Shown here piece by piece: positions 1-64,000 of a stretch of DNA of 64,000 bases (its first letter is position 1; each line of letters begins with the position of its first letter). Under the pieces are notes generated by a model. The model searched no databases, was not told where the DNA came from, and was given only the letters and a program-made list of their open reading frames with translations. The position numbers were made by a program, and so were the translations under genes. The stretch spans positions 1 to 64,000 of the forward strand of contig JAMLGK010000005.1 in NCBI GenBank assembly GCA_023957995.1. The letters run 5' to 3'. This DNA is from Microthrixaceae bacterium (GTDB taxonomy: Bacteria > Actinomycetota > Acidimicrobiia > Acidimicrobiales > Microtrichaceae).

Positions 1-680
1 TCGAGGAGTTGCAGGTCAGCGACCGACACCAGACCGACCGAGACGGCGTGGTCCACCAGGCGGCGTCGACGGTCCGCTGCCTGGGCACCCTCGACTCCAC
101 AGAGGCCCTGCACGCCAGCGCGGTCGAGCTTCACACACAGGTGGTCGAGTTTCCGGTTGTACTTCGACAACGACCAGCCCAACCGGTTCGCACAGACCGA
201 CCGGGCAGGTGGATCCACATCGCTGGCGTGCGGGTTCTCCAACCGGGTGGCCGCCAGGTCGACCAGTAGGAGGTGCTGCTCCTCGTTGAGGTCGACCACG
301 CCCCAGTCCAACGTGCGGTGGCCTTCCTCCGCGGCGGCGTCGACGGGATCAGCGACCTCCTCCAGTGCGGCCTCGATCTCATAGCGGGTGCGTCCCGCCA
401 CGAAGGTCACTGCGAACTCCGCCATGGCCAACCCCACCGAGCGCCCCGGTGCCAACACCGCTGAACTGGGACCTGCGCGGTCCAACACGTTCAGGGTGGT
501 GTGCGAACCCTCGTTGAACAGCAACCAGTGCCCGTCGCGGTAGTCGAACGCTCCGAGCACCCGGTGCATGTAGGGATTGTCGTCGATCACCAGGTCCGCA
601 GTGCGGCCGAAGCTCAGACTGCCACCGGCGTCGACGACCCGTTCGTCGCCGCAGAAGTCGACATACAACCGTCCACCCAT
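1..680 (-). CDS. FHA-like domain protein with C-terminal helical DNA-binding-like region (partial)
   Basis: The frame runs off the left edge of the window, so the C-terminus is missing; 226 codons are visible. The N-terminal ~95 residues look like a forkhead-associated phosphopeptide-binding fold, with the strand motif FGRTADLVIDDNPY followed by HRVLG in place of the usual SRxHA. A helical stretch then includes RLGWSLSKYNRKLDHLC, a pattern seen in actinobacterial FHA proteins that carry an HTH-like tail. I chose the ATG at 680 because GGGGAGGGAGAAG lies directly upstream; an in-frame ATG at 713 has no such site. It probably reads phosphothreonine signals from Ser/Thr kinases. The family is fairly sure, the role is inferred. 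Confidence 0.72.
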   Translation of the reverse strand, partial: MGGRLYVDFCGDERVVDAGGSLSFGRTADLVIDDNPYMHRVLGAFDYRDGHWLLFNEGSHTTLNVLDRAGPSSAVLAPGRSVGLAMAEFAVTFVAGRTRYEIEAALEEVADPVDAAAEEGHRTLDWGVVDLNEEQHLLLVDLAATRLENPHASDVDPPARSVCANRLGWSLSKYNRKLDHLCVKLDRAGVQGLCGVEGAQAADRRRRLVDHAVSVGLVSVADLQLL

Positions 681-781
681 CTTCTCCCTCCCCAGGGTCG
701 AATACGCCGACATGCTATTTCATGCAATTCCACCCGTCACGAGCCGCCCGCTTGCACGCGTGTGATTCACCCGGGCGCGGT

Positions 782-1072
782 GTGTTCGGGCAGGCTCTTG
801 AGGTGGACGCCGAACAGAACGACCCCGTGCTCGAGCGCCGAGCGAAGCTGCTGAAGCTCACCGCGCTGGGCCAGCGAATCGGCTACAGCTGTTTCGGCCT
901 GGCGATGGTGTTGTTCGTCGTGGCGCTTCTGACCCAGCTGCCCAGCTGGTTGGTCACCTCGATCGTGGTGCTGATGGTGGCCGGCTCGGTGGTGCTGCTA
1001 CCGGCGATCATCCTTTCCTACGGCGCCAAGGCCGCCGACAAGGAAGACCGCGGAGAACCCTTCAGCTACTGA
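782..1072 (+). CDS. Small two-TM membrane protein, conserved hypothetical
   Basis: This frame encodes about 96 residues from a GTG at 782; the frame stays open back to an ATG at 722 and a GTG at 803 is also possible, so the start is uncertain. A charged N-terminal segment (NDPVLERRAKLLKL) is followed by two hydrophobic helices, roughly GYSCFGLAMVLFVVALL and a Val/Leu-rich stretch, then a short charged tail ending KEDRGEPFSY. It resembles the small integral membrane proteins common in actinobacteria. I see no catalytic motif and assign no function. It converges on the sucrase/ferredoxin-like gene. Confidence 0.6.
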   Translation: MFGQALEVDAEQNDPVLERRAKLLKLTALGQRIGYSCFGLAMVLFVVALLTQLPSWLVTSIVVLMVAGSVVLLPAIILSYGAKAADKEDRGEPFSY

Positions 1073-1111
1073 CCCTCCGCCAGCTGGCCCTTGACCACGG
1101 GACAGTCTCCG

Positions 1112-1147
1112 ACGGTGCTGCGCGTAGGCACGGTGCTGCGCGTAGGC
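1112..1147. repeat. 18-bp tandem duplication
   Basis: Two perfect copies of acggtgctgcgcgtaggc lie head to tail in the short gap between two convergent genes. They are one of several 15-19 bp tandem duplications in the window. Confidence 0.85.
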
Positions 1148-1151
1148 ACGG

Positions 1152-2303
1152 TCACAGCCGGGTGCGGCTCGGGCCCGGCGAAGCACCGTCCCAGTGAGCT
1201 GCGGCGACCCGCCACACATCATCGGTATCAACCGGTTCGACGTCGGCCGCCGCCGTTGAGATGTCCGTCGGGTCGACCGGCGTTGTCCGGCAGGGGGGCC
1301 GCGGTACCCGGCCGGCGAGCTCGACCGCCACACACACCTCTGCCGCGCCGGCATCCAGCTCGGCCGCGACCGACCAGGTCTCGCTACGCACCGCTGGAAC
1401 CGTCCCGGTCGCGGCCCCGTCGTGATTGCCGTCGTCGCTCCCGGCGGAGGCCACACCGGGGGTGGAGCGATCGAGCAATGTGGCGGTTCTCTCCGTGGAG
1501 AACCACTGCCAGCCGTATCTGTGGAACCCTTCGCGGTCGGCCACCGCTGCGGTCGGCTCCGGCAGGGTCAGCGCGCCCCGCACATGGCCCGCCAGGGCGT
1601 CGTAACTGTCCGCACGCCGAAGGACCGCCGTCGCCGAAGTGGAATCGAGGTGCGACCACGACACGCCTTCGGGCAGGGAGATCGCGGTGGGGGCGAAGCG
1701 ATGCCCACCGGCATGGCTGCTGCGCCAGACCCTCGCGCCACTCGTCGTCGGAGCCCGGTCCGAGCTGTCCGGCTGGCCGATCCCCGACAGTTGGCCGTAC
1801 AACGCCGTACCGCTGCCGCCGCAACAGACATCACGGGTTCCGTGGGTGCAGAGCAACAGGTCCACCGTCGCCTCCGGCGGGTCATTGCGCATGCTCTCGA
1901 AGCCCGCGACGGCGTCCTCATCGGCCTCGATCAGCACCCGGCAGAGATCGGCCAAGGAGCCCGCACGGTCCTCGGGCAGGAGCCACTCACGACGCCTGAA
2001 AGGACCCGTTCGGCGCTCTTCTGCGACGGAACGCTCGTAGGAGATGACGGCGGTCCCGGGCCCGACCGGCACGACGCCCTGAGGACGCCAAACCCGGCCA
2101 TCTGCACCCTCGATGGTCGCCGAGGGAGCCTGACAGAGCCCGCTGAACGGTGGGGCCTCGGATATGTCGCGTGGCCACGGCCCGGGGATCTCGACCACGA
2201 GCAGCGCGTCCCAACGGGGTGCGGTGCCGACCGGATCCACGCCCTGCGCCTCGTGCATCGGTGCGCACCGAAACGTCTTCTGAGCAGGGGTCACCGGATC
2301 CAT
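1152..2303 (-). CDS. Sucrase/ferredoxin-like family protein
   Basis: The 383-residue protein matches the Suc_Fer-like family (thioredoxin-like ferredoxins). The diagnostic core is LLLCTHGTRDVCCGGSGTAL, a Cys-x-His plus Cys-Cys cluster, followed by RVWRSSHAGGHRFAPTAI. Such proteins are thought to bind a [2Fe-2S] cluster, but their substrate is unknown. The open frame extends upstream to 2624 and overlaps the divergent regulator, so I chose the ATG at 2303, which starts MDPVTPAQKTFRCAPM, a typical N-terminus for the family. Divergent orientation from the TetR gene with an operator-like palindrome between them suggests control by that regulator (inference). Confidence 0.78.
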   Translation of the reverse strand: MDPVTPAQKTFRCAPMHEAQGVDPVGTAPRWDALLVVEIPGPWPRDISEAPPFSGLCQAPSATIEGADGRVWRPQGVVPVGPGTAVISYERSVAEERRTGPFRRREWLLPEDRAGSLADLCRVLIEADEDAVAGFESMRNDPPEATVDLLLCTHGTRDVCCGGSGTALYGQLSGIGQPDSSDRAPTTSGARVWRSSHAGGHRFAPTAISLPEGVSWSHLDSTSATAVLRRADSYDALAGHVRGALTLPEPTAAVADREGFHRYGWQWFSTERTATLLDRSTPGVASAGSDDGNHDGAATGTVPAVRSETWSVAAELDAGAAEVCVAVELAGRVPRPPCRTTPVDPTDISTAAADVEPVDTDDVWRVAAAHWDGASPGPSRTRL

Positions 2304-2339
2304 CGACCTGAGGCTAGGCCACCCCGGAGCCGAGGGATT

Positions 2340-2392
2340 CCAGCGGTCGGTCGGCCCTTTGTTACCGTTCGGTAACCGGGATCGACCGCTGG
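2340..2392. promoter_or_regulatory. Nested inverted repeats in the divergent Suc_Fer/TetR promoter region
   Basis: An outer pair of perfect 10-bp arms, CCAGCGGTCG (2340-2349) and CGACCGCTGG (2383-2392), brackets the inner palindrome GTTACCG-TT-CGGTAAC at 2361-2376. The inner element has the size and symmetry of a TetR-dimer operator. The whole structure lies between the two divergent start codons (2303 and 2503). Confidence 0.7.
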
Positions 2393-2502
2393 GCAGCACC
2401 CACGGGAGCGCCCGCCAGCCACGAGATCCACCGCACTGAACACACCCACCGAACACACCGCCAGCCCCTTTCGGACCCACGATCGGGCAGAGGACCCCGA
2501 CG

Positions 2503-3081
2503 ATGCGACTACCTGCAGCCGAGCGACGAGAGCAACTGATCTCGACCGCCACCTCGGTGTTCGCGGAACAAGGTTTCCATGCCACTTCGATGAACGACGT
2601 GGCCGAGGCAGCGGGAGTGACCAAACCGGTTCTCTACCAGCACTTCTCGTCCAAGCGGGACCTGTTCGTGGAGTTGCTGACCGAGATCGGCAACCAGCTG
2701 CGTGACCGGATCGCCAAGGCGACCGCCGATGCGGTGGGTCCGCGCCAGCAGATAGAGCAGGGCTTCCGCGCCTACTTCGACTACGTCGGCGCCAACACCG
2801 ATGCCTACCGCGTGCTCTTCGGTTCGGGTGCCCGCCGGGATCCGGAGTTCGCCTCGCTCACGCGGGTGGTCGAGGAGTCGATCGCCGAGGCGATCGCGGA
2901 GTTGATCGTGGTCGACGGCCGCCCGGCCGAGGACCGGGAACTGATAGCGCACACCATCGTCGGCATGACCGAAGCGGCCAGCCGGTACTGGCTCACGCAC
3001 GACCGCACGCCGGACATCGACCAGCTCGCCGATTCGGTGGCCCGGCTCGCCTGGTCGGGCATGCGCGGCATCACCGGCTGA
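2503..3081 (+). CDS. TetR/AcrR family transcriptional regulator
   Basis: The 192-residue protein has an N-terminal helix-turn-helix (residues ~10-55; MNDVAEAAGVTKPVLYQHF with the recognition helix TKPVLYQHF) and a helical ligand-binding domain. The ATG at 2503 has GAGGAC upstream as a weak Shine-Dalgarno. Its own upstream region carries the palindrome GTTACCGTTCGGTAAC, which suggests autoregulation and control of the divergent gene. A near copy of the palindrome precedes the acyl-CoA dehydrogenase gene near 45.5 kb, pointing to an acyl-CoA-type effector, as for many TetR regulators of lipid metabolism. Family certain, regulon inferred. Confidence 0.93.
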   Translation: MRLPAAERREQLISTATSVFAEQGFHATSMNDVAEAAGVTKPVLYQHFSSKRDLFVELLTEIGNQLRDRIAKATADAVGPRQQIEQGFRAYFDYVGANTDAYRVLFGSGARRDPEFASLTRVVEESIAEAIAELIVVDGRPAEDRELIAHTIVGMTEAASRYWLTHDRTPDIDQLADSVARLAWSGMRGITG

Positions 3082-3134
3082 ACGGGCAGTCCCGCCACAC
3101 GCCCGCCGGTCGCCCACCGGCTCACATCCTCCTC

Positions 3135-3176
3135 GTCCTGATCCCACTTGTCCTGATCCCACTTGTCCTGATCCCA
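3135..3176. repeat. 15-bp tandem repeat, nearly three copies
   Basis: The unit gtcctgatcccactt is repeated from 3135, with the last copy truncated. It lies between the TetR gene stop and the pyrophosphatase promoter. There is no coding potential and no CRISPR-like spacing. Confidence 0.85.
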
Positions 3177-3201
3177 GCGCAGTGCCGACGCGGGCTGCCG
3201 G

Positions 3202-3207
3202 TAGTGT
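3202..3207 (+). promoter_or_regulatory. Leaderless -10 box (TAGTGT) for ppa
   Basis: TAGTGT ends 7 nt before the GTG at 3215, too close for a leader with a ribosome-binding site. The arrangement supports that start over upstream alternatives. Confidence 0.6.
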
Positions 3208-3214
3208 CGCTGCG

Positions 3215-3724
3215 GTGAGCGAACACAGCGATCCCCAGGACAGCTACGAGGTCATCGTCGAGATCCCCCAGGGGTCTCGCAACAAGTACGAGATCGACCA
3301 CGACACCGGTGAGGTCTGGCTGGATCGGCACCTGTTCGCCGCGACTGTGTACCCCGCGGAGTACGGGTTCTTCCCCCACACCCTCGCCGAGGACGGCGAC
3401 CCCCTCGATGCCCTCGTTCTGCTCGAGGACCCGACCTTCCCCGGGTGCCACATGAGGGCTCGACCCGTTGCAGTTCTCGAGATGTCCGATGAAGCCGGCC
3501 GGGACCTCAAGGTGTTGTGCGTGCCGGCAGGCGATCCTCGTTGGGACAAGATCGCAGACGTCGACGACGTGGATCCGTTCCTGTTGTCGGAGGTCCACCA
3601 CTTCTTCCGGGTCTACAAGGACCTGGAACCCGGCAAGCAGAGCGAGATCGGCGATTGGGCGGGCCGAAGCGATGCCCTCGCCGCTATCGACGATGCCAGG
3701 AGCCGCTTCGAACGCGGGTCCTAG
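3215..3724 (+). CDS. ppa: Inorganic pyrophosphatase, family I (EC 3.6.1.1)
   Basis: The 169-residue cytoplasmic enzyme hydrolyses the pyrophosphate released by biosynthesis and so drives it forward. The signature DGDPLDALVL (around residue 60) carries the metal-binding aspartates. The upstream EIPQGSRNKYEID provides the conserved Glu/Lys/Glu active-site residues, and YPAEYGFFPHT is also typical. The length equals that of other family I enzymes. The GTG at 3215 is preferred because a TAGTGT box sits 7 nt upstream; the frame itself is open from 3182. It ends just before the convergent YihY gene. Confidence 0.96.
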   Translation: MSEHSDPQDSYEVIVEIPQGSRNKYEIDHDTGEVWLDRHLFAATVYPAEYGFFPHTLAEDGDPLDALVLLEDPTFPGCHMRARPVAVLEMSDEAGRDLKVLCVPAGDPRWDKIADVDDVDPFLLSEVHHFFRVYKDLEPGKQSEIGDWAGRSDALAAIDDARSRFERGS

Positions 3725-3752
3725 AGAACCCACACACCTGGATCGCTGTGTG

Positions 3753-4931
3753 TCAGCGAGGCAGTCGCGGCACGTCCACCTCGATCGCCAGTTCACGGAT
3801 CCGCGACTCGCGTTCCACCACCGCCGCGTTCACGCGCAGATCCGCATCGGTGAGGTTTCGTCCGGTCAGGCTGCGGGGCCAGGCACGGTCATGGAGAACC
3901 GCCGACAGCTCGTTGGCATAGAGGTAGAGCATTCCGAGCAGGTAGGCCCAGGACAGCAGTCCGAGGACCACCACGAAGACTCCGTAGGTGTCGGAGGACT
4001 GCAACACGTAGCGGTTGACGAACCAGGTCCCCAGTAGTTGCAGCCCCAGCCAGGACACTCCGACGAAAGCCGCGCCGGGCAGCTGAGCGGTGAAGGGCAC
4101 CTTGCGTACGCACAACAGCGCATGGAGCCCCAGATAGCAGAGAGAACCGGCGAGGAACGGCAACAGGTAGCCGGCCCCCCTCTGCAGCCCGGGCAGGTCC
4201 CTGTCGTTGAAGATCCACGTCGCCGCTCCCGAGAGCACCAGGCAGGCCCCGATGAGCACCGCTCCGGGTAGCGCCGTGAGGCGTCTGAGTATCCACGGTC
4301 GACGGTCGAACCGCGGCACCCCCCACACGTTGTTCAGTGCCTCCTGGAGCACCTCCAGCAGTCCCAGGCCTGCCCAGATCGACACCAGGACCGAACCGAC
4401 GATCACCCACCAGCTTCCGCGCACCGTGGTGGCGCTGGAGCTGATCTCGTCGCCGATGACCGGCACCGCAGCGAGGGTCGACTCGATCAGGTCGTCACGC
4501 AGTTCGGGGTTGTTCGCCAACAGCAGCCCGACGACGTTCACGAATGCCAACAAGAGCGGGAAGATGGAGAAGAACCCCCGGTAGGACAGCATCATCGCCG
4601 ACTGCCCACCGCGGTCCTCACCGTATTTCTTGGCCACGCCGTGGGCCAGGGCCAGGGGCGGCACGGCCCGTTGTATCGCATCGATTCGATCGGCCGTCCG
4701 ATCGATCAGGTTGGGCTGTGCGGTGTCGTCCTCGGGCTCTCGGGGTCCATCCGTGTTGCCCGAACCGTCCGCGGTGACCACCGCTGCCGGATCATCCCCG
4801 CCCCCGGATCCGCCCGCAGATCCGGTCACGGTCGCCGCAGCAGCAGCCTCGGAGACCTCTGTGGCATCTGCATCCTCGGACAACGAACTCACCCGGCAAG
4901 TCTGTCCACAATCCGGGTCTGGATGGGTCAT
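3753..4931 (-). CDS. YihY/virulence factor BrkB family membrane protein
   Basis: The product is an integral membrane protein of about 392 residues with six hydrophobic helices in the core and an Ala/Gly/Asp-rich, probably disordered cytoplasmic N-terminus of ~75 residues. The family motif is present: GGQSAMMLSYRGFFSIFPLL at the first helix and GVPRFDRRPWILRRL between helices, then a C-terminal YLYANELSAVL. The molecular function of this family is unsettled; it is not RNase BN as once proposed. The start is uncertain: ATG 4931 is used, GTG 4892 is equally possible, and neither has a clear ribosome-binding site. It is divergent from the LLM oxidoreductase. Confidence 0.86.
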   Translation of the reverse strand: MTHPDPDCGQTCRVSSLSEDADATEVSEAAAAATVTGSAGGSGGGDDPAAVVTADGSGNTDGPREPEDDTAQPNLIDRTADRIDAIQRAVPPLALAHGVAKKYGEDRGGQSAMMLSYRGFFSIFPLLLAFVNVVGLLLANNPELRDDLIESTLAAVPVIGDEISSSATTVRGSWWVIVGSVLVSIWAGLGLLEVLQEALNNVWGVPRFDRRPWILRRLTALPGAVLIGACLVLSGAATWIFNDRDLPGLQRGAGYLLPFLAGSLCYLGLHALLCVRKVPFTAQLPGAAFVGVSWLGLQLLGTWFVNRYVLQSSDTYGVFVVVLGLLSWAYLLGMLYLYANELSAVLHDRAWPRSLTGRNLTDADLRVNAAVVERESRIRELAIEVDVPRLPR

Positions 4932-4989
4932 GGGGTGCCATCCGCACCTGTCGGCGGGCGGAACGGAGAACCAGCCGCGGCTCTCACCG

Positions 4990-4995
4990 TATGAT
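4990..4995 (+). promoter_or_regulatory. Leaderless -10 box (TATGAT)
   Basis: TATGAT lies 6 nt before the ATG at 5002, a near-consensus -10 with no room for a leader. Confidence 0.65.
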
Positions 4996-5001
4996 CCCGC
5001 C

Positions 5002-6120
5002 ATGACCGACCAAGGACTCGGCTCCGGATCCGACCACCCGGGGGCGCATCGTTCCGCTCCGCTCGACGAGATCGGCTGCTACCTGATGGCGGGAGCCGCT
5101 CCGGACCCCGCAGAGGTCATCGTCGAGGCGCGCCGGGCCGAGGAACTGGGCTTCGGAACCGCGTTCGTCTCCGAGCGGTTCAACGTCAAGGAGGCCATCG
5201 CGTGCAGTGGTGCCGCGGTGGCCGCCACCGATCGGATCCGTGTGGCAACCGCAGCCACCAACCACAACACCCGACATCCGCTGGTGACCGCCAGCGCAGC
5301 GATGACACTTCACCGCATGAGCGCAGGGCGGTTCACCCTCGGCCTGGGCAGGGGGATCGACCCCGTGTTCGACATGGCGGGGATCGAACACATCACGACC
5401 GCGCAGATGGAGGACTTCGTGGGCATCATGCGTCGGCTGTGGCGCGGCGAGATGGTGGCCGGCCACGACGGACCGGCGGGGAGTTGGCCCCTGCTCCACC
5501 TCGGGAGCCCGGGCGGCGGGGTGACCTTCGACGACCACATCCCGATGCTGCTGTGTGCTTTCGGACCACGGAGCCTCGCCCTGGCAGGCCGCTGCTTCGA
5601 CCAGGTGGTCCTGCACACCTTCTTCACCGACGAGACCACCGAACGTGCGGTGAGGACCGTCCGCGACGCAGCCGAACGTGCGGGCCGCGATCCCGCCTCG
5701 GTGGAGGTGTGGGCCTGCCTGGCCACCGTCGGTGACCACCTCGACCCCGACGCACAGTTGCGCAAGACCGTTGGCCGCATGGCCACCTACCTGCAGGGCT
5801 ACGGCGAGTTGATGGTGAGTACGAACCGGTGGGACCCGGCTCTGCTGGACCGCTTCCGCGATGACGTGACCGTCCGTAGCTTCCTGTCGGCCATCGATGC
5901 CACCGCCACCACCGAACAGCTCGAAGCGATCGCTGCAGCGGTGCCCGAGGAATGGTTGGCTCCGGCTGCAACCGGCAGCCCGCAGCGGTGCGCCGAGTCG
6001 GTCGCAGCCCAGTTCGACCTGGGTGTGGACGGCGTGATCATGCACGGATGCACCCCGGACGAGCTGGCCCCCGTGCGAGACGCCTACGCCGAGATCACCC
6101 TGGGAGGCCAAGATGTCTGA
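5002..6120 (+). CDS. LLM class F420-dependent oxidoreductase (TIGR03857-like)
   Basis: The 372-residue protein is a luciferase-like monooxygenase-fold enzyme expected to use coenzyme F420. Visible hallmarks are EARRAEELGFGTAFVSERF near the N-terminus, TAATNHNTRHPLVTASAAMT, then RFTLGLGRGIDP, the LLM glycine-rich barrel segment. The overall pattern fits the actinobacterial TIGR03857 subgroup; the substrate is unknown. The frame is open far upstream, but TATGAT 6 nt before the ATG at 5002 fixes the start. The stop overlaps the start of the downstream phosphotransferase by 8 nt, so the two form an operon. Confidence 0.88.
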   Translation: MTDQGLGSGSDHPGAHRSAPLDEIGCYLMAGAAPDPAEVIVEARRAEELGFGTAFVSERFNVKEAIACSGAAVAATDRIRVATAATNHNTRHPLVTASAAMTLHRMSAGRFTLGLGRGIDPVFDMAGIEHITTAQMEDFVGIMRRLWRGEMVAGHDGPAGSWPLLHLGSPGGGVTFDDHIPMLLCAFGPRSLALAGRCFDQVVLHTFFTDETTERAVRTVRDAAERAGRDPASVEVWACLATVGDHLDPDAQLRKTVGRMATYLQGYGELMVSTNRWDPALLDRFRDDVTVRSFLSAIDATATTEQLEAIAAAVPEEWLAPAATGSPQRCAESVAAQFDLGVDGVIMHGCTPDELAPVRDAYAEITLGGQDV

Positions 6121-7228
6121 GAACCTGCCCGCTCTCGAAGACCTGCTCGCCGACCACGACATGTTGCTGGCCGCACTCGAGACACCCGCCTTGTGGTCAC
6201 GCGAGGTCGCGGATGCCCTCCCGGACTCTCCGATCACCTCGGTCTCGGTTCGCCCGGTCGGCACAGGGCAGGTGGCTTCGTGCCTGAGGGTCGTACTGGA
6301 CCATGGCGACGCGGCCACGCCGAACACCGCCGGGTCCACCACCTCGTTCGTGGTCAAGACCGGATCGCACGATCCGGTGAGTCGATCGGTGTCCGCTGCC
6401 CTGCGCCACGGCGAGATCGAAGTGGGCTTCTACACCCGGATGGCGCCCCACTGCTCCACCCGCACACCGGTGTGTCACCTGAGTGCGATCAACGCGAATG
6501 CCGACGACTTCGTGCTGGTCCTGGAGGACCTGGCAGCGCACCAACAGGCCGACCAGATCCGCGGCATGTCGCTGGAACACACCGAGCAGGCACTCGACCA
6601 GCTGGCTGCGCTGCACGCGCAGTGGTGGGGGACGGTCCCGTCAGGAACGAGCTCGTTCCTGACCGAGCGGGGTGATCCCACCGCTCACGCCGCACTGCTG
6701 GGGATGCTCCACGAAGGTTTCGCCCAGCGCTACGCCGGCATGCTCGACGCGGACGTGCTGGCGGTGGGCGAGCGGCTGATCGCAGCAGCCCCGGACTACC
6801 TGGTCAACCGACCCGGGCCCACCGCTGTCGTCCATGGCGACTTCCGACCCGACAACCTCCTGGTCCCGGCCGGAGGGCTCGACGATTCGGTGGCGGTGCT
6901 CGACTGGCAGACCGTCACCGTGGGTCCGGCCCTGGCCGATGTGTCGTACTTCCTCGGTGGGGCGCTGTTGCCCGAGCAGCGACGCGAACACGAACAGGAG
7001 CTGCTCGAGTCCTACAGATCCGCACTCGCTGCTCGCGGAGTGGAGCTGTCTGCGGCGGAGGTCTCCGAGGGGTACCGGCGTTACGCCCTGGACGGGCTCG
7101 TGATGGCGATCGGAGCATCCCAGGTGGTGGGGCAGACCGATCGCGGCGACGACATGTTCTGCGCAATGGCGCAGCGCTCGGCTCATCACGCGCTCGAATC
7201 CGGCACGTTCGAACTCCTGGGCACCTGA
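6113..7228 (+). CDS. Phosphotransferase, aminoglycoside phosphotransferase/ecdysteroid kinase-like
   Basis: The 371-residue protein has a protein-kinase-like fold. The catalytic loop VVHGDFRPDNLL (HGDxxxxN) and the metal-binding LDWQ (DFG equivalent) lie around residues 240-265. Upstream, DDFVLVLEDL is the hinge strand. Members of this family phosphorylate small alcohols; the combination with LLM oxidoreductases is common in actinobacteria, but the substrate is not known and antibiotic resistance should not be assumed. The ATG overlaps the previous gene's stop, with GGGAGG upstream, giving translational coupling. Confidence 0.86.
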   Translation: MSENLPALEDLLADHDMLLAALETPALWSREVADALPDSPITSVSVRPVGTGQVASCLRVVLDHGDAATPNTAGSTTSFVVKTGSHDPVSRSVSAALRHGEIEVGFYTRMAPHCSTRTPVCHLSAINANADDFVLVLEDLAAHQQADQIRGMSLEHTEQALDQLAALHAQWWGTVPSGTSSFLTERGDPTAHAALLGMLHEGFAQRYAGMLDADVLAVGERLIAAAPDYLVNRPGPTAVVHGDFRPDNLLVPAGGLDDSVAVLDWQTVTVGPALADVSYFLGGALLPEQRREHEQELLESYRSALAARGVELSAAEVSEGYRRYALDGLVMAIGASQVVGQTDRGDDMFCAMAQRSAHHALESGTFELLGT

Positions 7229-7263
7229 GACGGTCCGACGGGAGAGCGTCCGGTCGGCGCGCG

Positions 7264-8139
7264 TCAGATCTCAGAAGCCGGTCGGGCCACCTTCTCGCCG
7301 AACTCGGCGATCGCCTCAGCGGGATCGGGAGCCATGGCGAAGATGAACCCCGGCATCCCCATGCGGTGAACCCCCTTGGCGGCCATCTCCTCGACCGCAG
7401 CCAACGGGTCAGCACCCCAGAGCCCGGGATGGGTGTAGGTGACCTCGATCTCAGCGGGGTCACGATCCGCCTCGAGGGCGCTCTCGCGCATGATCCGGAG
7501 GAGTTCGTCGATGTCGCCCTCACCGGGGAAGAACCCATCACCCAGACGGCCCGCGCGGCGCGCCGCTGCCGGGCTGTGCCCCCCGATGTGGATCGGGACC
7601 CGCCCGTTGACCGGTTTGGGGTTCACCGACACACCGCTGAAGTTGGTGAACTCGCCCGAGTACTCGGCGTGATCATCTGCCCAGAGAGTGCGCATCACCT
7701 CTATGTACTCGTCCGTGCGGCGACCCCGTCCCTCGAACGGGATGCCCAGCGCCTCGAACTCCTCGCGGAGCCATCCGACTCCCACGCCGAGTTCCATCCG
7801 ACCCTGGGACGCCTCGTCGAGCGTGGCCAGCTGCTTGGCCAGAACGAGCGGGTTGCGCTGGGGCAGGATCAGGATCCCGGTGGCCAGACGCAGACGTTCG
7901 GTGTGTGCTGCCACCCAGGTGAGCCAGATGAGCGGATCGGGCAATGGCGTGTCGGCTGCCATGGCCATCTTGCCCGAGGGGTCATAGGGGTACTTCGATT
8001 CGTAGCCGTCCGGGTAGACGACGTGTTCTACCGTCCAGACCGATTCGATGCCGGCCGCATCGGCGGCACGACCCATTTCGGCAGCCCCCTGCGGAGTGGC
8101 GAACCCGAGAGCGTTGGCGAAGAGCATCCCGATGTGCAT
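7264..8139 (-). CDS. LLM class F420-dependent oxidoreductase (TIGR03619-like)
   Basis: The 291-residue luciferase-fold enzyme begins MHIGMLFANALGF. It shows the family landmarks ESVWTVEHVVYPDGYESKYP, RLRLATGILILPQRNPLVLA and RMELGVGVGWLREEFEALG, the last typical of F420-binding LLM enzymes of the TIGR03619 group. The substrate is unknown. The start at 8139 is supported by TACGGT on the coding strand 6 nt upstream (leaderless). It is convergent with the phosphotransferase and lies downstream of the split lipoprotein operon. Confidence 0.88.
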   Translation of the reverse strand: MHIGMLFANALGFATPQGAAEMGRAADAAGIESVWTVEHVVYPDGYESKYPYDPSGKMAMAADTPLPDPLIWLTWVAAHTERLRLATGILILPQRNPLVLAKQLATLDEASQGRMELGVGVGWLREEFEALGIPFEGRGRRTDEYIEVMRTLWADDHAEYSGEFTNFSGVSVNPKPVNGRVPIHIGGHSPAAARRAGRLGDGFFPGEGDIDELLRIMRESALEADRDPAEIEVTYTHPGLWGADPLAAVEEMAAKGVHRMGMPGFIFAMAPDPAEAIAEFGEKVARPASEI

Positions 8140-8145
8140 GTGGCG

Positions 8146-8151
8146 ACCGTA
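8146..8151 (-). promoter_or_regulatory. Leaderless -10 box (TACGGT)
   Basis: On the minus strand TACGGT precedes the ATG at 8139 by 6 nt. Confidence 0.55.
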
Positions 8152-8179
8152 GCGCGACCGCTGCCCGGGAGCGCCGGGT

Positions 8180-10003
8180 TCAGTCCACCTTGCGTTCACC
8201 GGTGGCCAGGTCGACCTCCAGCTGGTGACCGGAGGCCTGGATGTCTATGCGGGTCTCGCCCACCTTCACGTCCGTGAACGGGTTCGAGAAACGCACGTCG
8301 TCATCAGGTTCGACCACCTCACCGTCGTGGCTCATGGTCCCGTCCGGTTCCACCGCCAGTGCCCCGGCTCCCGGTGAGTTGTAGAGCACCGAGAACGCAC
8401 CCGGGAGTCCGTCGGGACCCGGTGCCGCCTGGGTGACGAGCGGGGTGGCCGCAAGCAGTGATTCCTGGAACGACTCGAAGTCGTCGTAGCGACCTTCGCC
8501 TTCTCCCAGGCTCCCTACCTCGACGACCCAGACGTTGTCGGCACCGCCCCGTGCCACGAGGTCGAACGGTTCGGTGAGCCCACCTGTGGGGGTGCCGTCG
8601 CTGTTGTGGTCGACCCATTCGGTCGGGCGGTTCGACCACAACCCGAGGTAGCGGTCGCCCTTTCGTGCGAACAGCCACGCGCCGTTGGCCTCCGGCGCAG
8701 CGGGGACCGTCACCTCGGGCGTACCGGTGGTTCCGCCGGCATCGGTGGTGGTCGACCCCGAATCCGGGTCCAGCCCTCCGGCGGGGACCTGAACAACCTC
8801 GTCGAAGACCTCGGTGGGCACATAGGCATGCGTCAGCGGCAGGTAGCCGAAGGCCTCCAACAGGCCCTCACCCGGAGACGCGTACGAGGGACGGTAGATC
8901 TGGATGGCGGCGGGTCCCACCTGATGGGACTGCGGTTGCACACCGCCATTCCAGTAGAGGTCGGCGTCGGGCCAGGCCTCGTTCTCCAGTGGAGCGTTCC
9001 CCGGGGAGGTGGTGAACGCGATTGCCCTCTCCCCCAACGTGGCCTGCCAGGCGTGGTACTGGTGGCCGAACTCCCCCGGGCGGTAGTCGATGGCCGACGA
9101 GAGCATCACACCATTGTCACGCCAGGTGCGGGTGTCGACCGCTGTGAGAAGACCGATGTTGATCAGCGAGGCGAAGGCCGAGGCGATCTCGACCGCTTGT
9201 TCGCGATCGCCACCGGTCACGTCCTGCACCGCCGAGAACTGACTGAACAGTTCGGTGTCCCAGAGGTCGTACTCGTCCGCGGTGTCCATGGTCAGCGGAA
9301 CGGTCTGCCACGGGGTGAGCGCGTTGCGGTCCCACCAGAACGCCACCATGTCGGGATCGGTGTAGCTCAACCCGTCCCTGCGTTCGGGGTCCTCCTCCAC
9401 CGGCTGGTGGGGATCGATCTCCACGCCCATGTGTTCGATGTCCTCGAAGGACTCGTCGTGGTGAGCCACCTCCCACAGAACCGCTGGCACCATGTAGCGC
9501 TGTGCCCGGGAGAACAGAACCGCTCCTGCATCGCCGGAGCGCGGTGGTTCGTCCGAGAGGCCGAACAGCACCTGGAGGGTGCCGAAGGTGTCCTGGGTGC
9601 CCGCACGCAGCTTGTCCTTGGCGTACGAACGACCGTGGGTCACCCCCAGGTTGGCGTGCACCTGGTGCATGGCCATGTCGAACAACAAGATGTCGAGGAG
9701 CGTCGTGGCACGCTCGACCACCTCGCTGTCCTGGGAGTACTCCACCAGCGTGAGCAGCGGCGTCAGGTCCTTCTGGTAGTAGACGTCGGAGTGCCATTCG
9801 GTGAATCCGTAGGTGGCCTTCTCGTCGATCCACTCGAGGATGAACTCCCTGCCCCTCTCCGCGTGATCCTCACCGGTCATGGTGTTGCCGTCGCCGTCGG
9901 GCACGTCGAACTCGGCGTCGGGGAACAACTCGCCGGCCAGCAGCTCGAGGGTGTGGAAGATGATGCGGTGGTTCTCGGACCAGTACCAGCGGTTGTCGAT
10001 CAC
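8180..10003 (-). CDS. 3' part of a split conserved secreted protein (after an in-frame TAA)
   Basis: About 607 residues continue in the same frame as the lipoprotein gene upstream, separated from it only by a TAA at 10025-10027. The first residues read WYWSENHRIIFHTLELLAG, then EWHSDVYYQKDLTPLL and a helical-barrel-like body, with a beta-rich C-terminal third after a Thr/Gly linker. The start given (GTG 10003, with GAGGAC just upstream) is the first possible restart codon. I do not know the family's function; the SENH and EW-S-Y motifs look like a conserved active-site set. Without a restart or readthrough this half would not be made and would lack a signal peptide, so the gene is probably broken here. 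Confidence 0.6.
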   Translation of the reverse strand: MIDNRWYWSENHRIIFHTLELLAGELFPDAEFDVPDGDGNTMTGEDHAERGREFILEWIDEKATYGFTEWHSDVYYQKDLTPLLTLVEYSQDSEVVERATTLLDILLFDMAMHQVHANLGVTHGRSYAKDKLRAGTQDTFGTLQVLFGLSDEPPRSGDAGAVLFSRAQRYMVPAVLWEVAHHDESFEDIEHMGVEIDPHQPVEEDPERRDGLSYTDPDMVAFWWDRNALTPWQTVPLTMDTADEYDLWDTELFSQFSAVQDVTGGDREQAVEIASAFASLINIGLLTAVDTRTWRDNGVMLSSAIDYRPGEFGHQYHAWQATLGERAIAFTTSPGNAPLENEAWPDADLYWNGGVQPQSHQVGPAAIQIYRPSYASPGEGLLEAFGYLPLTHAYVPTEVFDEVVQVPAGGLDPDSGSTTTDAGGTTGTPEVTVPAAPEANGAWLFARKGDRYLGLWSNRPTEWVDHNSDGTPTGGLTEPFDLVARGGADNVWVVEVGSLGEGEGRYDDFESFQESLLAATPLVTQAAPGPDGLPGAFSVLYNSPGAGALAVEPDGTMSHDGEVVEPDDDVRFSNPFTDVKVGETRIDIQASGHQLEVDLATGERKVD

Positions 10004-10024
10004 GTCCTCGGGGGTGGAATCGGT

Positions 10025-10483
10025 TTACCAGTACTTGAAACCCCGGATGCTCTCGTCGATTGCTCGGCTGACATCGCCCTGGATCTGGTCGGGATAGCCG
10101 AGGCGCAGGTTCATCAGGTACAGCAGATCGAAGTCCGCCGTGTCCTGGTAGTCACGGATCTTGTCGAAACTCGACTCGAAGTCCTCGAGGGACATCTCGT
10201 TGAGCCGCTCGAACGCGTCCTCGTCACCGCGGATCGCCATCTCGGCGATGGCGATCCAGTCGAGGGTGTTGGGATCCTCGACCGTCGAGGTGCTCGCCAG
10301 GTACTCCGCAGCCCGCTCCGAGTAGTCGACAAATCCGCGATCCACCTCTACCTCCTCCTCCACACCGCCGCCGTCGGATCCCTCACCGGAATCGTTCTGG
10401 AGGGTGCACGATGTGGCCAGCAGTGCCACCGCGAACACACAACACGACGCGCGCCGCACGATCGTGGGACCCGTGAGAGTCAC
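10025..10483 (-). CDS. 5' part of the split lipoprotein (signal peptide and first ~150 residues)
   Basis: The product starts with a lipoprotein signal (VFAVALLATSC, lipobox LATSC), followed by an acidic linker and helices ending RAIDESIRGFKYW, then TAA. The frame continues past the stop as TDSTPEDVIDNRWYWSENH, which reads as one uninterrupted domain, so this looks like a nonsense mutation or sequencing error rather than two genes. The GTG at 10483 overlaps the stop of the upstream DsbA-like gene as GTGA; a GTG three codons earlier is also open. TAA cannot be explained by selenocysteine or pyrrolysine. Confidence 0.62.
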   Translation of the reverse strand: MTLTGPTIVRRASCCVFAVALLATSCTLQNDSGEGSDGGGVEEEVEVDRGFVDYSERAAEYLASTSTVEDPNTLDWIAIAEMAIRGDEDAFERLNEMSLEDFESSFDKIRDYQDTADFDLLYLMNLRLGYPDQIQGDVSRAIDESIRGFKYW

Positions 10484-11115
10484 GCGAAGCACGCCTCGAG
10501 GAACCTCTCGAACCCATCAGGATCTGTGGTGACCCGCAGGTGACCCGACTCGTCCCGGCCCACCGCCAGGGCGGGGCAGAAGAAGTCTCCGCTGCTGGTG
10601 AAGAAGTGTGGCGACCCGGTGACCCCCCGGGCAACGCCCTCGCGGTGCTCCTCGAGCACGATCTGGCGGTGCAGCTCGGAGTCCGCTGTGTCGAAGGGCA
10701 CCGACCAACGCTTCGCCACAGCTTCGAGCACCTCGGGATCCGACACGTCGGTGTTGTGTTCGAACAGCAGATCCCGGAGTTCCAGGCTCACCGACTCACC
10801 CACTGCGACATCCACGGAGCCGGCGACCGATGCGAGCGCCATCGCCCCCAGGGAGCTGGAGGGAAAAGCGGTGCCGTCGAAGCCGTCGAAGTAGCCGCTG
10901 ACCTGCTCGCAGATCTCGGCGACCTCCTCGGCGATGAACGAGCCGGACATCGGCTCACCGTTCACTATCTCGAGTGGCCAGGACCTGACCCGGAGGCGCA
11001 CGTCCTGTCGTGCCCGCTCCTCACGGGACTCCACGAAACGCAGGAGACCGACATGGGTGAACGGGCAGCCGACGTCAGCGAATACCTCGATGTACTTCGC
11101 GGAGCCGACAGACAT
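10480..11115 (-). CDS. DsbA-family thioredoxin-fold protein
   Basis: The 211-residue protein belongs to the DsbA/FrnE-like group: YIEVFADVGCPFTHVGL near the N-terminus and GVTGSPHFFTSSGDFFCPAL with the cis-proline (VTGSP) near the C-terminus. The active-site motif is CPFT rather than CxxC, as in the HCCA-isomerase-like branch, so a simple disulfide oxidase role is doubtful. There is no signal peptide, so it is cytoplasmic. The ATG at 11115 is chosen; a GTG two codons upstream is possible. It is the first gene of an operon with the split lipoprotein (GTGA overlap) and is divergent from the helicase. Confidence 0.84.
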   Translation of the reverse strand: MSVGSAKYIEVFADVGCPFTHVGLLRFVESREERARQDVRLRVRSWPLEIVNGEPMSGSFIAEEVAEICEQVSGYFDGFDGTAFPSSSLGAMALASVAGSVDVAVGESVSLELRDLLFEHNTDVSDPEVLEAVAKRWSVPFDTADSELHRQIVLEEHREGVARGVTGSPHFFTSSGDFFCPALAVGRDESGHLRVTTDPDGFERFLEACFA

Positions 11116-11230
11116 GACCACCAGTTTTAGCGGATCGATGGGCCCGGACCCTCGCGGCGGAGACAGCCCGGCGACGGGAGCTGTACGGTCCGGGCCGATT
11201 CGGGAGGGTTCGCCGATCCCGGCGGAGAAC

Positions 11231-11236
11231 TACCGT
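11231..11236 (+). promoter_or_regulatory. Leaderless -10 box (TACCGT) for the helicase
   Basis: TACCGT precedes the ATG at 11243 by 6 nt; it rejects the longer upstream frame that would overlap the divergent gene. Confidence 0.6.
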
Positions 11237-11242
11237 TGGACG

Positions 11243-13396
11243 ATGGCCGATGCCCCCACGAAGGCCGATTCGGTCGAACCGAACGGTATGCCCCGAGAGG
11301 ACCCTGTACCCGGGAACGACCCTGCATCCGGGAACGACCCTGCACCGGCGAAGGCCCGCACCGCCCGGACCACGGCGGCAGGACGCGAGGCACTGGAGTT
11401 GCTGGGCCGGCTGGTCGAGTCGCTGCCGGGCGGCGGCGAGCCCCGCGAAGGCCAGCGCGAGATGACCTCCCTGGTGGCCGACGCACTTGCCTCCCACGGG
11501 CGGATCGCGGTCAAGGCCGGCACCGGTACCGGCAAGAGCCTGGCCCTGCTCGCAGCGATCGCCACCTCGGGTCGGCGCACGGTCGTGGCAACCGCGACCA
11601 AGGCCCTGCAGGACCAGTACGCCGACAAGGAGCTCCCTTTCGTCGCCGAGGTACACGACCTGTCGTGGGCGGTCCTCAAGGGACGGTCCAACTACGTCTG
11701 TCTGGCACGTCTGGAAGATGCACGACGACTGCTCTCGGGAGAACCGCCGCCCGAGGTCCAGGACGTCCTCTTCGAATCCCCCGAGGAGACCGTGAACGGC
11801 GGTCACGAGCCGGGCGACCTCGCCGATGACCAGGCCGACCGGGTGTCCTTGATCATGGACTGGGCCGACGAGACCGAAGCCGGCGACCTCTCCGAGCTGC
11901 CGTTCGAGCTCGACGGCCGCACCATTTCGTGGGTGGCCACCGGGCCCGATGGCTGTCCGGGCGCCGATCGCTGCGCCCACGGCGAGGACTGCTTCGCCGA
12001 GCGGGCGATCGACACTGCACGGGCCGCCGAGGTGGTGCTCGTCAACACCAGCCTGCTGGGTGCCGACCTGTCGCTGGACGGCGCTCTCCTCGGCGACGCA
12101 GAGGCCTACGTGCTCGACGAAGCACACGAGGCCGAGGACATCCTGGCGTCGGCCTTCGGAGCAGAACTGCGCGGCGACCACCTCATGAACCTCGAGCGCA
12201 ACCTGCGGGTCGGTGTGCCCGGTCGCGACGACCTGCGCTCCGAGCTCCGACGCACTGCAGCGGTGCTCGACCGGGTCCTGTCGGAACACACCGAGGAAGT
12301 GTTCCGCGACGGGTTCCCCGACGACGGCGACATCGCCGAGACCGTTGCCCGGGCCGTGACCGCGGTGGCGGAGGCCCAGGCAGAGGCCCGGGCAGAACTC
12401 CGATCGAAGGGACGAACTCCCGATAGCGAACGAGACCCGGCCGTGGCCCGCGCCGAAGCCGCGCGGCGCAACGCCGACCAGCTCGCCGAGACGCTCGATC
12501 GGCTCACCGCGGACGGCACCGCAGATGCCATCTGGGTGGAGGACCGCGGACCGACGGTCAAGCGCGTGCCGATCGACGTGGCCGAGCGCCTGCGCAGCGC
12601 CGCCTGGGGAGACACATCGGTCGTGCTCACCTCGGCGACGGTGTCCGAGGCCATGGTCTCGCGGCTCGGGATGGGTCCGAGAGGCCGCTTCACCGATGTC
12701 GGCAGCCCGTTCGACCACCGGGCGGCGGCGATGCTCTACGTCCCGCCGCTGTTGGGCGCGGCCCCGCCGCGCGACCGCACTCCCAACAACGACGACTGGT
12801 TCGAGGAGGCCTGGTCCGAGGCGGCCGAGGTGATCCGCGCAGCCGAGGGCCGCACCCTGTTCCTGTGCACCTCCATGCGCAATGCACGAGAGTTCGCGGC
12901 CCGTGCCCGGGAGGACCTCGACTGGCCTGTGCTGCTGCAGGGCGAGCTGCCCAAGCCGAAGCTGCTCGCAGAGTTCGCCGAGGACCACCACGCGGTGGCG
13001 GTCGGCACGATGGGGCTCTGGCAGGGCGTGGATGTGGCAGGACCGTCCCTGAGCTGTGTGATCGTCGACAAGTTGCCGTTCCCGCGGCCAGACGATCCCC
13101 TGTGGCAGGCACGTGCAGATGCCGCGCGCTCGAGGCTGGTGGCTTCCGGGGTATCGGAATCCGACGCGGGATACCGGGCGTTCCTGGAGGTGCAGGTCCC
13201 GAGGGCCGCGTCGCTGCTGGCCCAGGGCACCGGGCGTCTGATCCGCTCGGCCGACGACCGCGGCCTGGTCGTGGTGCTCGATCCCCGACTTGCCGAGAAG
13301 GCCTACCGAAAGCAGATCCTCGGCGAGCTACCACCGATGCGACGCACCCGCACCCGGTCCGAGGCCCTCGAACACCTGCGCGCCGGCCTGGACTGA
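11243..13396 (+). CDS. ATP-dependent helicase, DinG/XPD-like (Fe-S)
   Basis: The 717-residue superfamily 2 helicase has Walker A AGTGTGKS (around residue 93), DEAH box VLDEAHEAED (~291), and C-terminal motifs GLWQGVDV and QGTGRLIR. Four cysteines lie between motifs Ia and II (C152 in SNYVC, and DGC, DRC, EDC at ~237-249), the spacing of an XPD-type [4Fe-4S] domain. It is expected to unwind DNA 5' to 3' in repair, for example R-loops or stalled forks. The N-terminal ~40 residues are a disordered DPxPGN-type repeat encoded by an 18-bp tandem duplication. The methyltransferase gene follows on the same strand 58 bp downstream. Confidence 0.92.
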   Translation: MADAPTKADSVEPNGMPREDPVPGNDPASGNDPAPAKARTARTTAAGREALELLGRLVESLPGGGEPREGQREMTSLVADALASHGRIAVKAGTGTGKSLALLAAIATSGRRTVVATATKALQDQYADKELPFVAEVHDLSWAVLKGRSNYVCLARLEDARRLLSGEPPPEVQDVLFESPEETVNGGHEPGDLADDQADRVSLIMDWADETEAGDLSELPFELDGRTISWVATGPDGCPGADRCAHGEDCFAERAIDTARAAEVVLVNTSLLGADLSLDGALLGDAEAYVLDEAHEAEDILASAFGAELRGDHLMNLERNLRVGVPGRDDLRSELRRTAAVLDRVLSEHTEEVFRDGFPDDGDIAETVARAVTAVAEAQAEARAELRSKGRTPDSERDPAVARAEAARRNADQLAETLDRLTADGTADAIWVEDRGPTVKRVPIDVAERLRSAAWGDTSVVLTSATVSEAMVSRLGMGPRGRFTDVGSPFDHRAAAMLYVPPLLGAAPPRDRTPNNDDWFEEAWSEAAEVIRAAEGRTLFLCTSMRNAREFAARAREDLDWPVLLQGELPKPKLLAEFAEDHHAVAVGTMGLWQGVDVAGPSLSCVIVDKLPFPRPDDPLWQARADAARSRLVASGVSESDAGYRAFLEVQVPRAASLLAQGTGRLIRSADDRGLVVVLDPRLAEKAYRKQILGELPPMRRTRTRSEALEHLRAGLD
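11300..11353. repeat. 18-bp tandem repeat in the helicase N-terminus, three copies
   Basis: Units gaccctgtacccgggaac, gaccctgcatccgggaac and a diverged third copy encode DPVPGN-DPASGN-DPAPAK, a frame-preserving duplication in a linker. Confidence 0.8.
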
Positions 13397-13441
13397 GTGC
13401 AGCCAGCTGCGCGGGACCGGGCCGATGTCACGGCGCGCTCG

Positions 13442-13447
13442 TATGCT
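13442..13447 (+). promoter_or_regulatory. Leaderless -10 box (TATGCT) for the methyltransferase
   Basis: TATGCT lies 7 nt before the GTG at 13455 and gives this gene its own promoter despite the short gap after the helicase. Confidence 0.6.
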
Positions 13448-13454
13448 CTGTTCC

Positions 13455-15053
13455 GTGACCAAGCCCCGCGACGCGACCAAGCCCCGCTCAGGGTCCCGGC
13501 GACGGGGCGCCACCTCCACCACCGCTTTCGGAGCAGGTCGCCGCGAGGGTCACGACGCCTCAGCGTTCTACTCACGCTTCGCCCCACCGAAGATCTCCGA
13601 CGACGAGACCGTGAACCGTCCCGGGGAAACCCTCGAGCAGCTCGGTCGGGGCAGGGTGTTCAACGGCTCCGGTGCCGAGATGTCCCAGCTCCCCGACAAC
13701 AGCGTCGCACTGGTGGTCACCTCCCCTCCCTACTTCGTGGGCAAGGAGTACGAAGCCGCTGTGACGGGCAGCTCCGCTGCAGGGTCTGACCCAGCGCTGC
13801 CCACCACCTACCTCGACTACCTGGAGGTGCTGCGCGAGGTGTTCGCCGAGTGCACCCGGGTGCTCGAACCGGGCGGCCGGATTGCCGTCAACGTGGCCAA
13901 CCTCGGCCGCAAGCCCTACCGAAGTCTCTCCGCTGACGTCGTCGACATCCTCGGCAACGATCTCGGCCTGTTGTTGCGCGGCGAGATCATCTGGGAGAAG
14001 TCCGAGACCTCATCGGGTTCCTGCGCCTGGGGCTCCTTCGCCAAGGCGTCCAACCCCGTTCTGCGAGACATGACCGAGCGGGTGGTCATCGCATCCAAGG
14101 GCCGTTTCTCGCGGGCGTTGAGCGCGGCCGAGCGGACCCGGCGCGGCCTGCCGGTGCAATCGACCCTCACCAACGACGAGTTCATGGAGGTCACCCGCGA
14201 CGTCTGGCGAATCGATGCCGAATCCGCCCGCAGGGTCGGCCACCCCGCTCCCTTCCCGGTCGACCTGCCGCGCCGGTTGATCGACCTCTACACCTACTCG
14301 GGCGACATCGTGGTGGATCCGTTCAACGGTTCGGGCACGACCGTGGTGGCCGCCGCGCGCACCGGGCGCATCGGAGTGGGCTACGACCTCGATGCCGACT
14401 ACGTGGCGCTCGCAGAGCAGCGGCTGGCACAGGAGCTCGAGCGCGTCGACGACCTCGAGGCGCTCTCGGAGTCGCTCGCAGACGCTGATCCCGATGTACG
14501 CCGGGCCGCCTGGTCGAAACTCGGAGACGACGATCGCGCCGAACACATCCACCGGCTGGCGGTCGACGGTGGCCGCAAGGTCCTCGACGTGGCCAGCGAG
14601 GTGCTCGTCGCAGCAGGGTTCGATGAACCCCGGCGTTCGGTGCGGGCACCGTCCGGTGCCCTCGATGCCGACCTGGCGATCCACACCGGTCCCGGCGGCA
14701 GGACCGACCCGGGGTCCGGCGAACCGTGGCTGGTGGAGGTAGGAGGCTCGTTCACGACCTCCAGGCCCGGGCTTCACCGAACCGACGCTGTATGGAGGCT
14801 TCTCGGGCGCTTGACCGCCATGCGATCCGACTCCGGCACGGGTCGACCACCACTGGTACTCACCCCTTGTCGCCCACCGTCGGGTTCGCCGGCCGACAAG
14901 GCACTGCGGGCTGCCGGCCCGGGGCTGGCCTTCGACGTGATCGAGCTTTTCGACCCCGATGATCTGGCCCGCCTCGCCACCTACGCCGCCGAGGGGGCCG
15001 ACGCACGTCCTGTTGCAGGGTTCTGGACCGAAGCCGACCTGGACCGGGCCTGA
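13455..15053 (+). CDS. Site-specific DNA methyltransferase (beta class) with nuclease-like C-terminal domain
   Basis: The 532-residue protein has an amino-methyltransferase core: catalytic TSPPYFVGKEY (~residue 88) precedes the AdoMet-binding DPFNGSGTTVVAA (~287), the beta-class order of N6-adenine or N4-cytosine enzymes. Residues ~375-520 form an extra domain: a helix VLDVASEVLVAAGF, then DADLAI, PWLVEVGGSF, a helix RTDAVWRLLGRL, and strands PLVLTP and FDVIELF. This resembles the order of PD-(D/E)XK nucleases, but the usual E-x-K reads E-V-G. It may be a solitary methyltransferase with a recognition domain, or a degenerate restriction-modification fusion. Start set by the TATGCT box. Confidence 0.88.
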   Translation: MTKPRDATKPRSGSRRRGATSTTAFGAGRREGHDASAFYSRFAPPKISDDETVNRPGETLEQLGRGRVFNGSGAEMSQLPDNSVALVVTSPPYFVGKEYEAAVTGSSAAGSDPALPTTYLDYLEVLREVFAECTRVLEPGGRIAVNVANLGRKPYRSLSADVVDILGNDLGLLLRGEIIWEKSETSSGSCAWGSFAKASNPVLRDMTERVVIASKGRFSRALSAAERTRRGLPVQSTLTNDEFMEVTRDVWRIDAESARRVGHPAPFPVDLPRRLIDLYTYSGDIVVDPFNGSGTTVVAAARTGRIGVGYDLDADYVALAEQRLAQELERVDDLEALSESLADADPDVRRAAWSKLGDDDRAEHIHRLAVDGGRKVLDVASEVLVAAGFDEPRRSVRAPSGALDADLAIHTGPGGRTDPGSGEPWLVEVGGSFTTSRPGLHRTDAVWRLLGRLTAMRSDSGTGRPPLVLTPCRPPSGSPADKALRAAGPGLAFDVIELFDPDDLARLATYAAEGADARPVAGFWTEADLDRA

Positions 15054-15079
15054 TCAGCTCCTCCTACGGATTCCTCCAG

Positions 15080-15355
15080 TCAGGTTCGCGGCGCCAGTTC
15101 CCCGCTGACCACCTTTGCCAGTAGCTCCTCCACCTGACCCACCGGCGGATTGACCAGCATGTGACCGGCCACCCCGATGGTCGGCACGGTCTCGTTGCCT
15201 CGGTCGGCTGCCCGCACCACGGCGGCGGCCTCCGGGTCGTCCCAGATGTTGTGGAACTCGACGGGGAGCTTGCGGCGCTTGACCAATCGCTTCAGCATCA
15301 TGCAGAACGGGCACCCCGGCCGCCAGTAGAAGTCGACCACGACGTCGTTTCTCAC
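15080..15355 (-). CDS. Glutaredoxin/mycoredoxin-like protein
   Basis: The protein of about 91 residues has a glutaredoxin fold: FYWRPGCPFCMMLKRLV with the redox motif CPFC, then HNIWDDPEAAAVVR, and ETVPTIGVAGHMLVNP with the cis-proline TVP. The WDD and ETVPT signatures are those of actinobacterial mycoredoxins and NrdH-like proteins, which reduce mixed disulfides in the cytoplasm. The GTG at 15355 has GGGAGC about 10 nt upstream; an ATG at 15448 would add a 31-residue low-complexity N-terminus and is the alternative. It converges on the methyltransferase gene. Confidence 0.84.
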   Translation of the reverse strand: MRNDVVVDFYWRPGCPFCMMLKRLVKRRKLPVEFHNIWDDPEAAAVVRAADRGNETVPTIGVAGHMLVNPPVGQVEELLAKVVSGELAPRT

Positions 15356-15504
15356 TGCAGCGCTGCTCCCTGCAGAGTCTGGGCCGACGTCGCCGCTCTG
15401 CGGGGTTGACGCCTTCGGGGTGGAGTGCTTTGTCCGTCTGTTTCGCATCGATGCTTGGAACCCGTTCAGAGGCTCCGGTGTTCCCGGCGGGACATGATGT
15501 GGTC

Positions 15505-16749
15505 GTGGAGATCCCCATCGGCGGTCTGGTGCAACCTGGTTTCGAATCGCTGCGGGACGTCTTCCACGACAACTGGACCCCCGCCGGCTCGGACCCGGGC
15601 GAGCTGGGCGCTTCGCTGTGCGTCATCGTGGGAGGCCGTGTGGTGGTCGACCTGTGGGGCGGCTGGTGTGACCCACCCCGGGAGCACACCTGGCAGCGCG
15701 ACACGCTGGTGAACGCGTACTCGGTGGGCAAGGGGCTCAGCGCAACCGCGGTGCTCGCTCTCGTGGACCGCGGGGTGCTCGACCTCGACGAACCGCTGGC
15801 ACAGCACTGGCCCGGGTTCGCAGCGCACGGCAAGGGCGACCTCACACTTCGCGCCGCCCTCTCGCACCGCGCCGGTCTGCCGTGTGCCCGCAGGAAGGTG
15901 GAGGTGGCCGAGGCCTTCGACTTCCATGCCATGGCCGGAATCCTCGCGGGGACCGAGCCCTGGTGGTCCCCGGGTGAGGCCCACGGATATCACGTGAACA
16001 CACTCGGCCATCTGATCGGTGAGCCCGCCTCGAGAGCAACCGGCCACGACTTCGATGTCGTGGTGCGCGACGAGGTCGCCCTTCGGTGCGGGGCCGACAT
16101 CCATCTGGGGCTCCCCGCTGACCAGCACCATCGCCTGGCCGACATCCACTTCCCCCGCGCAGAGCTCTTCGATCCAACCGCCGCGGCACCCGTCGCCGGC
16201 CCGCCGACGGAACGGGCCGACTCCGGTGGCGCAGGGAGTGCTGCGGCCTCGGACACAGACCCACCAGAGCCCGACCTCTCGGAGATGCGCGCCGGTGCGT
16301 ATTTCAATCCACCCGAGCTCTCGGGCATCGGAGCGGTCAACACCCCGGCATTCCGCAGCGCGGTGATCCCCTCGACCAACATGGCCTGCACGGCCGCCGG
16401 CGTGGCACGCGTCTACGCCTCACTCAGCGGTCAGCCGCCGGCCGACTCCGAACTCTCGCTGTCGTCAGGTCTGATCGCAGAGGCGACCACCACCCACAGC
16501 GAAGGGGACGACCTGGTACTCGGACGCCCGTCACGTTTCGGTCTGGGCTACATGCTGCACACGCCCGAGCGTCCGGTGGGGATCACCGAGGAGTCCTTCG
16601 GGCACTTCGGCCACGGTGGATCCCTCGGGTTCGCGGACCGCTCTGCCGGTGTGGGGTTCTGCTACCTGACCAACCGCCCCGGTGACCGATGGCAGATGCC
16701 ACGAACCCGAAGGCTGATCTCCGAACTGGGCTCCCTGCTGGGCTGCTGA
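15505..16749 (+). CDS. Serine hydrolase, beta-lactamase class C/EstB-like
   Basis: The 414-residue protein has the penicillin-binding/beta-lactamase fold with intact catalytic motifs: NAYSVGKGLSA carries SxxK (SVGK), GYHVNTLGHL supplies Y-x-N, and GHFGHGGSLGFAD the HxG-like triad. The family includes cytoplasmic esterases and peptidases (LACTB or EstB type) as well as lactamases, and there is no signal peptide here, so an esterase role is more likely than antibiotic hydrolysis. A ~40-residue Ala/Pro/Asp-rich insertion (residues ~230-265) interrupts the fold. The GTG at 15505 is chosen because CATGAT lies 6 nt upstream; GTG 15499 is the alternative. Confidence 0.86.
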   Translation: MEIPIGGLVQPGFESLRDVFHDNWTPAGSDPGELGASLCVIVGGRVVVDLWGGWCDPPREHTWQRDTLVNAYSVGKGLSATAVLALVDRGVLDLDEPLAQHWPGFAAHGKGDLTLRAALSHRAGLPCARRKVEVAEAFDFHAMAGILAGTEPWWSPGEAHGYHVNTLGHLIGEPASRATGHDFDVVVRDEVALRCGADIHLGLPADQHHRLADIHFPRAELFDPTAAAPVAGPPTERADSGGAGSAAASDTDPPEPDLSEMRAGAYFNPPELSGIGAVNTPAFRSAVIPSTNMACTAAGVARVYASLSGQPPADSELSLSSGLIAEATTTHSEGDDLVLGRPSRFGLGYMLHTPERPVGITEESFGHFGHGGSLGFADRSAGVGFCYLTNRPGDRWQMPRTRRLISELGSLLGC

Positions 16750-16807
16750 ACACAGGTGCCACCGGGCACAGGTTGACAAGACCGCTGGTCCCGGCCCGCC
16801 GGTTGCC

Positions 16808-16813
16808 TACGCT
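16808..16813 (+). promoter_or_regulatory. Leaderless-type -10 box (TACGCT)
   Basis: TACGCT sits 9 nt before the ATG at 16823. Confidence 0.5.
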
Positions 16814-16822
16814 GTGGGTTCC

Positions 16823-17785
16823 ATGCGTCGCACCGCCGTAGTCGGTCTTGTCACAATCGGCCTGTTCTCATTGGGTTGCTCGAACGGGGACGACACCGAT
16901 GCCCCAGCACCGGCAGGTGAACCCGAGCCCAGCACCACCACGATGGATTCAGAGACCACCACCACCGAACTCGACGACGGCGACGGCACCTTCACGGTTA
17001 CCACCGAGACCTTCACCGACGACTCCCGGCCGACCTCCGAGTCCATCCCACAGCGGTCCCTGCCGACCGACATCTACGTGCCCGGAGGCGACGGACCATT
17101 CCCCCTGATCATGCACGCCCACGGCATGGACGGCACCTCTGCGAAGTTCTCCGAGCTGCTCTCGAAGTGGGCCGAGGCCGGCTACATCGTGGTCGCTCCC
17201 AACTTCCCTCGCACCAACGGCGACGCGGATCCAGCCCTGCGCGATGTGGGCGACTACCTGAACCAACCCGGCGACGTCACCTACGTGCTCGACCAGGTGC
17301 TGGCCATGAACGAACCCGGTGGGGCCCTCGAGGGGAAGATCGCCACCGACCACATGGGTATCTCGGGGTTGTCGCTCGGCGGTGCCACCACCTACCCGCT
17401 GTTGTACAACTCGTGTTGCCAGGACGACCGTTATGTCTCGGGAATCCTGATGTCGGCACTCGAGTTGCCGTTCGATCCGGATGTGTACGACTACTCACGA
17501 CGAATCCCGATCCTGGTCTTCGCAGGCACCGCCGACGCCGCGATCCCCTACGAGATGCAGCAGGACATCGTCGCCAAGATCGCAGGACCCAAGTGGAGCG
17601 TGACGCTCATAGACGGCCAACACTCCCAGCCGTTCGAGAACAACCCGGCTCCCCAGGACCAGATCGTGTTCGATTCCACCCTGGATTTCTGGGCGCTGAC
17701 CCTGCGCGATGACCCCGGCGCAGCCGACCGACTTCTCGCCGACATCGATGTGGAAGGCGAGACGACCGTCGAGGTCACTCCCTGA
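16823..17785 (+). CDS. Secreted alpha/beta hydrolase lipoprotein (dienelactone hydrolase/lipase-like)
   Basis: The 320-residue protein begins with a short lipoprotein signal (GLVTIGLFSLGC) and an acidic Thr/Glu linker, then an alpha/beta-hydrolase domain. Visible catalytic elements are the oxyanion-hole segment MHAHGMDGT, the nucleophile elbow GISGLSLGGA (GxSxG), the acid in FAGTADAAIP and the histidine in DGQHSQPF. The architecture resembles chlorophyllase/lipase or PAF-acetylhydrolase-like enzymes acting on esters outside the cell. The substrate is unknown. The start is supported by the TACGCT box. Confidence 0.86.
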   Translation: MRRTAVVGLVTIGLFSLGCSNGDDTDAPAPAGEPEPSTTTMDSETTTTELDDGDGTFTVTTETFTDDSRPTSESIPQRSLPTDIYVPGGDGPFPLIMHAHGMDGTSAKFSELLSKWAEAGYIVVAPNFPRTNGDADPALRDVGDYLNQPGDVTYVLDQVLAMNEPGGALEGKIATDHMGISGLSLGGATTYPLLYNSCCQDDRYVSGILMSALELPFDPDVYDYSRRIPILVFAGTADAAIPYEMQQDIVAKIAGPKWSVTLIDGQHSQPFENNPAPQDQIVFDSTLDFWALTLRDDPGAADRLLADIDVEGETTVEVTP

Positions 17786-17831
17786 GTCCGCCCTCATCCC
17801 GGCCCGCCGGATGACCGATCGGTGGCCGTAG

Positions 17832-17837
17832 TACCGT
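17832..17837 (+). promoter_or_regulatory. Leaderless -10 box (TACCGT)
   Basis: TACCGT lies 7 nt before the GTG at 17845. Confidence 0.55.
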
Positions 17838-17844
17838 CACGAGC

Positions 17845-18390
17845 GTGACCTCCGGTCGACCTCGACCTCCGGCAGCACGACCCCCTGCACCTCCTTCCGG
17901 GCCGGCGACTCAGCCCGGGTCGGCGGAGGCACCGACCGACAACGTGTCCGAGGGGACCGGACCGCGGGACACACCGGCTGGGCCGAAGGTCAGGAGCCTG
18001 ACCCTGCGCAGTGCCTGGATCGTGTTGGGTCTCGGCCTGACGGGCATCGGTGGACTGGGGATCATCGTGCCGGGACTGCCGAGCACGGTGTTCTTCGTGG
18101 GGGCCGCGGCATGCTTCTCGCGATCCAGCCCCCGGTTCGAACGATGGCTGCTGTCGCTTCCCCTCGCGGGCCGGCTCGTGGACGACTTCCGAGAAGGCAG
18201 GGGGATGCCGTTGCGTTCCAAGGCCGTGACCGTGATCCTCATCTCGGTCTTCACCTCCGTGGCGGTGCTCAGGGTGGAGCTGCTCTGGCTGTCGGCACCG
18301 ATCGCCGTGCTGGGTCTCACGGGGATCGGAGTAGTCACCTTCTGGGTACCGACCTGGACGGGCGAGGATCTGTCCGGCGGAACCGCCTGA
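17845..18390 (+). CDS. DUF454 (YbaN-like) membrane protein
   Basis: The 181-residue protein has a Pro/Ala-rich disordered N-terminus (~50 residues) and a DUF454 domain with hydrophobic helices. Diagnostic segments are GGLGIIVPGLPSTVFFVGAA, CFSRSSPRFERWLL and a downstream pair of helices starting VTVILISVFTS. The family is widespread in bacteria with no established function. The start GTG at 17845 follows a TACCGT box. A hairpin with 8-bp arms overlaps the stop codon and could terminate transcription. Confidence 0.86.
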   Translation: MTSGRPRPPAARPPAPPSGPATQPGSAEAPTDNVSEGTGPRDTPAGPKVRSLTLRSAWIVLGLGLTGIGGLGIIVPGLPSTVFFVGAAACFSRSSPRFERWLLSLPLAGRLVDDFREGRGMPLRSKAVTVILISVFTSVAVLRVELLWLSAPIAVLGLTGIGVVTFWVPTWTGEDLSGGTA

Positions 18391-18420
18391 CCGGCCGGAC
18401 CGCTCAGCCCTCGCCGGTCA
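18388..18420. terminator. Possible terminator hairpin after the DUF454 gene
   Basis: Arms TGACCGGC (18388-18395) and GCCGGTCA (18413-18420) are perfectly complementary across a 17-nt loop. There is no U-run, as is usual in high-GC actinobacteria. Confidence 0.4.
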
Positions 18421-18478
18421 GTGCCGATGGTTCTCGCGTAGGACGCCGCCAGGGCCCCACTGGGAACCAAGGAGATCC

Positions 18479-19819
18479 ATGCCTGCCGAGGATTCAGAAC
18501 TGCACGAGTGCCGCAGGGCGGCAACGAAACCGCCTGCGGGCTGGCACCTGCGGAGGTCGTCGGTCAGCCGACTGGTCGCGATGGTGATGGTCGTGTTGTT
18601 GGCGGGAGCGGCCTGTTCTTCGGGGAAGGCGGACGAATCCCGACCCGAACCCTCGACCGACGAACGGGACACCGGGACTGCGGTCTCCGCCACGAACGAC
18701 TGCAGGCCATCGGTCGGGGAGGACTCCGAACTCGCCGGGCAGATCGTGGGGATCGCTGAGTCCTACCTGGCCGACAACGACCTGCGCTCGGTGATCCTGA
18801 GCGTGACCCGCGGTGATGAGAACCTCGTGACGGCAGTGATGGGCGAGTCCATCGACGGCGTACCGGCCGAGACATCGATGCGCTTCTACAACGGTGCGGT
18901 GGTGTTCAGCTATCTCGGGACCGCGATGTTGGCGCTGGCCGAGGATGGCGAATTCGACATCGATGCGCCGATCGACACCTGGGTCGAGGGTGTTCCCGGT
19001 GGCGACGAGATCACACCCCGGATGCTCATGGCATCGATGTCGGGGTTGGTCGACTTCGTGACGATGGAGTCATGGATCGAGGAGCTCTACGAGAACCCGT
19101 TCACCCCGTTCACCACCGATGAGCTCGAAGCTCTCGTGTTCGCCGAACCACTTGCGTTCGAACCGGGCACCAACGTGGCCTACTCACACCTCGGGTTCCG
19201 TCTCGCTGGTGAGGTGCTCGAAGCAGCCACCGGTCGGCCGCTCCCGGAGCTGCTCGACGAACTCGTCGTCGAGCCACTCGGCCTCGACGCGACCGAGTTC
19301 ACCGAGACCGTCCAGTTCGATGGCCCGGTGCTGCGCACCTACACCGACGAACGGGGTGTCTACGAGGAATCCACCGGCTGGAGTCCCGACTGGGGTGTAC
19401 CGGCGGGAGCCACACAGGTGACCAACATCTGCGACCTGGTGCGTTCGGCCGCCGGGATCGGCTCCGGGGAGTTGTTGGGCCCCGAGGCCATGGAGACCCT
19501 TCTGACTCCCGGCGACGCGGACCTCGGCACACCGACCGACCAGTGTCCCCAGTGCATCCCGACCGACGACACCCTGCACCTGGGAATGGGTGTGAGCGTC
19601 GCCGGCGACTGGGTGATCCAGACCCCTTTGTTCACCGGTATCGCGGCGGTACAGGCCTACCTGCCGCCGGCGGATCCCGATGGCGAGGGGCTGGCGATCG
19701 CGGTGGCCAACACCTACGGACCCTCGGGTGACGTGGGCGTCAACGGCTCCACCGCGATCATGGCGCAGATCGCCGAGCTGCTCGCTCCCGCATCCCCCCT
19801 ACCACCGCAGATCGGCTGA
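18479..19819 (+). CDS. Beta-lactamase-fold lipoprotein with lost catalytic residues
   Basis: The 446-residue protein has a hydrophobic signal ending LAGAACSSG (lipobox) after an unusually long basic N-terminus, then a serine-hydrolase (class C beta-lactamase/PBP4*) domain. Where the family has GSxTK, this protein reads RFYNGAVVFSYLGTAML, so the nucleophile Ser and the Lys are both replaced. The Y-x-N motif is AYSHLGF, with His for Asn. The scaffold segments SMSGLVDF, FEPGTNVAYSHLG and PLGLDAT are otherwise well conserved. It is probably a non-catalytic ligand-binding derivative. The ATG at 18479 has a textbook AAGGAG Shine-Dalgarno, unlike most genes here. Confidence 0.82.
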   Translation: MPAEDSELHECRRAATKPPAGWHLRRSSVSRLVAMVMVVLLAGAACSSGKADESRPEPSTDERDTGTAVSATNDCRPSVGEDSELAGQIVGIAESYLADNDLRSVILSVTRGDENLVTAVMGESIDGVPAETSMRFYNGAVVFSYLGTAMLALAEDGEFDIDAPIDTWVEGVPGGDEITPRMLMASMSGLVDFVTMESWIEELYENPFTPFTTDELEALVFAEPLAFEPGTNVAYSHLGFRLAGEVLEAATGRPLPELLDELVVEPLGLDATEFTETVQFDGPVLRTYTDERGVYEESTGWSPDWGVPAGATQVTNICDLVRSAAGIGSGELLGPEAMETLLTPGDADLGTPTDQCPQCIPTDDTLHLGMGVSVAGDWVIQTPLFTGIAAVQAYLPPADPDGEGLAIAVANTYGPSGDVGVNGSTAIMAQIAELLAPASPLPPQIG

Positions 19820-19877
19820 ACCGCACAGAGCTTGGTGCGCTCACCGGCTGACGGCGCCGCGTGTCACACCGGCTCCC

Positions 19878-19883
19878 TAGTGT
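19878..19883 (+). promoter_or_regulatory. -10 box (TAGTGT) of the recCBD operon
   Basis: TAGTGT lies 23 nt before the recC ATG (19907), leaving a short leader containing GGGAG, so recC is an SD-led gene. Confidence 0.5.
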
Positions 19884-19906
19884 CGGGGACATGGCCCGGG
19901 AGACAG

Positions 19907-22900
19907 ATGCTGCGCGTTCACGCCGCTGAAGGTCTTCGCGAGCTCGCCCTGGATCTGGCAGAGATCCTGGCCGACCCGCTGAGCGACCCGATGGCATCGG
20001 AGCTGATAGCCGTTCCGACCGTCGGCATGCAGCGTTGGCTCTCCCTCGAGCTGTCCCGTCACCTCGGCGCCTCACGTCCCGGTGCTGGAGACGGGGTGAG
20101 TGCCAACATCGAGATGGTGTTCCCCGCCGAGTTCATGGCGAGGATCCTCCACGGCGCTTCGGGCTCCGATCCGGCCGGATCGCCTGCAGCCGACGGCACC
20201 GCGGCGATGGCCGCCCTCGCTGATGATCCATGGCGACTCGAACGGGTGGCCTGGATCCTGCTGGAGGAGCTGCACGGCTCGCGGGTCGAGCAGGCCGACG
20301 ACGAGACTCCCCCGCCGGAGCATCTCGGACACCGCCTCGAACTCGCCCCCGGTGCCACCGAGTGGGCCAGGGCGAGGCGACTCGCTGACCTGTTCGACAC
20401 CTACATGACCCATCGCCCCGAGATGATCCGACGCTGGCGCTCCGGCGATGACTGCAACGGAGTCGGCGATCCGATCGATGAGGCGGCTGCCTGGCAGCCC
20501 GAACTGTGGCGCCGGGTGCGTCAGAGGATCGGCGTTCCCAGCCCACCCGAGGCCGCAATCGCCTCGATGGAGCAGCTGCGCTCGGGACAACACCAGGGCG
20601 ATCTCCCCGAGAGGGTCTGCCTGTTCGGGCTCACCACCGTGCCCGGCGGTGCACCGATGCTCGAACTGCTCGACGCGCTGGCCACACAGCGGGAGGTCCA
20701 CCTGTTGTTGAGCCAGCCCTCGCTCGGCCTCGCCCGGGACGTCGCGGAGTCGGCACCAGCGGTCGACTCCACCGGCCTGCCGCGCTCGCTCGACCGGTCC
20801 GCCGAACTGGTGCACCATCCCCTTCTGCGCTCCTGGGGTCGTTCCTCTCGCGAGACCATGGTCCTCGTGGGCAATCGACTGGCCGATTCGCCCGGAGGCC
20901 ACACCGAGCCCGACCCGACAGGTGCCCCTCGTCCGGCCACCGTCCTCGGTGCCCTTCAGGCCGATCTGCTCGCAGACCGGGCTCCGTCGGCAGACTTGGT
21001 ACCGACCGCGGAAGACACCTCGGTGGTCATCCACTCCTGTCACGGCGAGACCCGACAGGTCGAGGTGCTGCGCGACCAGATCCTGCACCTCCTGGCCGAC
21101 GACCCGACGCTGGCCGAGGACGACATCGCGGTCATCTGTCCGGCTCTCGACCGGTTCGCTCCACTGATCGAGAGTGTCTTCGGCCGGCCTGATGGCGTCG
21201 GGTTCCCTCCACCGGAGCCGAGCCACCCCGACGACCCTCCCGCAGGTGATGCTCGGGACTCCTCGGTGCCGAGGTTGCGCTACAGACTCGCGGACCGTTC
21301 ACTCGGTGGCTCCTACGAGCTGTTGGCTGCCCTCGGATCACTGGTCGAGCTGATGGCCAGCCGGTTCTCCGAACGTGCCGTGGTCGACTTCGCGTCCCTT
21401 CCGGTGGTCCGCAGGTCGTTCGGCTTCGACGAGAACGACCTGGGCCTGATCGCGGATTGGGTCGAGGCCACCAACGTGCGTTGGGGTCTCGATGGATCCC
21501 ACCGCGCCCGCTCAGGAGTTCCTGCCGAACACACCAGCGGCACGTGGTCGCGTGCTCTGGACCGCCTGCTCATCGGGGTCACCACTAGTGAGGACCCTGC
21601 ACTGCTTGCCGAGGGCGAGTTGCTCGCGGTGCCGGTCGAGGGCAGCGGGGTCTCTCTCGCAGGCCGGTTCGCCCAACTGCTCCGAGTGCTCGAATCGCTC
21701 CACCACGCAACGCAGGAGGACCACACCATCGAGCTGTGGGTGGAGTTGTTGGCCGCTGCAGCACGAGAGCTGTTCCAGGTCGAACGCGACCGCCACTGGG
21801 AACTCCAGCGACTCGAATCCCTCCTGGCCACGATCGTGGCCGATGCCGATGGTTCACAGGTGCCGTTGTCGCTGGCCGACCTGCGCCACCTCATCGGCGG
21901 CCACCTCGGCGCACCCACTGGCCGCCCGGGGTTCTTCCGGGGCGGGATCACCGTGTCCTCACCGACGCCGCTGCGTGGGATCCCCCACCGTGTGGTGTGC
22001 ATCCTCGGCATGGACCAGAGCGCTTTCGGCATCTCGGGCGTCGACGGCGACGACCTGATCGGAGCCGACCCCCACACCGGCGACCGGGACCGCCGCACCG
22101 ACACCCGTCAGACTCTGCTCGACACCCTGCTGGGCGTGCGCGAACACCTGGTCATCCTGCGCAACGGCGCAGACGTGATCACCAACCAACGGATCTTCCC
22201 CGCGGTCGTGCTCGCCGAGTTGATCGACGCGATCGGCGCCACCGTGCATCCCGAACACCGTCAGAGCTTCCTCGAAGGCCTCACGATCACACATCCGAGG
22301 CAACGTTTCGACGAACTCAACTTCACTCCCGGTCCACCAACCGCTGCGACGAGCGAGGGGCGCCACCCAACGGGCGCCACCGCGGGGTCCGCCCGTCCGT
22401 GGAGCTTCGATCCGGTTGCGTGTGCGGGAGCCAGCGCCCGGCGCAAGCGATCGACGCGCCCTGCGTTCATCGAGGAGCGTCTGGCGCACGACGACCCTCG
22501 GGTTCGCAGCGCCGAGGGTTCCACCCGCAGGATCCAGCTCGGCACCCTGAAGCGGTTCCTCGACCATCCACCCAGGTTCTTCCTTCAGCGGGTGCTCGAG
22601 ATGCAGCTCTCGGAGACCCCCGAACGCGATCAGACCGAACGCCTCTTCGCGCCCGTCGGCTCCAGCGGTATCCCCCCGGCCCCGGCTGGCCGCGACCTAC
22701 CGGTGGAACTCAGCCCGCTCGAACGGTGGGCGGTGTGGAACCGCCTGCTGCAGCACCGCCTCGACGGCAGGGACTCGAATTCGTTCTCGGTGGTGGAACA
22801 AGCACGCGACGGCCTTCCACCCGGTGCGCTCGGCCACGAATACCTGGAATCCGGTGAGTTGGTCGTGGAGGCACTGCTGCGAGCGCGCGACGCCACCGGT

Positions 22901-23521
22901 GTCGGCTCGGCCGAGCCGCGCGAGGTGCCCGTCGAGGTGGTTCTGCGCGATGGGACGGTGGTGTTCGGGTCGGTCCGCGACGACTGCGGACACACGCCCG
23001 GGCCGGTTTCGACATCGATGTCGAAACTCAAGGACAAGTACCGCCTCCAGGCCTGGCTCGACCTGCTCGCTCTCACCGCCACCGAACCCGATGAGCCCTG
23101 GCGGTCGGTACTGCTCAACAGGAAGGACGCCAAGGGCGCCATCACGGCGCTGGAGCTGCAGATGACCGGCGATGAGGGAGCCAGCCGCCGGCTCGCGGCT
23201 GTCACCGCACTGGAGTCCGCGGTCGAACTGCTGCGAATGGGTCTGCGCGAACCGCTGCCGCTGTTTCCGAACCTGTCCGGCGAGCTCTACCGCGGCCGTG
23301 GTTCTGCGAAGTCCTGGAGCGGCGATGCCTTTCCGGGTGATGGCGAGGACACCTGGATCCGCACAGCTTTCGACCATGCCACCTACGAACAGATCACGGC
23401 CATGGAGATCCTCCCCCACGATCCACCGGGCGACGCGCGGGACAGGGCGGGTCGCTACGCAGAGCATCTCTGGTCGCTGTATGACCGAACGGCGCCCGAC
23501 CGGCCACTGGAAATCCCATGA
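19907..23521 (+). CDS. recC: Exodeoxyribonuclease V subunit gamma, RecC
   Basis: The 1204-residue subunit has the RecC architecture. The N-terminus reads VPTVGMQRWLSLELSRHLG, a helicase-like region includes VCLFGLTTVPG, and the C-terminal part resembles an inactive nuclease fold. RecC binds the 3' strand and scans it for Chi while clamping RecB and RecD. It has no Walker A motif, as expected. The length is close to that of E. coli RecC. The ATG at 19907 has GGGAG upstream; the longer frame from 19832 is rejected. recB starts within its stop codon (ATGA), so the subunits are translationally coupled. Confidence 0.94.
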   Translation: MLRVHAAEGLRELALDLAEILADPLSDPMASELIAVPTVGMQRWLSLELSRHLGASRPGAGDGVSANIEMVFPAEFMARILHGASGSDPAGSPAADGTAAMAALADDPWRLERVAWILLEELHGSRVEQADDETPPPEHLGHRLELAPGATEWARARRLADLFDTYMTHRPEMIRRWRSGDDCNGVGDPIDEAAAWQPELWRRVRQRIGVPSPPEAAIASMEQLRSGQHQGDLPERVCLFGLTTVPGGAPMLELLDALATQREVHLLLSQPSLGLARDVAESAPAVDSTGLPRSLDRSAELVHHPLLRSWGRSSRETMVLVGNRLADSPGGHTEPDPTGAPRPATVLGALQADLLADRAPSADLVPTAEDTSVVIHSCHGETRQVEVLRDQILHLLADDPTLAEDDIAVICPALDRFAPLIESVFGRPDGVGFPPPEPSHPDDPPAGDARDSSVPRLRYRLADRSLGGSYELLAALGSLVELMASRFSERAVVDFASLPVVRRSFGFDENDLGLIADWVEATNVRWGLDGSHRARSGVPAEHTSGTWSRALDRLLIGVTTSEDPALLAEGELLAVPVEGSGVSLAGRFAQLLRVLESLHHATQEDHTIELWVELLAAAARELFQVERDRHWELQRLESLLATIVADADGSQVPLSLADLRHLIGGHLGAPTGRPGFFRGGITVSSPTPLRGIPHRVVCILGMDQSAFGISGVDGDDLIGADPHTGDRDRRTDTRQTLLDTLLGVREHLVILRNGADVITNQRIFPAVVLAELIDAIGATVHPEHRQSFLEGLTITHPRQRFDELNFTPGPPTAATSEGRHPTGATAGSARPWSFDPVACAGASARRKRSTRPAFIEERLAHDDPRVRSAEGSTRRIQLGTLKRFLDHPPRFFLQRVLEMQLSETPERDQTERLFAPVGSSGIPPAPAGRDLPVELSPLERWAVWNRLLQHRLDGRDSNSFSVVEQARDGLPPGALGHEYLESGELVVEALLRARDATGVGSAEPREVPVEVVLRDGTVVFGSVRDDCGHTPGPVSTSMSKLKDKYRLQAWLDLLALTATEPDEPWRSVLLNRKDAKGAITALELQMTGDEGASRRLAAVTALESAVELLRMGLREPLPLFPNLSGELYRGRGSAKSWSGDAFPGDGEDTWIRTAFDHATYEQITAMEILPHDPPGDARDRAGRYAEHLWSLYDRTAPDRPLEIP

Positions 23522-26500
23522 GTGAGCACTCCGGCGCAGCAGACCCACGACCGGCGTTCGATCCCCTGGGCCCCCTCGACGGCGGCCGCCTCGCGGTCGA
23601 GGCCAGCGCTGGTACCGGCAAGACCTACGCGCTGTCGACGCTCGCGGCGCGCCACATCTCCGAACGCGACGTGCCGATCAGGGAACTGTTGGTGGTCACC
23701 TTCACCCGGGCCGCCGCGGCGGAGCTCCGCGACCGCCTGCGCGGCCGCCTGCTCGAGTTCGCAGCGGCCCTGGAATCCACCGACGAGCCCGACGACGAGG
23801 TGCTGGCGGCGGTGCGTTCCGAGGAACCCGAGCTCCGGCTGGCACGCGTCCAGACGGCCATCTCGGAGTTCGACTCGGCAACCATCACGACGATCCACGG
23901 TTTCGCACAGCAGATCATCGGCACTCTCGGATCCACCGCCCGGACCGACCCCGACGCCGTGCTGGTGGATGACACCGACGAGCTGGTCACCCAGGCCGCC
24001 ACCGATGTCCTGGCCGGCGAGGTTCTGACCAACGACGACCCCGCACTGTCACACATCACGCTCACGACACTGCGACGCAGCGCCCTGCTGTTCCTGGGCA
24101 ACCCCGGGTCGCGTTTCGAACCGGCTCCCGACCTCGTCGGCCCTGGTGGCCAGGTCGGCGACGACAGTGCCGACGGCGAGAACAACGACGGCGAGGACGG
24201 CGACGGTGAACAGGGTGAGATCGATGCCGCTGCAGCCATCCTGCGGCGTCTCACCGACCAAGTGGTTCAGCGGGTCGCGGCGCACCGCACCGGGGTGGGC
24301 ACGCTGTCCTTCGACGACCTCCTGGTCCGTCTGCGCGACATCCTGGTCGACCCGCAGGCCGGAAGTACGGCCCGAACCGCTCTGGAGTCCCGCTTCTCGG
24401 TTGCGTTGATAGATGAGTTCCAGGACACCGATCCGGTCCAGTGGTCGGTTTTCAATACCCTCTTCGGAGGCTCTCCCGATCCACAGAAGCGCTCGATGGT
24501 CATGGTGGGAGACCCCAAACAGGCGATCTACGCGTTCCGCGGCGCCAACGTGCACACCTATCTCCAAGCCGTGCGGGATCCGGCCACCGAGGTCCGCAAG
24601 CTGGCGACCAACTGGCGCTCCGATCCTGCGCTGCTGAAGTCCACCGCCACCCTCCTGCGCGGCAGCACCTTCGGTGCCGACGACATCTCCTTCCACGATG
24701 TGGCTCCGGCCACACGAAATCTGGACCGCGGTTTCACCGACTCCCAAGGCAGTGCCCTGCCGGCCATCTCCCTGCGGGCGGCACTCGGCGACGAGGTGAC
24801 TCGCCAGAAAGCGAAGAAGCGCCCCGCATACGTCGAACAGGGAGCGCAGGTGGTGTTCGCCGACCTGGCACGTCATGTGCGCTGCCTTCTCGAGGAGTCG
24901 CGGATCCCCGACGACGAACAGGACGACGGCGTCGCGCTTCGGCCGCTGCGCCCCGACGATGTTGCGGTACTCATCGCCAAGAACGCCCAGGGGCCTGCGG
25001 TGCGCGACGCCCTTGGTGAGCTGGGAATCCCCGCGGTGATCGCACGCGGCGACAGCGTGCTCAACTCCGAGGCCGCCACCCATTGGCACCGGCTGCTCCA
25101 CGCCATCGCCCGACCGTCGGATCCGCGCCGTGTCCGGGCTGCCTGCACCAGCTGGTTCTTCGGTATGGACGCCGCCTCCATCGCAGCGATGTCCGACCAG
25201 GAGACCACCCTGCGGCAGGAAGAGCTCCACGAGTGGGGCACCCTGTTGAGCCGCGAGGGGGTCTCGGCGATGGTCGGACGGATCCTGACCGAGACCGCGA
25301 TCGCCGCCAGGGTCCTGGCGCTGCCCCAGGGCGACCGCCACATGACCGACCTCGACCACCTGGCCGAGCTGCTCTGTGGCGCGGTGGGGGCCAACACGGG
25401 CCCGGTCGGTCTGCTCGAGACCTTCGAGGATCTGGGTGTGCGCGCCGAGGACGGCGACCCCGAAACCGACGTGGCCGCGCGCAGGGTCGAGTCGGAGTCC
25501 CGCGCGGTGCAGATCATGACCACGTTCGTGGCCAAGGGCCTCGAGTTCCCCGTCGTGTGCTGTCCCACGCTGTGGGACAGTGCGGGCACCAGTGCCAGGG
25601 ACCACATCTGGTGGGACGGCGCGGCTCAGAACCGCGTCGTCGACCTGGCCCCCGGGCTCAAGTGGGGCTCACCCGACGAGCATTCCGAACGCAAGCGTCT
25701 CGCCACCGAGGAACTGGCCGGCACCAACCTGCGGCTGTTGTATGTGGCGCTCACCCGTGCCCAGCACCACACCGCCATCTGGTGGCTACCCACCACCGCA
25801 GCCTGGAGGACCGGGCTGGCAAGGGTCCTGTTCGCACGCGACGAATCGGGCGCGATCGACCGGGAGCTCTTCGCAGCGCCGACGGTGCGACACCTCGATG
25901 ACGACGCGACGATGGAGTCACTCGAATCGCTCGTCCGCAGGCAACCGGAAGCGCTCGAAGCAGTCATCGTCGGCACGACCGCACAGGCCGCCGATGACCG
26001 GGCCTGGACCGGCTCGACCGGGGATACCGCCGCACCGTTGGCAGTCGCCACTCTCGGCCGCACTCTCGACCGGGCGCGGGGACGGTGGTCCTTCACCGCC
26101 ATCGCTGCACGACACAACACCGGTTCACACCACGGCTACGACGCCGAGGGCGACACCGTCGGAGACGCCGCCAACCAGGACGAGGGCGGTCCTGACGAAG
26201 GCGATCCTGACGAGACCGCGACCGGCGATGTCGCTGCCGAGCAGAGCACCTCCGGGGAAGGCCCGGCCGCCCTCCCCCTCGGACCGATAGCGGGTGGAGC
26301 GACCTTCGGAACGCTGGTCCACGAGATCCTCGAACGGGTCGACTTCTGTTCGGAGAACCTGCTGGAGGATCTGCGCGACCTCGTCGGCCAACGACTCCGG
26401 TTCAACCCCTGGCCCGTGGACCATTCGCTGCTGGCGAGCGGAATCGCCGCGGTGATCGAGACCCCGTTGGGACCATTGTTCGACGGCAGGCCACTCCGCA

Positions 26501-27087
26501 CCCTGGCGCGTGCGGATCGCCTCGACGAGGTCGACTTCGACCTGACCCTCGGCGAGTCCGGTTCGCGTGCCACCGACACCGACATCGCGGCCCTGGTGCT
26601 CGAGCACCTCGAGCCCGGCGATCCACATCGCGAGTGGGCCGAGAGCTTCGCTGCCGCGGGTACCCACACCGTGCTGGCTGGGCATCTGACCGGCTCCATC
26701 GACCTCGTCGCACGTGTCATCGACAGCTCGGGAGTGCCCCGGTTCGTGGTCGTCGACTACAAGACCAATCGGCTGGCACCGTGGCCGGAGTCGCCCACCA
26801 TCGAGCAGTTCGCACCGGATCGGCTCCACGCTCCGATGGCCGAACACGACTACCCCCTCCAAGCACTCCTCTACTCGGTTGCGCTGCACCGCTATCTGCG
26901 TTGGAGGCTTCGCGACTACGAGCCCGAGGTTCACCTCGGTGGCATCGGCTACATGTTCGTGCGGGGGATGGTCGGTCCCGATACGCCCACGCTGGACGGC
27001 ACTCCACACGGTCTTGCCGCCTGGCGGCCTCCCTGTGAACTGGTCGTTGCTCTCTCGCAACTCCTCGACGGTGGCGGTCGCTCATGA
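23518..27087 (+). CDS. recB: Exodeoxyribonuclease V subunit beta, RecB helicase-nuclease
   Basis: The 1189-residue UvrD-type 3'-5' helicase has Walker A ASAGTGKTYALS (~30), VVTFTRAAAAELRDR, the DExx motif LIDEFQDTDPVQW, VGDPKQAIYAFRGA, TTFVAKGLEFPVV and LLYVALTRAQHH. The C-terminal nuclease has GTLVHEILERVDF, GSIDLVARV and VVDYKTNRL, with the metal-binding Asp/Asp/Lys set intact. Two acidic low-complexity insertions (residues ~214-238 and ~871-912) lie in linkers, the second between helicase and nuclease. With RecC and RecD it processes double-strand breaks. It overlaps both neighbours by 4 nt. Confidence 0.96.
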   Translation: MSEHSGAADPRPAFDPLGPLDGGRLAVEASAGTGKTYALSTLAARHISERDVPIRELLVVTFTRAAAAELRDRLRGRLLEFAAALESTDEPDDEVLAAVRSEEPELRLARVQTAISEFDSATITTIHGFAQQIIGTLGSTARTDPDAVLVDDTDELVTQAATDVLAGEVLTNDDPALSHITLTTLRRSALLFLGNPGSRFEPAPDLVGPGGQVGDDSADGENNDGEDGDGEQGEIDAAAAILRRLTDQVVQRVAAHRTGVGTLSFDDLLVRLRDILVDPQAGSTARTALESRFSVALIDEFQDTDPVQWSVFNTLFGGSPDPQKRSMVMVGDPKQAIYAFRGANVHTYLQAVRDPATEVRKLATNWRSDPALLKSTATLLRGSTFGADDISFHDVAPATRNLDRGFTDSQGSALPAISLRAALGDEVTRQKAKKRPAYVEQGAQVVFADLARHVRCLLEESRIPDDEQDDGVALRPLRPDDVAVLIAKNAQGPAVRDALGELGIPAVIARGDSVLNSEAATHWHRLLHAIARPSDPRRVRAACTSWFFGMDAASIAAMSDQETTLRQEELHEWGTLLSREGVSAMVGRILTETAIAARVLALPQGDRHMTDLDHLAELLCGAVGANTGPVGLLETFEDLGVRAEDGDPETDVAARRVESESRAVQIMTTFVAKGLEFPVVCCPTLWDSAGTSARDHIWWDGAAQNRVVDLAPGLKWGSPDEHSERKRLATEELAGTNLRLLYVALTRAQHHTAIWWLPTTAAWRTGLARVLFARDESGAIDRELFAAPTVRHLDDDATMESLESLVRRQPEALEAVIVGTTAQAADDRAWTGSTGDTAAPLAVATLGRTLDRARGRWSFTAIAARHNTGSHHGYDAEGDTVGDAANQDEGGPDEGDPDETATGDVAAEQSTSGEGPAALPLGPIAGGATFGTLVHEILERVDFCSENLLEDLRDLVGQRLRFNPWPVDHSLLASGIAAVIETPLGPLFDGRPLRTLARADRLDEVDFDLTLGESGSRATDTDIAALVLEHLEPGDPHREWAESFAAAGTHTVLAGHLTGSIDLVARVIDSSGVPRFVVVDYKTNRLAPWPESPTIEQFAPDRLHAPMAEHDYPLQALLYSVALHRYLRWRLRDYEPEVHLGGIGYMFVRGMVGPDTPTLDGTPHGLAAWRPPCELVVALSQLLDGGGRS

Positions 27088-29159
27088 GCGCTCCGCGGAC
27101 GGGTTCGGCCCCTGGAGCGCCGATGATCAGGCGGCTGCCGCCCGGCGTCGACGCGCTCGAGAGCTTCATCGAGGCAGAGGTCCTGAGCGCGTCCGACGTT
27201 CACGTCGCAGCGGCGATCGGCCGCACCATCGCAGGCACGTCCGATTCGGTGCTGCTGGCAGCGGCCCTGTGCGTCAGGGGCTTGCGATTCGGCCACGTCT
27301 GCATCGAACCGGCCACCGTGGCCGACACGGTGCTCACCGACACAGATCCGGTCCCAGCCACGGGGGATCCGACCAACACAGATCCGCAGTCGGTCCACCT
27401 CGAATGGCCCGAACCGTCGACATGGATCGAGGCACTGGTGGCATCTCCGGCGGTGGCGGTATGTGACCCCACCGCGGGAAAGCCGGATTCGGGGGTGCTC
27501 GATGACCGGATCAGGCCGCTGGTGTTCGACGGTACCCGGCTCTATCTCGAACGGTACTGGCGCTACGAACGTCAGGTGGGCGACGCACTGCTCGAAGCCA
27601 GCAACGACCATCTCGGCCTGGCGATGTCGGGCTTCGACAGCACCTCGGTGGAGGCAATGCTCGACCGCTACCTGGGCACGGAGCACATCGCCGACGGCGA
27701 CCCGTCGGACTCCGACTCCGGCTCCGGTTCCCCGGATGTGCCACCATCCGGCCAGCCCACCCTTCCCGGACTCGGTCCCGACGCCGCTGCGGGTAGGGAT
27801 CCGGCTGAGGGAGCACCGCGGATGGTCGAGAACCTGCAGCGCAGGGCCGCACGCACGGTGCTCGATCACCGTGTCACCGTGCTGGCCGGTGGGCCGGGAA
27901 CCGGCAAGACCCACACGGTGGCCCACCTGTTGGCCGCGGTGCAGCACCTCGCCAGCGAGACCGGTGAGGCACCGGAGATCGCGCTGGCGGCACCGACCGG
28001 CAAGGCTGCGGCGCGAATGACCGAGGCCATACGAGCTGCGGTGGTGCGGGCCGAACCGCCCGAATCGGTGGCTCGACCACTGCTGGAGCTCGAAGCGACC
28101 ACGATCCATCGGTTGCTCGGCTACCGGGACGGCATCTCGTTCCGTCACGACCGCCAGGATCCCCTTCCCCATGACCTGGTGGTCATCGACGAGACCTCCA
28201 TGGTGGCGCTGCCGCTCATGGCCCGGCTCCTCGACGCACTCCGGAGTGAGGCATCCGTGGTGCTCGTCGGCGATCCGTTCCAACTGGCGAGCGTCGAGGC
28301 CGGCGCGGTCCTGGGTGATGTCGTCGGCCCTGCCGCCAGGACCTCGGCCACCTCGGACCCGCCTTCGATGCCCACGGGGCCCCTCGCCGATTCGATAGTC
28401 GTTCTCGAACAGGTGCACCGCTACGACCGCCGGTCTGGAATCGCAGCGCTGGCCGACGCTGTGCGGGCAACCGACGCCGACAGGGTGCTCGAGGTGCTCA
28501 GGGATCCATCGACCACCGACGTCCGATGGGTGGACCCCGCGGACGGACCCGCGTTGGAACAGCTGCGGAGCGCGGTTGCCGAGGATTCCGCCGGGGTGAT
28601 GGCCGAGGCCCGCTCCGGTGACCCTGCCGATGCGCTCGAGCGCGCGACAGCGCTCAAGGTGTTGTGCGGGACCAGGTTCGGCGCGCTCGGTTCGTACGCC
28701 TGGCGCGACCTCATCGAACAACGCATCCCGAGAATCGACCGGTCACTGTCCACACGCGGCAAGTGGTACCTCGGACGGCCCCTGATGGTCACCCGCAACG
28801 ACTACATCACAGGAGTGTTCAACGGCGACACCGCCCTCGTCGTCGAGCGCGACGGACGCCCGATGGTCGCCACCGCGGGAAGCGGGACGACCCGATTGCT
28901 GTCGACCTCCCAGGTGGACTCACTGGAGACCTGGTGGGCCATGACGATCCACAAGAGCCAGGGGTCAGAGTTCGACCATGCCATCGTGTCCCTGCCGGAT
29001 TCGCCATCACGGGTGCTCACCAACGAGCTGCTCTACACGGGCATCACACGAGGCCGCGAACAGGTGACCGTCGTGGCATCCGAGGAGTCGCTCCGGACAG
29101 CGGTGGATCGGCGAATCTCGCGGGCCTCCGGCCTGGGTGAGCGACTCTGGCCTGGGTGA
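27084..29159 (+). CDS. recD: Exodeoxyribonuclease V subunit alpha, RecD helicase
   Basis: The 691-residue superfamily 1B 5'-3' helicase has Walker A LAGGPGTGKTHTVAHL (~270), APTGKAAARM, VIDETSMVALPLM, VLVGDPFQLASVEAGAVLGD, and the C-terminal TIHKSQGSEFD and LLYTGITRGR motifs. It is the fast motor subunit of RecBCD. An acidic SDSDSGSGS linker lies near residue 212, before the helicase core. The gene is coupled to recB by an ATGA overlap. Its last codons run into a 19-bp tandem repeat that continues past the stop, so the RecD C-terminus (SGLGERLWPG) is partly repeat-encoded. Confidence 0.95.
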   Translation: MSAPRTGSAPGAPMIRRLPPGVDALESFIEAEVLSASDVHVAAAIGRTIAGTSDSVLLAAALCVRGLRFGHVCIEPATVADTVLTDTDPVPATGDPTNTDPQSVHLEWPEPSTWIEALVASPAVAVCDPTAGKPDSGVLDDRIRPLVFDGTRLYLERYWRYERQVGDALLEASNDHLGLAMSGFDSTSVEAMLDRYLGTEHIADGDPSDSDSGSGSPDVPPSGQPTLPGLGPDAAAGRDPAEGAPRMVENLQRRAARTVLDHRVTVLAGGPGTGKTHTVAHLLAAVQHLASETGEAPEIALAAPTGKAAARMTEAIRAAVVRAEPPESVARPLLELEATTIHRLLGYRDGISFRHDRQDPLPHDLVVIDETSMVALPLMARLLDALRSEASVVLVGDPFQLASVEAGAVLGDVVGPAARTSATSDPPSMPTGPLADSIVVLEQVHRYDRRSGIAALADAVRATDADRVLEVLRDPSTTDVRWVDPADGPALEQLRSAVAEDSAGVMAEARSGDPADALERATALKVLCGTRFGALGSYAWRDLIEQRIPRIDRSLSTRGKWYLGRPLMVTRNDYITGVFNGDTALVVERDGRPMVATAGSGTTRLLSTSQVDSLETWWAMTIHKSQGSEFDHAIVSLPDSPSRVLTNELLYTGITRGREQVTVVASEESLRTAVDRRISRASGLGERLWPG

Positions 29160-29196
29160 ACCGCTCTGGCCGGGATGAGCGACTCTGGCCGGAGGA
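29130..29196. repeat. 19-bp tandem repeat across the recD stop codon, three copies plus a partial
   Basis: Units such as ggcctgggtgagcgactct start at 29130, 29149 and 29168, with a partial copy at 29187. Because 19 is not a multiple of three, each copy shifts the frame and supplies new stop codons; the recD stop lies in the second unit. Confidence 0.8.
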
Positions 29197-29246
29197 AACA
29201 GCTGGCCCGCAGGATGAGCCCTACCGGCCGGTCCCACCGTGTGCGG

Positions 29247-31988
29247 TCAGGCCGGGAGACGAACAACGCGGGCATTGCCCACGCTCTCGTAGCGCCCAGG
29301 AGTGCAGGTCAACACGATCACCTGGCAATTCTTCGCCGCGGTCGAGAGCACCGCTGCCATGCCCTCCAGCCGGGCCGGATCACTCCATCCGAGTGCATCA
29401 TCGAACACCACGGGTGCGCCACCTGTGGTGCGTCGGTTCTCCGGGCCGGTCCCGGCATCTGCCGCAGTGGATTCATCTGCACCAGATCCGGCAGCCGACG
29501 CGGATGGCACCGACCCGGACGGCACCGACCCGGACGCAACGATCTCGGCCGCCGCGAGGCGGATGATCATGCCGAGCTGTTCCTTGGTGCCGGTGGACAG
29601 GTCGCCGTAGGGAACGGTCTGACCGTCGAGGGTCCGGTTGAGGATCATGAGGTCCTCGTCGAGTTCGACCTCGAAGTCCCTGCCGAACACGATTCGACCG
29701 AGCCGTTCCACGCTGTCTCGCAGGGGCGCCACATAGCGACGGCGAGCCGCTTCTCGCCGTGCAGCAAAGGTGTCGTGGAGCAAACGGGCTGCCTCGGCGC
29801 GACGGTGGAGTCGGTCTCGATCGCCGGTCAGTGCCAGCAGCTCGCTGCGGGCCTCATCCAGACGACCTGCGAGTCCGTCCTCACCCTTGGTCTGGAGCCG
29901 GCTTCGCAGGCTGACGAGCTCGTCGTGGTTCTCCTCGATCTGGGCGACGAGGCGCCGGGCAAGTGCCTGGCAGTTCTGCAACCGGTCCTCCACAGCCTGG
30001 GCTTCGTCGTCGGCGAAGGAGCGTTGGGCCACCCCGAGCGAGTGCGTGCAGGCGCTGACCTCTTCGGTACTCCGTGTCAGCATCTCGGTGAGTTGGTCGT
30101 CGGAACGATCGCAACGGGCCCGGTCGAGCGCGGCCGAAGCCGACTCGTTGTCGTGGCGTGCGCCGTCGAGCGAGGCCGCTATGCCCGAGAGTTCAACCTC
30201 CTGGCCCAGCAGTGCCTCGCGAGCCTCTTCCCGGCCCGACTCGGCTGCCGAGAGGGCTCGGCGCGCATCCCCGATGCAGGCATCTGCCTCACTGACGAGT
30301 GATTCGGCAAGCTCGAGTGTCGACGGAAGCGGACTCTCGTGATTCCGCTCAGCGGGGTAGCTCCGGACGCGTTCCACCAACAGGTCGATCTCGGCGGTGA
30401 TCTCCTCGGGCGTCGAGCCGCGCAACTCGCTCTCGATGGTGTGATCCAGACCATCGCTCTCCAGCTCCGCCTCCCGGCGTTCGTGGGCGGCCTTGCGGGC
30501 CGTTCGCACATCGGGGACGCCGTAGGTCTCACAACACTCGACGAGTCGTAGACGGGCCTCGGCGACCCCGCGGGCCAACTGTTGGGCATCGGCGCCGGCG
30601 GTCACGGCGACACGGAGCAACCCGGGCAGCTCGAGCGACATCGATTCGGACACGGCCAGGTCGCGCTGCTCGTCGGGGCCCAGGCGGACGACCTCACCAT
30701 CGACGAGCACCTCGACCTCGCCCACAGCAGCGAGGTTCAGCGATGCCGACCCCGCTCCGGCCAGGGCTTCGGCCTTCACCAGTTCCTGGTGGGCGTCTTC
30801 GATGACGGTGAGTGCCTGCTCATCGACGAGGTTGGACTCGAGCACCCGTCGAGCCTCCTGGCGGCGACCCACGGCTTCGGTCACCCGGCGGCGACGAGCG
30901 GAGAGCTCCTCGAGGTCGGCAGCCCGCCGGAGGTGGTCACGATCTGCCAGAGCCCGCCGGTGATCGCTCTCCGCGGTGCGCAGCGCGCACCGGGCCGACT
31001 CGAGTGCATCGTTGGCGGCGGCGAGCACCGACTGGTTGACTCCCGCGCGTTCGCGCACAGAATCGAGGCGCTCCTGGTATTCGGCGACCCGGGCGGCGCT
31101 GGTGGCGACGCGCTCGACCAGTGCTTCACGCTCAGCGAGTTGGGCGACCGCTCGCTCGCGCCGGCCGTTGGCGTCGGCAAGTTCCGATTCGAGCAGCTCC
31201 AGCTCGCGTCGCTTCTGGGCGATGGTCTCGGCCTGCGCGCCCAGATCCTCGAGATCCTGGGTGTTCTTCGTACGACGCTCGGCCAGCGTCCTGGCTTCTT
31301 CGGTGAGCCGGGCCACCCGCACGGTGTCGTTCTCGAGCGACCGCAGTTCGTCCAGCAGTGCATCGACACGCTGCTGAGCGGCGACGACGGCCTCGTCAGC
31401 TTCCTTGAGGTTCTTTCTGGGACGGCCGGTGTCGGTGAAGTACTTCTGGCGTTCGGCAACGATGCGTTGCCAGAGGTCATCGGCATCGGCGTTGTCGGGA
31501 CGTTCTCCACCGGCAGCCAGATCGAGTGCTCTACCCAGGGACCCACCGGCGAAGTCGGCCTGGGCCAGTGCCTCACCCTGCTGCATCCGCAGCGCGCCCC
31601 AGAGTGCCTCGTCCATGGTCTCGGCAATGATCGCCCGGAGGCGGTCGTGGGCCTCCCGGCCGGTGAGTTGCTCCCTCGACGGCTCGAGAACCTCGAGTTC
31701 GGTCATCGACTTCTTGATGAACCGCTTGGTGCAACGCAGTCGGTAGGGCCCGGTGCTCAGCTCGATCTCAACCTGGGGGCCTACATCGCGCCCGACCGGC
31801 TGCACGTCGCGCACTGCCGCCTTGGAGGTGTCGTCGCGCTCGGAGAGAACGAGGCGGATGGCCTCGTCGATCGAGGACTTGCCCACCTCGTTGTCGCCCT
31901 CGATGATCGTGACTCCGGTGTCGGAGAACTCCACCGAGCAGTTCTCGACGCCCCGGAAATCGGTCAGTTCGACGTGGTGGATCCTCAC
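29247..31988 (-). CDS. AAA ATPase, SbcC/Rad50-related (YhaN-like), zinc-hook-less
   Basis: The 913-residue SMC-like ATPase starts MRIHHVELTDFRGVENC. Walker A is GDNEVGKSS (~35), the ABC signature LSTGTKEQLGM (~796), and Walker B VVFDDALGW (~860). Two long coiled-coil-rich segments (~170-360 and ~480-720) flank a central globular region. I find no CxxC zinc hook at the coiled-coil apex, so it fits the YhaN group better than classic SbcC. A Gly/Ser/Thr-rich insertion of ~40 residues separates signature and Walker B. The GTG start overlaps the nuclease gene's stop (GTGA), so the pair acts as an MR-like nuclease complex on DNA ends. Confidence 0.88.
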   Translation of the reverse strand: MRIHHVELTDFRGVENCSVEFSDTGVTIIEGDNEVGKSSIDEAIRLVLSERDDTSKAAVRDVQPVGRDVGPQVEIELSTGPYRLRCTKRFIKKSMTELEVLEPSREQLTGREAHDRLRAIIAETMDEALWGALRMQQGEALAQADFAGGSLGRALDLAAGGERPDNADADDLWQRIVAERQKYFTDTGRPRKNLKEADEAVVAAQQRVDALLDELRSLENDTVRVARLTEEARTLAERRTKNTQDLEDLGAQAETIAQKRRELELLESELADANGRRERAVAQLAEREALVERVATSAARVAEYQERLDSVRERAGVNQSVLAAANDALESARCALRTAESDHRRALADRDHLRRAADLEELSARRRRVTEAVGRRQEARRVLESNLVDEQALTVIEDAHQELVKAEALAGAGSASLNLAAVGEVEVLVDGEVVRLGPDEQRDLAVSESMSLELPGLLRVAVTAGADAQQLARGVAEARLRLVECCETYGVPDVRTARKAAHERREAELESDGLDHTIESELRGSTPEEITAEIDLLVERVRSYPAERNHESPLPSTLELAESLVSEADACIGDARRALSAAESGREEAREALLGQEVELSGIAASLDGARHDNESASAALDRARCDRSDDQLTEMLTRSTEEVSACTHSLGVAQRSFADDEAQAVEDRLQNCQALARRLVAQIEENHDELVSLRSRLQTKGEDGLAGRLDEARSELLALTGDRDRLHRRAEAARLLHDTFAARREAARRRYVAPLRDSVERLGRIVFGRDFEVELDEDLMILNRTLDGQTVPYGDLSTGTKEQLGMIIRLAAAEIVASGSVPSGSVPSASAAGSGADESTAADAGTGPENRRTTGGAPVVFDDALGWSDPARLEGMAAVLSTAAKNCQVIVLTCTPGRYESVGNARVVRLPA
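29507..29536. repeat. 15-bp tandem duplication in the SbcC-like gene
   Basis: Two perfect copies of ggcaccgacccggac encode the repeated SGSVP in the low-complexity insert before Walker B. Confidence 0.8.
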
Positions 31989-33217
31989 GACCGCACCCCG
32001 TTCGTCTCGAGGTCAGAGGAACTGTTGAGCCTGTAGAGCAGCCGCATGGCCTCACCCGCACCGAGTGAGCGCAGGTCGTTGAGCGCATCCTCCGCGAAGC
32101 CCGACAGGCCGAGGGTCTCGAAGTCCTCCTCGTCGGGCACGACGACGAGATCGCTCTCGAGGTCCCAGAGTTGGATAGCGGCGAACCGTTCGCCCGCCAG
32201 AGCCAGCAGTTCCTCCAGTGCCGCGTTGTCTCCGAGCGACAGCTGGCCCACCAGTGCGAGTTTGAGAATCGTGCGCTGCTTGTCGGGAAACGACTCCAGG
32301 TACTCCCCGAGTGCAGAGATGTCCTCGGCTGCGCTCAATTCGATGGTCGACCGCGCGAACGTCCAGCGGCCGATTCGGTGGGCCTCGACATCCACCGAAT
32401 CGGATGTGAGCTCGACCACGAGTGCTCGGGCCGGTTCGACCTCGTCGAAGTCGGTCGGTTCCGGGGCGCCGGAGTACCAGATCCGTCCGGTTGAGCCCAC
32501 CGAGGTGACCGAGTGCCGGTCGCCCAGCGCCACGTAGTGCACCGAACCCGCCGTGACCGCCTCTTCCAGGTCGGCCAGTCGCAGCACCTCGGGGGCATCG
32601 TGTTCGGGGCACAGGTAGTCGATGGCGCCGTGTCCGACGACGATTCTGAGCGTTGCCGCACCGCCGTGGTGCGGGTTCCCGGAGCTCTCCACGCCAGAGA
32701 CTGTGTCGGCGGAAGCAGGGAAGCCAGAACCAGTCTCGCCAGAACCAGTCTCGCCACAACCAGTGTCGGCGGAACGGATGGCAGCTGAGACGAGATCGCA
32801 GCCGGGTCGCTTGTTGGGCCAGGGCGCGCCCACCAGCTCGACACCCGGCGCCACCTCGACCGGCTCGGTGGAGTCGAGCACGATCACGTTGTCGGGGCGG
32901 TGGCTGAGGAACGCCGATGAGGTGAACACCGACGATGCATCCAGCGGATCGTGGTTGCCCGGAAGCAGGTAGTAGGTCACGTCGGGGGTGGAACCCATCG
33001 CATCGAGCGCCCTGAGCACCACACGGCGCTCGACGTGGTTGGACTCGAACACGTCGCCACCCACCACCACGAACGAACAACCGTTGGCCAGAGCCAGACG
33101 CCCGATCTCGTCGATGGCCTCTATACGCGCCTGGGTGAACCGGGCCTGGGCCTCCCCCTGCAGGAAGTGCCTGGTCATGCCGAGTTGCCAATCCGCTGTG
33201 TGGATGAATCTGACCAT
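31985..33217 (-). CDS. DNA repair metallophosphoesterase, SbcD/Mre11-like (YhaO-like)
   Basis: The 410-residue calcineurin-like nuclease has all phosphoesterase motifs: HTADWQLGM at the N-terminus (DxH variant), GGDVFES, LPGNHDPLD, VVGHGAIDY and ALGDRHS. It should cut DNA ends or hairpins together with the coupled ATPase downstream. A Ser/Gly/Glu-rich loop with a 15-bp repeated unit (SGETG repeats) is inserted between PWPNKRPGCD and the GHG motif. The ATG at 33217 is supported by TACTGT 7 nt upstream; the longer open frame to 33415 is rejected. The pair converges on recCBD. Confidence 0.92.
   Translation of the reverse strand: MVRFIHTADWQLGMTRHFLQGEAQARFTQARIEAIDEIGRLALANGCSFVVVGGDVFESNHVERRVVLRALDAMGSTPDVTYYLLPGNHDPLDASSVFTSSAFLSHRPDNVIVLDSTEPVEVAPGVELVGAPWPNKRPGCDLVSAAIRSADTGCGETGSGETGSGFPASADTVSGVESSGNPHHGGAATLRIVVGHGAIDYLCPEHDAPEVLRLADLEEAVTAGSVHYVALGDRHSVTSVGSTGRIWYSGAPEPTDFDEVEPARALVVELTSDSVDVEAHRIGRWTFARSTIELSAAEDISALGEYLESFPDKQRTILKLALVGQLSLGDNAALEELLALAGERFAAIQLWDLESDLVVVPDEEDFETLGLSGFAEDALNDLRSLGAGEAMRLLYRLNSSSDLETNGVRS
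32723..32767. repeat. 15-bp tandem repeat in the SbcD-like gene, three copies
   Basis: Copies of gccagaaccagtctc at 32723 and 32738 plus a diverged third encode a Gly/Glu/Thr/Ser-rich loop and keep the frame. Confidence 0.8.
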
Positions 33218-33224
33218 GTGTCCG

Positions 33225-33230
33225 ACAGTA
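33225..33230 (-). promoter_or_regulatory. Leaderless -10 box (TACTGT) of the sbcD-sbcC-like operon
   Basis: On the minus strand TACTGT precedes the ATG at 33217 by 7 nt. Confidence 0.6.
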
Positions 33231-33368
33231 CGGAGGGGGTGTGACATCCACTCTGGAATCATCCCGTGGATCCCCACGCGCTGCGGTCTCCACCGCCATC
33301 GTGGCCCCCCGGAGGAGCCGAGCGGTGGACCCCGGCAACCCTGGAACCAGCCCTGCAAGGATGAGCCG

Positions 33369-33812
33369 ATGACCAACAGCAACGGATCCGGACCCGACCT
33401 CCATGTCGAGCCCACAAGGGCTCAGATCGAACGGCTCCTCGGAGCCGGGACAGAGGGGCCGGTGACGATGCTCAACCTGCTTCGCTACAAGGATCTGGCG
33501 GACTACTCCAAGTGCCCGGAGCTGGCCCCGGAGGCGACCATCAGCGGCCGCGAGGCCTACGAGTCGTACTCGCTCGGCGTGTTGCCGATCCTCGCCGAGC
33601 TCGGAGCCGAGGTACTGCTGTTCGGCCCCTGCCACCCGACGTTGATCGGACCCGAGACCGAAGCATGGGACGACATCGCCCTGATCCGCTACCCGGGTGT
33701 CGACTCCTTCATCTCGATGACGACCTCGGAGGACTACCTGGCCATCGGCGGCCACAGGAACGCCGCGCTCGCGGACAGCCGGCTGGTGCCCACCGGTGCC
33801 GTCGCCCCCTGA
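33369..33812 (+). CDS. DUF1330-like protein
   Basis: The 147-residue protein contains the DUF1330 ferredoxin-like dimeric barrel pattern: PVTMLNLLRYKDLADY near the start, SGREAYESY in the middle, and DIALIRYPGVDSFISMTTSE towards the end. It is cytoplasmic with no signal peptide, and the family's function is unknown. The ATG at 33369 has AAGGATGAG immediately upstream; the frame is open much further back but overlaps the divergent repair operon. Confidence 0.85.
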   Translation: MTNSNGSGPDLHVEPTRAQIERLLGAGTEGPVTMLNLLRYKDLADYSKCPELAPEATISGREAYESYSLGVLPILAELGAEVLLFGPCHPTLIGPETEAWDDIALIRYPGVDSFISMTTSEDYLAIGGHRNAALADSRLVPTGAVAP

Positions 33813-33902
33813 CCCGCAGCATCTCCGGAGTTCCCGAGGCCAGACGCGTCCTCGGCGATCACACGACATCGGGCGTGTCCCCGGCAACATCGTCGATCGA
33901 GA

Positions 33903-34442
33903 TCAATCCGTGTGGCTCAGGTACTTCTTCGCCAAGCGCTCGATCGTGCCCTTGGTCCTCGTGGTGGTGAGACCCAGCAGTCGGTCGACGGCGCCAAGAT
34001 CGATCTGTGAGTCACTGACGCCCGCGGCCGGCAACCACCACATCACGCGGTCACCCCAGCGCAGGATCTCGCCGGCCGGCGCCAGCTGAAGCGCCTCCCG
34101 GGCAGCACCGGGACCAGGTGGCTCGCCGACCATGATCGCCTGGACCTTGCCCGCGCCGTCGAGTTCCGCTCTCGTGAAGGGAACCGCAGCCGCCAGTTCC
34201 CGGGTCTGGTCCGCGGTCCGCAGGATGAGGCGAACCCTGAACCCCAGTTCGGACCCGACCACCGACTCGAGGTGCTCCGACAGCTCCACCGCTGCGCGCC
34301 GGTCGTCGAAGACGACGTTTCCCGCAGCTTGATAAGAGGCCGGGTGCTCGACACCGGCCGCTCGGAATGCACCCTCGAGATCCTCGCCGGTCACCCTCCG
34401 ACGACCGAGGTTGATGCCGCGCAGGAAGGCCACGTATCGCAT
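33903..34442 (-). CDS. DUF1697 domain protein
   Basis: The 179-residue protein starts MRYVAFLRGINLGRRRVTGE and continues SYQAAGNVVFDDRR, the hallmark of DUF1697, a ferredoxin-like fold family of unknown biochemical role found in many actinobacteria. A conserved RVMWWLPAAG strand lies near the C-terminus. The start is supported by TAGTCT 6 nt upstream. Its 5' end is divergent from the anchored HNH nuclease gene. Confidence 0.86.
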   Translation of the reverse strand: MRYVAFLRGINLGRRRVTGEDLEGAFRAAGVEHPASYQAAGNVVFDDRRAAVELSEHLESVVGSELGFRVRLILRTADQTRELAAAVPFTRAELDGAGKVQAIMVGEPPGPGAAREALQLAPAGEILRWGDRVMWWLPAAGVSDSQIDLGAVDRLLGLTTTRTKGTIERLAKKYLSHTD

Positions 34443-34448
34443 CGGCGA

Positions 34449-34454
34449 AGACTA
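34449..34454 (-). promoter_or_regulatory. Leaderless -10 box (TAGTCT) for the DUF1697 gene
   Basis: On the minus strand TAGTCT precedes the ATG at 34442 by 6 nt. Confidence 0.55.
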
Positions 34455-34515
34455 CGAACCCACGCGGTCCGATGTCAGCCGGGCGCGGCAGTACGATCCG
34501 CGTCCGGAGGTTCCG

Positions 34516-35274
34516 ATGCAGAGGCGAGCCCGGGGCAGCATCCTGTGGGGAGGGTTCATCGCGGTGGTCGCCACCCTCGTCGCGTTGGTCTCGGTCGCCC
34601 TGATGACCGACGACCCCACTCCTGCAGCCGAGACGACGACCAGGGGCTCGCCGGCGCAGCCGACGACAACAGAACCGCCGCAGACCTCCGTGTCGAGCAG
34701 TGCCCCGTCCGGCTCAGGCGCGGTGTCCGACGACGACCCCCGCAACGACGCCCCGGCCGATTGGCAGGTTCAGTTGGACACGCTGTCGATCTCACCGGAG
34801 GGACCCCGTGACGGCTACGACCGCGACCGCTTCCGCCATTGGATCGACGCCGACCGCAATGGATGCGACACGCGCTGCGAGGTGCTGGCCCGACAGCGCA
34901 TCGACTCCCTGCCCGGTCTGCCCGACGGCGGCTGGTTGTCGATCTACGACGGCTACAGCACGGACAACCCCTCGGAGTTCGACGTGGATCACCTCGTGGC
35001 CCTTTCCGAGGCCTGGGATTCCGGAGCAGCGGCGTGGGACGACGCACGACGTGAAGCGTTCGCAAATGACCTCGACAGCGGTCAGTTGGTGGCTGTGACG
35101 GCTGCGACCAACCGATCGAAGTCAGACCGCGATCCGGCGGAGTGGCAACCGCCCAACCGGGATGCCTGGTGCGAATGGGCGACGGCCTGGGTCGGGGTGA
35201 AGGCCAAGTGGGACCTGACGGTCGACCGGGCCGAGGTCTCGGCGCTGCGCAACATCCTGCAGGGGTGCGGATAG
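34516..35274 (+). CDS. Membrane-anchored or secreted HNH nuclease (DUF1524/GmrSD C-terminal-like)
   Basis: The 252-residue protein has a signal anchor (FIAVVATLVALVSVALM), a Thr/Ser/Pro-rich stalk of about 50 residues and an extracellular nuclease domain. The catalytic pattern is DVDHLVALSEAWDSGA, the DHxxx-type His in a beta-beta-alpha metal site, followed by NRSKSDRDPAEWQPPN; Cys pairs (CDTRC and the C-terminal CG) may form disulfides. Such proteins are surface DNases of actinobacteria and may serve nutrient release or DNA uptake. The ATG at 34516 has GGAGG 6 nt upstream and a TACGAT box at 34490. Confidence 0.88.
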   Translation: MQRRARGSILWGGFIAVVATLVALVSVALMTDDPTPAAETTTRGSPAQPTTTEPPQTSVSSSAPSGSGAVSDDDPRNDAPADWQVQLDTLSISPEGPRDGYDRDRFRHWIDADRNGCDTRCEVLARQRIDSLPGLPDGGWLSIYDGYSTDNPSEFDVDHLVALSEAWDSGAAAWDDARREAFANDLDSGQLVAVTAATNRSKSDRDPAEWQPPNRDAWCEWATAWVGVKAKWDLTVDRAEVSALRNILQGCG

Positions 35275-35373
35275 TCGACCGGACAGCCCGTCGTTCACCT
35301 CTGCCGGAACCCGTTCGGGGTGCTCGACTCCAAGAGACACGGGTCCCCGCGGAAATCCGCTGGGATTCGGGTA

Positions 35374-35379
35374 TACCGT
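35374..35379 (+). promoter_or_regulatory. Leaderless -10 box (TACCGT)
   Basis: TACCGT, inside ggtataccgtt, lies 6 nt before the ATG at 35386. Confidence 0.6.
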
Positions 35380-35385
35380 TCGCCC

Positions 35386-36765
35386 ATGGAACGTCTGAGC
35401 GCTCTCGATGCCGAGTTCCTCCACCTGGAGGACTCCAACGCTCACATGCACATCGCAGGCATCTGCACGTTCGAGGGATCTGCCCCGACCACGGAGGAAC
35501 TCGAGGAGCTGATCGTCTCCAAGCTCCACCTGTTGCCCCGCTACCGACAGCGCATCCGCACCGTTCCCCTCGAACTGGGCCGTCCGGTGTGGGTGGACGA
35601 CCCGCACTTCAATCCCAGTTACCACGTTCGCCACACCGCCCTGCCGGCACCGGGTGACGACACGGCACTGCGTCGGTTGATGGGCCGACTGATGTCCCAA
35701 CCCCTGGACCGGGCGAGGCCGCTCTGGGAGGCGTGGATCACCGAAGGCCTCGAAGGCGACCGCTGGGGAATCATCTTCAAGGTGCACCACTGCATGGTCG
35801 ACGGCGTGGCCGGGGTGGGACTGCTCGAGATGATGCTGGACATATCAGCTGAGGGGGAGCTACCCGAACCGCAGCCCTGGTCCCCCGAGCCCGAGCCATC
35901 GTCGGTGGCACTGGTCACCGACGCCTGGAAGGGCGCCCTGGGAGACGGCGCCAAACTCGCTTCGCATACATTCGGCATGGTCACCGACCCCGCAGGCGCG
36001 CTCAGGCGCGCCGGTGAGCTCGGCAGCGGTCTGTTGCGTCTGACCCAACGGCTCGGCAACACGCCATCGTCGTCGATCGAGGGCACGATCGGTCCCCACC
36101 GGGTGTGGTGCCACACCGCGGCAGACCTGGCGGATGTGAAACGCATCGGAAAGGCCCACGGGGCCACGGTCAACGACGTGGTTCTGGCCGCCATCACCTC
36201 CGGGTTCCGCGACCTGTTGTTGTCCCGCGGAGACGACCCCGACACCACCGTGGTCCGTTCCCTGGTCCCGGTGTCGGTCCGCAAGCCCGACGCCGACGGG
36301 ATACCCGACAACCGGGTCTCGGCCCTGTTGTTGGAGCTGCCGGTGGCGGTGAGCGATCCCCTCGAACGCCTGAGCGAGGTGCAGGCAGCCATGGCCGACC
36401 TGAAGGGCTCCCACATGGCCGAGGCCGGCGAGGTGGTCACCGACATCGGAAACCTCGCTCCACCGGCGCTGCTCGGCGCAGCCACGCGGCTCGGAATGCG
36501 CGCCCAGCACTTCGTGTCACAACGCTCGATCAGCACGGTCACCACGAATGTGCCCGGCCCGCAGTTCCCGTTGTACTGCCTCGGCCGGGAGATGCTCGAG
36601 TACCTGCCTTTCGTCCCGATCACCCCGGGGGTCCGAATCGGCACCGCGATCCTGTCCTACAACGGTGTCCTGGCCTTCGGGATCACCGGCGACTGGGACA
36701 CTGCCAAGGACATCGATCTGCTCGCAGCCGGAATCGACACGGCCATGGAGGCGATGCGCGGCTGA
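35386..36765 (+). CDS. Wax ester synthase/diacylglycerol acyltransferase family (WS/DGAT)
   Basis: The 459-residue enzyme transfers acyl groups from acyl-CoA to diacylglycerol or fatty alcohols at the membrane surface, making storage lipid. The catalytic HHCMVDGVAG (HHxxxDG) is at ~134-140. MERLSALDAEFLHLED at the N-terminus and TTNVPGPQFPLYCLGREM near the C-terminus are family signatures. Length and order are standard. Start supported by the TACCGT box. The preference for wax ester or triacylglycerol cannot be told from sequence. Confidence 0.94.
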   Translation: MERLSALDAEFLHLEDSNAHMHIAGICTFEGSAPTTEELEELIVSKLHLLPRYRQRIRTVPLELGRPVWVDDPHFNPSYHVRHTALPAPGDDTALRRLMGRLMSQPLDRARPLWEAWITEGLEGDRWGIIFKVHHCMVDGVAGVGLLEMMLDISAEGELPEPQPWSPEPEPSSVALVTDAWKGALGDGAKLASHTFGMVTDPAGALRRAGELGSGLLRLTQRLGNTPSSSIEGTIGPHRVWCHTAADLADVKRIGKAHGATVNDVVLAAITSGFRDLLLSRGDDPDTTVVRSLVPVSVRKPDADGIPDNRVSALLLELPVAVSDPLERLSEVQAAMADLKGSHMAEAGEVVTDIGNLAPPALLGAATRLGMRAQHFVSQRSISTVTTNVPGPQFPLYCLGREMLEYLPFVPITPGVRIGTAILSYNGVLAFGITGDWDTAKDIDLLAAGIDTAMEAMRG

Positions 36766-36770
36766 GCCCA

Positions 36771-36793
36771 CTGCCGGACTCACAGTCCGGCAG
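36771..36793. terminator. Strong hairpin between convergent genes
   Basis: CTGCCGGACT and AGTCCGGCAG form a perfect 10-bp stem with a 3-nt loop. It overlaps the last codons of the glycosyltransferase on the minus strand and follows the WS/DGAT stop, so it could terminate both. Confidence 0.6.
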
Positions 36794-38141
36794 GTACCCG
36801 ATCCTCGGGTGTGATCGCTTCACGCTCGGTCTTCGACCAACCCGATTCCGAGCGAAGCTGTCGCCACGCCGCCCGGACCAGTACCGGCCAGAGGATCCAG
36901 GAATAGGCCGCGTACACCGGAGAGATGAACCATCCCCACAGCCAGGCCTTCGGGCCGCGCCCACAGCGCGCTATGCAACCGAGCACCACGCCCCCGAAGC
37001 CCAGGAAGTAGAAGACCACGAGCACCCACAGATCCGACGGCACGAAGCTGGCGCCGTCGAGCACGGCCGCGAGGACCGATGCGAACAACCCGATACCGAC
37101 GACCGCTCCGAACAACGGTTGGAGCAGGTAGAGCACCAGGTCCAACCGGGCGCGCCGGGTGAAGGGGGCGTGCACCACTTTCGCCAGATGTGCGAAGGCC
37201 TGCATGTTTCCCTGAGACCATCGGGTCCGCTGGCGCAGGAGCTTGCGAAGTCCCGGGAGACCCTGCTGGTCCACGTGGGTGCGGTTGTCGTGCCCGCAGT
37301 GCCAACCCGCCTCGACGAGTCGCAGCCCGAGGTCCTGGTCCTCGGTCAGGCGGTCCCTCCACGGTCCGACAGCCCCATCACCGGCGGGTTCCGCGTCAGG
37401 ATTCCCGGACTCGACGCAGCGGGTGGCGAGATCATCGAGCGCGGCCAGTCGGTTGAACTGACCGTTGCCTCCCATGCCCGCGGTACCGAGGGATGCCCGG
37501 GCAGCCTGGTAGAGCTTGGCGAACACCCCGAACTCCACGTCCTGGGCCCAGGTGAGCGGATGGTGGCGGTTGTAGATCCTGACCCGCACCTGCACGCCGC
37601 CGACGACATCATCCGCGAACCACTGGGATACGTACGCCGGAGCATCGGGAGCCAGGCGTCCGTCGGCGTCGACCACACACACGATCGTTCGTTGCGGATC
37701 AATCCCCTCGACCATCTCGGGGAGGCGGGACCAGGCATCGTTCAGCGCAGCTGCCTTGCCGACGTGGGCGTCCGGTGGTTCTCGCCGCAACACGACCAGA
37801 TCCGGATGGTCGATCCCGGCGAGCACCTCAGGAGTCGCATCGGTCGATCCGTCATCGATCACCACGATCCGCTTGTGCGCGCAGCGGACCTCCAGGAGGC
37901 GAGCGACAGAATCGGCGATGGTCACCTCCTCGTCGAGTGCGGGCACCAGGAACACCCACGTGAATCGTTCCTCGCCGAGGTCGCTCACAGGTCCGTCCTC
38001 GCGCAGGGCCCGGGAACGCTTGAACAGCCACGTGTTCCAGATGAGGTTCACCGCTATGACCGCCAGCGCGGCCAGAAACGCCAGTTCGTCCCAACCGGGC
38101 CAACCGGTGAACAACCGATCGGGCACCAGGGAGGCCAGCAT
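36780..38141 (-). CDS. Processive-type family 2 glycosyltransferase, membrane protein
   Basis: The 453-residue protein has an N-terminal helix, a cytoplasmic GT-A domain and three or four C-terminal helices. Motifs are VIDDGSTDATPE (~97), the DxD-like VCVVDADGRL, TEDQDLGLRL and QRTRWSQGNMQA (~305), the QxxRW signature of processive beta-glycosyltransferases such as PgaC or hyaluronan synthase. It probably polymerises an aminosugar supplied by the upstream epimerase. The ATG at 38141 has AGGTAG upstream; an ATG at 38156 overlapping the epimerase stop is the alternative. Acceptor and product are not known. Confidence 0.88.
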   Translation of the reverse strand: MLASLVPDRLFTGWPGWDELAFLAALAVIAVNLIWNTWLFKRSRALREDGPVSDLGEERFTWVFLVPALDEEVTIADSVARLLEVRCAHKRIVVIDDGSTDATPEVLAGIDHPDLVVLRREPPDAHVGKAAALNDAWSRLPEMVEGIDPQRTIVCVVDADGRLAPDAPAYVSQWFADDVVGGVQVRVRIYNRHHPLTWAQDVEFGVFAKLYQAARASLGTAGMGGNGQFNRLAALDDLATRCVESGNPDAEPAGDGAVGPWRDRLTEDQDLGLRLVEAGWHCGHDNRTHVDQQGLPGLRKLLRQRTRWSQGNMQAFAHLAKVVHAPFTRRARLDLVLYLLQPLFGAVVGIGLFASVLAAVLDGASFVPSDLWVLVVFYFLGFGGVVLGCIARCGRGPKAWLWGWFISPVYAAYSWILWPVLVRAAWRQLRSESGWSKTEREAITPEDRVPAGL

Positions 38142-38145
38142 CGAG

Positions 38146-39447
38146 CTACCTGGCATCTGCGGTGATCGGAAGGCGGAGGGTCGAAGGCTCCGGGTAGCCA
38201 CCGGCCACCAACACCCGGGTACGGTTGAAACCCGACCCGTACCGCTCGGGAGCAGGACCGAATCCCGCGAGGTTCTCCAGGGCTGCCACCACACGGCTCG
38301 CCGCACGGCCGTCACCGTACGGATTCTCCGCGAACGCCATTGCCTGGTGTGCCCCGTTGTCACTCAGCAGCTCATGTGCAGCATCCGCGATGGTCGCGGG
38401 ATCAGTGCCCACCAGGCGCAGCGTTCCCGCTTCGACGCCCTCGCCCCGCTCGGTCGTCTCGCGGGTGACCAGGACCGGTGTCCCGAGGGCCGGAGCCTCC
38501 TCCTGGATGCCCCCTGAATCCGAGATCGCGAAGCGGGCCGCTGCCAGCAGGTGGGCGAAGGGGACGTAGTCGAGGGGACCGGTCACCAGTACCTGTTCGA
38601 GGCCCTGCACAGGACCCGCCACCTCAGCGCGCGCCGCCTCGTTGGGATGGGTGACCAGCACCAGCTGGACCTCTGGATGTCGCTCCACGATCTGGCGCAG
38701 GCCGGAGCCGATGCGCGCCAGGCCCCCGCCCCAGTTCTCGCGCCGGTGCGCCGTGGCAACGATCAGCGGTCGGGGACCATCCAACGCTTCCAGCAGTCTC
38801 GGATCGGTGATGCCAGAAGGCATCTGGGTGGCGCGCACCAGGGTGTCGATACCGGTGTTGCCGGTCACGAACACGAGCTCGGAGTCGACCCCTTCCCGCA
38901 CGAGGTTCTGCAGGTTGGTGTCGGTCGGGGCGAGATGGAACGCAGCGATGCGGCTGATCACCTGGCGGTTCAACTCCTCCGGGTAGGGGGTGAGGATCGA
39001 ACCCGTACGCAGTCCCGCCTCGACATGACCCACTGGGATCCGCAGGTGGAAGGCCGACATGGCAGCCGCCATGGCGGAACTGGTGTCGCCGTGCACCAAC
39101 AGACCGGCGGGATAGCCCCGCTCGAACACATCCGCGCGACTCGATGCATTCACGTGTGCGGCTGTACCGAGGGTGGAGTCGTGGGAGTAGCGCTCCCTGC
39201 AGAACTTCTCGAACCCGATCATCACCTCGGACACCAGACCGTTCAGCGAACCGTTGCTCCTCGCTGCGAGGTCGACATCGGGCGAGATTCCCTCCATGGA
39301 GAGGATCTCATGGACCATCTCGGAGTGTTGCCCTGTGGAGATCACCACCGGGTCCAGCACCTCGCTGCGCCGTAGCTCAGCCACGACGGGCAACATCTTG
39401 ATTGCCTCCGGTCGGGTTCCGATCGCGATGAGCACGTGCGCAGTCAT
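38146..39447 (-). CDS. wecB: UDP-N-acetylglucosamine 2-epimerase, non-hydrolysing (EC 5.1.3.14)
   Basis: The 433-residue enzyme interconverts UDP-GlcNAc and UDP-ManNAc in the cytoplasm. Signatures are IGTRPEAIKMLPV at the N-terminus, VHGDTSSAMAA, VGHVEAGLRTGS, TAHRRENWGGG and the C-terminal SDSGGIQEEAPALGTPVL. It is longer than the usual ~375 residues because of an insertion around FCRERYSHDST and a C-terminal extension. The ATG at 39447 has GGGGAAG upstream. The glycosyltransferase begins within a few bases of its stop, so the pair is likely a small surface-glycan operon. Confidence 0.94.
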   Translation of the reverse strand: MTAHVLIAIGTRPEAIKMLPVVAELRRSEVLDPVVISTGQHSEMVHEILSMEGISPDVDLAARSNGSLNGLVSEVMIGFEKFCRERYSHDSTLGTAAHVNASSRADVFERGYPAGLLVHGDTSSAMAAAMSAFHLRIPVGHVEAGLRTGSILTPYPEELNRQVISRIAAFHLAPTDTNLQNLVREGVDSELVFVTGNTGIDTLVRATQMPSGITDPRLLEALDGPRPLIVATAHRRENWGGGLARIGSGLRQIVERHPEVQLVLVTHPNEAARAEVAGPVQGLEQVLVTGPLDYVPFAHLLAAARFAISDSGGIQEEAPALGTPVLVTRETTERGEGVEAGTLRLVGTDPATIADAAHELLSDNGAHQAMAFAENPYGDGRAASRVVAALENLAGFGPAPERYGSGFNRTRVLVAGGYPEPSTLRLPITADAR

Positions 39448-39637
39448 GTCTTCCCCATCGGCAGCTCCCTGCGCCGACTGAGCCACCCGGCGCCCGTCGG
39501 TTGGCGGGCCATGGTCACGGCTGGCACCCCGGCACCTGCACCGAGGATCGGGGCAACATCGGTGGACACGCACCGCCACATCGACTTGAATTCGGTCACG
39601 CGGTTCAGGGCGAGCCGCGTGACCGAGGGGGATAACC

Positions 39638-40480
39638 GTGAACGACTTCCGTAGGCCTCAGCGCGCGGCGTTGGTGACCGTGGTTGTGGCATGTCTGACC
39701 GCTGTGGCGGCCTGTGCTCCACCCGCACCCGGTGGCGGCACCACCACGACCTCGTCGAGTACCACGACCGAGGCGACCACCACGACGACGACCGAGCCGA
39801 CGACAACGACCACCTCCACGACGACCACGACGTCGACCACCACAACCACCACGACGTCGACGACAACGACCACGATGCCGACGACAACGACCACGTCGAC
39901 AACCACCACCACCGTCCCGACCGGTCCCGAGTACTACCCGATCCTGGTCAGCTGCCTCACTCCGAATCCCATCGGTGCCGACAGCATCAACGAGATCGAC
40001 AGCGGCGTGACCGTCCTCGCACCGAGCACGGTTGCCCAGGGCGACACCTTCCAGGTGGAGATGACCGCCGATCCGATCGAGGTGCCCACCTCCGGTGGTG
40101 GCTTCAACATCAGCTATCTCAAGAACGTGAAGGTTCGCTTCGACCTGCCTGCCGGAGCCACCTACATCGGCGCGACCGTCAGCGGTGGTAGCAACATCGG
40201 TTCGGGCACCCCGACCGTCGCTCTGTCGGGTTCCCAGATCGTGCTGACGGTGCCCGGCCAACTCTCGCCCGGTGCAACCGCAGTGCTGCCGAAGGTCACC
40301 GCCACCCTGCAGGCGAGCGGGGCCGTGGGAACCCAGATGCAGGCCAAGCTGGCCGGTACGTCCTACTCGGACCCCGGCATCAGCTTCACCGCCCGGGTGC
40401 AGGTGCTGTTCGGAATCGATGCGAACAGCAGCTGCTACGCACCCGTGAACCCGGTGCTGGCAACCACCGAGATCGTCTGA
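39638..40480 (+). CDS. Thr-rich surface lipoprotein
   Basis: The 280-residue protein has a signal peptide ending LTAVAACAPP (lipobox), a stalk of about 55 residues that is almost pure threonine with rare Ser, Pro, Ala and Glu, and a beta-rich C-terminal domain (~180 residues) resembling an Ig-like or DUF11-type adhesion module, for example NVKVRFDLPAGATYIG. Two cysteines (SCLTPN and SCYAP) probably form a disulfide. The stalk is a likely O-mannosylation target in actinobacteria (inference). GTG at 39638 with GGGGGATAA upstream. The 190-bp gap from wecB holds divergent promoters and nothing else I can see. Confidence 0.78.
   Translation: MNDFRRPQRAALVTVVVACLTAVAACAPPAPGGGTTTTSSSTTTEATTTTTTEPTTTTTSTTTTTSTTTTTTTSTTTTTMPTTTTTSTTTTTVPTGPEYYPILVSCLTPNPIGADSINEIDSGVTVLAPSTVAQGDTFQVEMTADPIEVPTSGGGFNISYLKNVKVRFDLPAGATYIGATVSGGSNIGSGTPTVALSGSQIVLTVPGQLSPGATAVLPKVTATLQASGAVGTQMQAKLAGTSYSDPGISFTARVQVLFGIDANSSCYAPVNPVLATTEIV
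39740..39925. repeat. Simple-sequence tract encoding poly-Thr
   Basis: The tract is made of acc/acg/aca codons in irregular array. Its mixed codon use lowers but does not remove the potential for slippage. Confidence 0.7.
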
Positions 40481-40527
40481 CGAGCGAGATCGTCCGAGGA
40501 GAACCTCTGGGCGGGGCAGCCCTGACC

Positions 40528-42060
40528 TCAGGCCTCCATGCCTACGGTCAGGGCTGACTCCACCTCTACTGCCTCTTCGGTGGTCGGTTGGCCCGCAAGC
40601 GCTTCCATCTCCTCGCGGCGGTCCTGTTGCAGCTGTTTGGCGACTGCCTTGCCGGGCAGGAATCGTGCGACCACCAGGGCGACCAGCAGCAGGCCGAAGG
40701 TGATCCCGAACACGGTGTTGTAGGAACCGACGGCGATGTCCTGGCTGACCGAGCCGGGATCGCCGGCGGGGCGGATCGTTGCATAGATCGAGGCCAGCAC
40801 CGCAGTGCCGATCGCAGCGCTGACCTGCCGGCTGACCGATGAGAGACCGGACGCCTGGGACACCTGGATCGTCTTCACCGCGTTGAGGGCCACGATGTTG
40901 GGCGCCATCATCGCCAGACCCGACCCGAGCCCGCCGAGGAACAGGTAGGCAGCGATCGCGACCAGCGGGGTGTCGGGAGCCAGGTGCGCGAGGGGCCAGA
41001 ACGAGATCGCCATCAGGGCAACACCCACCGCGACCGGGATCCGCGCACCCACCCTGTCCGCGAGGCGGCCACCGACGGGCATCATCATCGCGATGCCCAG
41101 CGCGGAGGGGAGCATGACCAGCCCGATGTGGAGTTCGCTCACACCGCGCATGGAACCCAGCTCGAGGGGTATGTAGACGAGGCGGCTGTACTGCGCGATC
41201 GCCAGCAGCCCGAGCGAGACCATGCCGATCGCGAACACGGGGTTGGCGAGTATCCGCATCTCGACCAGCGGATGGGGATGGCGCAGGGCATGACGCGTGA
41301 ACAGGGCGAGTCCGCAGACACCTGCACCCACGATCACCAAGACCACCGGCTGGGTCCAGCCCCGGGTGCCCCCGAGGGACAATCCGATCATCAACAACGC
41401 CAGCCCGACGCCCGACAGGGCCAGACCGACCCGGTCGAACGGCCGAACGTCGCGAAAGCCCGTGTCCCTCAACACCTTCATCGCCAGGGGCACTCCGACG
41501 ATCCCGATGGGCACGTTGATCAGGAACAGCCAGCGCCAACCGACCGACTCCACCAGGCCACCGCCGAGCACCGGACCGATCGCCGGTGCAGCCATCACAG
41601 CGATCCCGAACAGACCCATGGCGCGCCCGCGTTCCTCCGGGCCGAACAGTTCGTAGATGAGCGCCATGGCGACCGGCATCAGGATGCCGCCGCCGACGCC
41701 CTGGATGATCCGTGCGGCCACCAGGAGCTCGAGTGTCGGAGACACCGCGCAGAGGATGGACCCGACGGTGAAGAGCACCAGGGCCCAGACGAGCGCCCGC
41801 TTGCGCCCGAAGCGATCCGCGGTCCAACCGCTGGCCATCTGGGCCACCCCTACCGCCGCCAGGTAGGCGGTCACGACCCACTCGACCCCGTCGATCGTGT
41901 CGAAGTCCCGCTGCAGCGAGGGCAGCCCGAGGTTCACCACGGTCGTGTCGAGAACCACCATGAAGGTGCCGAACAGCACGACACCCATCGCCCACCAGCG
42001 GTAGGAGTCCCCACCGCTGCCGGCTTCGACAGCCTCTGGTTGTTCCAACTCGGAGCTCAC
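40528..42060 (-). CDS. MFS drug/proton antiporter, DHA2 (EmrB/QacA) family
   Basis: The 510-residue protein has 14 predicted helices. Motifs of the 14-TM family are present: VVLDTTVVNLGLPSLQRDF (motif D1), GWTADRFGRKRAL (motif A), RIIQGVGGGILMPVAMALIY and the proline-rich GPVLGGGLVES (motif C). Such pumps export amphipathic drugs, dyes or metabolites using the proton gradient. The GTG start is 119 bp from the divergent MarR gene, and an operator-like repeat lies between them, suggesting MarR control. The substrate is unknown. Confidence 0.92.
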   Translation of the reverse strand: MSSELEQPEAVEAGSGGDSYRWWAMGVVLFGTFMVVLDTTVVNLGLPSLQRDFDTIDGVEWVVTAYLAAVGVAQMASGWTADRFGRKRALVWALVLFTVGSILCAVSPTLELLVAARIIQGVGGGILMPVAMALIYELFGPEERGRAMGLFGIAVMAAPAIGPVLGGGLVESVGWRWLFLINVPIGIVGVPLAMKVLRDTGFRDVRPFDRVGLALSGVGLALLMIGLSLGGTRGWTQPVVLVIVGAGVCGLALFTRHALRHPHPLVEMRILANPVFAIGMVSLGLLAIAQYSRLVYIPLELGSMRGVSELHIGLVMLPSALGIAMMMPVGGRLADRVGARIPVAVGVALMAISFWPLAHLAPDTPLVAIAAYLFLGGLGSGLAMMAPNIVALNAVKTIQVSQASGLSSVSRQVSAAIGTAVLASIYATIRPAGDPGSVSQDIAVGSYNTVFGITFGLLLVALVVARFLPGKAVAKQLQQDRREEMEALAGQPTTEEAVEVESALTVGMEA

Positions 42061-42131
42061 TCGATGTTCCCGTCGTGAGGTTTCTGGTACCCGGACGGGC
42101 TACCACGCCGGACCACGGTAACAACAGTTAG

Positions 42132-42148
42132 TTGGTTCGTACAAGCAA
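42132..42148. promoter_or_regulatory. Candidate MarR operator
   Basis: The imperfect palindrome ttggttcgtacaagcaa (TTGgTT-5-AAgCAA) sits between the divergent MFS and MarR genes. Its spacing and TTG/CAA ends match typical MarR-family sites. Confidence 0.5.
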
Positions 42149-42165
42149 TTGCCAGTGGCGCATGG

Positions 42166-42171
42166 CATACT
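42166..42171 (+). promoter_or_regulatory. Leaderless -10 box (CATACT) for the MarR gene
   Basis: CATACT lies 7 nt before the GTG at 42179. Confidence 0.45.
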
Positions 42172-42178
42172 TGGCGGC

Positions 42179-42667
42179 GTGACCTCACCGACAGTCGCGA
42201 TCGATCTGCCCGCACACCCTGACTGTTCCGGCGATCCCGTGGCGCAGATCGAGAGCGCCGTGGTCGCACTCCTCCGGCGGGCCAACGACCCCCGTGGAAA
42301 CCGCAAGATCTACGAGATGGCGGGCACCGACATCGAGAAGGCCGGAGCGGTCATGTTGGCCAGGATCGACGAACTGCAACCGGCCCGGCTGAGCGAACTG
42401 GCCGCCGCAGCCGGGGTGACTATCTCGACCGCCAGCCGTCAGGTCTCCCGACTGGTCGAACAGGGCTACGTCGCCCGCTCGGCTGATCCACTGGATGCCC
42501 GGGCGAGCCTGCACCGCCTCACTCCGGCGGGTCGTGGCCTGCGCGGACGCCTCCAGCGGGCCGTGACCAGCTTCTTCGAACAGGCACTGTCGGACCTCAC
42601 CCCGAACGAGCGCGAGTTGCTCGGTGACCTGCTCACCCGGTTCGTCCAGGGGGTCCTGGAGGAGTAG
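42179..42667 (+). CDS. MarR family transcriptional regulator
   Basis: The 162-residue protein has a winged helix-turn-helix: LSELAAAAGVTISTASRQVS (recognition helix) and a wing at PLDARASLHRLTPAGR, the conserved DxRxx-LT-G segment of MarR proteins. Terminal helices mediate dimerisation. It is divergent from a drug-exporter gene, the usual arrangement for a ligand-released repressor. The GTG at 42179 is chosen over the TTG at 42149 because a CATACT box lies 7 nt upstream and the longer start would begin at the edge of the operator. Confidence 0.92.
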   Translation: MTSPTVAIDLPAHPDCSGDPVAQIESAVVALLRRANDPRGNRKIYEMAGTDIEKAGAVMLARIDELQPARLSELAAAAGVTISTASRQVSRLVEQGYVARSADPLDARASLHRLTPAGRGLRGRLQRAVTSFFEQALSDLTPNERELLGDLLTRFVQGVLEE

Positions 42668-42741
42668 CGAGTCGCACCGAGGACCAAGATGGGCACCGTG
42701 CTGGCTACGCCCCGACCTTCGATGCCCACACCCGTGTGTCC

Positions 42742-42747
42742 TAGGTT
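42742..42747 (+). promoter_or_regulatory. Leaderless -10 box (TAGGTT)
   Basis: TAGGTT lies 6 nt before the ATG at 42754. Confidence 0.5.
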
Positions 42748-42753
42748 GCGTTG

Positions 42754-43170
42754 ATGCCATTGCAGAACTGGCCGGGCCGAGTGGCCGCCGCGGCGTGTGT
42801 CCTCGCTGTGGCCGCCACTGCGTGCAGCAGTGAGCCCGACGAGGTCACCGCCGGTCCGGCCTCACCGACCGAGGCCCTGCCAGCGCCGGGTCCGGGCGAC
42901 CTCGAGGAGTTCTGCTCTGCTGTGGCGGTGCTCGGTCAGACCGACGGCACCACGGACCCCGCTGTCGTCCTGCCGGCGATCGACTCGCTCCGCCAGACCG
43001 CCCCAGCGGAGATCCGAGCTGACGTCGATCTGGTTTCGGACACCCTCATCGCCAACAACTACCCCGAGGGCACGACGCCCTCGATGACGGCGGCACCATT
43101 CGATGATCTGAACCCGGCCAGCGACCGGCTCGGCGCCTATGTCGAGACGAACTGCCCGCCCGGTGGCTGA
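42754..43170 (+). CDS. Small lipoprotein, hypothetical
   Basis: The 138-residue protein has a signal peptide with lipobox (VLAVAATACSSEPDE) and a short Pro/Ala linker, then about 90 residues with predicted helices and two cysteines (EFCSAV and NCPPGG) likely to pair outside the cell. This two-Cys layout recurs in small actinobacterial lipoproteins of unknown role. I recognise no named family. Confidence 0.72.
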   Translation: MPLQNWPGRVAAAACVLAVAATACSSEPDEVTAGPASPTEALPAPGPGDLEEFCSAVAVLGQTDGTTDPAVVLPAIDSLRQTAPAEIRADVDLVSDTLIANNYPEGTTPSMTAAPFDDLNPASDRLGAYVETNCPPGG

Positions 43171-43259
43171 TCCGTGGGCAACTACCTACCCGGGCGAGGT
43201 ACCAGCGGTGCCAGATGGCGTGTCCGGGACACGCAGTCTCGCGGCCCACGGTCCAAGGT

Positions 43260-44153
43260 TCAGATCGGGGTTGGCACGTACAGCCGACATCCGGAGGGTT
43301 CCCCCACATGGAGCCGGCAGCGCCCGGGGGGACTCGGCTCGTAGCGGGCAGGGAACTGTCCGGCCAGCGGGTTTTTGGGGAAGAACCACCGTCCCTGCAC
43401 ATCCAGGCGCAGCACCTCGCGCAGCGCCGCCCGTCGCATCCCGAATGTCACGAGTGATCGATCGAAGCCGTAGGAACCCTCGAACCCAACAGGTCGGCCT
43501 GCACGCAGCTTGCGCACCCCGGCGAACAGTGCCACGTCGTCCGCATCGACGACCTCGACGCACAGCTTCGGACGCATCGGTCCCACCAACTCCGTGGGAC
43601 TGTCCACACGCCAGGAGAACGTGGCGCGCTCGTGTCGGTGGTCGAACTCGACCACCGACACTCCGGCTGGCGCCTCCGGCGCGAGCGTGCCATCGCGTTC
43701 GCTGAGTAGCTCGCCGACCCCCTCCGAGGTCCCCCAACCTCGCAGGTCGCCGTTCACCACCGCGTAGCCGTGCCGGGTCCACACGGCCGGATCCGGTGCC
43801 TCCCAACTCGTCAGCGACGAGATCTCGAACGGTTCGCTCTGGGGGATCAGCCACATCTGGAACGGCCGCCGGTAGCCACCACGCCGTTTGGGTGCCGGTA
43901 GTGCGTCCTTGCCGTAGGGGTGGAGGCTGAGCAGGGTCGGAAACGGTCCGGGACCGGGTGGCCGGAACACGTTGACACGCAGCACGGTTCCGTCGCGGAC
44001 CGGCACAGCCACGTCGCGTTCGACGACCGTGTCCGCGGGCGGGTCGGTGATCGTCACGTTCGGTCGGAGCGCCAGTCGGATCCGTTCGAACACATGGGCG
44101 CGGTCCACGCCCTCGGGCCATCGGGGTCGACGGGAGGTAGCGGCAGCCGGCAC
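43260..44153 (-). CDS. CocE/NonD family hydrolase remnant with two internal deletions
   Basis: The 297-residue frame keeps the ends of a CocE/NonD hydrolase (normally ~550-600 residues) but lacks its core. Residues 1-150 give the N-terminal strands VRDGTVLRVNVFRPPGPGPF and GDLRGWGTSEGVGELL. The text then jumps to the C-terminal beta-sandwich (GVSVVEFDHR, FEGSYGFDRSLVTFG), so the GxSYxG nucleophile, the Asp and the His are missing. A second gap joins RRAALRE to VLRLDVQGRWFF, removing about 45 residues of the sandwich; ctgcgc microhomology flanks that joint. Both deletions keep the frame. It cannot be an active hydrolase and is best read as a decaying gene. GTG start with GAGGG upstream. Confidence 0.7.
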   Translation of the reverse strand: MPAAATSRRPRWPEGVDRAHVFERIRLALRPNVTITDPPADTVVERDVAVPVRDGTVLRVNVFRPPGPGPFPTLLSLHPYGKDALPAPKRRGGYRRPFQMWLIPQSEPFEISSLTSWEAPDPAVWTRHGYAVVNGDLRGWGTSEGVGELLSERDGTLAPEAPAGVSVVEFDHRHERATFSWRVDSPTELVGPMRPKLCVEVVDADDVALFAGVRKLRAGRPVGFEGSYGFDRSLVTFGMRRAALREVLRLDVQGRWFFPKNPLAGQFPARYEPSPPGRCRLHVGEPSGCRLYVPTPI

Positions 44154-44242
44154 CCATCCCTCGTCGGCGGCGCCCGCTATGGGATTAGCCCGATCGATTG
44201 ACCGGGAACACCATGATCATCGGCGCAGCCGCCGATCGACAC

Positions 44243-45472
44243 CTACTCGATGCGCAGTCCCGAGATGGCCCGACCGATCACGAGCTGCTGGATCTGCTCG
44301 GTGCCCTCGAAGATGTCCATGATCTTCGCGTCACGGTGCCAACGCTCGACCGGGTACTCACGGGTGTATCCGTAGCCACCGAGGATCTGGATGGCCCGCT
44401 CGGTGACCCACACCGCCGTACGGCCGGCATGCAGCTTGGACATGGAGCCCTCTGCGTTGGTGAAGGTGCCGTTGCGGCTGAGCCAGGCGGCGCGGTGCAC
44501 GAGCAGCCGCGATGCGTCGATCTGGGTGGCCATGTCGGCGAGCATGAACGCGATCGCCTGGTTCATGATGATCGGCTTGCCGAACGCCACCCGCTCCTGG
44601 GCGTAGTCGAGCGAATACTCGTAGGCCGCGCGGGCGATGCCCACGGCCATCGCTGCCACCGAGGGGCGCGTTGCTTCGAAGGTGGCCATCGCAGGCTGCT
44701 TGCCCGAGGACACCTGTGGGTTCTTCTGGGCCTCGCGCGCCTTTGCGAGCTTCTCGTCGAGCTTCTCCTTGCCACCGAGGAGGCAGCTGCCCGGAATGCG
44801 CACGTCCTCGAGCACGACCTCGGAGGTGTGCGAAGCACGGATCCCGTGCTTCTTGTACTTCTGGCCCTGGGAGAGACCCGGAGTGTTCGGGGGGACGATG
44901 AAACTCGCCTGCCCACGACCCTTGAGCTCCGGATCCACAGCGGCAACGACCACGTGCACGTCAGCGATCCCGCCGTTGGTGATCCACGCCTTGGTGCCGT
45001 TGAGCACCCACTCGTCGTTGGCCTGGTCGTACACCGCACGGGTGCGCAGGGATGACACATCGGATCCCGCGTCGGGCTCTGACACGCAGAACGCACCCAG
45101 CTTCACATCATCGGCGGTGCCGTAGCACTGCGGCACCCATTCGAGTGTCTGTTCGGGTGTTCCGTTGCCGGCGATGCCGGCGGCGGCGAGCCCGGAACCG
45201 AAGATCGACAGCCCGATGCCGGCGTCTCCCCAGAACAGCTCCTCGAGGGCGATCGGCAGGGTGAGCCCGGTCTCGTCGCCCAGCATCGCCTGAGCCATGA
45301 AGTCGAAGCCGTAGAGGCCCACCTTGGCGGCCTCCTCGACCACCGGCCACGGGAACTCCTCGCGTTCGTCCCACTCCTCGGCAGCCGGACGAACGACGTT
45401 CTCAGCGAACTCGTGCACCCACTTCTGGATCTGGATCTGGTCCTCGTTCAGCTCGAGGGAGAACTCGCCCAT
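44243..45472 (-). CDS. Acyl-CoA dehydrogenase
   Basis: The 409-residue FAD enzyme oxidises an acyl-CoA to the 2,3-enoyl-CoA and passes electrons to ETF. Visible motifs are GAFCVSEPDAGSDVSSLRT and WITNGGIADVHVV in the beta domain, RVAFGKPIIMNQAI and the C-terminal ILGGYGYTREYPVERWHRDA. The catalytic base is the Glu in IFEGTEQIQQLVIGRAI. Chain-length preference is not deducible. The ATG at 45472 has GGAAG 9 nt upstream; a GTG three codons earlier lacks spacing. An operator-like palindrome nearly identical to the one in the TetR region lies ~70 bp upstream. Confidence 0.94.
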   Translation of the reverse strand: MGEFSLELNEDQIQIQKWVHEFAENVVRPAAEEWDEREEFPWPVVEEAAKVGLYGFDFMAQAMLGDETGLTLPIALEELFWGDAGIGLSIFGSGLAAAGIAGNGTPEQTLEWVPQCYGTADDVKLGAFCVSEPDAGSDVSSLRTRAVYDQANDEWVLNGTKAWITNGGIADVHVVVAAVDPELKGRGQASFIVPPNTPGLSQGQKYKKHGIRASHTSEVVLEDVRIPGSCLLGGKEKLDEKLAKAREAQKNPQVSSGKQPAMATFEATRPSVAAMAVGIARAAYEYSLDYAQERVAFGKPIIMNQAIAFMLADMATQIDASRLLVHRAAWLSRNGTFTNAEGSMSKLHAGRTAVWVTERAIQILGGYGYTREYPVERWHRDAKIMDIFEGTEQIQQLVIGRAISGLRIE

Positions 45473-45540
45473 GTCAGTCACCTTCCGAACGTTCCGGCCC
45501 CGTTGCCGGGTGCCCTACGGGAATTTAGATACGCCCCGTA

Positions 45541-45558
45541 GGTTACCGACGGGTAACC
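45541..45558. promoter_or_regulatory. Inverted repeat upstream of acyl-CoA dehydrogenase, near copy of the TetR-region operator
   Basis: ggttaccgacgggtaacc contains GTTACCG-AC-GGGTAAC, which matches the TetR-region palindrome GTTACCG-TT-CGGTAAC in both half-sites with one change outside the spacer. The -10-like TATCTA lies just downstream on the minus strand. Confidence 0.6.
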
Positions 45559-45601
45559 GGGCTCCACAATCGGGCACTTCCCCCAGTACCGCCGGAACGG
45601 C

Positions 45602-46597
45602 CTAGGCACCATCCCAGGCGAAGCGCACCGCCAACGGTGGATGGTCGGACAGATCGGTTCCCGCGGAATCCAGGAAGTCCTCGGTCGGGTAGTCGTGCGA
45701 AAGTGCGCTCAGGTCCACTCCGCCGCCGTCGCGGTAGGCCGCCTTGTCGATGTTTCCCGGCTCGGCGCACGACAGTTCGGCACAGACGTCGGTGAGCCCG
45801 GTCTCCGCCAGGAACCCGGCCCAGATCGCGGCGTCCGCGAAGTCGGTGTCAGCAGGATCGGTCACGTCGGTGTGCAGGTTCGTGTCGCCGGCGAGGACCA
45901 CGGCGCGACCTGCCGAATGGGCCTTGATGAACGCGGCCAGCTGTGCGTAGTCGTCGACCTGCAGCGCCTGGTCGGTATCGGTGCCACCAGCCTCGGCGTG
46001 GAGGTCATAGACGTCGACCACGTATCCATCGGCGAGCGTCATCGTGGCGACCGAGAACCCCTTCATGGCAAGACAGTCACTCGCTCCGTCGAGTACTCCG
46101 TAGCAGCCTGCCCAGGGCACCCGCTCCGGCTCGGTGAACGGATACCGCGCCATCATCCCCAGGCCGTCGCCGACGAACAACGGCCGGCTGGTGGGATCCA
46201 GACCCACCGCGTAGGGACCTGGGTGCTGGCCCGAGCGATAGGGATGGTCGGCGCTGCCGCGGAGCCACCGGTGGTGGTTCGCGAAGGGCAATCCGTCGAG
46301 AAGTGGCTGCCACCAGTCGAAGTCCTCCTGGGTGAGCACCACGTCGTAGTCGTTCAGACGGGGGCTGATCAGCGCCAGGTTCGTCTCCGGATCGGACCCC
46401 GAGATGCCCTGCGGCAGCCCGGCGACGTTGTAGGAGAGCACCGAGAACTCCCCCGGTGGACCGGCCAGGGGCACGATCGTCGTGGTGGGCGGAGCACCTC
46501 CGGTGCCGGGTGGATTTGTGCAACCGACCCCGACCAGCGCAATGACCGACAGCGCGGCGGCCAGCAACGACCCCCGCCTCCCCCATGAATTCGACAT
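45602..46597 (-). CDS. Secreted endonuclease/exonuclease/phosphatase-family lipoprotein
   Basis: The 331-residue protein has a lipoprotein signal (VIALVGVGCTNPP) and an EEP-fold domain. Metal and catalytic residues are visible in LSYNVAGLP, VVLTQEDFDWW (catalytic Glu), VDVYDLHAEAG, VVLAGDTNLH (GDxN) and LSDHPPLAV (final Asp-His). The layout resembles neutral sphingomyelinases or surface phosphodiesterases more than DNA-repair exonucleases, so a phospholipid or phosphodiester substrate outside the cell is likely. Start supported by TAGGGT 6 nt upstream. It lies downstream of cysS on the same strand. Confidence 0.86.
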   Translation of the reverse strand: MSNSWGRRGSLLAAALSVIALVGVGCTNPPGTGGAPPTTTIVPLAGPPGEFSVLSYNVAGLPQGISGSDPETNLALISPRLNDYDVVLTQEDFDWWQPLLDGLPFANHHRWLRGSADHPYRSGQHPGPYAVGLDPTSRPLFVGDGLGMMARYPFTEPERVPWAGCYGVLDGASDCLAMKGFSVATMTLADGYVVDVYDLHAEAGGTDTDQALQVDDYAQLAAFIKAHSAGRAVVLAGDTNLHTDVTDPADTDFADAAIWAGFLAETGLTDVCAELSCAEPGNIDKAAYRDGGGVDLSALSHDYPTEDFLDSAGTDLSDHPPLAVRFAWDGA

Positions 46598-46603
46598 GTT
46601 CGA

Positions 46604-46609
46604 ACCCTA
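46604..46609 (-). promoter_or_regulatory. Leaderless -10 box (TAGGGT)
   Basis: On the minus strand TAGGGT precedes the ATG at 46597 by 6 nt. Confidence 0.55.
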
Positions 46610-46681
46610 CGACCGGGTCGGGCACCCAACAAGGCCCGACGCGGTCGGCGCGCAGAGCGACGGCCTGCGGGACCGCTTGAC

Positions 46682-48055
46682 TCAATCGCGCCGTACGGCG
46701 GTGCCCGACGCGGTGTCCTCGACCACCCACCCGCCGGCAGTGAGCTCGTCGCGCAGTGCGTCAGCTGCAGCGAAGTCCCGTTGTGCACGGGCCTCATCAC
46801 GGCGACGGCACAGCTCGAGCACCTCCGGTGGCAACTCGTCGGTCTCGGCAACCACATCGAGACCGACCGCATCGAGCATGCAACGCCATGCGGCCACGAT
46901 CGGCGCAGCCTCGGCGCGTCCTCCCGGTCCGGAGTCGAGAGCGCGGTTGGCGTCGGTCACGCACCCGAACAGAACCGCCATGGCGCCGGGGGTGTCGAGG
47001 TCGTCGTCCATACGTGCACGGAACGCCGCCATCCTCGCCGGGTCCTCGGACGCGACGGCATCGGAGTCCAGGTCCACCGTCCGTCTGGCCAGGGCGTCGA
47101 GACGTCCCAGCGCAGCTTCGGCATTGGCCATCGAGCTGGCTGTGACCTCGACCGGGGAGCGGTAGTGCGCCTGGAGGATCAACAATCGCAGCGCCCTCGG
47201 GTCGTGTCTGGCCAGCAGGTCATCGACGGTCGTGAAGTTGTCCAGCGACTTGGACATCTTCTCCCCGCCGACCTCCACGAATCCGTTGTGGGCCCAACGC
47301 CGTGAGAACGGCCGGCCCAACGCCACCGCCTGGGCGCGCTCGTTCTCGTGGTGTGGGAAGGCGAGGTCCACTCCCCCTCCGTGGAGGTCGAAGTCGTCAC
47401 CGAGCAGGTCGAGGCTCATCACGACACACTCGGTGTGCCAGCCGGGTCGGCCCTCTCCCCACGGCGACGGCCACGATGGTTCGCCGGGCTTGGCGAACTT
47501 CCACAGAACGAAGTCCGCCGGGTTGCGTTTCTCGGTGCCCACCAGATCGCGGTCGCCGCCGCCCTCGAGCATCTCATCGAGCGACTGGTGTGCGAGGAGG
47601 CCGTAGTCGGCGACGCTGTCCACGGCCAGGTAGACGCCATCGGAGGTCACGTACGCGGCGTCCTTCGCGACCAGTTCGCCGATGGTCCCGACCATCTGTT
47701 CGACATAGTCGGTTGCATGGGGGTCGAGGTCGGGTCGACGCACCCCGAGCGACTCCATGGTCGAGTACCAGGCTCGTTCCCAGGCCTTCGCGAACTCGGC
47801 CGGATCCCGCCCCTCCTCGGCTGCCCGGGTGATTATCTTGTCGTCGATGTCGGTGACATTGGACACGAAGGTCACCTCGAGTCCCGACCACTGCAGATAG
47901 CGCCTCATCACGTCGAACACGAGAGCCATGCGTGCATGGCCCAGGTGTGCCGGGCCATAGACGGTGGGCCCGCAGACGTACATCGACACCTTCGACGGGT
48001 CGCGCAGTTCGAGGGGCGCGACGGACCTGGTGGCGGTGTCGTACAGCGAGATCAC
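46682..48055 (-). CDS. cysS: Cysteinyl-tRNA synthetase (EC 6.1.1.16)
   Basis: The 457-residue class I synthetase charges tRNA-Cys. Signatures are YVCGPTVYGPAHLGHARM (zinc Cys and HIGH motif), WHTECVVMSLDLLGDDFDLH and HHENERAQ (zinc site), and EKMSKSLDNF (KMSKS). The C-terminal ~100 residues form the anticodon-binding helical domain, which together with the length separates it from the shorter mycothiol ligase MshC. The GTG at 48055 is fixed by TAGGAT 7 nt upstream; a longer open frame upstream is rejected. Divergent from the GGDEF-like gene. Confidence 0.94.
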   Translation of the reverse strand: MISLYDTATRSVAPLELRDPSKVSMYVCGPTVYGPAHLGHARMALVFDVMRRYLQWSGLEVTFVSNVTDIDDKIITRAAEEGRDPAEFAKAWERAWYSTMESLGVRRPDLDPHATDYVEQMVGTIGELVAKDAAYVTSDGVYLAVDSVADYGLLAHQSLDEMLEGGGDRDLVGTEKRNPADFVLWKFAKPGEPSWPSPWGEGRPGWHTECVVMSLDLLGDDFDLHGGGVDLAFPHHENERAQAVALGRPFSRRWAHNGFVEVGGEKMSKSLDNFTTVDDLLARHDPRALRLLILQAHYRSPVEVTASSMANAEAALGRLDALARRTVDLDSDAVASEDPARMAAFRARMDDDLDTPGAMAVLFGCVTDANRALDSGPGGRAEAAPIVAAWRCMLDAVGLDVVAETDELPPEVLELCRRRDEARAQRDFAAADALRDELTAGGWVVEDTASGTAVRRD

Positions 48056-48062
48056 GTCGGCA

Positions 48063-48068
48063 ATCCTA
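48063..48068 (-). promoter_or_regulatory. Leaderless -10 box (TAGGAT) of cysS
   Basis: On the minus strand TAGGAT precedes the GTG at 48055 by 7 nt. Confidence 0.6.
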
Positions 48069-48162
48069 CCGGTGCCCCGGGCGCATCCGAGCAGTGCCGC
48101 AACGCTGGAGACCAAGCCGGTTCGGGTTCGGTGCGGGCGGTCGGTTTTGGCACCCTCGCCGA

Positions 48163-48168
48163 TACCGT
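48163..48168 (+). promoter_or_regulatory. Leaderless -10 box (TACCGT)
   Basis: TACCGT lies 7 nt before the GTG at 48176. Confidence 0.55.
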
Positions 48169-48175
48169 CGGAGCG

Positions 48176-49378
48176 GTGCGGGAACCCACCGGAGCAGAAC
48201 CGACGCGTGTGATCGCGGCAGTGGTCGGTCCACCTGTGGTCGCCGAGCTGTTGGTCGCCGCTCTGGACATCGGGGGCGTCGGCGCACTGGCGGTACGGGC
48301 AGGTGGCTGGATCGCGGCCGCCGGGTTGGTGGTGGCGGTGGTGGTACGTCCGCTGCTGGCACAGATAGCGGCCGAGCGCCTGGCCACCGAGGACGCCCGC
48401 TGTGAACTCGACAGGCTCGGCACCGAGGTGGACTTCCGCGAGCGCGTCGGTCGGGCCCTCACCCAGGCCGGGGCCGACGAGGCCGCGATGCGCGCCGCCC
48501 TGCGTGCAGTGCACGAGGTCCTCCCCGATGCCGACGTCTCCCTGCTGCTCGCCGTGCCCGACCAACCCCGCGTCGGTTGGAAGGTCCGGCTCACCGAGGG
48601 GGAGATCCAGCCGGCCCGACCGATTCCGGGCACCCCGGGGTGTTCTGCCCTGGCGGGCAACACGATCGTGGCCACGGACTCCACTGCGTTGGATTCATGC
48701 GAGCACATGGAGGACCCCGACATGACCGTGTCGGCCACCTGCGTGCCGCTGCGCATCGGCGAGAGACTGCTCGGGGTCGTCTCGGCGGTCCAGGCTCCGG
48801 GCGAGGGACCGGACCAGCACCAGCTCCAACTCATCGAGTGGGTGGTCGAGCGCACCGGTGCACGGATCTCCGAACTGCGCCGCTCCCAGAACCGCCACGA
48901 GCACTTCGCAACCGATGCCACGACCGGACTGGCGGGACCGGACGCACTCGAGTCGCACCTGCGCGACAACTTCCGCTCGCTGGTCCCGTTCTGTGTGTCG
49001 CTGATCGAGATCGACGACTTCCCGGGACTCGTTCACCTGCGCAGCCCGTCTGAGGTGGACGAGGTGTTGCGCACGCTGGCTGACTCCCTGCGCCTGACGC
49101 TGCGGCCCGATGACGTGATCACCCAGATCGACAGAGGGCGATTCGCGGTGCTGCTCGTGAACTGTGGGGCCACGCACGCTTCGCTCGCGCTCGAACGGGT
49201 GCGCGAATCGCTGGCGCTGTCACTGAGCGTGGCCGAGGCAGCTCCGTTCACCTTCTCGGCCGGTGTGGTCGAGTCGCACCGAGCGACCTCGATCGACGAC
49301 CTGCTCGAACAGGGCCGCTCGGCGCTACGACTCGCTCACGGCAACGGCGGCAACAGGGTGGCCCTGGCCCACGACTGA
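48176..49378 (+). CDS. GAF-like plus degenerate GGDEF domain protein
   Basis: The 400-residue protein has a hydrophobic N-terminal segment of one or two helices, a GAF-like sensor (~100-230; SATCVPLRIGERLLGVVSAV), and a GGDEF-fold domain (DATTGLAGPDALESHLRDNF onward). The diguanylate cyclase signature is degraded: the GG[D/E]EF position reads IDRGRFAVLL, so catalysis is unlikely, though the fold and the end motif FTFSAGVVES remain. It may bind nucleotide or act as a scaffold. A second protein with altered c-di-GMP motifs lies at 53976. Start fixed by the TACCGT box. Confidence 0.8.
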   Translation: MREPTGAEPTRVIAAVVGPPVVAELLVAALDIGGVGALAVRAGGWIAAAGLVVAVVVRPLLAQIAAERLATEDARCELDRLGTEVDFRERVGRALTQAGADEAAMRAALRAVHEVLPDADVSLLLAVPDQPRVGWKVRLTEGEIQPARPIPGTPGCSALAGNTIVATDSTALDSCEHMEDPDMTVSATCVPLRIGERLLGVVSAVQAPGEGPDQHQLQLIEWVVERTGARISELRRSQNRHEHFATDATTGLAGPDALESHLRDNFRSLVPFCVSLIEIDDFPGLVHLRSPSEVDEVLRTLADSLRLTLRPDDVITQIDRGRFAVLLVNCGATHASLALERVRESLALSLSVAEAAPFTFSAGVVESHRATSIDDLLEQGRSALRLAHGNGGNRVALAHD

Positions 49379-49478
49379 GCAGCGAGCCCGGGTTCTGAGG
49401 TGGGATGCCACCCACGGTGCAGGACAACGAAGCGTCGGGGTTCGTCGGTCACACTGCGAACCTGCCGCTCTGAAGTCC

Positions 49479-50321
49479 TCAGCCGAGCAGGTCCACGGGC
49501 GGTTCACCCTCGGCCAGCCGCCGTGTGCGATCGGTCGCGGCCCAGGCGAGTTCCGGTTGCGGGAGGATCCAGAACTGCTCTGCAGCCACCCCGTCGCAGA
49601 GGGCGTCAGCCACCGTTGCGGGGTCGGCTCCCGCCTCCACCCCGGAACGGATGGTGGAGCCCAGGGTCGCGACGACTTCACGGTGTGCGGGGTCGGTTTC
49701 GCCCTCTTCTGCTGACCGCACATCGGGTGTGCGGTCCGGCATGTCGGTGGCGATGTTCCCCGGGCAGATGACGGACACACCGACGGGCGAACCGATGCGA
49801 GCCAGTTCGTGGTGGGTGGATTCCATGAATCCGACCACCGCGTGCTTGGTGGCGACGTAGGGCGCCATGCCGGGGGTCGCGACCAGACCGGCGCCCGAGG
49901 ACACGGCCACCACCCATCCGTCTCCCCTCGGCACCATGGTGCTGAGCGCAGCGCGGAGACCGTGAACGACCCCCCAGTAGTTCACACGGGTGGTCAGTTC
50001 CCACTGCTCCAGCGGGAGCTCCCAGGACAGTCCCTGCAGCGACACTCCCGCATTGAGAACCGCCAGGCGCAGACCCCCGAGCGATTCGGCGGCGTCGACC
50101 AGATCCGCGTGATGGGCCGTGTCTCCGACATCGCCCCGGACCGCCACCACTCGGGCGTCGGGGTACGCACCGAGTACCGAAGCGCGCTCCGACTCCAGCC
50201 GGGTGGCATCCAGGTCGGCCATCACCACGGACATCCCGGCCGCGGTGAGCCGCCGCGCGATGACCGAACCGATCCCTCCCGCAGCTCCGGTAACGATGGC
50301 AGCACCATGGTCCAGTTCCAT
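49479..50321 (-). CDS. Short-chain dehydrogenase/reductase (SDR)
   Basis: The 280-residue classical SDR has the NAD(P)-binding VTGAAGGIGSVIAR (TGxxxGxG), ADLDATRLE after the second strand (the Asp favours NAD), VLNAGVSLQG (NAG) and the catalytic VSSGAGLVATPGMAPYVATK (Ser, YxxxK). The substrate is not predictable. The ATG at 50321 has a TAACGT box 9 nt upstream and AAGG close by; the divergent valS starts only 14 bp away, so the two promoters interlock. About 100 bp separate its stop from the GGDEF-like gene, with nothing else recognisable. Confidence 0.9.
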   Translation of the reverse strand: MELDHGAAIVTGAAGGIGSVIARRLTAAGMSVVMADLDATRLESERASVLGAYPDARVVAVRGDVGDTAHHADLVDAAESLGGLRLAVLNAGVSLQGLSWELPLEQWELTTRVNYWGVVHGLRAALSTMVPRGDGWVVAVSSGAGLVATPGMAPYVATKHAVVGFMESTHHELARIGSPVGVSVICPGNIATDMPDRTPDVRSAEEGETDPAHREVVATLGSTIRSGVEAGADPATVADALCDGVAAEQFWILPQPELAWAATDRTRRLAEGEPPVDLLG

Positions 50322-50336
50322 TACCTTGCAACGTTA
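50322..50336. promoter_or_regulatory. Interlocked divergent -10 boxes, SDR/valS
   Basis: TACCTT (50322-50327) precedes valS ATG 50336 by 8 nt. On the other strand TAACGT (50331-50336) precedes the SDR ATG 50321 by 9 nt, so each -10 abuts or overlaps the other gene's start codon. Confidence 0.6.
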
Positions 50337-52966
50337 TGCGCACCCAGCCACCCACCCCGTTGCCGGATCGCACCGTGCCCGAAAAGCCAACGGTCGACGG
50401 CCTGGACGAGAAGTGGTCCCGCCACTGGGAAACCCAGGACACCTATACCTTCGACCCGGCGGCAACGCGTGACGAGGTCTTCTCGATCGACACCCCGCCG
50501 CCCACGGTTTCGGGCTCACTCCACGTGGGGCACGTCTTCTCCTACACCCACACCGATGCGATCGCCCGCTACCAGCGGATGACCGGCAAGGCCGTGTTCT
50601 ACCCGATGGGTTGGGACGACAACGGCCTGCCGACCGAACGGCGGGTGGAGAACTACTACGGCGTGCTGTGTGACCCGTCGGTTCCCTATGCCGACGGTTT
50701 CTCGCCGCCGGAGAAACCGGCCAAGAAGCGCAACGACTTCGTGGCCATCAGCCGACCCAACTTCATCGAGCTCTGCGAGCAACTGGTCGCGATCGACGAG
50801 AAGGCCTTCGAGGCAACCTGGCGCCACCTGGGGCTGTCGGTCGACTGGGAACGCACCTACACGACCATCGGAGAACACAGTCGTCGGGTCTCCCAGCGCG
50901 CCTTCCTCCGCAATCTGGCGAGGGGAGAGGCCTATTCGAGCGAGGCACCCTGCCTCTGGGACGTGACGTTCCAGACCGCGGTGGCACAGGCAGAGCTCGA
51001 GGACCGCGACCGCCCCGGGGCCTACCACGCGCTCGCCTTCTGGCCGGTCGACGACAACGGCGCCAACGGATCCGAACCGATCGTCATCGACACCACGAGG
51101 CCCGAACTCGTCGTCAGCTGTGTGGCACTCGTCGCCCACCCCGACGACGACCGCTACCAGCCGCTGTTCGGGACCAACGTCCGCACACCGGTGTTCGGGA
51201 TCGAGGTCCCCGTCCTGGCCCACGAACTCGCCGAACCCGACAAGGGAACCGGCATCGCCATGATCTGCACCTTCGGCGACACCACCGATGTGACCTGGTG
51301 GCGCGAACTCGACCTGCCGACCCGTGCGTGCATGGCACGGGACGGTCGCTTCGAGGCCGAGACCCCACCGTGGCTCACCACCGACCGGGCGAAGGAGGCC
51401 TACTCCCGAATCGCGCGCAAGGCCGCCGGCGGGGCCCAGATCCAGATGGTCGAGCTCCTGCGCGAGTCCGGGGACCTGATCGGCGAACCGCGCCCGCTGC
51501 AGCACGCGGTGAAGTTCTTCGAAAAGGGTGACAAGCCCCTCGAGATCGTCACCTCGCGGCAGTGGTACATCCGCAACGGCGGCCGCTCGGAAGAACTGAA
51601 GGCCGACCTCGTCGCCCGGGGTGACGAGGTCAGTTGGCATCCCTCGTTCATGCAGCACCGCTACACCAACTGGGTCGAAGGTCTCAACGGTGACTGGCTG
51701 GTCTCACGCCAGCGCTACTTCGGGGTGCCCATCCCGGTCTGGTACCACCTCGACGCCGAGGGCAATCCTGATCACAGCCGACCGATCGTGCCCGATGAGG
51801 CCGAGCTGCCGATCGACCCCCAGGCGCAGTGTCCACCCGGGTTCACCGAGGACCAGCGAGGGGTGCCCGGCGGCTTCGCCGGCGATCCCGACATCATGGA
51901 CACCTGGGCCACTTCATCGCTCACACCCGAGATCGCATGTGGCTGGGAGGACGACCCGGCGCTCTTCGAGGCCACCTTCCCCATGGACCTGCGCCCACAG
52001 GGCCACGACATCATCCGGACCTGGCTGTTCTCCACGATGGTGCGCAGCCACTACGAGTTCGGCCACGCCCCCTGGCGCAACGCAGCCCTGTCGGGCTGGA
52101 TCCTCGATCCCGACCGCAAGAAGATGTCGAAGTCCAAGGGCAACGTGGTGGTCCCAACCGAACTGCTCGAGAAACACAGCCCCGACGCGGTCCGCTACTG
52201 GGCCGCCAGCGCCCGCCCCGGTACCGACACTGCCTTCGACGTGGCACAGATGAAGGTGGGACGGCGGCTTGCGATCAAGCTGCTGAACGCCAGCCGGTTC
52301 GCGTTGGGGTTCGCGGTCGACCGCGAATCCGGCCGCACCACCCTGTCGGATCCCCGCGACGTGACCGAGGCGATCGACACCGCGATGATCACCGGGCTGG
52401 GCTCGCTGGTCACCGATGCCACATCTGCGTTCGAGGAGTTCGACTACGCACGAGCGCTCGAGCGCATCGAGGGGTGGTTCTGGGCGTTCTGCGACGACTA
52501 TCTCGAACTGGTCAAGGCGCGTGCCTACGGCGAGGGGGAATACTCCCCCGCCGAGGTCGCCTCGGCGCGGGCCGCACTCGACCTGGCCCTCTCGGTGGTG
52601 CTGCGTCTGTTCGCCCCGTTCCTGCCGTTCACCTGTGAAGAGGTCTGGTCGTGGTGGATGGACGGATCGGTGCACCGGAGTTGCTGGCCCACCCTCGACG
52701 AGCTCGCCGATCCCGCCGACGGTGCCACACCCGAGGCACTTGCCGTCGCCGCCGCTGTCCTCAGCGAGGTCCGCGGCGCCAAGTCCGCCGCGAAGGTCTC
52801 GATGCGCAACCCCGTCGAGCGACTCGCCGTGACCGACACCGCCGACCGGCTGGCTCTGCTCGCAGCGGTGGCGGGAGATGTCCGCGACGCCGGCCGGGTG
52901 GGGGAACTCATCACGACCGAGGGCGACAGCTTCGAGGTCGAGGTGACCCTGGGCGACCCCGACTAG
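50336..52966 (+). CDS. valS: Valyl-tRNA synthetase (EC 6.1.1.9)
   Basis: The 876-residue class I synthetase charges tRNA-Val. The HIGH motif is in PPPTVSGSLHVGHVFSYTHT, the KMSKS motif in RKKMSKSKGNVVVP, and FYPMGWDDNGLPTERRVENY is the ValRS-type connective. The CP1 editing domain contains IDTTRPELVVSCVALVAHP. The C-terminal coiled-coil arm is short or absent, since the chain ends about 60 residues after the anticodon domain; this fits the shorter actinobacterial ValRS. The leaderless start is 14 bp from the divergent SDR. Confidence 0.95.
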   Translation: MRTQPPTPLPDRTVPEKPTVDGLDEKWSRHWETQDTYTFDPAATRDEVFSIDTPPPTVSGSLHVGHVFSYTHTDAIARYQRMTGKAVFYPMGWDDNGLPTERRVENYYGVLCDPSVPYADGFSPPEKPAKKRNDFVAISRPNFIELCEQLVAIDEKAFEATWRHLGLSVDWERTYTTIGEHSRRVSQRAFLRNLARGEAYSSEAPCLWDVTFQTAVAQAELEDRDRPGAYHALAFWPVDDNGANGSEPIVIDTTRPELVVSCVALVAHPDDDRYQPLFGTNVRTPVFGIEVPVLAHELAEPDKGTGIAMICTFGDTTDVTWWRELDLPTRACMARDGRFEAETPPWLTTDRAKEAYSRIARKAAGGAQIQMVELLRESGDLIGEPRPLQHAVKFFEKGDKPLEIVTSRQWYIRNGGRSEELKADLVARGDEVSWHPSFMQHRYTNWVEGLNGDWLVSRQRYFGVPIPVWYHLDAEGNPDHSRPIVPDEAELPIDPQAQCPPGFTEDQRGVPGGFAGDPDIMDTWATSSLTPEIACGWEDDPALFEATFPMDLRPQGHDIIRTWLFSTMVRSHYEFGHAPWRNAALSGWILDPDRKKMSKSKGNVVVPTELLEKHSPDAVRYWAASARPGTDTAFDVAQMKVGRRLAIKLLNASRFALGFAVDRESGRTTLSDPRDVTEAIDTAMITGLGSLVTDATSAFEEFDYARALERIEGWFWAFCDDYLELVKARAYGEGEYSPAEVASARAALDLALSVVLRLFAPFLPFTCEEVWSWWMDGSVHRSCWPTLDELADPADGATPEALAVAAAVLSEVRGAKSAAKVSMRNPVERLAVTDTADRLALLAAVAGDVRDAGRVGELITTEGDSFEVEVTLGDPD

Positions 52967-52993
52967 CAGGCCACCCGAGCGGATCCGGCTCTG

Positions 52994-53692
52994 TCAGAGC
53001 TCGACGTGGCCGCTGAAGGCCGCCATGACTTCCTGGAGCATGCGGAAGAACTCCTTGGGGTTGCGCACATCGGTCATGGCCCTGAACTGCGACGCCTCGT
53101 TGGCCGACTCGATGCGGATCGTCGAGGCTCCCACCATCCGTTGCCAGAACGAACGCTTCAGGCTCACGTCGGTGACCTTGCGCCACGGAATGAACTCAAC
53201 GTTGCGATCCAACACCCCTGAGGTGCGCAACACCCTGAAGTCGGTCAGCACGTAGCGGGTGTGCCACGCGTCCAGTGCACGCCAGGCGAGCACGGCTATG
53301 AGCAGCATCAACAACAACAGCGCCGGGCCTGCTCCCACCAGCGAGGCCGACAACATCGCCACCAGCACTCCCGCCACGGCGAGCGGAGCCTGATCGAGGG
53401 TGACCACCCACCAGTCGGGCGACGCCATCTCGTAGACCTTCTCGTCCTCCAACAGGAGGTCCGACACGATCCGTTCTGGATGCCACGACCGGACACGCTC
53501 GGGAACGCTCAGGGGCCTGCGGCCGGAGACCGGCGTGCCGGAGGCACCCTCGGAGGTGGGTAATCCCGAGAGGAACTGTTCGGCCGTGCCCTCGACGTCG
53601 CCGCCGGCCGGGGTGCTCGATCGTCGCGCACGGCGGACGCGAGTTGGCTCCTCGGGAATGGCGGGGGGCTCGGAGCGGTCGGGGTCTGACAT
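52994..53692 (-). CDS. Bacterial PH-domain membrane protein
   Basis: The 232-residue protein has a disordered Pro/Arg-rich N-terminus, two adjacent transmembrane helices (AGVLVAMLSASLVGAG and LLLLMLLIAVLAW) and a C-terminal bacterial PH (bPH2/YdbT-like) domain: RYVLTDFRVLRTSGVLDR, IPWRKVTDVSLKRSFWQR and STIRIESA. Such domains face the cytoplasm and have no known enzymatic role. The ATG at 53692 fits MSDPDRSEPPAIPEE; a frame extending to 53776 is rejected. Possibly co-transcribed with the small membrane protein just upstream. Confidence 0.84.
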   Translation of the reverse strand: MSDPDRSEPPAIPEEPTRVRRARRSSTPAGGDVEGTAEQFLSGLPTSEGASGTPVSGRRPLSVPERVRSWHPERIVSDLLLEDEKVYEMASPDWWVVTLDQAPLAVAGVLVAMLSASLVGAGPALLLLMLLIAVLAWRALDAWHTRYVLTDFRVLRTSGVLDRNVEFIPWRKVTDVSLKRSFWQRMVGASTIRIESANEASQFRAMTDVRNPKEFFRMLQEVMAAFSGHVEL

Positions 53693-53712
53693 GGTCCGCC
53701 TGCCGGCGCCGC

Positions 53713-53886
53713 TCAGAACTCCGAGATGAAGTCGGCGAAGCGGCCAATGGCCTCCTGGACCAGACCGGCCGTCCAACCAATGACCTCACCGACATCACCG
53801 GCAGCGGTGGCGGGGCTGCGCCACAGTGCGACGACAACCACCGACACGGCGAGCACTGCGAGTATTTGGACGAGCTTGTTGTTCAT
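53713..53886 (-). CDS. 57-residue membrane or secreted miniprotein
   Basis: A single hydrophobic helix (ILAVLAVSVVVVALW) is followed by an amphipathic tail (DVGEVIGWTAGLVQEAIGR) ending DFISEF. The ATG at 53886 has AGGTG upstream. It could be a signal peptide (cleavage near SPATAAG) or a membrane anchor. I know no family; its 20-bp distance to the PH-domain gene suggests one transcript. Confidence 0.6.
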   Translation of the reverse strand: MNNKLVQILAVLAVSVVVVALWRSPATAAGDVGEVIGWTAGLVQEAIGRFADFISEF

Positions 53887-53962
53887 GGTGCACCTACGGA
53901 AGCGAACGCTAGTGGTGGCTCTGCCACGCTCCGTGGATCCCCCCATGTGATTGCGGGGCGCG

Positions 53963-53968
53963 TAGTCT
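53963..53968 (+). promoter_or_regulatory. Leaderless -10 box (TAGTCT)
   Basis: TAGTCT lies 7 nt before the GTG at 53976. Confidence 0.6.
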
Positions 53969-53975
53969 GTGCGCT

Positions 53976-55973
53976 GTGGCACTGCCGTTGGTGAAGCGAT
54001 CCACAGCACACGCGGCTCTGCGTGATCTGCGCGCAGCGTATGACTCGAGCATCGCCGATGCCGGGCTCGTCCTGGTCCAGCAGACCGCACCCGGTCAGGA
54101 CTCCCACCACGTGTCGCTGTCATGTCTCGACCTCCTCGGTTGGGATCCGGCAGCCTTCCTCGAGCCCGGTGCCCTGCGTTCGATCGTGCACGTGGACGAC
54201 CTGGCGGCGTTCCGGGCGGTTGCCAGCGACACCCAGGGCGAAGCTGCAGTGATACGGCTGCTCGGCGCCGACGGCGACTACCGGCACTTCCGGTTCGGTG
54301 TCACCGATGCGGGGTTGAACCGCCCACTCACGTTCGCCCTGGTGGACGTGACCAGTGACGCTCCGGCGCGCTCTGCCCGGCGCCGGGCGGAGGAGCTGGT
54401 GAGGCTCGATCGCCAGGCGGTGGTGGTACTCACCCTCGTCGACCGGGGTGACCCCGCGAGCTTCGAGGTCACCGAACTGAACCCGGCGGCACAACGACTC
54501 GTGCGGCGCAGCGGGGTGCAGAACCTGGACGAGGTCTTCTCGGCCGCGACGTTGCAGTTGTTGCACAATGCCGCCTACGACGTCGCCAACACCGGCGAGT
54601 CCGTCTCGTTCACCCGCCTCGAGATCTCCGAGATCCCCGATGCGGCACTCGACATCGAACTCAGCCGGTTGCACGACGGCACGATCGCCCTCACCGTGGA
54701 CGACGTGAGCGCGCAGGCAGCCACCGAGGCCCACCTTCGCAATCTCGCCATGCACGACCAGCGCACCGGCCTGCCCAACCTGGCGTTCCTCGACGAACGG
54801 CTCTCGGAGCTGCACCACCAGGAACCCTCCACGCTCGCGATGCTGGCGGTCGAACTCACGACCCCGTCACTGGATGACCGTGTGGTGGCCGCCGTGGCCG
54901 AACGACTCGAGGCCAGCGTCACACGCCCGGTGTTCATCGCTCGCACCGGCCCGCAGAGACTGGCGGTGCTCCTCAGCGACCTCTCCCACCGCGACGAGTT
55001 GACGACCCTGACCCAGACCGCCACGGCTGCACTGGCCATACCTTTCGACATCAATGGTGCCGCCATCGCGGTTCACGCTGTCGTGGGCGCCGCGGATGCG
55101 GCCAACACCGAGGCGAAGGCGCGCCTGCTCGCCGATGCCGAGGACGGAGCACGTCGTGCGATCGCCCAACATGTCCCGTGGTTGGTGGCCGAGCCCGACA
55201 ATCGGGCACCGGCGGGGCTGTTCCACGATGTGCGGGTGGGCGTCGGCCGAGGACAGATGGAACTCCGCTACCAACCGCTGCTCGATCTCCGCAGCGGCGA
55301 GCTGACCAAGGTCGAGGCCCTGCTGCGCTGGGCCGACCCCGAGTGGGGATCCGAGTCGTCCCTCGAACTGGCGGAGCGCTCCGGGATACCCGACGTGCTC
55401 CCGAAATGGGTCGTGGGCGAGGCCACCGGTGCCTCGCGCTGGTTGCACGACTCCGGTTTCGACCAGGTCGTCACGATCAACCTCGGCACCACCACAGCGG
55501 TGGAGGAGCTCGAGGGTCTGGTGGCCCTGCTGGCCGCCGACGGCCAGCACACCCAGGGCCGCATCGAGGTGGAGGTGCCCGAGTCGGTTCTCACGGAGGA
55601 CCCGATGCGGGGCACCGAGATGGTCCGCAAGCTCCACGAGATGGGCATGAGGGTGTCGATCGACGATTTCGGCGCCGGCTACACCTCGCTGCGCACGATC
55701 TCGGAGTTGGGGGTCGACGGGCTCAAGATCGACCGCAGCTTCATCGCCACGATCGGATCCATCCCCGCCGACGCTGCGGTGGTGCGATCCACCATCGAGT
55801 TCTGCCACGAGATCGGCGTGGAGGTGACTGCACTGGGGGTCAACGACGAGTCGGCCCTCGACGTGCTGACCGAGATGGGCTGTGACCTCGCCCAGGGCTC
55901 GTTCGTGTGTGAGCCCGTGGGGCTCGCCGAACTACCCACCCGCGTTGCCGACATCCGGCGATCGCGCGTCTGA
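53976..55973 (+). CDS. PAS/GGDEF/EAL protein with degenerate c-di-GMP motifs
   Basis: The 665-residue cytoplasmic protein has two PAS-like domains (~20-130 and ~140-250), a GGDEF-fold domain (~265-405, entry HDQRTGLPNLAFLDERL) and an EAL domain (~420-655). The cyclase signature is lost (RTGPQRLAVLLSD at the GGDEF position). In the EAL domain KVEALLRW (~445), VTINLG, VEVPES, SIDDFGAGYTSL (~562) and LKIDRSFI are kept, but the AEGVE motif reads TALGVNDE (~618), replacing a Glu that active phosphodiesterases need. A c-di-GMP-binding effector is more likely than an enzyme. Start by the TAGTCT box. Confidence 0.86.
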   Translation: MALPLVKRSTAHAALRDLRAAYDSSIADAGLVLVQQTAPGQDSHHVSLSCLDLLGWDPAAFLEPGALRSIVHVDDLAAFRAVASDTQGEAAVIRLLGADGDYRHFRFGVTDAGLNRPLTFALVDVTSDAPARSARRRAEELVRLDRQAVVVLTLVDRGDPASFEVTELNPAAQRLVRRSGVQNLDEVFSAATLQLLHNAAYDVANTGESVSFTRLEISEIPDAALDIELSRLHDGTIALTVDDVSAQAATEAHLRNLAMHDQRTGLPNLAFLDERLSELHHQEPSTLAMLAVELTTPSLDDRVVAAVAERLEASVTRPVFIARTGPQRLAVLLSDLSHRDELTTLTQTATAALAIPFDINGAAIAVHAVVGAADAANTEAKARLLADAEDGARRAIAQHVPWLVAEPDNRAPAGLFHDVRVGVGRGQMELRYQPLLDLRSGELTKVEALLRWADPEWGSESSLELAERSGIPDVLPKWVVGEATGASRWLHDSGFDQVVTINLGTTTAVEELEGLVALLAADGQHTQGRIEVEVPESVLTEDPMRGTEMVRKLHEMGMRVSIDDFGAGYTSLRTISELGVDGLKIDRSFIATIGSIPADAAVVRSTIEFCHEIGVEVTALGVNDESALDVLTEMGCDLAQGSFVCEPVGLAELPTRVADIRRSRV

Positions 55974-56006
55974 CATTTTCTCGAGTCCGAATACCGGGGG
56001 ACCCCA

Positions 56007-57302
56007 ATGGCACAGATCGTCGATTCACCCGCCGCAGCGGCCGAACAGATCCGTTCTGCGGACGACCTGGGGCTGGGGCTCGGTCCGGCACACCCACCCG
56101 CGCTGTTGCATGCGCTCGGCGAACGCGACGACTGGACGGCCCTCGAGGTGTCCGGCGCGCTGTTGACCGACCTCTACGCGCTGTTCACCAAGCCGGGGGT
56201 TCGATTCCGCAGCGGGTTCTTCGGGCCGGCCGAACGCTTCCTGCGCGACTCGGGCGGTGCGATCGAATACGTACCGGCCGACTTCCGACGGTTCGGCCCG
56301 ATCGTGGAGTCACTCGCACCCCGTGTGATGGCCACAGCCATGTCACCGCCGGATTCGGAGGGCTACCTGTCGTTCTCGCTGCACGCCGGCGCAACGATCG
56401 ATGAGTTCAGGCGCTGCGGCGCCGACCCCGAGCGCGTCCTGATCGTGGAGTACTCGGAGAACTTCCCACGCACACTCGGTCTCCCGCCGGAGCACACCCA
56501 CCGGATGCACCTCGACGAGATCGACATCTGCTTCGAATCGGATGCGGCTCCGGTGAACCTGGCCGATGCGCCCGCAGGTGATGCCGACCGCACAATCGCC
56601 GAACACGCCCGGCACTTCATCCCCGATGGCGCAACTCTGCAGACCGGAATCGGGGCAATTCCGTCGCTGATCGCCACCATGCTGGCCGACGGACCGGGAG
56701 GGGGCTACGGAGTTCACTCGGAGATGTTCACCAACGGGCTCATGAGGCTCCACCAGGCCGGCAAGGTGACCAACTCCAACAAGGGCGAGTTCGACGGCTA
56801 CTCGATCACCACCTTCGCAGCGGGCACCCCCGAGCTGTACGAGTGGTTGGACGGAGGCGACGAGGTGCGCTTCCTACCCGTGGACGTCGTGAACGATGGT
56901 CGGCTCATCGCCCAGAACAGGCACTTCGTGTCGATCAACGGCGCAGTCGCCGTCGACCTCTACGGCCAGGTGGCAGCGGACACGATCAACGGCAAGCAGC
57001 ATTCGGGTACCGGTGGACACGAGGACTTCCTCTCGGGCGCCGGCCTGCGGCTCGAGGACCGGTCGTTGCTCTGCATGCGTTCCGAGGTGATCCATTCCGA
57101 GGGATCCGCGAGCAGGATCGTCGGCAATCTGGCCCCCGAGATGGTGGTCACCACACCGCGTCACCAGGTGGACGTCGTCATCACCGAACACGGTGTGGCC
57201 GAGCTGCAGGGGTTGACCGTGCGGGAACGGGCCGAGGCACTGATCAGGATCGCGGATCCGAAGCACCGCAGGGAGCTCACCGAGGCAGCCGAGCGCCTCT
57301 GA
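56007..57302 (+). CDS. Acetyl-CoA hydrolase/CoA-transferase family protein (4-hydroxybutyrate CoA-transferase-like)
   Basis: The 431-residue class I CoA-transferase-like enzyme moves CoA between small carboxylic acids or hydrolyses acyl-CoA. Conserved segments are LQTGIGAIPSLIATMLADG, YGVHSEMFTNG (catalytic Glu in the GxHSE region), FVSINGAVAVDLYGQV and KQHSGTGGHEDFLSGA, with the C-terminal VVITEHGVAELQG. The substrate is probably acetate or a four-carbon acid but cannot be fixed. The ATG at 56007 has GGGGGA upstream. A hairpin follows between it and the convergent lipoprotein gene. Confidence 0.9.
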   Translation: MAQIVDSPAAAAEQIRSADDLGLGLGPAHPPALLHALGERDDWTALEVSGALLTDLYALFTKPGVRFRSGFFGPAERFLRDSGGAIEYVPADFRRFGPIVESLAPRVMATAMSPPDSEGYLSFSLHAGATIDEFRRCGADPERVLIVEYSENFPRTLGLPPEHTHRMHLDEIDICFESDAAPVNLADAPAGDADRTIAEHARHFIPDGATLQTGIGAIPSLIATMLADGPGGGYGVHSEMFTNGLMRLHQAGKVTNSNKGEFDGYSITTFAAGTPELYEWLDGGDEVRFLPVDVVNDGRLIAQNRHFVSINGAVAVDLYGQVAADTINGKQHSGTGGHEDFLSGAGLRLEDRSLLCMRSEVIHSEGSASRIVGNLAPEMVVTTPRHQVDVVITEHGVAELQGLTVRERAEALIRIADPKHRRELTEAAERL

Positions 57303-57309
57303 CCATCGA

Positions 57310-57333
57310 TTCCCGACCGATCACTGTCGGGAA
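57310..57333. terminator. Hairpin between convergent genes
   Basis: TTCCCGAC and GTCGGGAA form a perfect 8-bp stem with an 8-nt loop in the 84-bp gap; it could act on both strands. No U-run follows. Confidence 0.5.
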
Positions 57334-57386
57334 ATCCCATGGCCAGCGGAGGACCCGATCCTTGAACCCTGTTGTCGAGGACCTGT

Positions 57387-58580
57387 TCAGGACGCTCCGA
57401 AGTCGGCTCCGGCAAGGATGCGCTCCGCATAGCCGAAGAACTCCTCCTGGCTGAGCGGCGACCAGGGCACCCATACGGCATCGATCAGGACGGGACCCTC
57501 GGAACCGTTCACCAGCCAGAGACGTGTGTCACCGTCGATCTGCAGGGGCAGCGCCGTACCGTCCTGTGCGATGGCGAAGGGCTCCTGCGCGCGAACCTGC
57601 CACCACGGAGCATCAGCTCCCGCCATGGTGGTGGTGCCGGTGGAGAGCACCTCCACCGGGAGCCCGGCCAACCAGCCTGAGAGGTCGTCGGGCGTTGCGG
57701 TCCGTGAATTGATCGTCTGGATACCGGTCAGGTCGCCGGCGGGATCAACGACTTCGTCAGCGGCATAGACCACGAAGGAGTACTCGGAGTCATCGGGGGA
57801 GACGATCTCGACCCTCTGGGAGTTCGACTCGACCCGGACCGGCTCGGGCGAATCGAGTACGAACGGTCGCTCGAACACCTCGAAGTCGTGTTCGCCTGCC
57901 TCCAGGGTCACCGGCTGACCCGGGGGTGTGGGCTCCGAAGTGGGATCTCCGGTCTGCTCCGCACCGTCGCCGAAGTCGTCCGCCGACGGAGTGCAATCGA
58001 GCAGGCGGAGCTCGGCTGCCTCGAACGCTGCCTGCAGGTCGAAGCATGCGACCGACACCTCGTCCCCACTGGCGTTGACTCGGTCCACGACCTCCGGATA
58101 CACCGTTCCGGTCGGATCGCCGTCGTTGGACTCCAGACGCGCCGTCACGTCCTCTCGTGCCGCGGTCAGATCCGCCAGGCCGTCCTCGTGGTCGGCGACC
58201 GTGGCCTCGAGCGCGTCCAGGAGTGCGGAGTAGGGCTCCTCCAGATCACCTGGAGCGGGGGGAGCCGGTAGCGCCTCGAGCACGCCGGCGTAGGCCTCGG
58301 ACTCGATCGCTTTTGCCTCGATCCAGGCGGAGAGCTCGCTCACCGGGCCGCTCTCAGCCCCCTGGACGTACACGCTCGCGGCCTCGACCTGTTTCTGGGC
58401 GAGCGTCTCCCACGCCTCCAGGACCGCGTCCGCGAACTCCTGTTCACTGCGAGCCTCCGGTGTGCCCGATGCGGACCCACCACCGGTCGCGTCCAACTCG
58501 CCCTCGTCGGTGCAGCCACCGGTGACCAGGATCAACGCTGCGGTCGCCAGGATCATGAGCAGAGGTGAAGTCGGTTTCAT
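57387..58580 (-). CDS. Lipoprotein, hypothetical
   Basis: The 397-residue protein has a lipoprotein signal (MILATAALILVTGGCTDEG), a helical domain (~40-200; repeated Ala/Glu/Leu heptads, two Cys), a Pro/Thr-rich linker (~212-227) and a beta-rich C-terminal domain (~230-397; for example WWQVRAQEPFAIAQD). I recognise no family. The ATG at 58580 has GAGGAG 5 nt upstream. It is divergent from the sigma-factor gene across a perfect palindrome, so it may belong to the same regulon. An upstream in-frame extension to 58736 would read through the palindrome and is rejected. Confidence 0.76.
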   Translation of the reverse strand: MKPTSPLLMILATAALILVTGGCTDEGELDATGGGSASGTPEARSEQEFADAVLEAWETLAQKQVEAASVYVQGAESGPVSELSAWIEAKAIESEAYAGVLEALPAPPAPGDLEEPYSALLDALEATVADHEDGLADLTAAREDVTARLESNDGDPTGTVYPEVVDRVNASGDEVSVACFDLQAAFEAAELRLLDCTPSADDFGDGAEQTGDPTSEPTPPGQPVTLEAGEHDFEVFERPFVLDSPEPVRVESNSQRVEIVSPDDSEYSFVVYAADEVVDPAGDLTGIQTINSRTATPDDLSGWLAGLPVEVLSTGTTTMAGADAPWWQVRAQEPFAIAQDGTALPLQIDGDTRLWLVNGSEGPVLIDAVWVPWSPLSQEEFFGYAERILAGADFGAS

Positions 58581-58626
58581 GGTGGCTCCTCGTCGTCGTG
58601 ATACCACCATCATCGAACGGAGGGCC

Positions 58627-58655
58627 CGTTTCCTGTCGGTGACCGACAGGAAACG
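58627..58655. promoter_or_regulatory. Perfect 29-bp palindrome between lipoprotein and sigma-factor genes
   Basis: cgtttcctgtcggt, one central g, accgacaggaaacg. Both outer ends carry GGAAAC, resembling the -35 element of ECF promoters. An 8-bp palindrome CAACGTTG follows at 58656-58663, just before the sigma ATG. Confidence 0.7.
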
Positions 58656-58668
58656 CAACGTTGGTGCG

Positions 58669-59271
58669 ATGAGTACGGTGATGACCCTCGACCTGGCCCG
58701 AACGCGAACTGATGGGGCACCTGTGAGCGAGAGCACCGAACGCTTCGAGGAGCTCTACCGCGAGATGTTGCCGTCGGTGTACCGCTTCACCACAGCTCGG
58801 CTGGGGCGGGCGGCGGGTGAGGACGTCTCAGCCGAGGTGTTCCACGCGGCCGTGGTGGCCATCAACGACGGACACTTCGAGCGGGTCACGCCTGCCTGGT
58901 TGATGGCCGTGGCCCGCAACAAGGTGATCGACCAGTGGCGGCGGGCGGAACGGGCCAAGGCGCTCGACCATCGGCTGCACCGGTCCAGGGAGGATCTGAT
59001 GGAGTTCCCTCCGGACTGGGCCAACTCGTCCAACCGTGCCGAGGTCATGGCGGCACTCGACCAGTTGACGATGAGACACCGTTCGCTGCTGATCCTCCAC
59101 TATGTGGACGGAATGACCGTGCCCGAACTCGCCGAACGACTCGACGAGAACGTTGCCGCACTGGAGTCGGCAATGGCACGGGCGAGGGCAGCGTTCAGGC
59201 GCCACTATCGCGGTGATGAGCCGGATGCGAGCGCAAGAGGCAACCCAGACCAGCCGGGAGGTGGCATGTGA
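58669..59271 (+). CDS. RNA polymerase sigma factor, ECF-like
   Basis: The 200-residue sigma-70 family protein has region 2 (FEELYREMLPSVYRFTTARL, then AEVFHAAVVAIND) and region 4 (DQLTMRHRSLLILHYVDGMT, then VPELAERLDENVAALESAMA). Lengths and spacing fit ECF sigma factors with a short linker and no region 3. The ATG at 58669 lies 13 nt after the palindrome; longer starts would translate it. The stop overlaps the next gene's GTG as in an operon with an anti-sigma factor. The signal it responds to is unknown. Confidence 0.88.
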   Translation: MSTVMTLDLARTRTDGAPVSESTERFEELYREMLPSVYRFTTARLGRAAGEDVSAEVFHAAVVAINDGHFERVTPAWLMAVARNKVIDQWRRAERAKALDHRLHRSREDLMEFPPDWANSSNRAEVMAALDQLTMRHRSLLILHYVDGMTVPELAERLDENVAALESAMARARAAFRRHYRGDEPDASARGNPDQPGGGM

Positions 59272-60059
59272 GCACCGATGAGTGGCATGACGTCCTGTCG
59301 TGTGTCGATGACCCGATCGAGGTGCCGGCACGATTCGAGCGCGATCTCTGGACCGACCTCTCCAGTGCCCTGGCCGGTGAGGTGGCACGCCCGGGTCCCG
59401 ACGGCTCCATCGAGGAATCTGCGGACGGGACCACCTCTACCGAGGGGCGCCTCGCTCCGGGAATGGGCGAGGTGCGAACGGACATCGAGGATCCCGGGGT
59501 GATCGAATTCGCACCTCCTGGACCTGATGCTGGAGGTCGCGGCCCGAAGTCCCGAAGAGCGACGAGGTGGGCAGCGGCGATCGGGGCTGTCGCAGCGACC
59601 GCGGCCGCAGTGCTGATCGGCTGGGTGCTCACCCACGAGCAACCGGTGTCGATCGACACCACACCGGTGGGTCCCGTCGAATCGGTTCCCCAGGTCGATG
59701 CGGAGCCACCAGACTCGTCGTCCCTGGTTGCTCCGGCAGACGCGTGCGCCGCTTTCGAGGGTGCACGGTTGCCCCCGAGCCGACTGGACGAGGCGGTGGT
59801 GGAAGGTCCGCTGAGCACACTCTCGAGCTACATCGATTCTCTCGGCACCCTCGCAACAGGGTTCGGCTCGTCGACGGGGGTCGACCCAGCGGTCACCCGC
59901 TCGCTCTCGCTCGCACGTGCAGGGCTCCAGCAGGCAGTCGCCGAAGCGGATGCTGGCGAGACAGCGAGCGCCCTGGGTTCGGTGCGCTTCGCGGTCGGTC
60001 AGCTGTCCTCCGCCCAGGACCGACTTCCCGAGGAGCTCGCTGGCTGCATCACCCTTTGA
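59268..60059 (+). CDS. Single-pass membrane protein, probable anti-sigma factor
   Basis: The 263-residue protein starts by a GTGA overlap with the sigma gene. It has a cytoplasmic part of ~95 residues (HDVLSCVDDPIEVPARFERD, then acidic linker), one transmembrane helix (WAAAIGAVAATAAAVLIGWV, ~100-119) and an external helical domain with two cysteines (ADACAAF and AGCITL) that probably bridge. I see no zinc-binding ASD motif, so the anti-sigma role is inferred from position and topology only. The last 11 bp overlap the 3' end of the convergent beta-galactosidase gene. Confidence 0.74.
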   Translation: MSTDEWHDVLSCVDDPIEVPARFERDLWTDLSSALAGEVARPGPDGSIEESADGTTSTEGRLAPGMGEVRTDIEDPGVIEFAPPGPDAGGRGPKSRRATRWAAAIGAVAATAAAVLIGWVLTHEQPVSIDTTPVGPVESVPQVDAEPPDSSSLVAPADACAAFEGARLPPSRLDEAVVEGPLSTLSSYIDSLGTLATGFGSSTGVDPAVTRSLSLARAGLQQAVAEADAGETASALGSVRFAVGQLSSAQDRLPEELAGCITL

Positions 60060-63000
60060 TGATTGGTCCGACCCGGGTCCGGGCGAACAATTCGCCCGCG
60101 TCATCCCTGTTGCGGAGGCCTCGGAGCAACAGGGTGATTTCGTGGTCGCCGGCCGGGATGCGGTAGGGCTCAGCGGTTTCCGGCCCCAGCGACGACTGCC
60201 CAAGTCCCCTCTGGGCCACATCGACCGACAGCCAGGTGGCGGCGGCAGCCTGCATCGCCGTGAGGTCTCCGGTGTGACGGGCGTTCCAGAGTTCGTCATC
60301 ACTGTGGTGCCGGGCCGAGAACCCCACAGCCAGCCCATCGGTGTTCGACGTCGACTCGAGAACCACCATCAGGCCCGTGCCCCGGCGGCCTCTCCGCAGG
60401 GTCAACCACCGAAGTCCCGTGTGGTGACCGTGCCCCTGGGGCATCCCGTAGTCGACGTACTGATCCGAAACCGTCGAGCGCCAGCGCTGCGCCGTGGCAC
60501 CGGCACGACGATCGGGATAGCAGTCGGAGGGGCCATCGGCGAAGAACTCGAGATGTTCGAGGTTTGCCGGCAGCTGCCAGGTGAAACCGAGCCTCGGGGG
60601 GTCCGCAAGCTCCCGGGGCAATGCGAAACCAACACGCAACCGCTGCCATCCATCACCGGCATCGGAGAGCCTCGCCCGGACCTGCACGGGTGGCACCTTC
60701 GACGCGGGCTGCAGTAGGCCGCTCTCGGGGTCCCAACTGCAACGGTCGAGACCGAGTTCGTCAACCCAACGGGCGAGCGAGCCGTTGAAACCGCGCATCC
60801 ACCCCGCTGAGATTCCGTCGTTGTCGGTGAGTGCACGGAAGACCGTCGGAGTCAGCTCGAGCGGTCGCAGACCACCGAGCCCGGTCGGCGCAGCATCCCC
60901 CGGCGGCTCATCCCGCTTCGCATTCGGCGACGCCACCGATGTCGGGGTTCCGAACATCTCCCGCGCCCTCGGTGCACCGGGGTCCGCCAATGAGAACTGA
61001 TCCCAACCCACCCGGTGACCACCCGGCGCCCAGGAGGTCCGGGAGGCAAGCTCCCAGCGAAGGTTGAGGTGGAACTCGGCACCGCTGTGTTGCAGCGCGC
61101 TCCTCCAGCGCAGGACGGTCTTGATGCTGCGGCGCGGTCGGATCGGACGCCCGGTCAATTCACCTCCGGCCACCACCTCGCCGTCCGCGGTCAACTCCCA
61201 ACGAGCCGACAGGTCCGAGGTGTCGGTGAACCACCGCTGATTGGTCAGCTCCACCTCCGCGCGTCCCGGGCTGCTGGCGAGCAGCTCGGCGCGCACCGGG
61301 CGACCGAGGTAGCGCACCTCGTCGAGCACCGGATGCGCACGACGGTCCGCACCGACGAGACCGTCGAGAACGAAGTTGCCCTCCTGTTCACCGTCGCCGA
61401 AGTCTCCGGCGTAGCCCCAGCTCGGCGCACCGTCGGGTCCCCGCGCCCCGTCGGGGGTGGGTATGGCGTGTTCGCACCATTCCCAGATGAACCCGCCCTG
61501 CAGACCCTCGTGGGTCTCGAACGCCTCGTCGTAGTCGGCGAGCCCACCACACGCGTTGCCCATGGCGTGGGAGTACTCACACAGGATCAGTGGTCGCCGT
61601 GGGTCCCTCGCGTTCTCGGCCCACCGGACGATCTCGGGCACCGTCGAATACATCGGGCACACGACGTCACTCACCGGTGCCTCCGCATCGAGGTCGTACA
61701 TGAACGGGCCCTCGTAGTGCAGCGGCCGGCTCGGGTCGATCCTGCGCAATGCCGCCGCAGCAGCGTCGTGGCCGGGACCGTATCCGGACTCGTTGCCGAG
61801 GGACCACATCACCACGCACGGGTGGTGCATGTCCCTTTGCGCCATACGCACGTTGCGTTGGATCACCTGGAGGTCGAACATCCCCTCGTTGCAGAGCGAC
61901 CATTGTCGGGCGTGGCTCTCCACATTGGCCTCGTCCACGACATACAGCCCGAGTTCGTCACAGAGCTGGGCGAAGTGCTCGGCGTGGGGGTAGTGCGCTG
62001 CGCGCACCGCGTTGAGGTTGGCCGCCTTGATCATCTCGAGGTCGACCCGGGTGGCGTCGGCGGTGACGGCCCGGCCCCGGCCGGGATCGTGTTCGTGCAG
62101 GTTGACCCCGCGCAGGATCACCGGCGCATCGTTGATCAGAAGCTGTCGGTCCCGGACCCGCACCGAACGGAACCCGATCCGCAGCGCATCCACCTCGACC
62201 ACCGATCCGGACGGATCCCGAAGGGTGACCACCGCCCGGTAGAGCTTCGGGGACTCAGCGGACCATGCCTCGATGGCCGGAACCTCGAGTTGGGCCCTGA
62301 TCCGACCGGGCTCGGTGAGCATCGCCCCGGCCATCTCCGCGATCACGCTGGAGTCGTCCCAGTGCGCAAGCGGGTGTTCGCCGGTGGAGGCGATTCGTCG
62401 ACCCCGCAGGGTCTCCACGTGAACCTCGGCACTCCATCCAGGTTGCGTGCGCGCAGCACCTTCGAAGCCCAACTCGATGTCGAGCGTTCCGATCCTCTCC
62501 CGGTTGGCGGGGACAACCCTGGAGACACCGGCGGACCTGAGACCGGGTACCAGAGCCGCAGTGGCGAGGTAGGTCTCGGCGGTGCAATGAAGCGACACGC
62601 TGCGCTGCAGCCCACCGTGCCACCACTGGTCCTGGTCCTCCAACCAGCTCGATGCCGACCAACGGGGGACCACCAACGCCAGTTGGTGCCGACCCTCGCC
62701 CAACGTGGCGGAACCCAGTTCGAACTCGGCCGGCAGACGGCTGTCGGTGCTGAAACCCACCTGTTGGCCATCCACGAAGACGAACACCATGGACTCGGCA
62801 GACCCGACGCTCAGCACCACTCGACGCCCTGACCAGTGCGCCGGGATCTCGAAGTCCCTCCGGTACACCGCCGTGGGATTGTCCTCGGGCACCGCCGGCG
62901 GTTCGCCGCTGAAGGGCATCACCACGTTGGTGTAGATCGGATGACCATGGCCCTGCATCGTCCAGGCACCGGGAACGACAGCAGTGGCCCCGGAGGCCGC

Positions 63001-63231
63001 CGAGCCTGGTTCGGCGCCGATCAGATGGGACGGTTCGAGCTGTTCGGGGCGCTCCAACAGCTCGAAGTCCCATTCACCATCGAGGGACAACCACCACGGA
63101 GAGGACTCCGGCAGATGATCCCGGGCAGTTGCGAGATCCGGGCACGGAACCATTCCAGCGGGCCGCATGGCCAACCGGTTGGAACTGATCGCCGCGGGAT
63201 CCGCCCACGGCCGGCTTCCCCCGTGGAGCAT
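60049..63231 (-). CDS. Beta-galactosidase, glycoside hydrolase family 2 (EC 3.2.1.23)
   Basis: The 1060-residue cytoplasmic LacZ-type enzyme hydrolyses beta-galactosides. Sugar-binding and jelly-roll domains come first (WWLSLDGEWDFELLERPEQL, PGAWTMQGHG), then the TIM barrel with acid/base Glu in SLGNESGYGPGH (~480) and nucleophile Glu in LILCEYSHAMGN (~552), then the Bgal_small_N-type C-terminal domain with FWxW-like contacts (GFIWEWCEHA). No signal peptide. The ATG at 63231 is 8 nt after the stop of the upstream gene on the same strand, indicating co-translation. It is the only clear carbohydrate hydrolase in the window. Confidence 0.92.
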   Translation of the reverse strand: MLHGGSRPWADPAAISSNRLAMRPAGMVPCPDLATARDHLPESSPWWLSLDGEWDFELLERPEQLEPSHLIGAEPGSAASGATAVVPGAWTMQGHGHPIYTNVVMPFSGEPPAVPEDNPTAVYRRDFEIPAHWSGRRVVLSVGSAESMVFVFVDGQQVGFSTDSRLPAEFELGSATLGEGRHQLALVVPRWSASSWLEDQDQWWHGGLQRSVSLHCTAETYLATAALVPGLRSAGVSRVVPANRERIGTLDIELGFEGAARTQPGWSAEVHVETLRGRRIASTGEHPLAHWDDSSVIAEMAGAMLTEPGRIRAQLEVPAIEAWSAESPKLYRAVVTLRDPSGSVVEVDALRIGFRSVRVRDRQLLINDAPVILRGVNLHEHDPGRGRAVTADATRVDLEMIKAANLNAVRAAHYPHAEHFAQLCDELGLYVVDEANVESHARQWSLCNEGMFDLQVIQRNVRMAQRDMHHPCVVMWSLGNESGYGPGHDAAAAALRRIDPSRPLHYEGPFMYDLDAEAPVSDVVCPMYSTVPEIVRWAENARDPRRPLILCEYSHAMGNACGGLADYDEAFETHEGLQGGFIWEWCEHAIPTPDGARGPDGAPSWGYAGDFGDGEQEGNFVLDGLVGADRRAHPVLDEVRYLGRPVRAELLASSPGRAEVELTNQRWFTDTSDLSARWELTADGEVVAGGELTGRPIRPRRSIKTVLRWRSALQHSGAEFHLNLRWELASRTSWAPGGHRVGWDQFSLADPGAPRAREMFGTPTSVASPNAKRDEPPGDAAPTGLGGLRPLELTPTVFRALTDNDGISAGWMRGFNGSLARWVDELGLDRCSWDPESGLLQPASKVPPVQVRARLSDAGDGWQRLRVGFALPRELADPPRLGFTWQLPANLEHLEFFADGPSDCYPDRRAGATAQRWRSTVSDQYVDYGMPQGHGHHTGLRWLTLRRGRRGTGLMVVLESTSNTDGLAVGFSARHHSDDELWNARHTGDLTAMQAAAATWLSVDVAQRGLGQSSLGPETAEPYRIPAGDHEITLLLRGLRNRDDAGELFARTRVGPIIKG

Positions 63232-63238
63232 CAGCTGT

Positions 63239-64000
63239 TCAGGCGAGGGCCAGCGCGGCGCCCACACCCGACGCGTCGACGCGCAGGTCATCCACGGTCA
63301 CGCCGATCTTGTCGTCACCGTCACCCACCGGTATCTCGAGGCGCTTGGGCAGCTTGTAGCGCATGGGCGTCATCGACCAGAGCTCGCCCACGCGTCGATT
63401 GAAGTCGTTGACGAAACCCGGCACCAACGACGGGAGCTCGAGCCAGGCAGCTGCCAGAGCAACCTCGAGCCGACCGCCGCTCAGACGTACTGCCACGTCG
63501 GTGTGCACCGTGCTGCGCAGATCGGGGAACCGCTCCGAGACCAGGCGCGGTTGGCGCAGGAGCGCCCCCACCCGTCGGTCTGCCAGGTCGAGTTCGATCT
63601 CGACGGGCATCGGGAGCCCACCGAGCGCACGTTCCAGAGCTGCTCCGGCCAAGCGGTCCACCCCGCTGGCCGCAAGGCTCACCGCCGCACGGTGCCCGGC
63701 AATGGGTACCGGAACCGCGCGACCATCGACCGCATCGGTGGCGGGAAGGCCGATGGAGAGCACACCGGAGGAGACCTGGGCATCACCGGCTCCCCGGTCC
63801 ACACCGAGGTCCACCAACACGTCTCCCACCTCTGGTCCGAGATCGAGTCCCACCGTCCCGACCGCCTCGCCCAGCCCGGCGAACAGATCGTCGCCGACCG
63901 AGGAGAACATCATCGAGGTCATGTTCAGTATCCCGCCCCAGGCGTCGGGCTCGACGCCCTCGGGAGCATCGAGGTCCCGGTCGACGTCGAGCGAGACCAA
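63239..64000 (-). CDS. Unknown protein, partial (5' end beyond the window)
   Basis: About 253 residues are visible with the start off the right edge. The sequence is rich in small hydrophobic and acidic residues, with repeated beta-strand/helix patterns (VGLDLGPEVGDVLVDLGVD, IGLPATDAVDG, VEIELDLADRRVGALLR) and a C-terminal KRLEIPVGDGDDKIGVTVDD. No catalytic motif, signal peptide or membrane helix is visible in this part. The pattern is compatible with a lipid-binding or DUF2993-like tubular fold, but I cannot assign it. Probably in an operon with the beta-galactosidase, 8 nt downstream. Confidence 0.55.
   Translation of the reverse strand: MVSLDVDRDLDAPEGVEPDAWGGILNMTSMMFSSVGDDLFAGLGEAVGTVGLDLGPEVGDVLVDLGVDRGAGDAQVSSGVLSIGLPATDAVDGRAVPVPIAGHRAAVSLAASGVDRLAGAALERALGGLPMPVEIELDLADRRVGALLRQPRLVSERFPDLRSTVHTDVAVRLSGGRLEVALAAAWLELPSLVPGFVNDFNRRVGELWSMTPMRYKLPKRLEIPVGDGDDKIGVTVDDLRVDASGVGAALALA

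Follow-up and report, generated by a model that had tools for sequence, protein, structure and literature searches.

An acyl-CoA dehydrogenase (ACAD) gene in the window, as we call the whole 64-kb stretch of DNA analyzed here, is preceded by a palindrome that occurs a second time beside a gene for a TetR-family regulator. This raises the question of whether the two sites are operators of one regulon and, if so, which protein binds them and with what effect on transcription.

Operator sites in the window and in the source genome

The palindrome, GTTACCGACGGGTAAC, is a 16-mer located at positions 45542-45557 (exact match in the window scan), which a flanking G/C pair extends to 45541-45558, giving 18-bp palindromic arms when that pair is counted. 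The ACAD gene lies on the minus strand at 44243-45472 and encodes 409 amino acids from the ATG at 45472 (PF00441, PF02770, and PF02771 over cut-off); butyryl-, short-, and medium-chain ACADs are among its solved relatives. The sequence and the T bias of the family sites described below point to a putative -10 box, TAACCT, at 45540-45545 (minus strand), in which an operator half-site is completed by two more bases. The twin operator, GTTACCGTTCGGTAAC, is an exact match at 2361-2376, between the TetR gene (2503-3081, plus strand) and a divergent sucrase/ferredoxin-like gene (1152-2303, minus strand).

Perfect matches to GTTACCGnnSGGTAAC were found at two places only in the window, 2361 and 45542, as the preliminary description had proposed when it named a TetR gene and an ACAD gene that share an operator; its estimate of about 70 bp between operator and ACAD also agrees with the 69 bp measured from the operator end to the ATG at 45472. 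Its assignment of the other site to the TetR gene stands in so far as that site lies 126 bp from the TetR ATG, but the plausible ATG of the divergent gene at 2303 is nearer (57 bp), and the operator at 2361 may therefore serve both genes. It should be noted that this ATG was chosen by us, the profile match (PF06999) spanning 1152-2306, and that the sucrase/ferredoxin-like cluster was found again beside TetR in several loci of the family. When up to three mismatches were allowed, the window contained 17 matches with both strands counted, compared with 5.98 expected (sd 3.13), a number reached by none of 100 shuffles.

Two features of the window deserve separate mention. The stretch 58628-58654 holds a 27-bp inverted repeat, made up of two near-matches that overlap, with 13-bp arms and a single central base; it is probably the operator of another regulator or a hairpin. 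In addition, the ACAD gene lies close to cysS, encoding cysteinyl-tRNA synthetase (44243-48565 in the window; also L091, L103, L109, L131, L161, L165, L183, L189, and L192), a neighborhood that is kept in many loci of the family and order and for which a functional reason is not obvious.

The consensus GTTACCGnnSGGTAAC proved too narrow, as the glpD site was matched only with a mismatch, and GTTACCnnnnGGTAAC was used instead. This motif occurs at five perfect places in the 3.54-Mb source genome, plus one with a single mismatch, and the reversed control motif has no perfect match there. Allowing as many as two mismatches leaves only a weak excess (44 matches vs. 33 for the control), so only sites with zero or one mismatch are informative, and the two-mismatch sites of this genome were dropped. 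All six remaining sites precede lipid-degradation genes or the TetR gene. Besides those before TetR (L001) and the ACAD of the window (L002), one is located 8 bp before the start of an ACAD that has FadE5 among its solved relatives (L003), and another precedes a thiolase (L004; over the cut-off of NCBIfam PRK07851). An SDR-MaoC-thiolase cluster carries the operator in the source genome. The one-mismatch site precedes etfB (L005). The last site lies between divergent rubrerythrin and glpD-like genes (L006); the frame of the latter is cut by the locus end and reaches 285 bits, below the NCBIfam cut-off of 360, and is therefore named "like". In L006 (918-1412, minus strand), the rubrerythrin gene and one more gene point away from this operator, a layout also seen in L114, L132, and L134.

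Conservation and promoter overlap in the family

The survey of the family covered 33 genomes from 16 genera, with counts uncorrected for the relatedness of the genomes. Perfect copies of GTTACCnnnnGGTAAC occur 89 times, in 29 of the 33 genomes, and the reversed control does not occur at all. To assign genes, the 84 sites outside the source genome were each taken with up to 3.6 kb of surrounding sequence (some cut by contig ends), reading frames were clustered by BLAST, and the nearest member within 450 bp among five clusters (ACAD, thiolase, TetR, GlpD, and EtfB) was accepted, with 8 of 90 loci assigned by hand; a divergent gene of another type across the site thus goes uncounted, and the cluster names are based on those members that have Pfam or NCBIfam matches. 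By this procedure 86 of the 89 sites face a beta-oxidation, ETF, GlpD-like, or TetR gene: ACAD (45), thiolase (19), TetR (13), GlpD-like (6), 3-hydroxyacyl-CoA dehydrogenase (3HCDH; 2, identified in L127 by Pfam and in L135 as its near-identical counterpart), and EtfB (1). The other three correspond to a contig edge beside cysS, where relatives have an ACAD, to a SnoaL-like frame, and to an intragenic site in a frame that we take to be UPF0182. The fas operon is absent from these assignments, made with the five BLAST clusters and by hand.

We also approached conservation through protein searches made without the motif. The ACAD protein of the window has a match with an E-value of 1e-150 or better in 26 of the 33 genomes, and a site lies within 200 bp upstream of the gene in all 26 (22 perfect, four with one mismatch; control 0). 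The EtfB protein has a match in 30 genomes, and its upstream region carries a perfect site in 1/30, a site with up to one mismatch in 9/30, and with up to two in 13/30 (control 0). In 12 of these 13, the site stops 18-19 bp short of the ATG. As a target, etfB is thus conserved only in part.

The operator is therefore a real conserved regulatory element that stands before many fat-degradation genes in the source bacterium and its relatives. That the palindromes should be chance occurrences or a non-regulatory repeat, as the small excess at up to two mismatches in the source genome (44 vs. 33) might suggest, is improbable in the extreme given 89 perfect sites against none for the control in the family and the 26 of 26 orthologous ACAD promoters. 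Two expectations of the preliminary description were borne out by these counts, namely that the motif exceeds its random frequency (five perfect sites vs. none for the control in the genome, 89 vs. none in the family) and that it is enriched before beta-oxidation genes genome-wide (6/6 own sites at up to one mismatch and 86/89 perfect family sites precede lipid-degradation genes or the TetR gene). The sites before ACADs, thiolase, etfB, the glpD-like gene, and TetR likewise point to the lipid-degradation regulon that it had predicted.

Some family loci carry additional half-sites. In L091, L103, L109, L123, L126, L131, and L133 an extra GGTAAC half-site follows the ACAD operator by about 9 bp, which suggests tandem binding; this half-site is absent from the ACAD copy of the window itself. 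In L138 (G020, contig 56), several tandem GGTAACAACAGCCC-type units directly after the TetR operator multiply its right half-site.

The position of the operator relative to the promoter was analyzed in 88 sites (the one-mismatch site L005 and the intragenic site L170 were excluded), with the mirrored offset on the other side of the palindrome as internal control. A T is found two bases past the gene-facing half-site in 82/88 sites, vs. 18/88 at the mirrored position (p = 2e-24), so that half-site plus two bases reads TAACnT, a -10 box of the TAnnnT kind. Upstream of TAACnT, TTG at a spacing of 16-19 bp occurs 28 times vs. once for the mirror. In addition, a start codon (counted if it opens at least 150 codons) follows the operator by 8-11 bp in 19/45 ACAD, 3/13 TetR, and 2/2 3HCDH sites, a spacing expected of leaderless transcripts. 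The ACAD of the window, the glpD group, and other targets have further TA-rich boxes downstream of the operator, which makes the transcription start sites uncertain there, and the TetR site of the window forms no TAACnT in either direction.

Because the operator overlaps the -10 box, its occupation should block RNA polymerase, which argues for a repressor acting by occlusion. Activators normally bind upstream of the -10 box, and for catabolic targets release by acyl-CoA makes sense for a repressor. The opposite sign of regulation, by a protein that activates as FasR does on the fas-acpS operon, has in its favor that FasR, an activator, is the nearest solved relative of the window TetR (PMC7382501); with 82 of 88 operators lying over the -10 box, we regard it as very unlikely.

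The TetR protein as candidate regulator

The TetR gene encodes 192 amino acids with PF00440 (69.8 bits, cut-off 24) and PF21943 (48.7 bits, cut-off 27), and both this domain content and the palindrome near its own gene, at 2361, are as in the TetR family. Its predicted structure (mean pLDDT 87) has FasR as first fold match (TM 0.87, including the complex with C20-CoA), followed by one Rhodococcus TetR and then by Bacillus subtilis FadR, including the stearoyl-CoA complex; FasR is also the nearest solved relative by sequence. The acyl-CoA ligands of these relatives, C20-CoA in FasR and stearoyl-CoA in FadR, would fit an acyl-CoA effector, which the preliminary description had already suggested beside a fatty acid and which is plausible. 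The operator is probably bound by a TetR-type repressor that releases it when fatty acyl-CoA builds up, and we consider it likely that the window TetR is this protein, a dimeric repressor that binds GTTACCnnnnGGTAAC, regulates itself, and controls a dispersed beta-oxidation regulon.

The proposed mechanism is as follows. The TetR dimer would bind GTTACCnnnnGGTAAC at its target promoters and at its own, the targets being the window ACAD, the FadE5-like ACAD, thiolase, etfB, and the glpD-like gene in the source genome, with 3HCDH and an EtfD-like Fe-S oxidoreductase added in relatives. Since the operator is embedded in the core promoter, where a half-site and two more bases serve as the -10 box TAACnT, the bound repressor would exclude RNA polymerase from it; some targets would be leaderless mRNAs that start 8-10 bp past the operator, with the exception of the window ACAD (69-bp gap). 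A long-chain acyl-CoA in the ligand tunnel would open the dimer and free the promoters, as described for FasR.

Orthologs of the TetR protein (at least 56% identity) are present in 29 of the 33 family genomes. A site with up to one mismatch lies within 350 bp upstream in 15 of these 29, and the other 14 have none in the 350 bp searched; the reversed control has no match at up to two mismatches upstream of TetR homologs in all 60 rows. Two family genomes have the TetR and no perfect site (G011 and G012; completeness 84 and 62%), and two have sites and no close TetR ortholog (G015 and G016; 75 and 76%). In the order and class outside the family, 7 of the first 11 homologs have a site with up to two mismatches, and 17 of all 24 have none at that threshold, including all 13 of the last batch, 11 of whose genomes carry no perfect motif anywhere. 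Among 18 distant rows, L230 (37% identity) has a perfect site, L234 (35%) one with a single mismatch, and two more have sites with two. Finally, 12 of 80 homologs in named records have a site with up to one mismatch within 300 bp (control 0/80), at least four of these (L247, L249, L271, and L273) being genomes already counted. The link between TetR and operator thus thins out outside the family, and the case for their pairing rests on the family genomes. Two metagenome-assembled records, titled Bifidobacterium breve (L278) and Thermoanaerobacterales (L259), contain TetRs 44 and 52% identical to that of the window, and are possibly mislabeled or mixed bins.

Another TetR could bind the sites, with the window TetR as a mere target. 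The source genome and many relatives have a second TetR, 28-38% identical, which in the source genome is a FasR-like paralog on contig 34 (37% identity); moreover, in mycobacterial-type genomes the motif is found before etfB, the EtfD-like gene, and the FadE5-like ACAD (in tandem, with one and two mismatches), and FasR or FdmR could be the regulator there. Two observations make this unlikely in our view: the site lies directly upstream of this particular TetR in 15/29 family orthologs and in the distant homologs L230 and L234, and in the order and class outside the family a TetR homolog is present in 13/13 genomes with the motif vs. 11/20 without it (p = 0.005). Autoregulation is common among TetR regulators.

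Judged by analogy, the best functional counterpart of the window TetR is mycobacterial FdmR. FdmR (Rv0238) has been described as a repressor that acts on genes of fatty-acid degradation and responds to long-chain acyl-CoA (PMC12403877), and as regulating fadE5 (PMC9262360). Its target set agrees with the regulon predicted here in beta-oxidation genes and a FadE5-like ACAD. In genome G070, a TetR gene lies less than 9 kb from SDR, thiolase, and FadE5-like ACAD genes, the ACAD promoter carrying two near copies of the motif. From the gene order, this TetR is presumably FdmR. It differs from the window TetR in sequence (28-30% identity for FdmR-like proteins; recognition helix SKPMLYLYY against TKPVLYQHF) and in layout, as the window TetR is not adjacent to the thiolase cluster. 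In the corresponding 19.9-kb stretch of G301 (L245), no ACAD was seen, and no site at up to two mismatches. The only FdmR-like row of the tree, L239, lies beside the FasR rows on a long branch, for which the tree output carries a warning.

FasR (Rv3208) is the closest solved structure, whether sequence or fold is compared (the fold match shows 34-35% identity), and two members of the FasR model, L225 and L228 of family f37, have a recognition helix near-identical to that of the window TetR. These two pass the FasR equivalog NF053731 with 360 and 365 bits, whereas the window TetR scores 148.6 bits, under the cut-off of 330. FasR differs further in that its crystal oligonucleotide lacks GTTACC and in that it activates fas-acpS (PMC7382501 and PMC7652896), whereas the window TetR would repress. 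As proposed for the window TetR, FasR is released from DNA by acyl-CoA, of C16 or longer (PMC7382501 and PMC7652896). A MEME motif for Rv3208 has been published only as a logo (PMC4482099). Bacillus FadR offers a third comparison with the stearoyl-CoA complex of B. subtilis FadR among the fold matches, the B. subtilis chains being only 19-20% identical to the window TetR, which scores 47.3 bits against NCBIfam FadR (NF053878), under the cut-off of 200. Bacillus FadR is a repressor of beta-oxidation controlled by acyl-CoA.

The motif beyond the family and its significance

Across 296 genomes of the phylum, the perfect motif was found in 54 and the reversed control in nine. We fetched 40 loci outside the family, a part of the matches listed. 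Among the 20 fetched loci from the order and class, the motif stands beside ACAD (9), TetR (3), 3HCDH (3; 56-67% BLAST identity to L127), zinc dehydrogenase followed by thiolase (1), an EtfD-like Fe-S protein (1), and an alpha/beta hydrolase (1); the remaining two (L176 and L191) were left unassigned, as were L207 and L209 of f24. The 12 fetched loci from f37, a family taken as mycobacteria since two TetRs in it exceed the NCBIfam mycobacterial FasR cut-off, comprise etfB (L197, L198, and L201), the EtfD-like gene (L195 and L199), an alpha/beta hydrolase (1), and six left unassigned. In L246 (f37), two tandem near copies precede a FadE5-like ACAD, whose cluster also includes SDR, thiolase, and a TetR in an FdmR-like position.

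The ratio of motif to control differs between genomes: Ilumatobacter (5/0), Acidimicrobiia EGI L10123 (3/0), Blastococcus (2/0), Geodermatophilus (5/0), Actinomadura (9/0), and Herbidospora (9/0) stand against Arthrobacter (5/6), Glycomyces (5/3), Sinomonas (0/2), and Actinocatenispora (3/2). Beyond the order, finding the motif is not diagnostic by itself. The genome of Candidatus Microthrix UBA2131 (L288, G327) has no site with up to one mismatch, so the picture for that genus is not a simple one.

As the motif is kept in the class, in f38, in f52, and in mycobacteria (before the FadE5-like ACAD, etfB, and the EtfD-like gene), we tentatively raise a broader reading, which we hold to be possible although doubtful: GTTACCnnnnGGTAAC welded to a -10 box might be a switch for fatty-acid degradation that is ancestral in the actinobacterial phylum, with the window TetR near the state from which FasR and FdmR diverged. 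If true, FasR, an activator of synthesis, and FdmR, a repressor of degradation, would have diverged from a state close to that TetR.

Repressors of fat degradation of the TetR type that respond to acyl-CoA are already known; to these, the analysis adds a predicted regulon with an operator embedded in the promoter, and a lead on mycobacterial genes. No regulon of this kind in Acidimicrobiia or Microthrix was found in the literature search, which was in part too broad to prove absence, and a search by the motif letters gave no related paper among the matches listed, as judged by title. For mycobacterial-type genomes, our analysis provides a candidate operator for genes coupled to acyl-CoA (FadE5-like ACAD, etfB, and the EtfD-like gene), in a group whose beta-oxidation is discussed as a drug target (PMC13083937). 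For the uncultured Microthrixaceae, it predicts a regulon of fat catabolism together with its exact operator sequence. These bacteria are related to Candidatus Microthrix, a lipid-storing organism of sludge.
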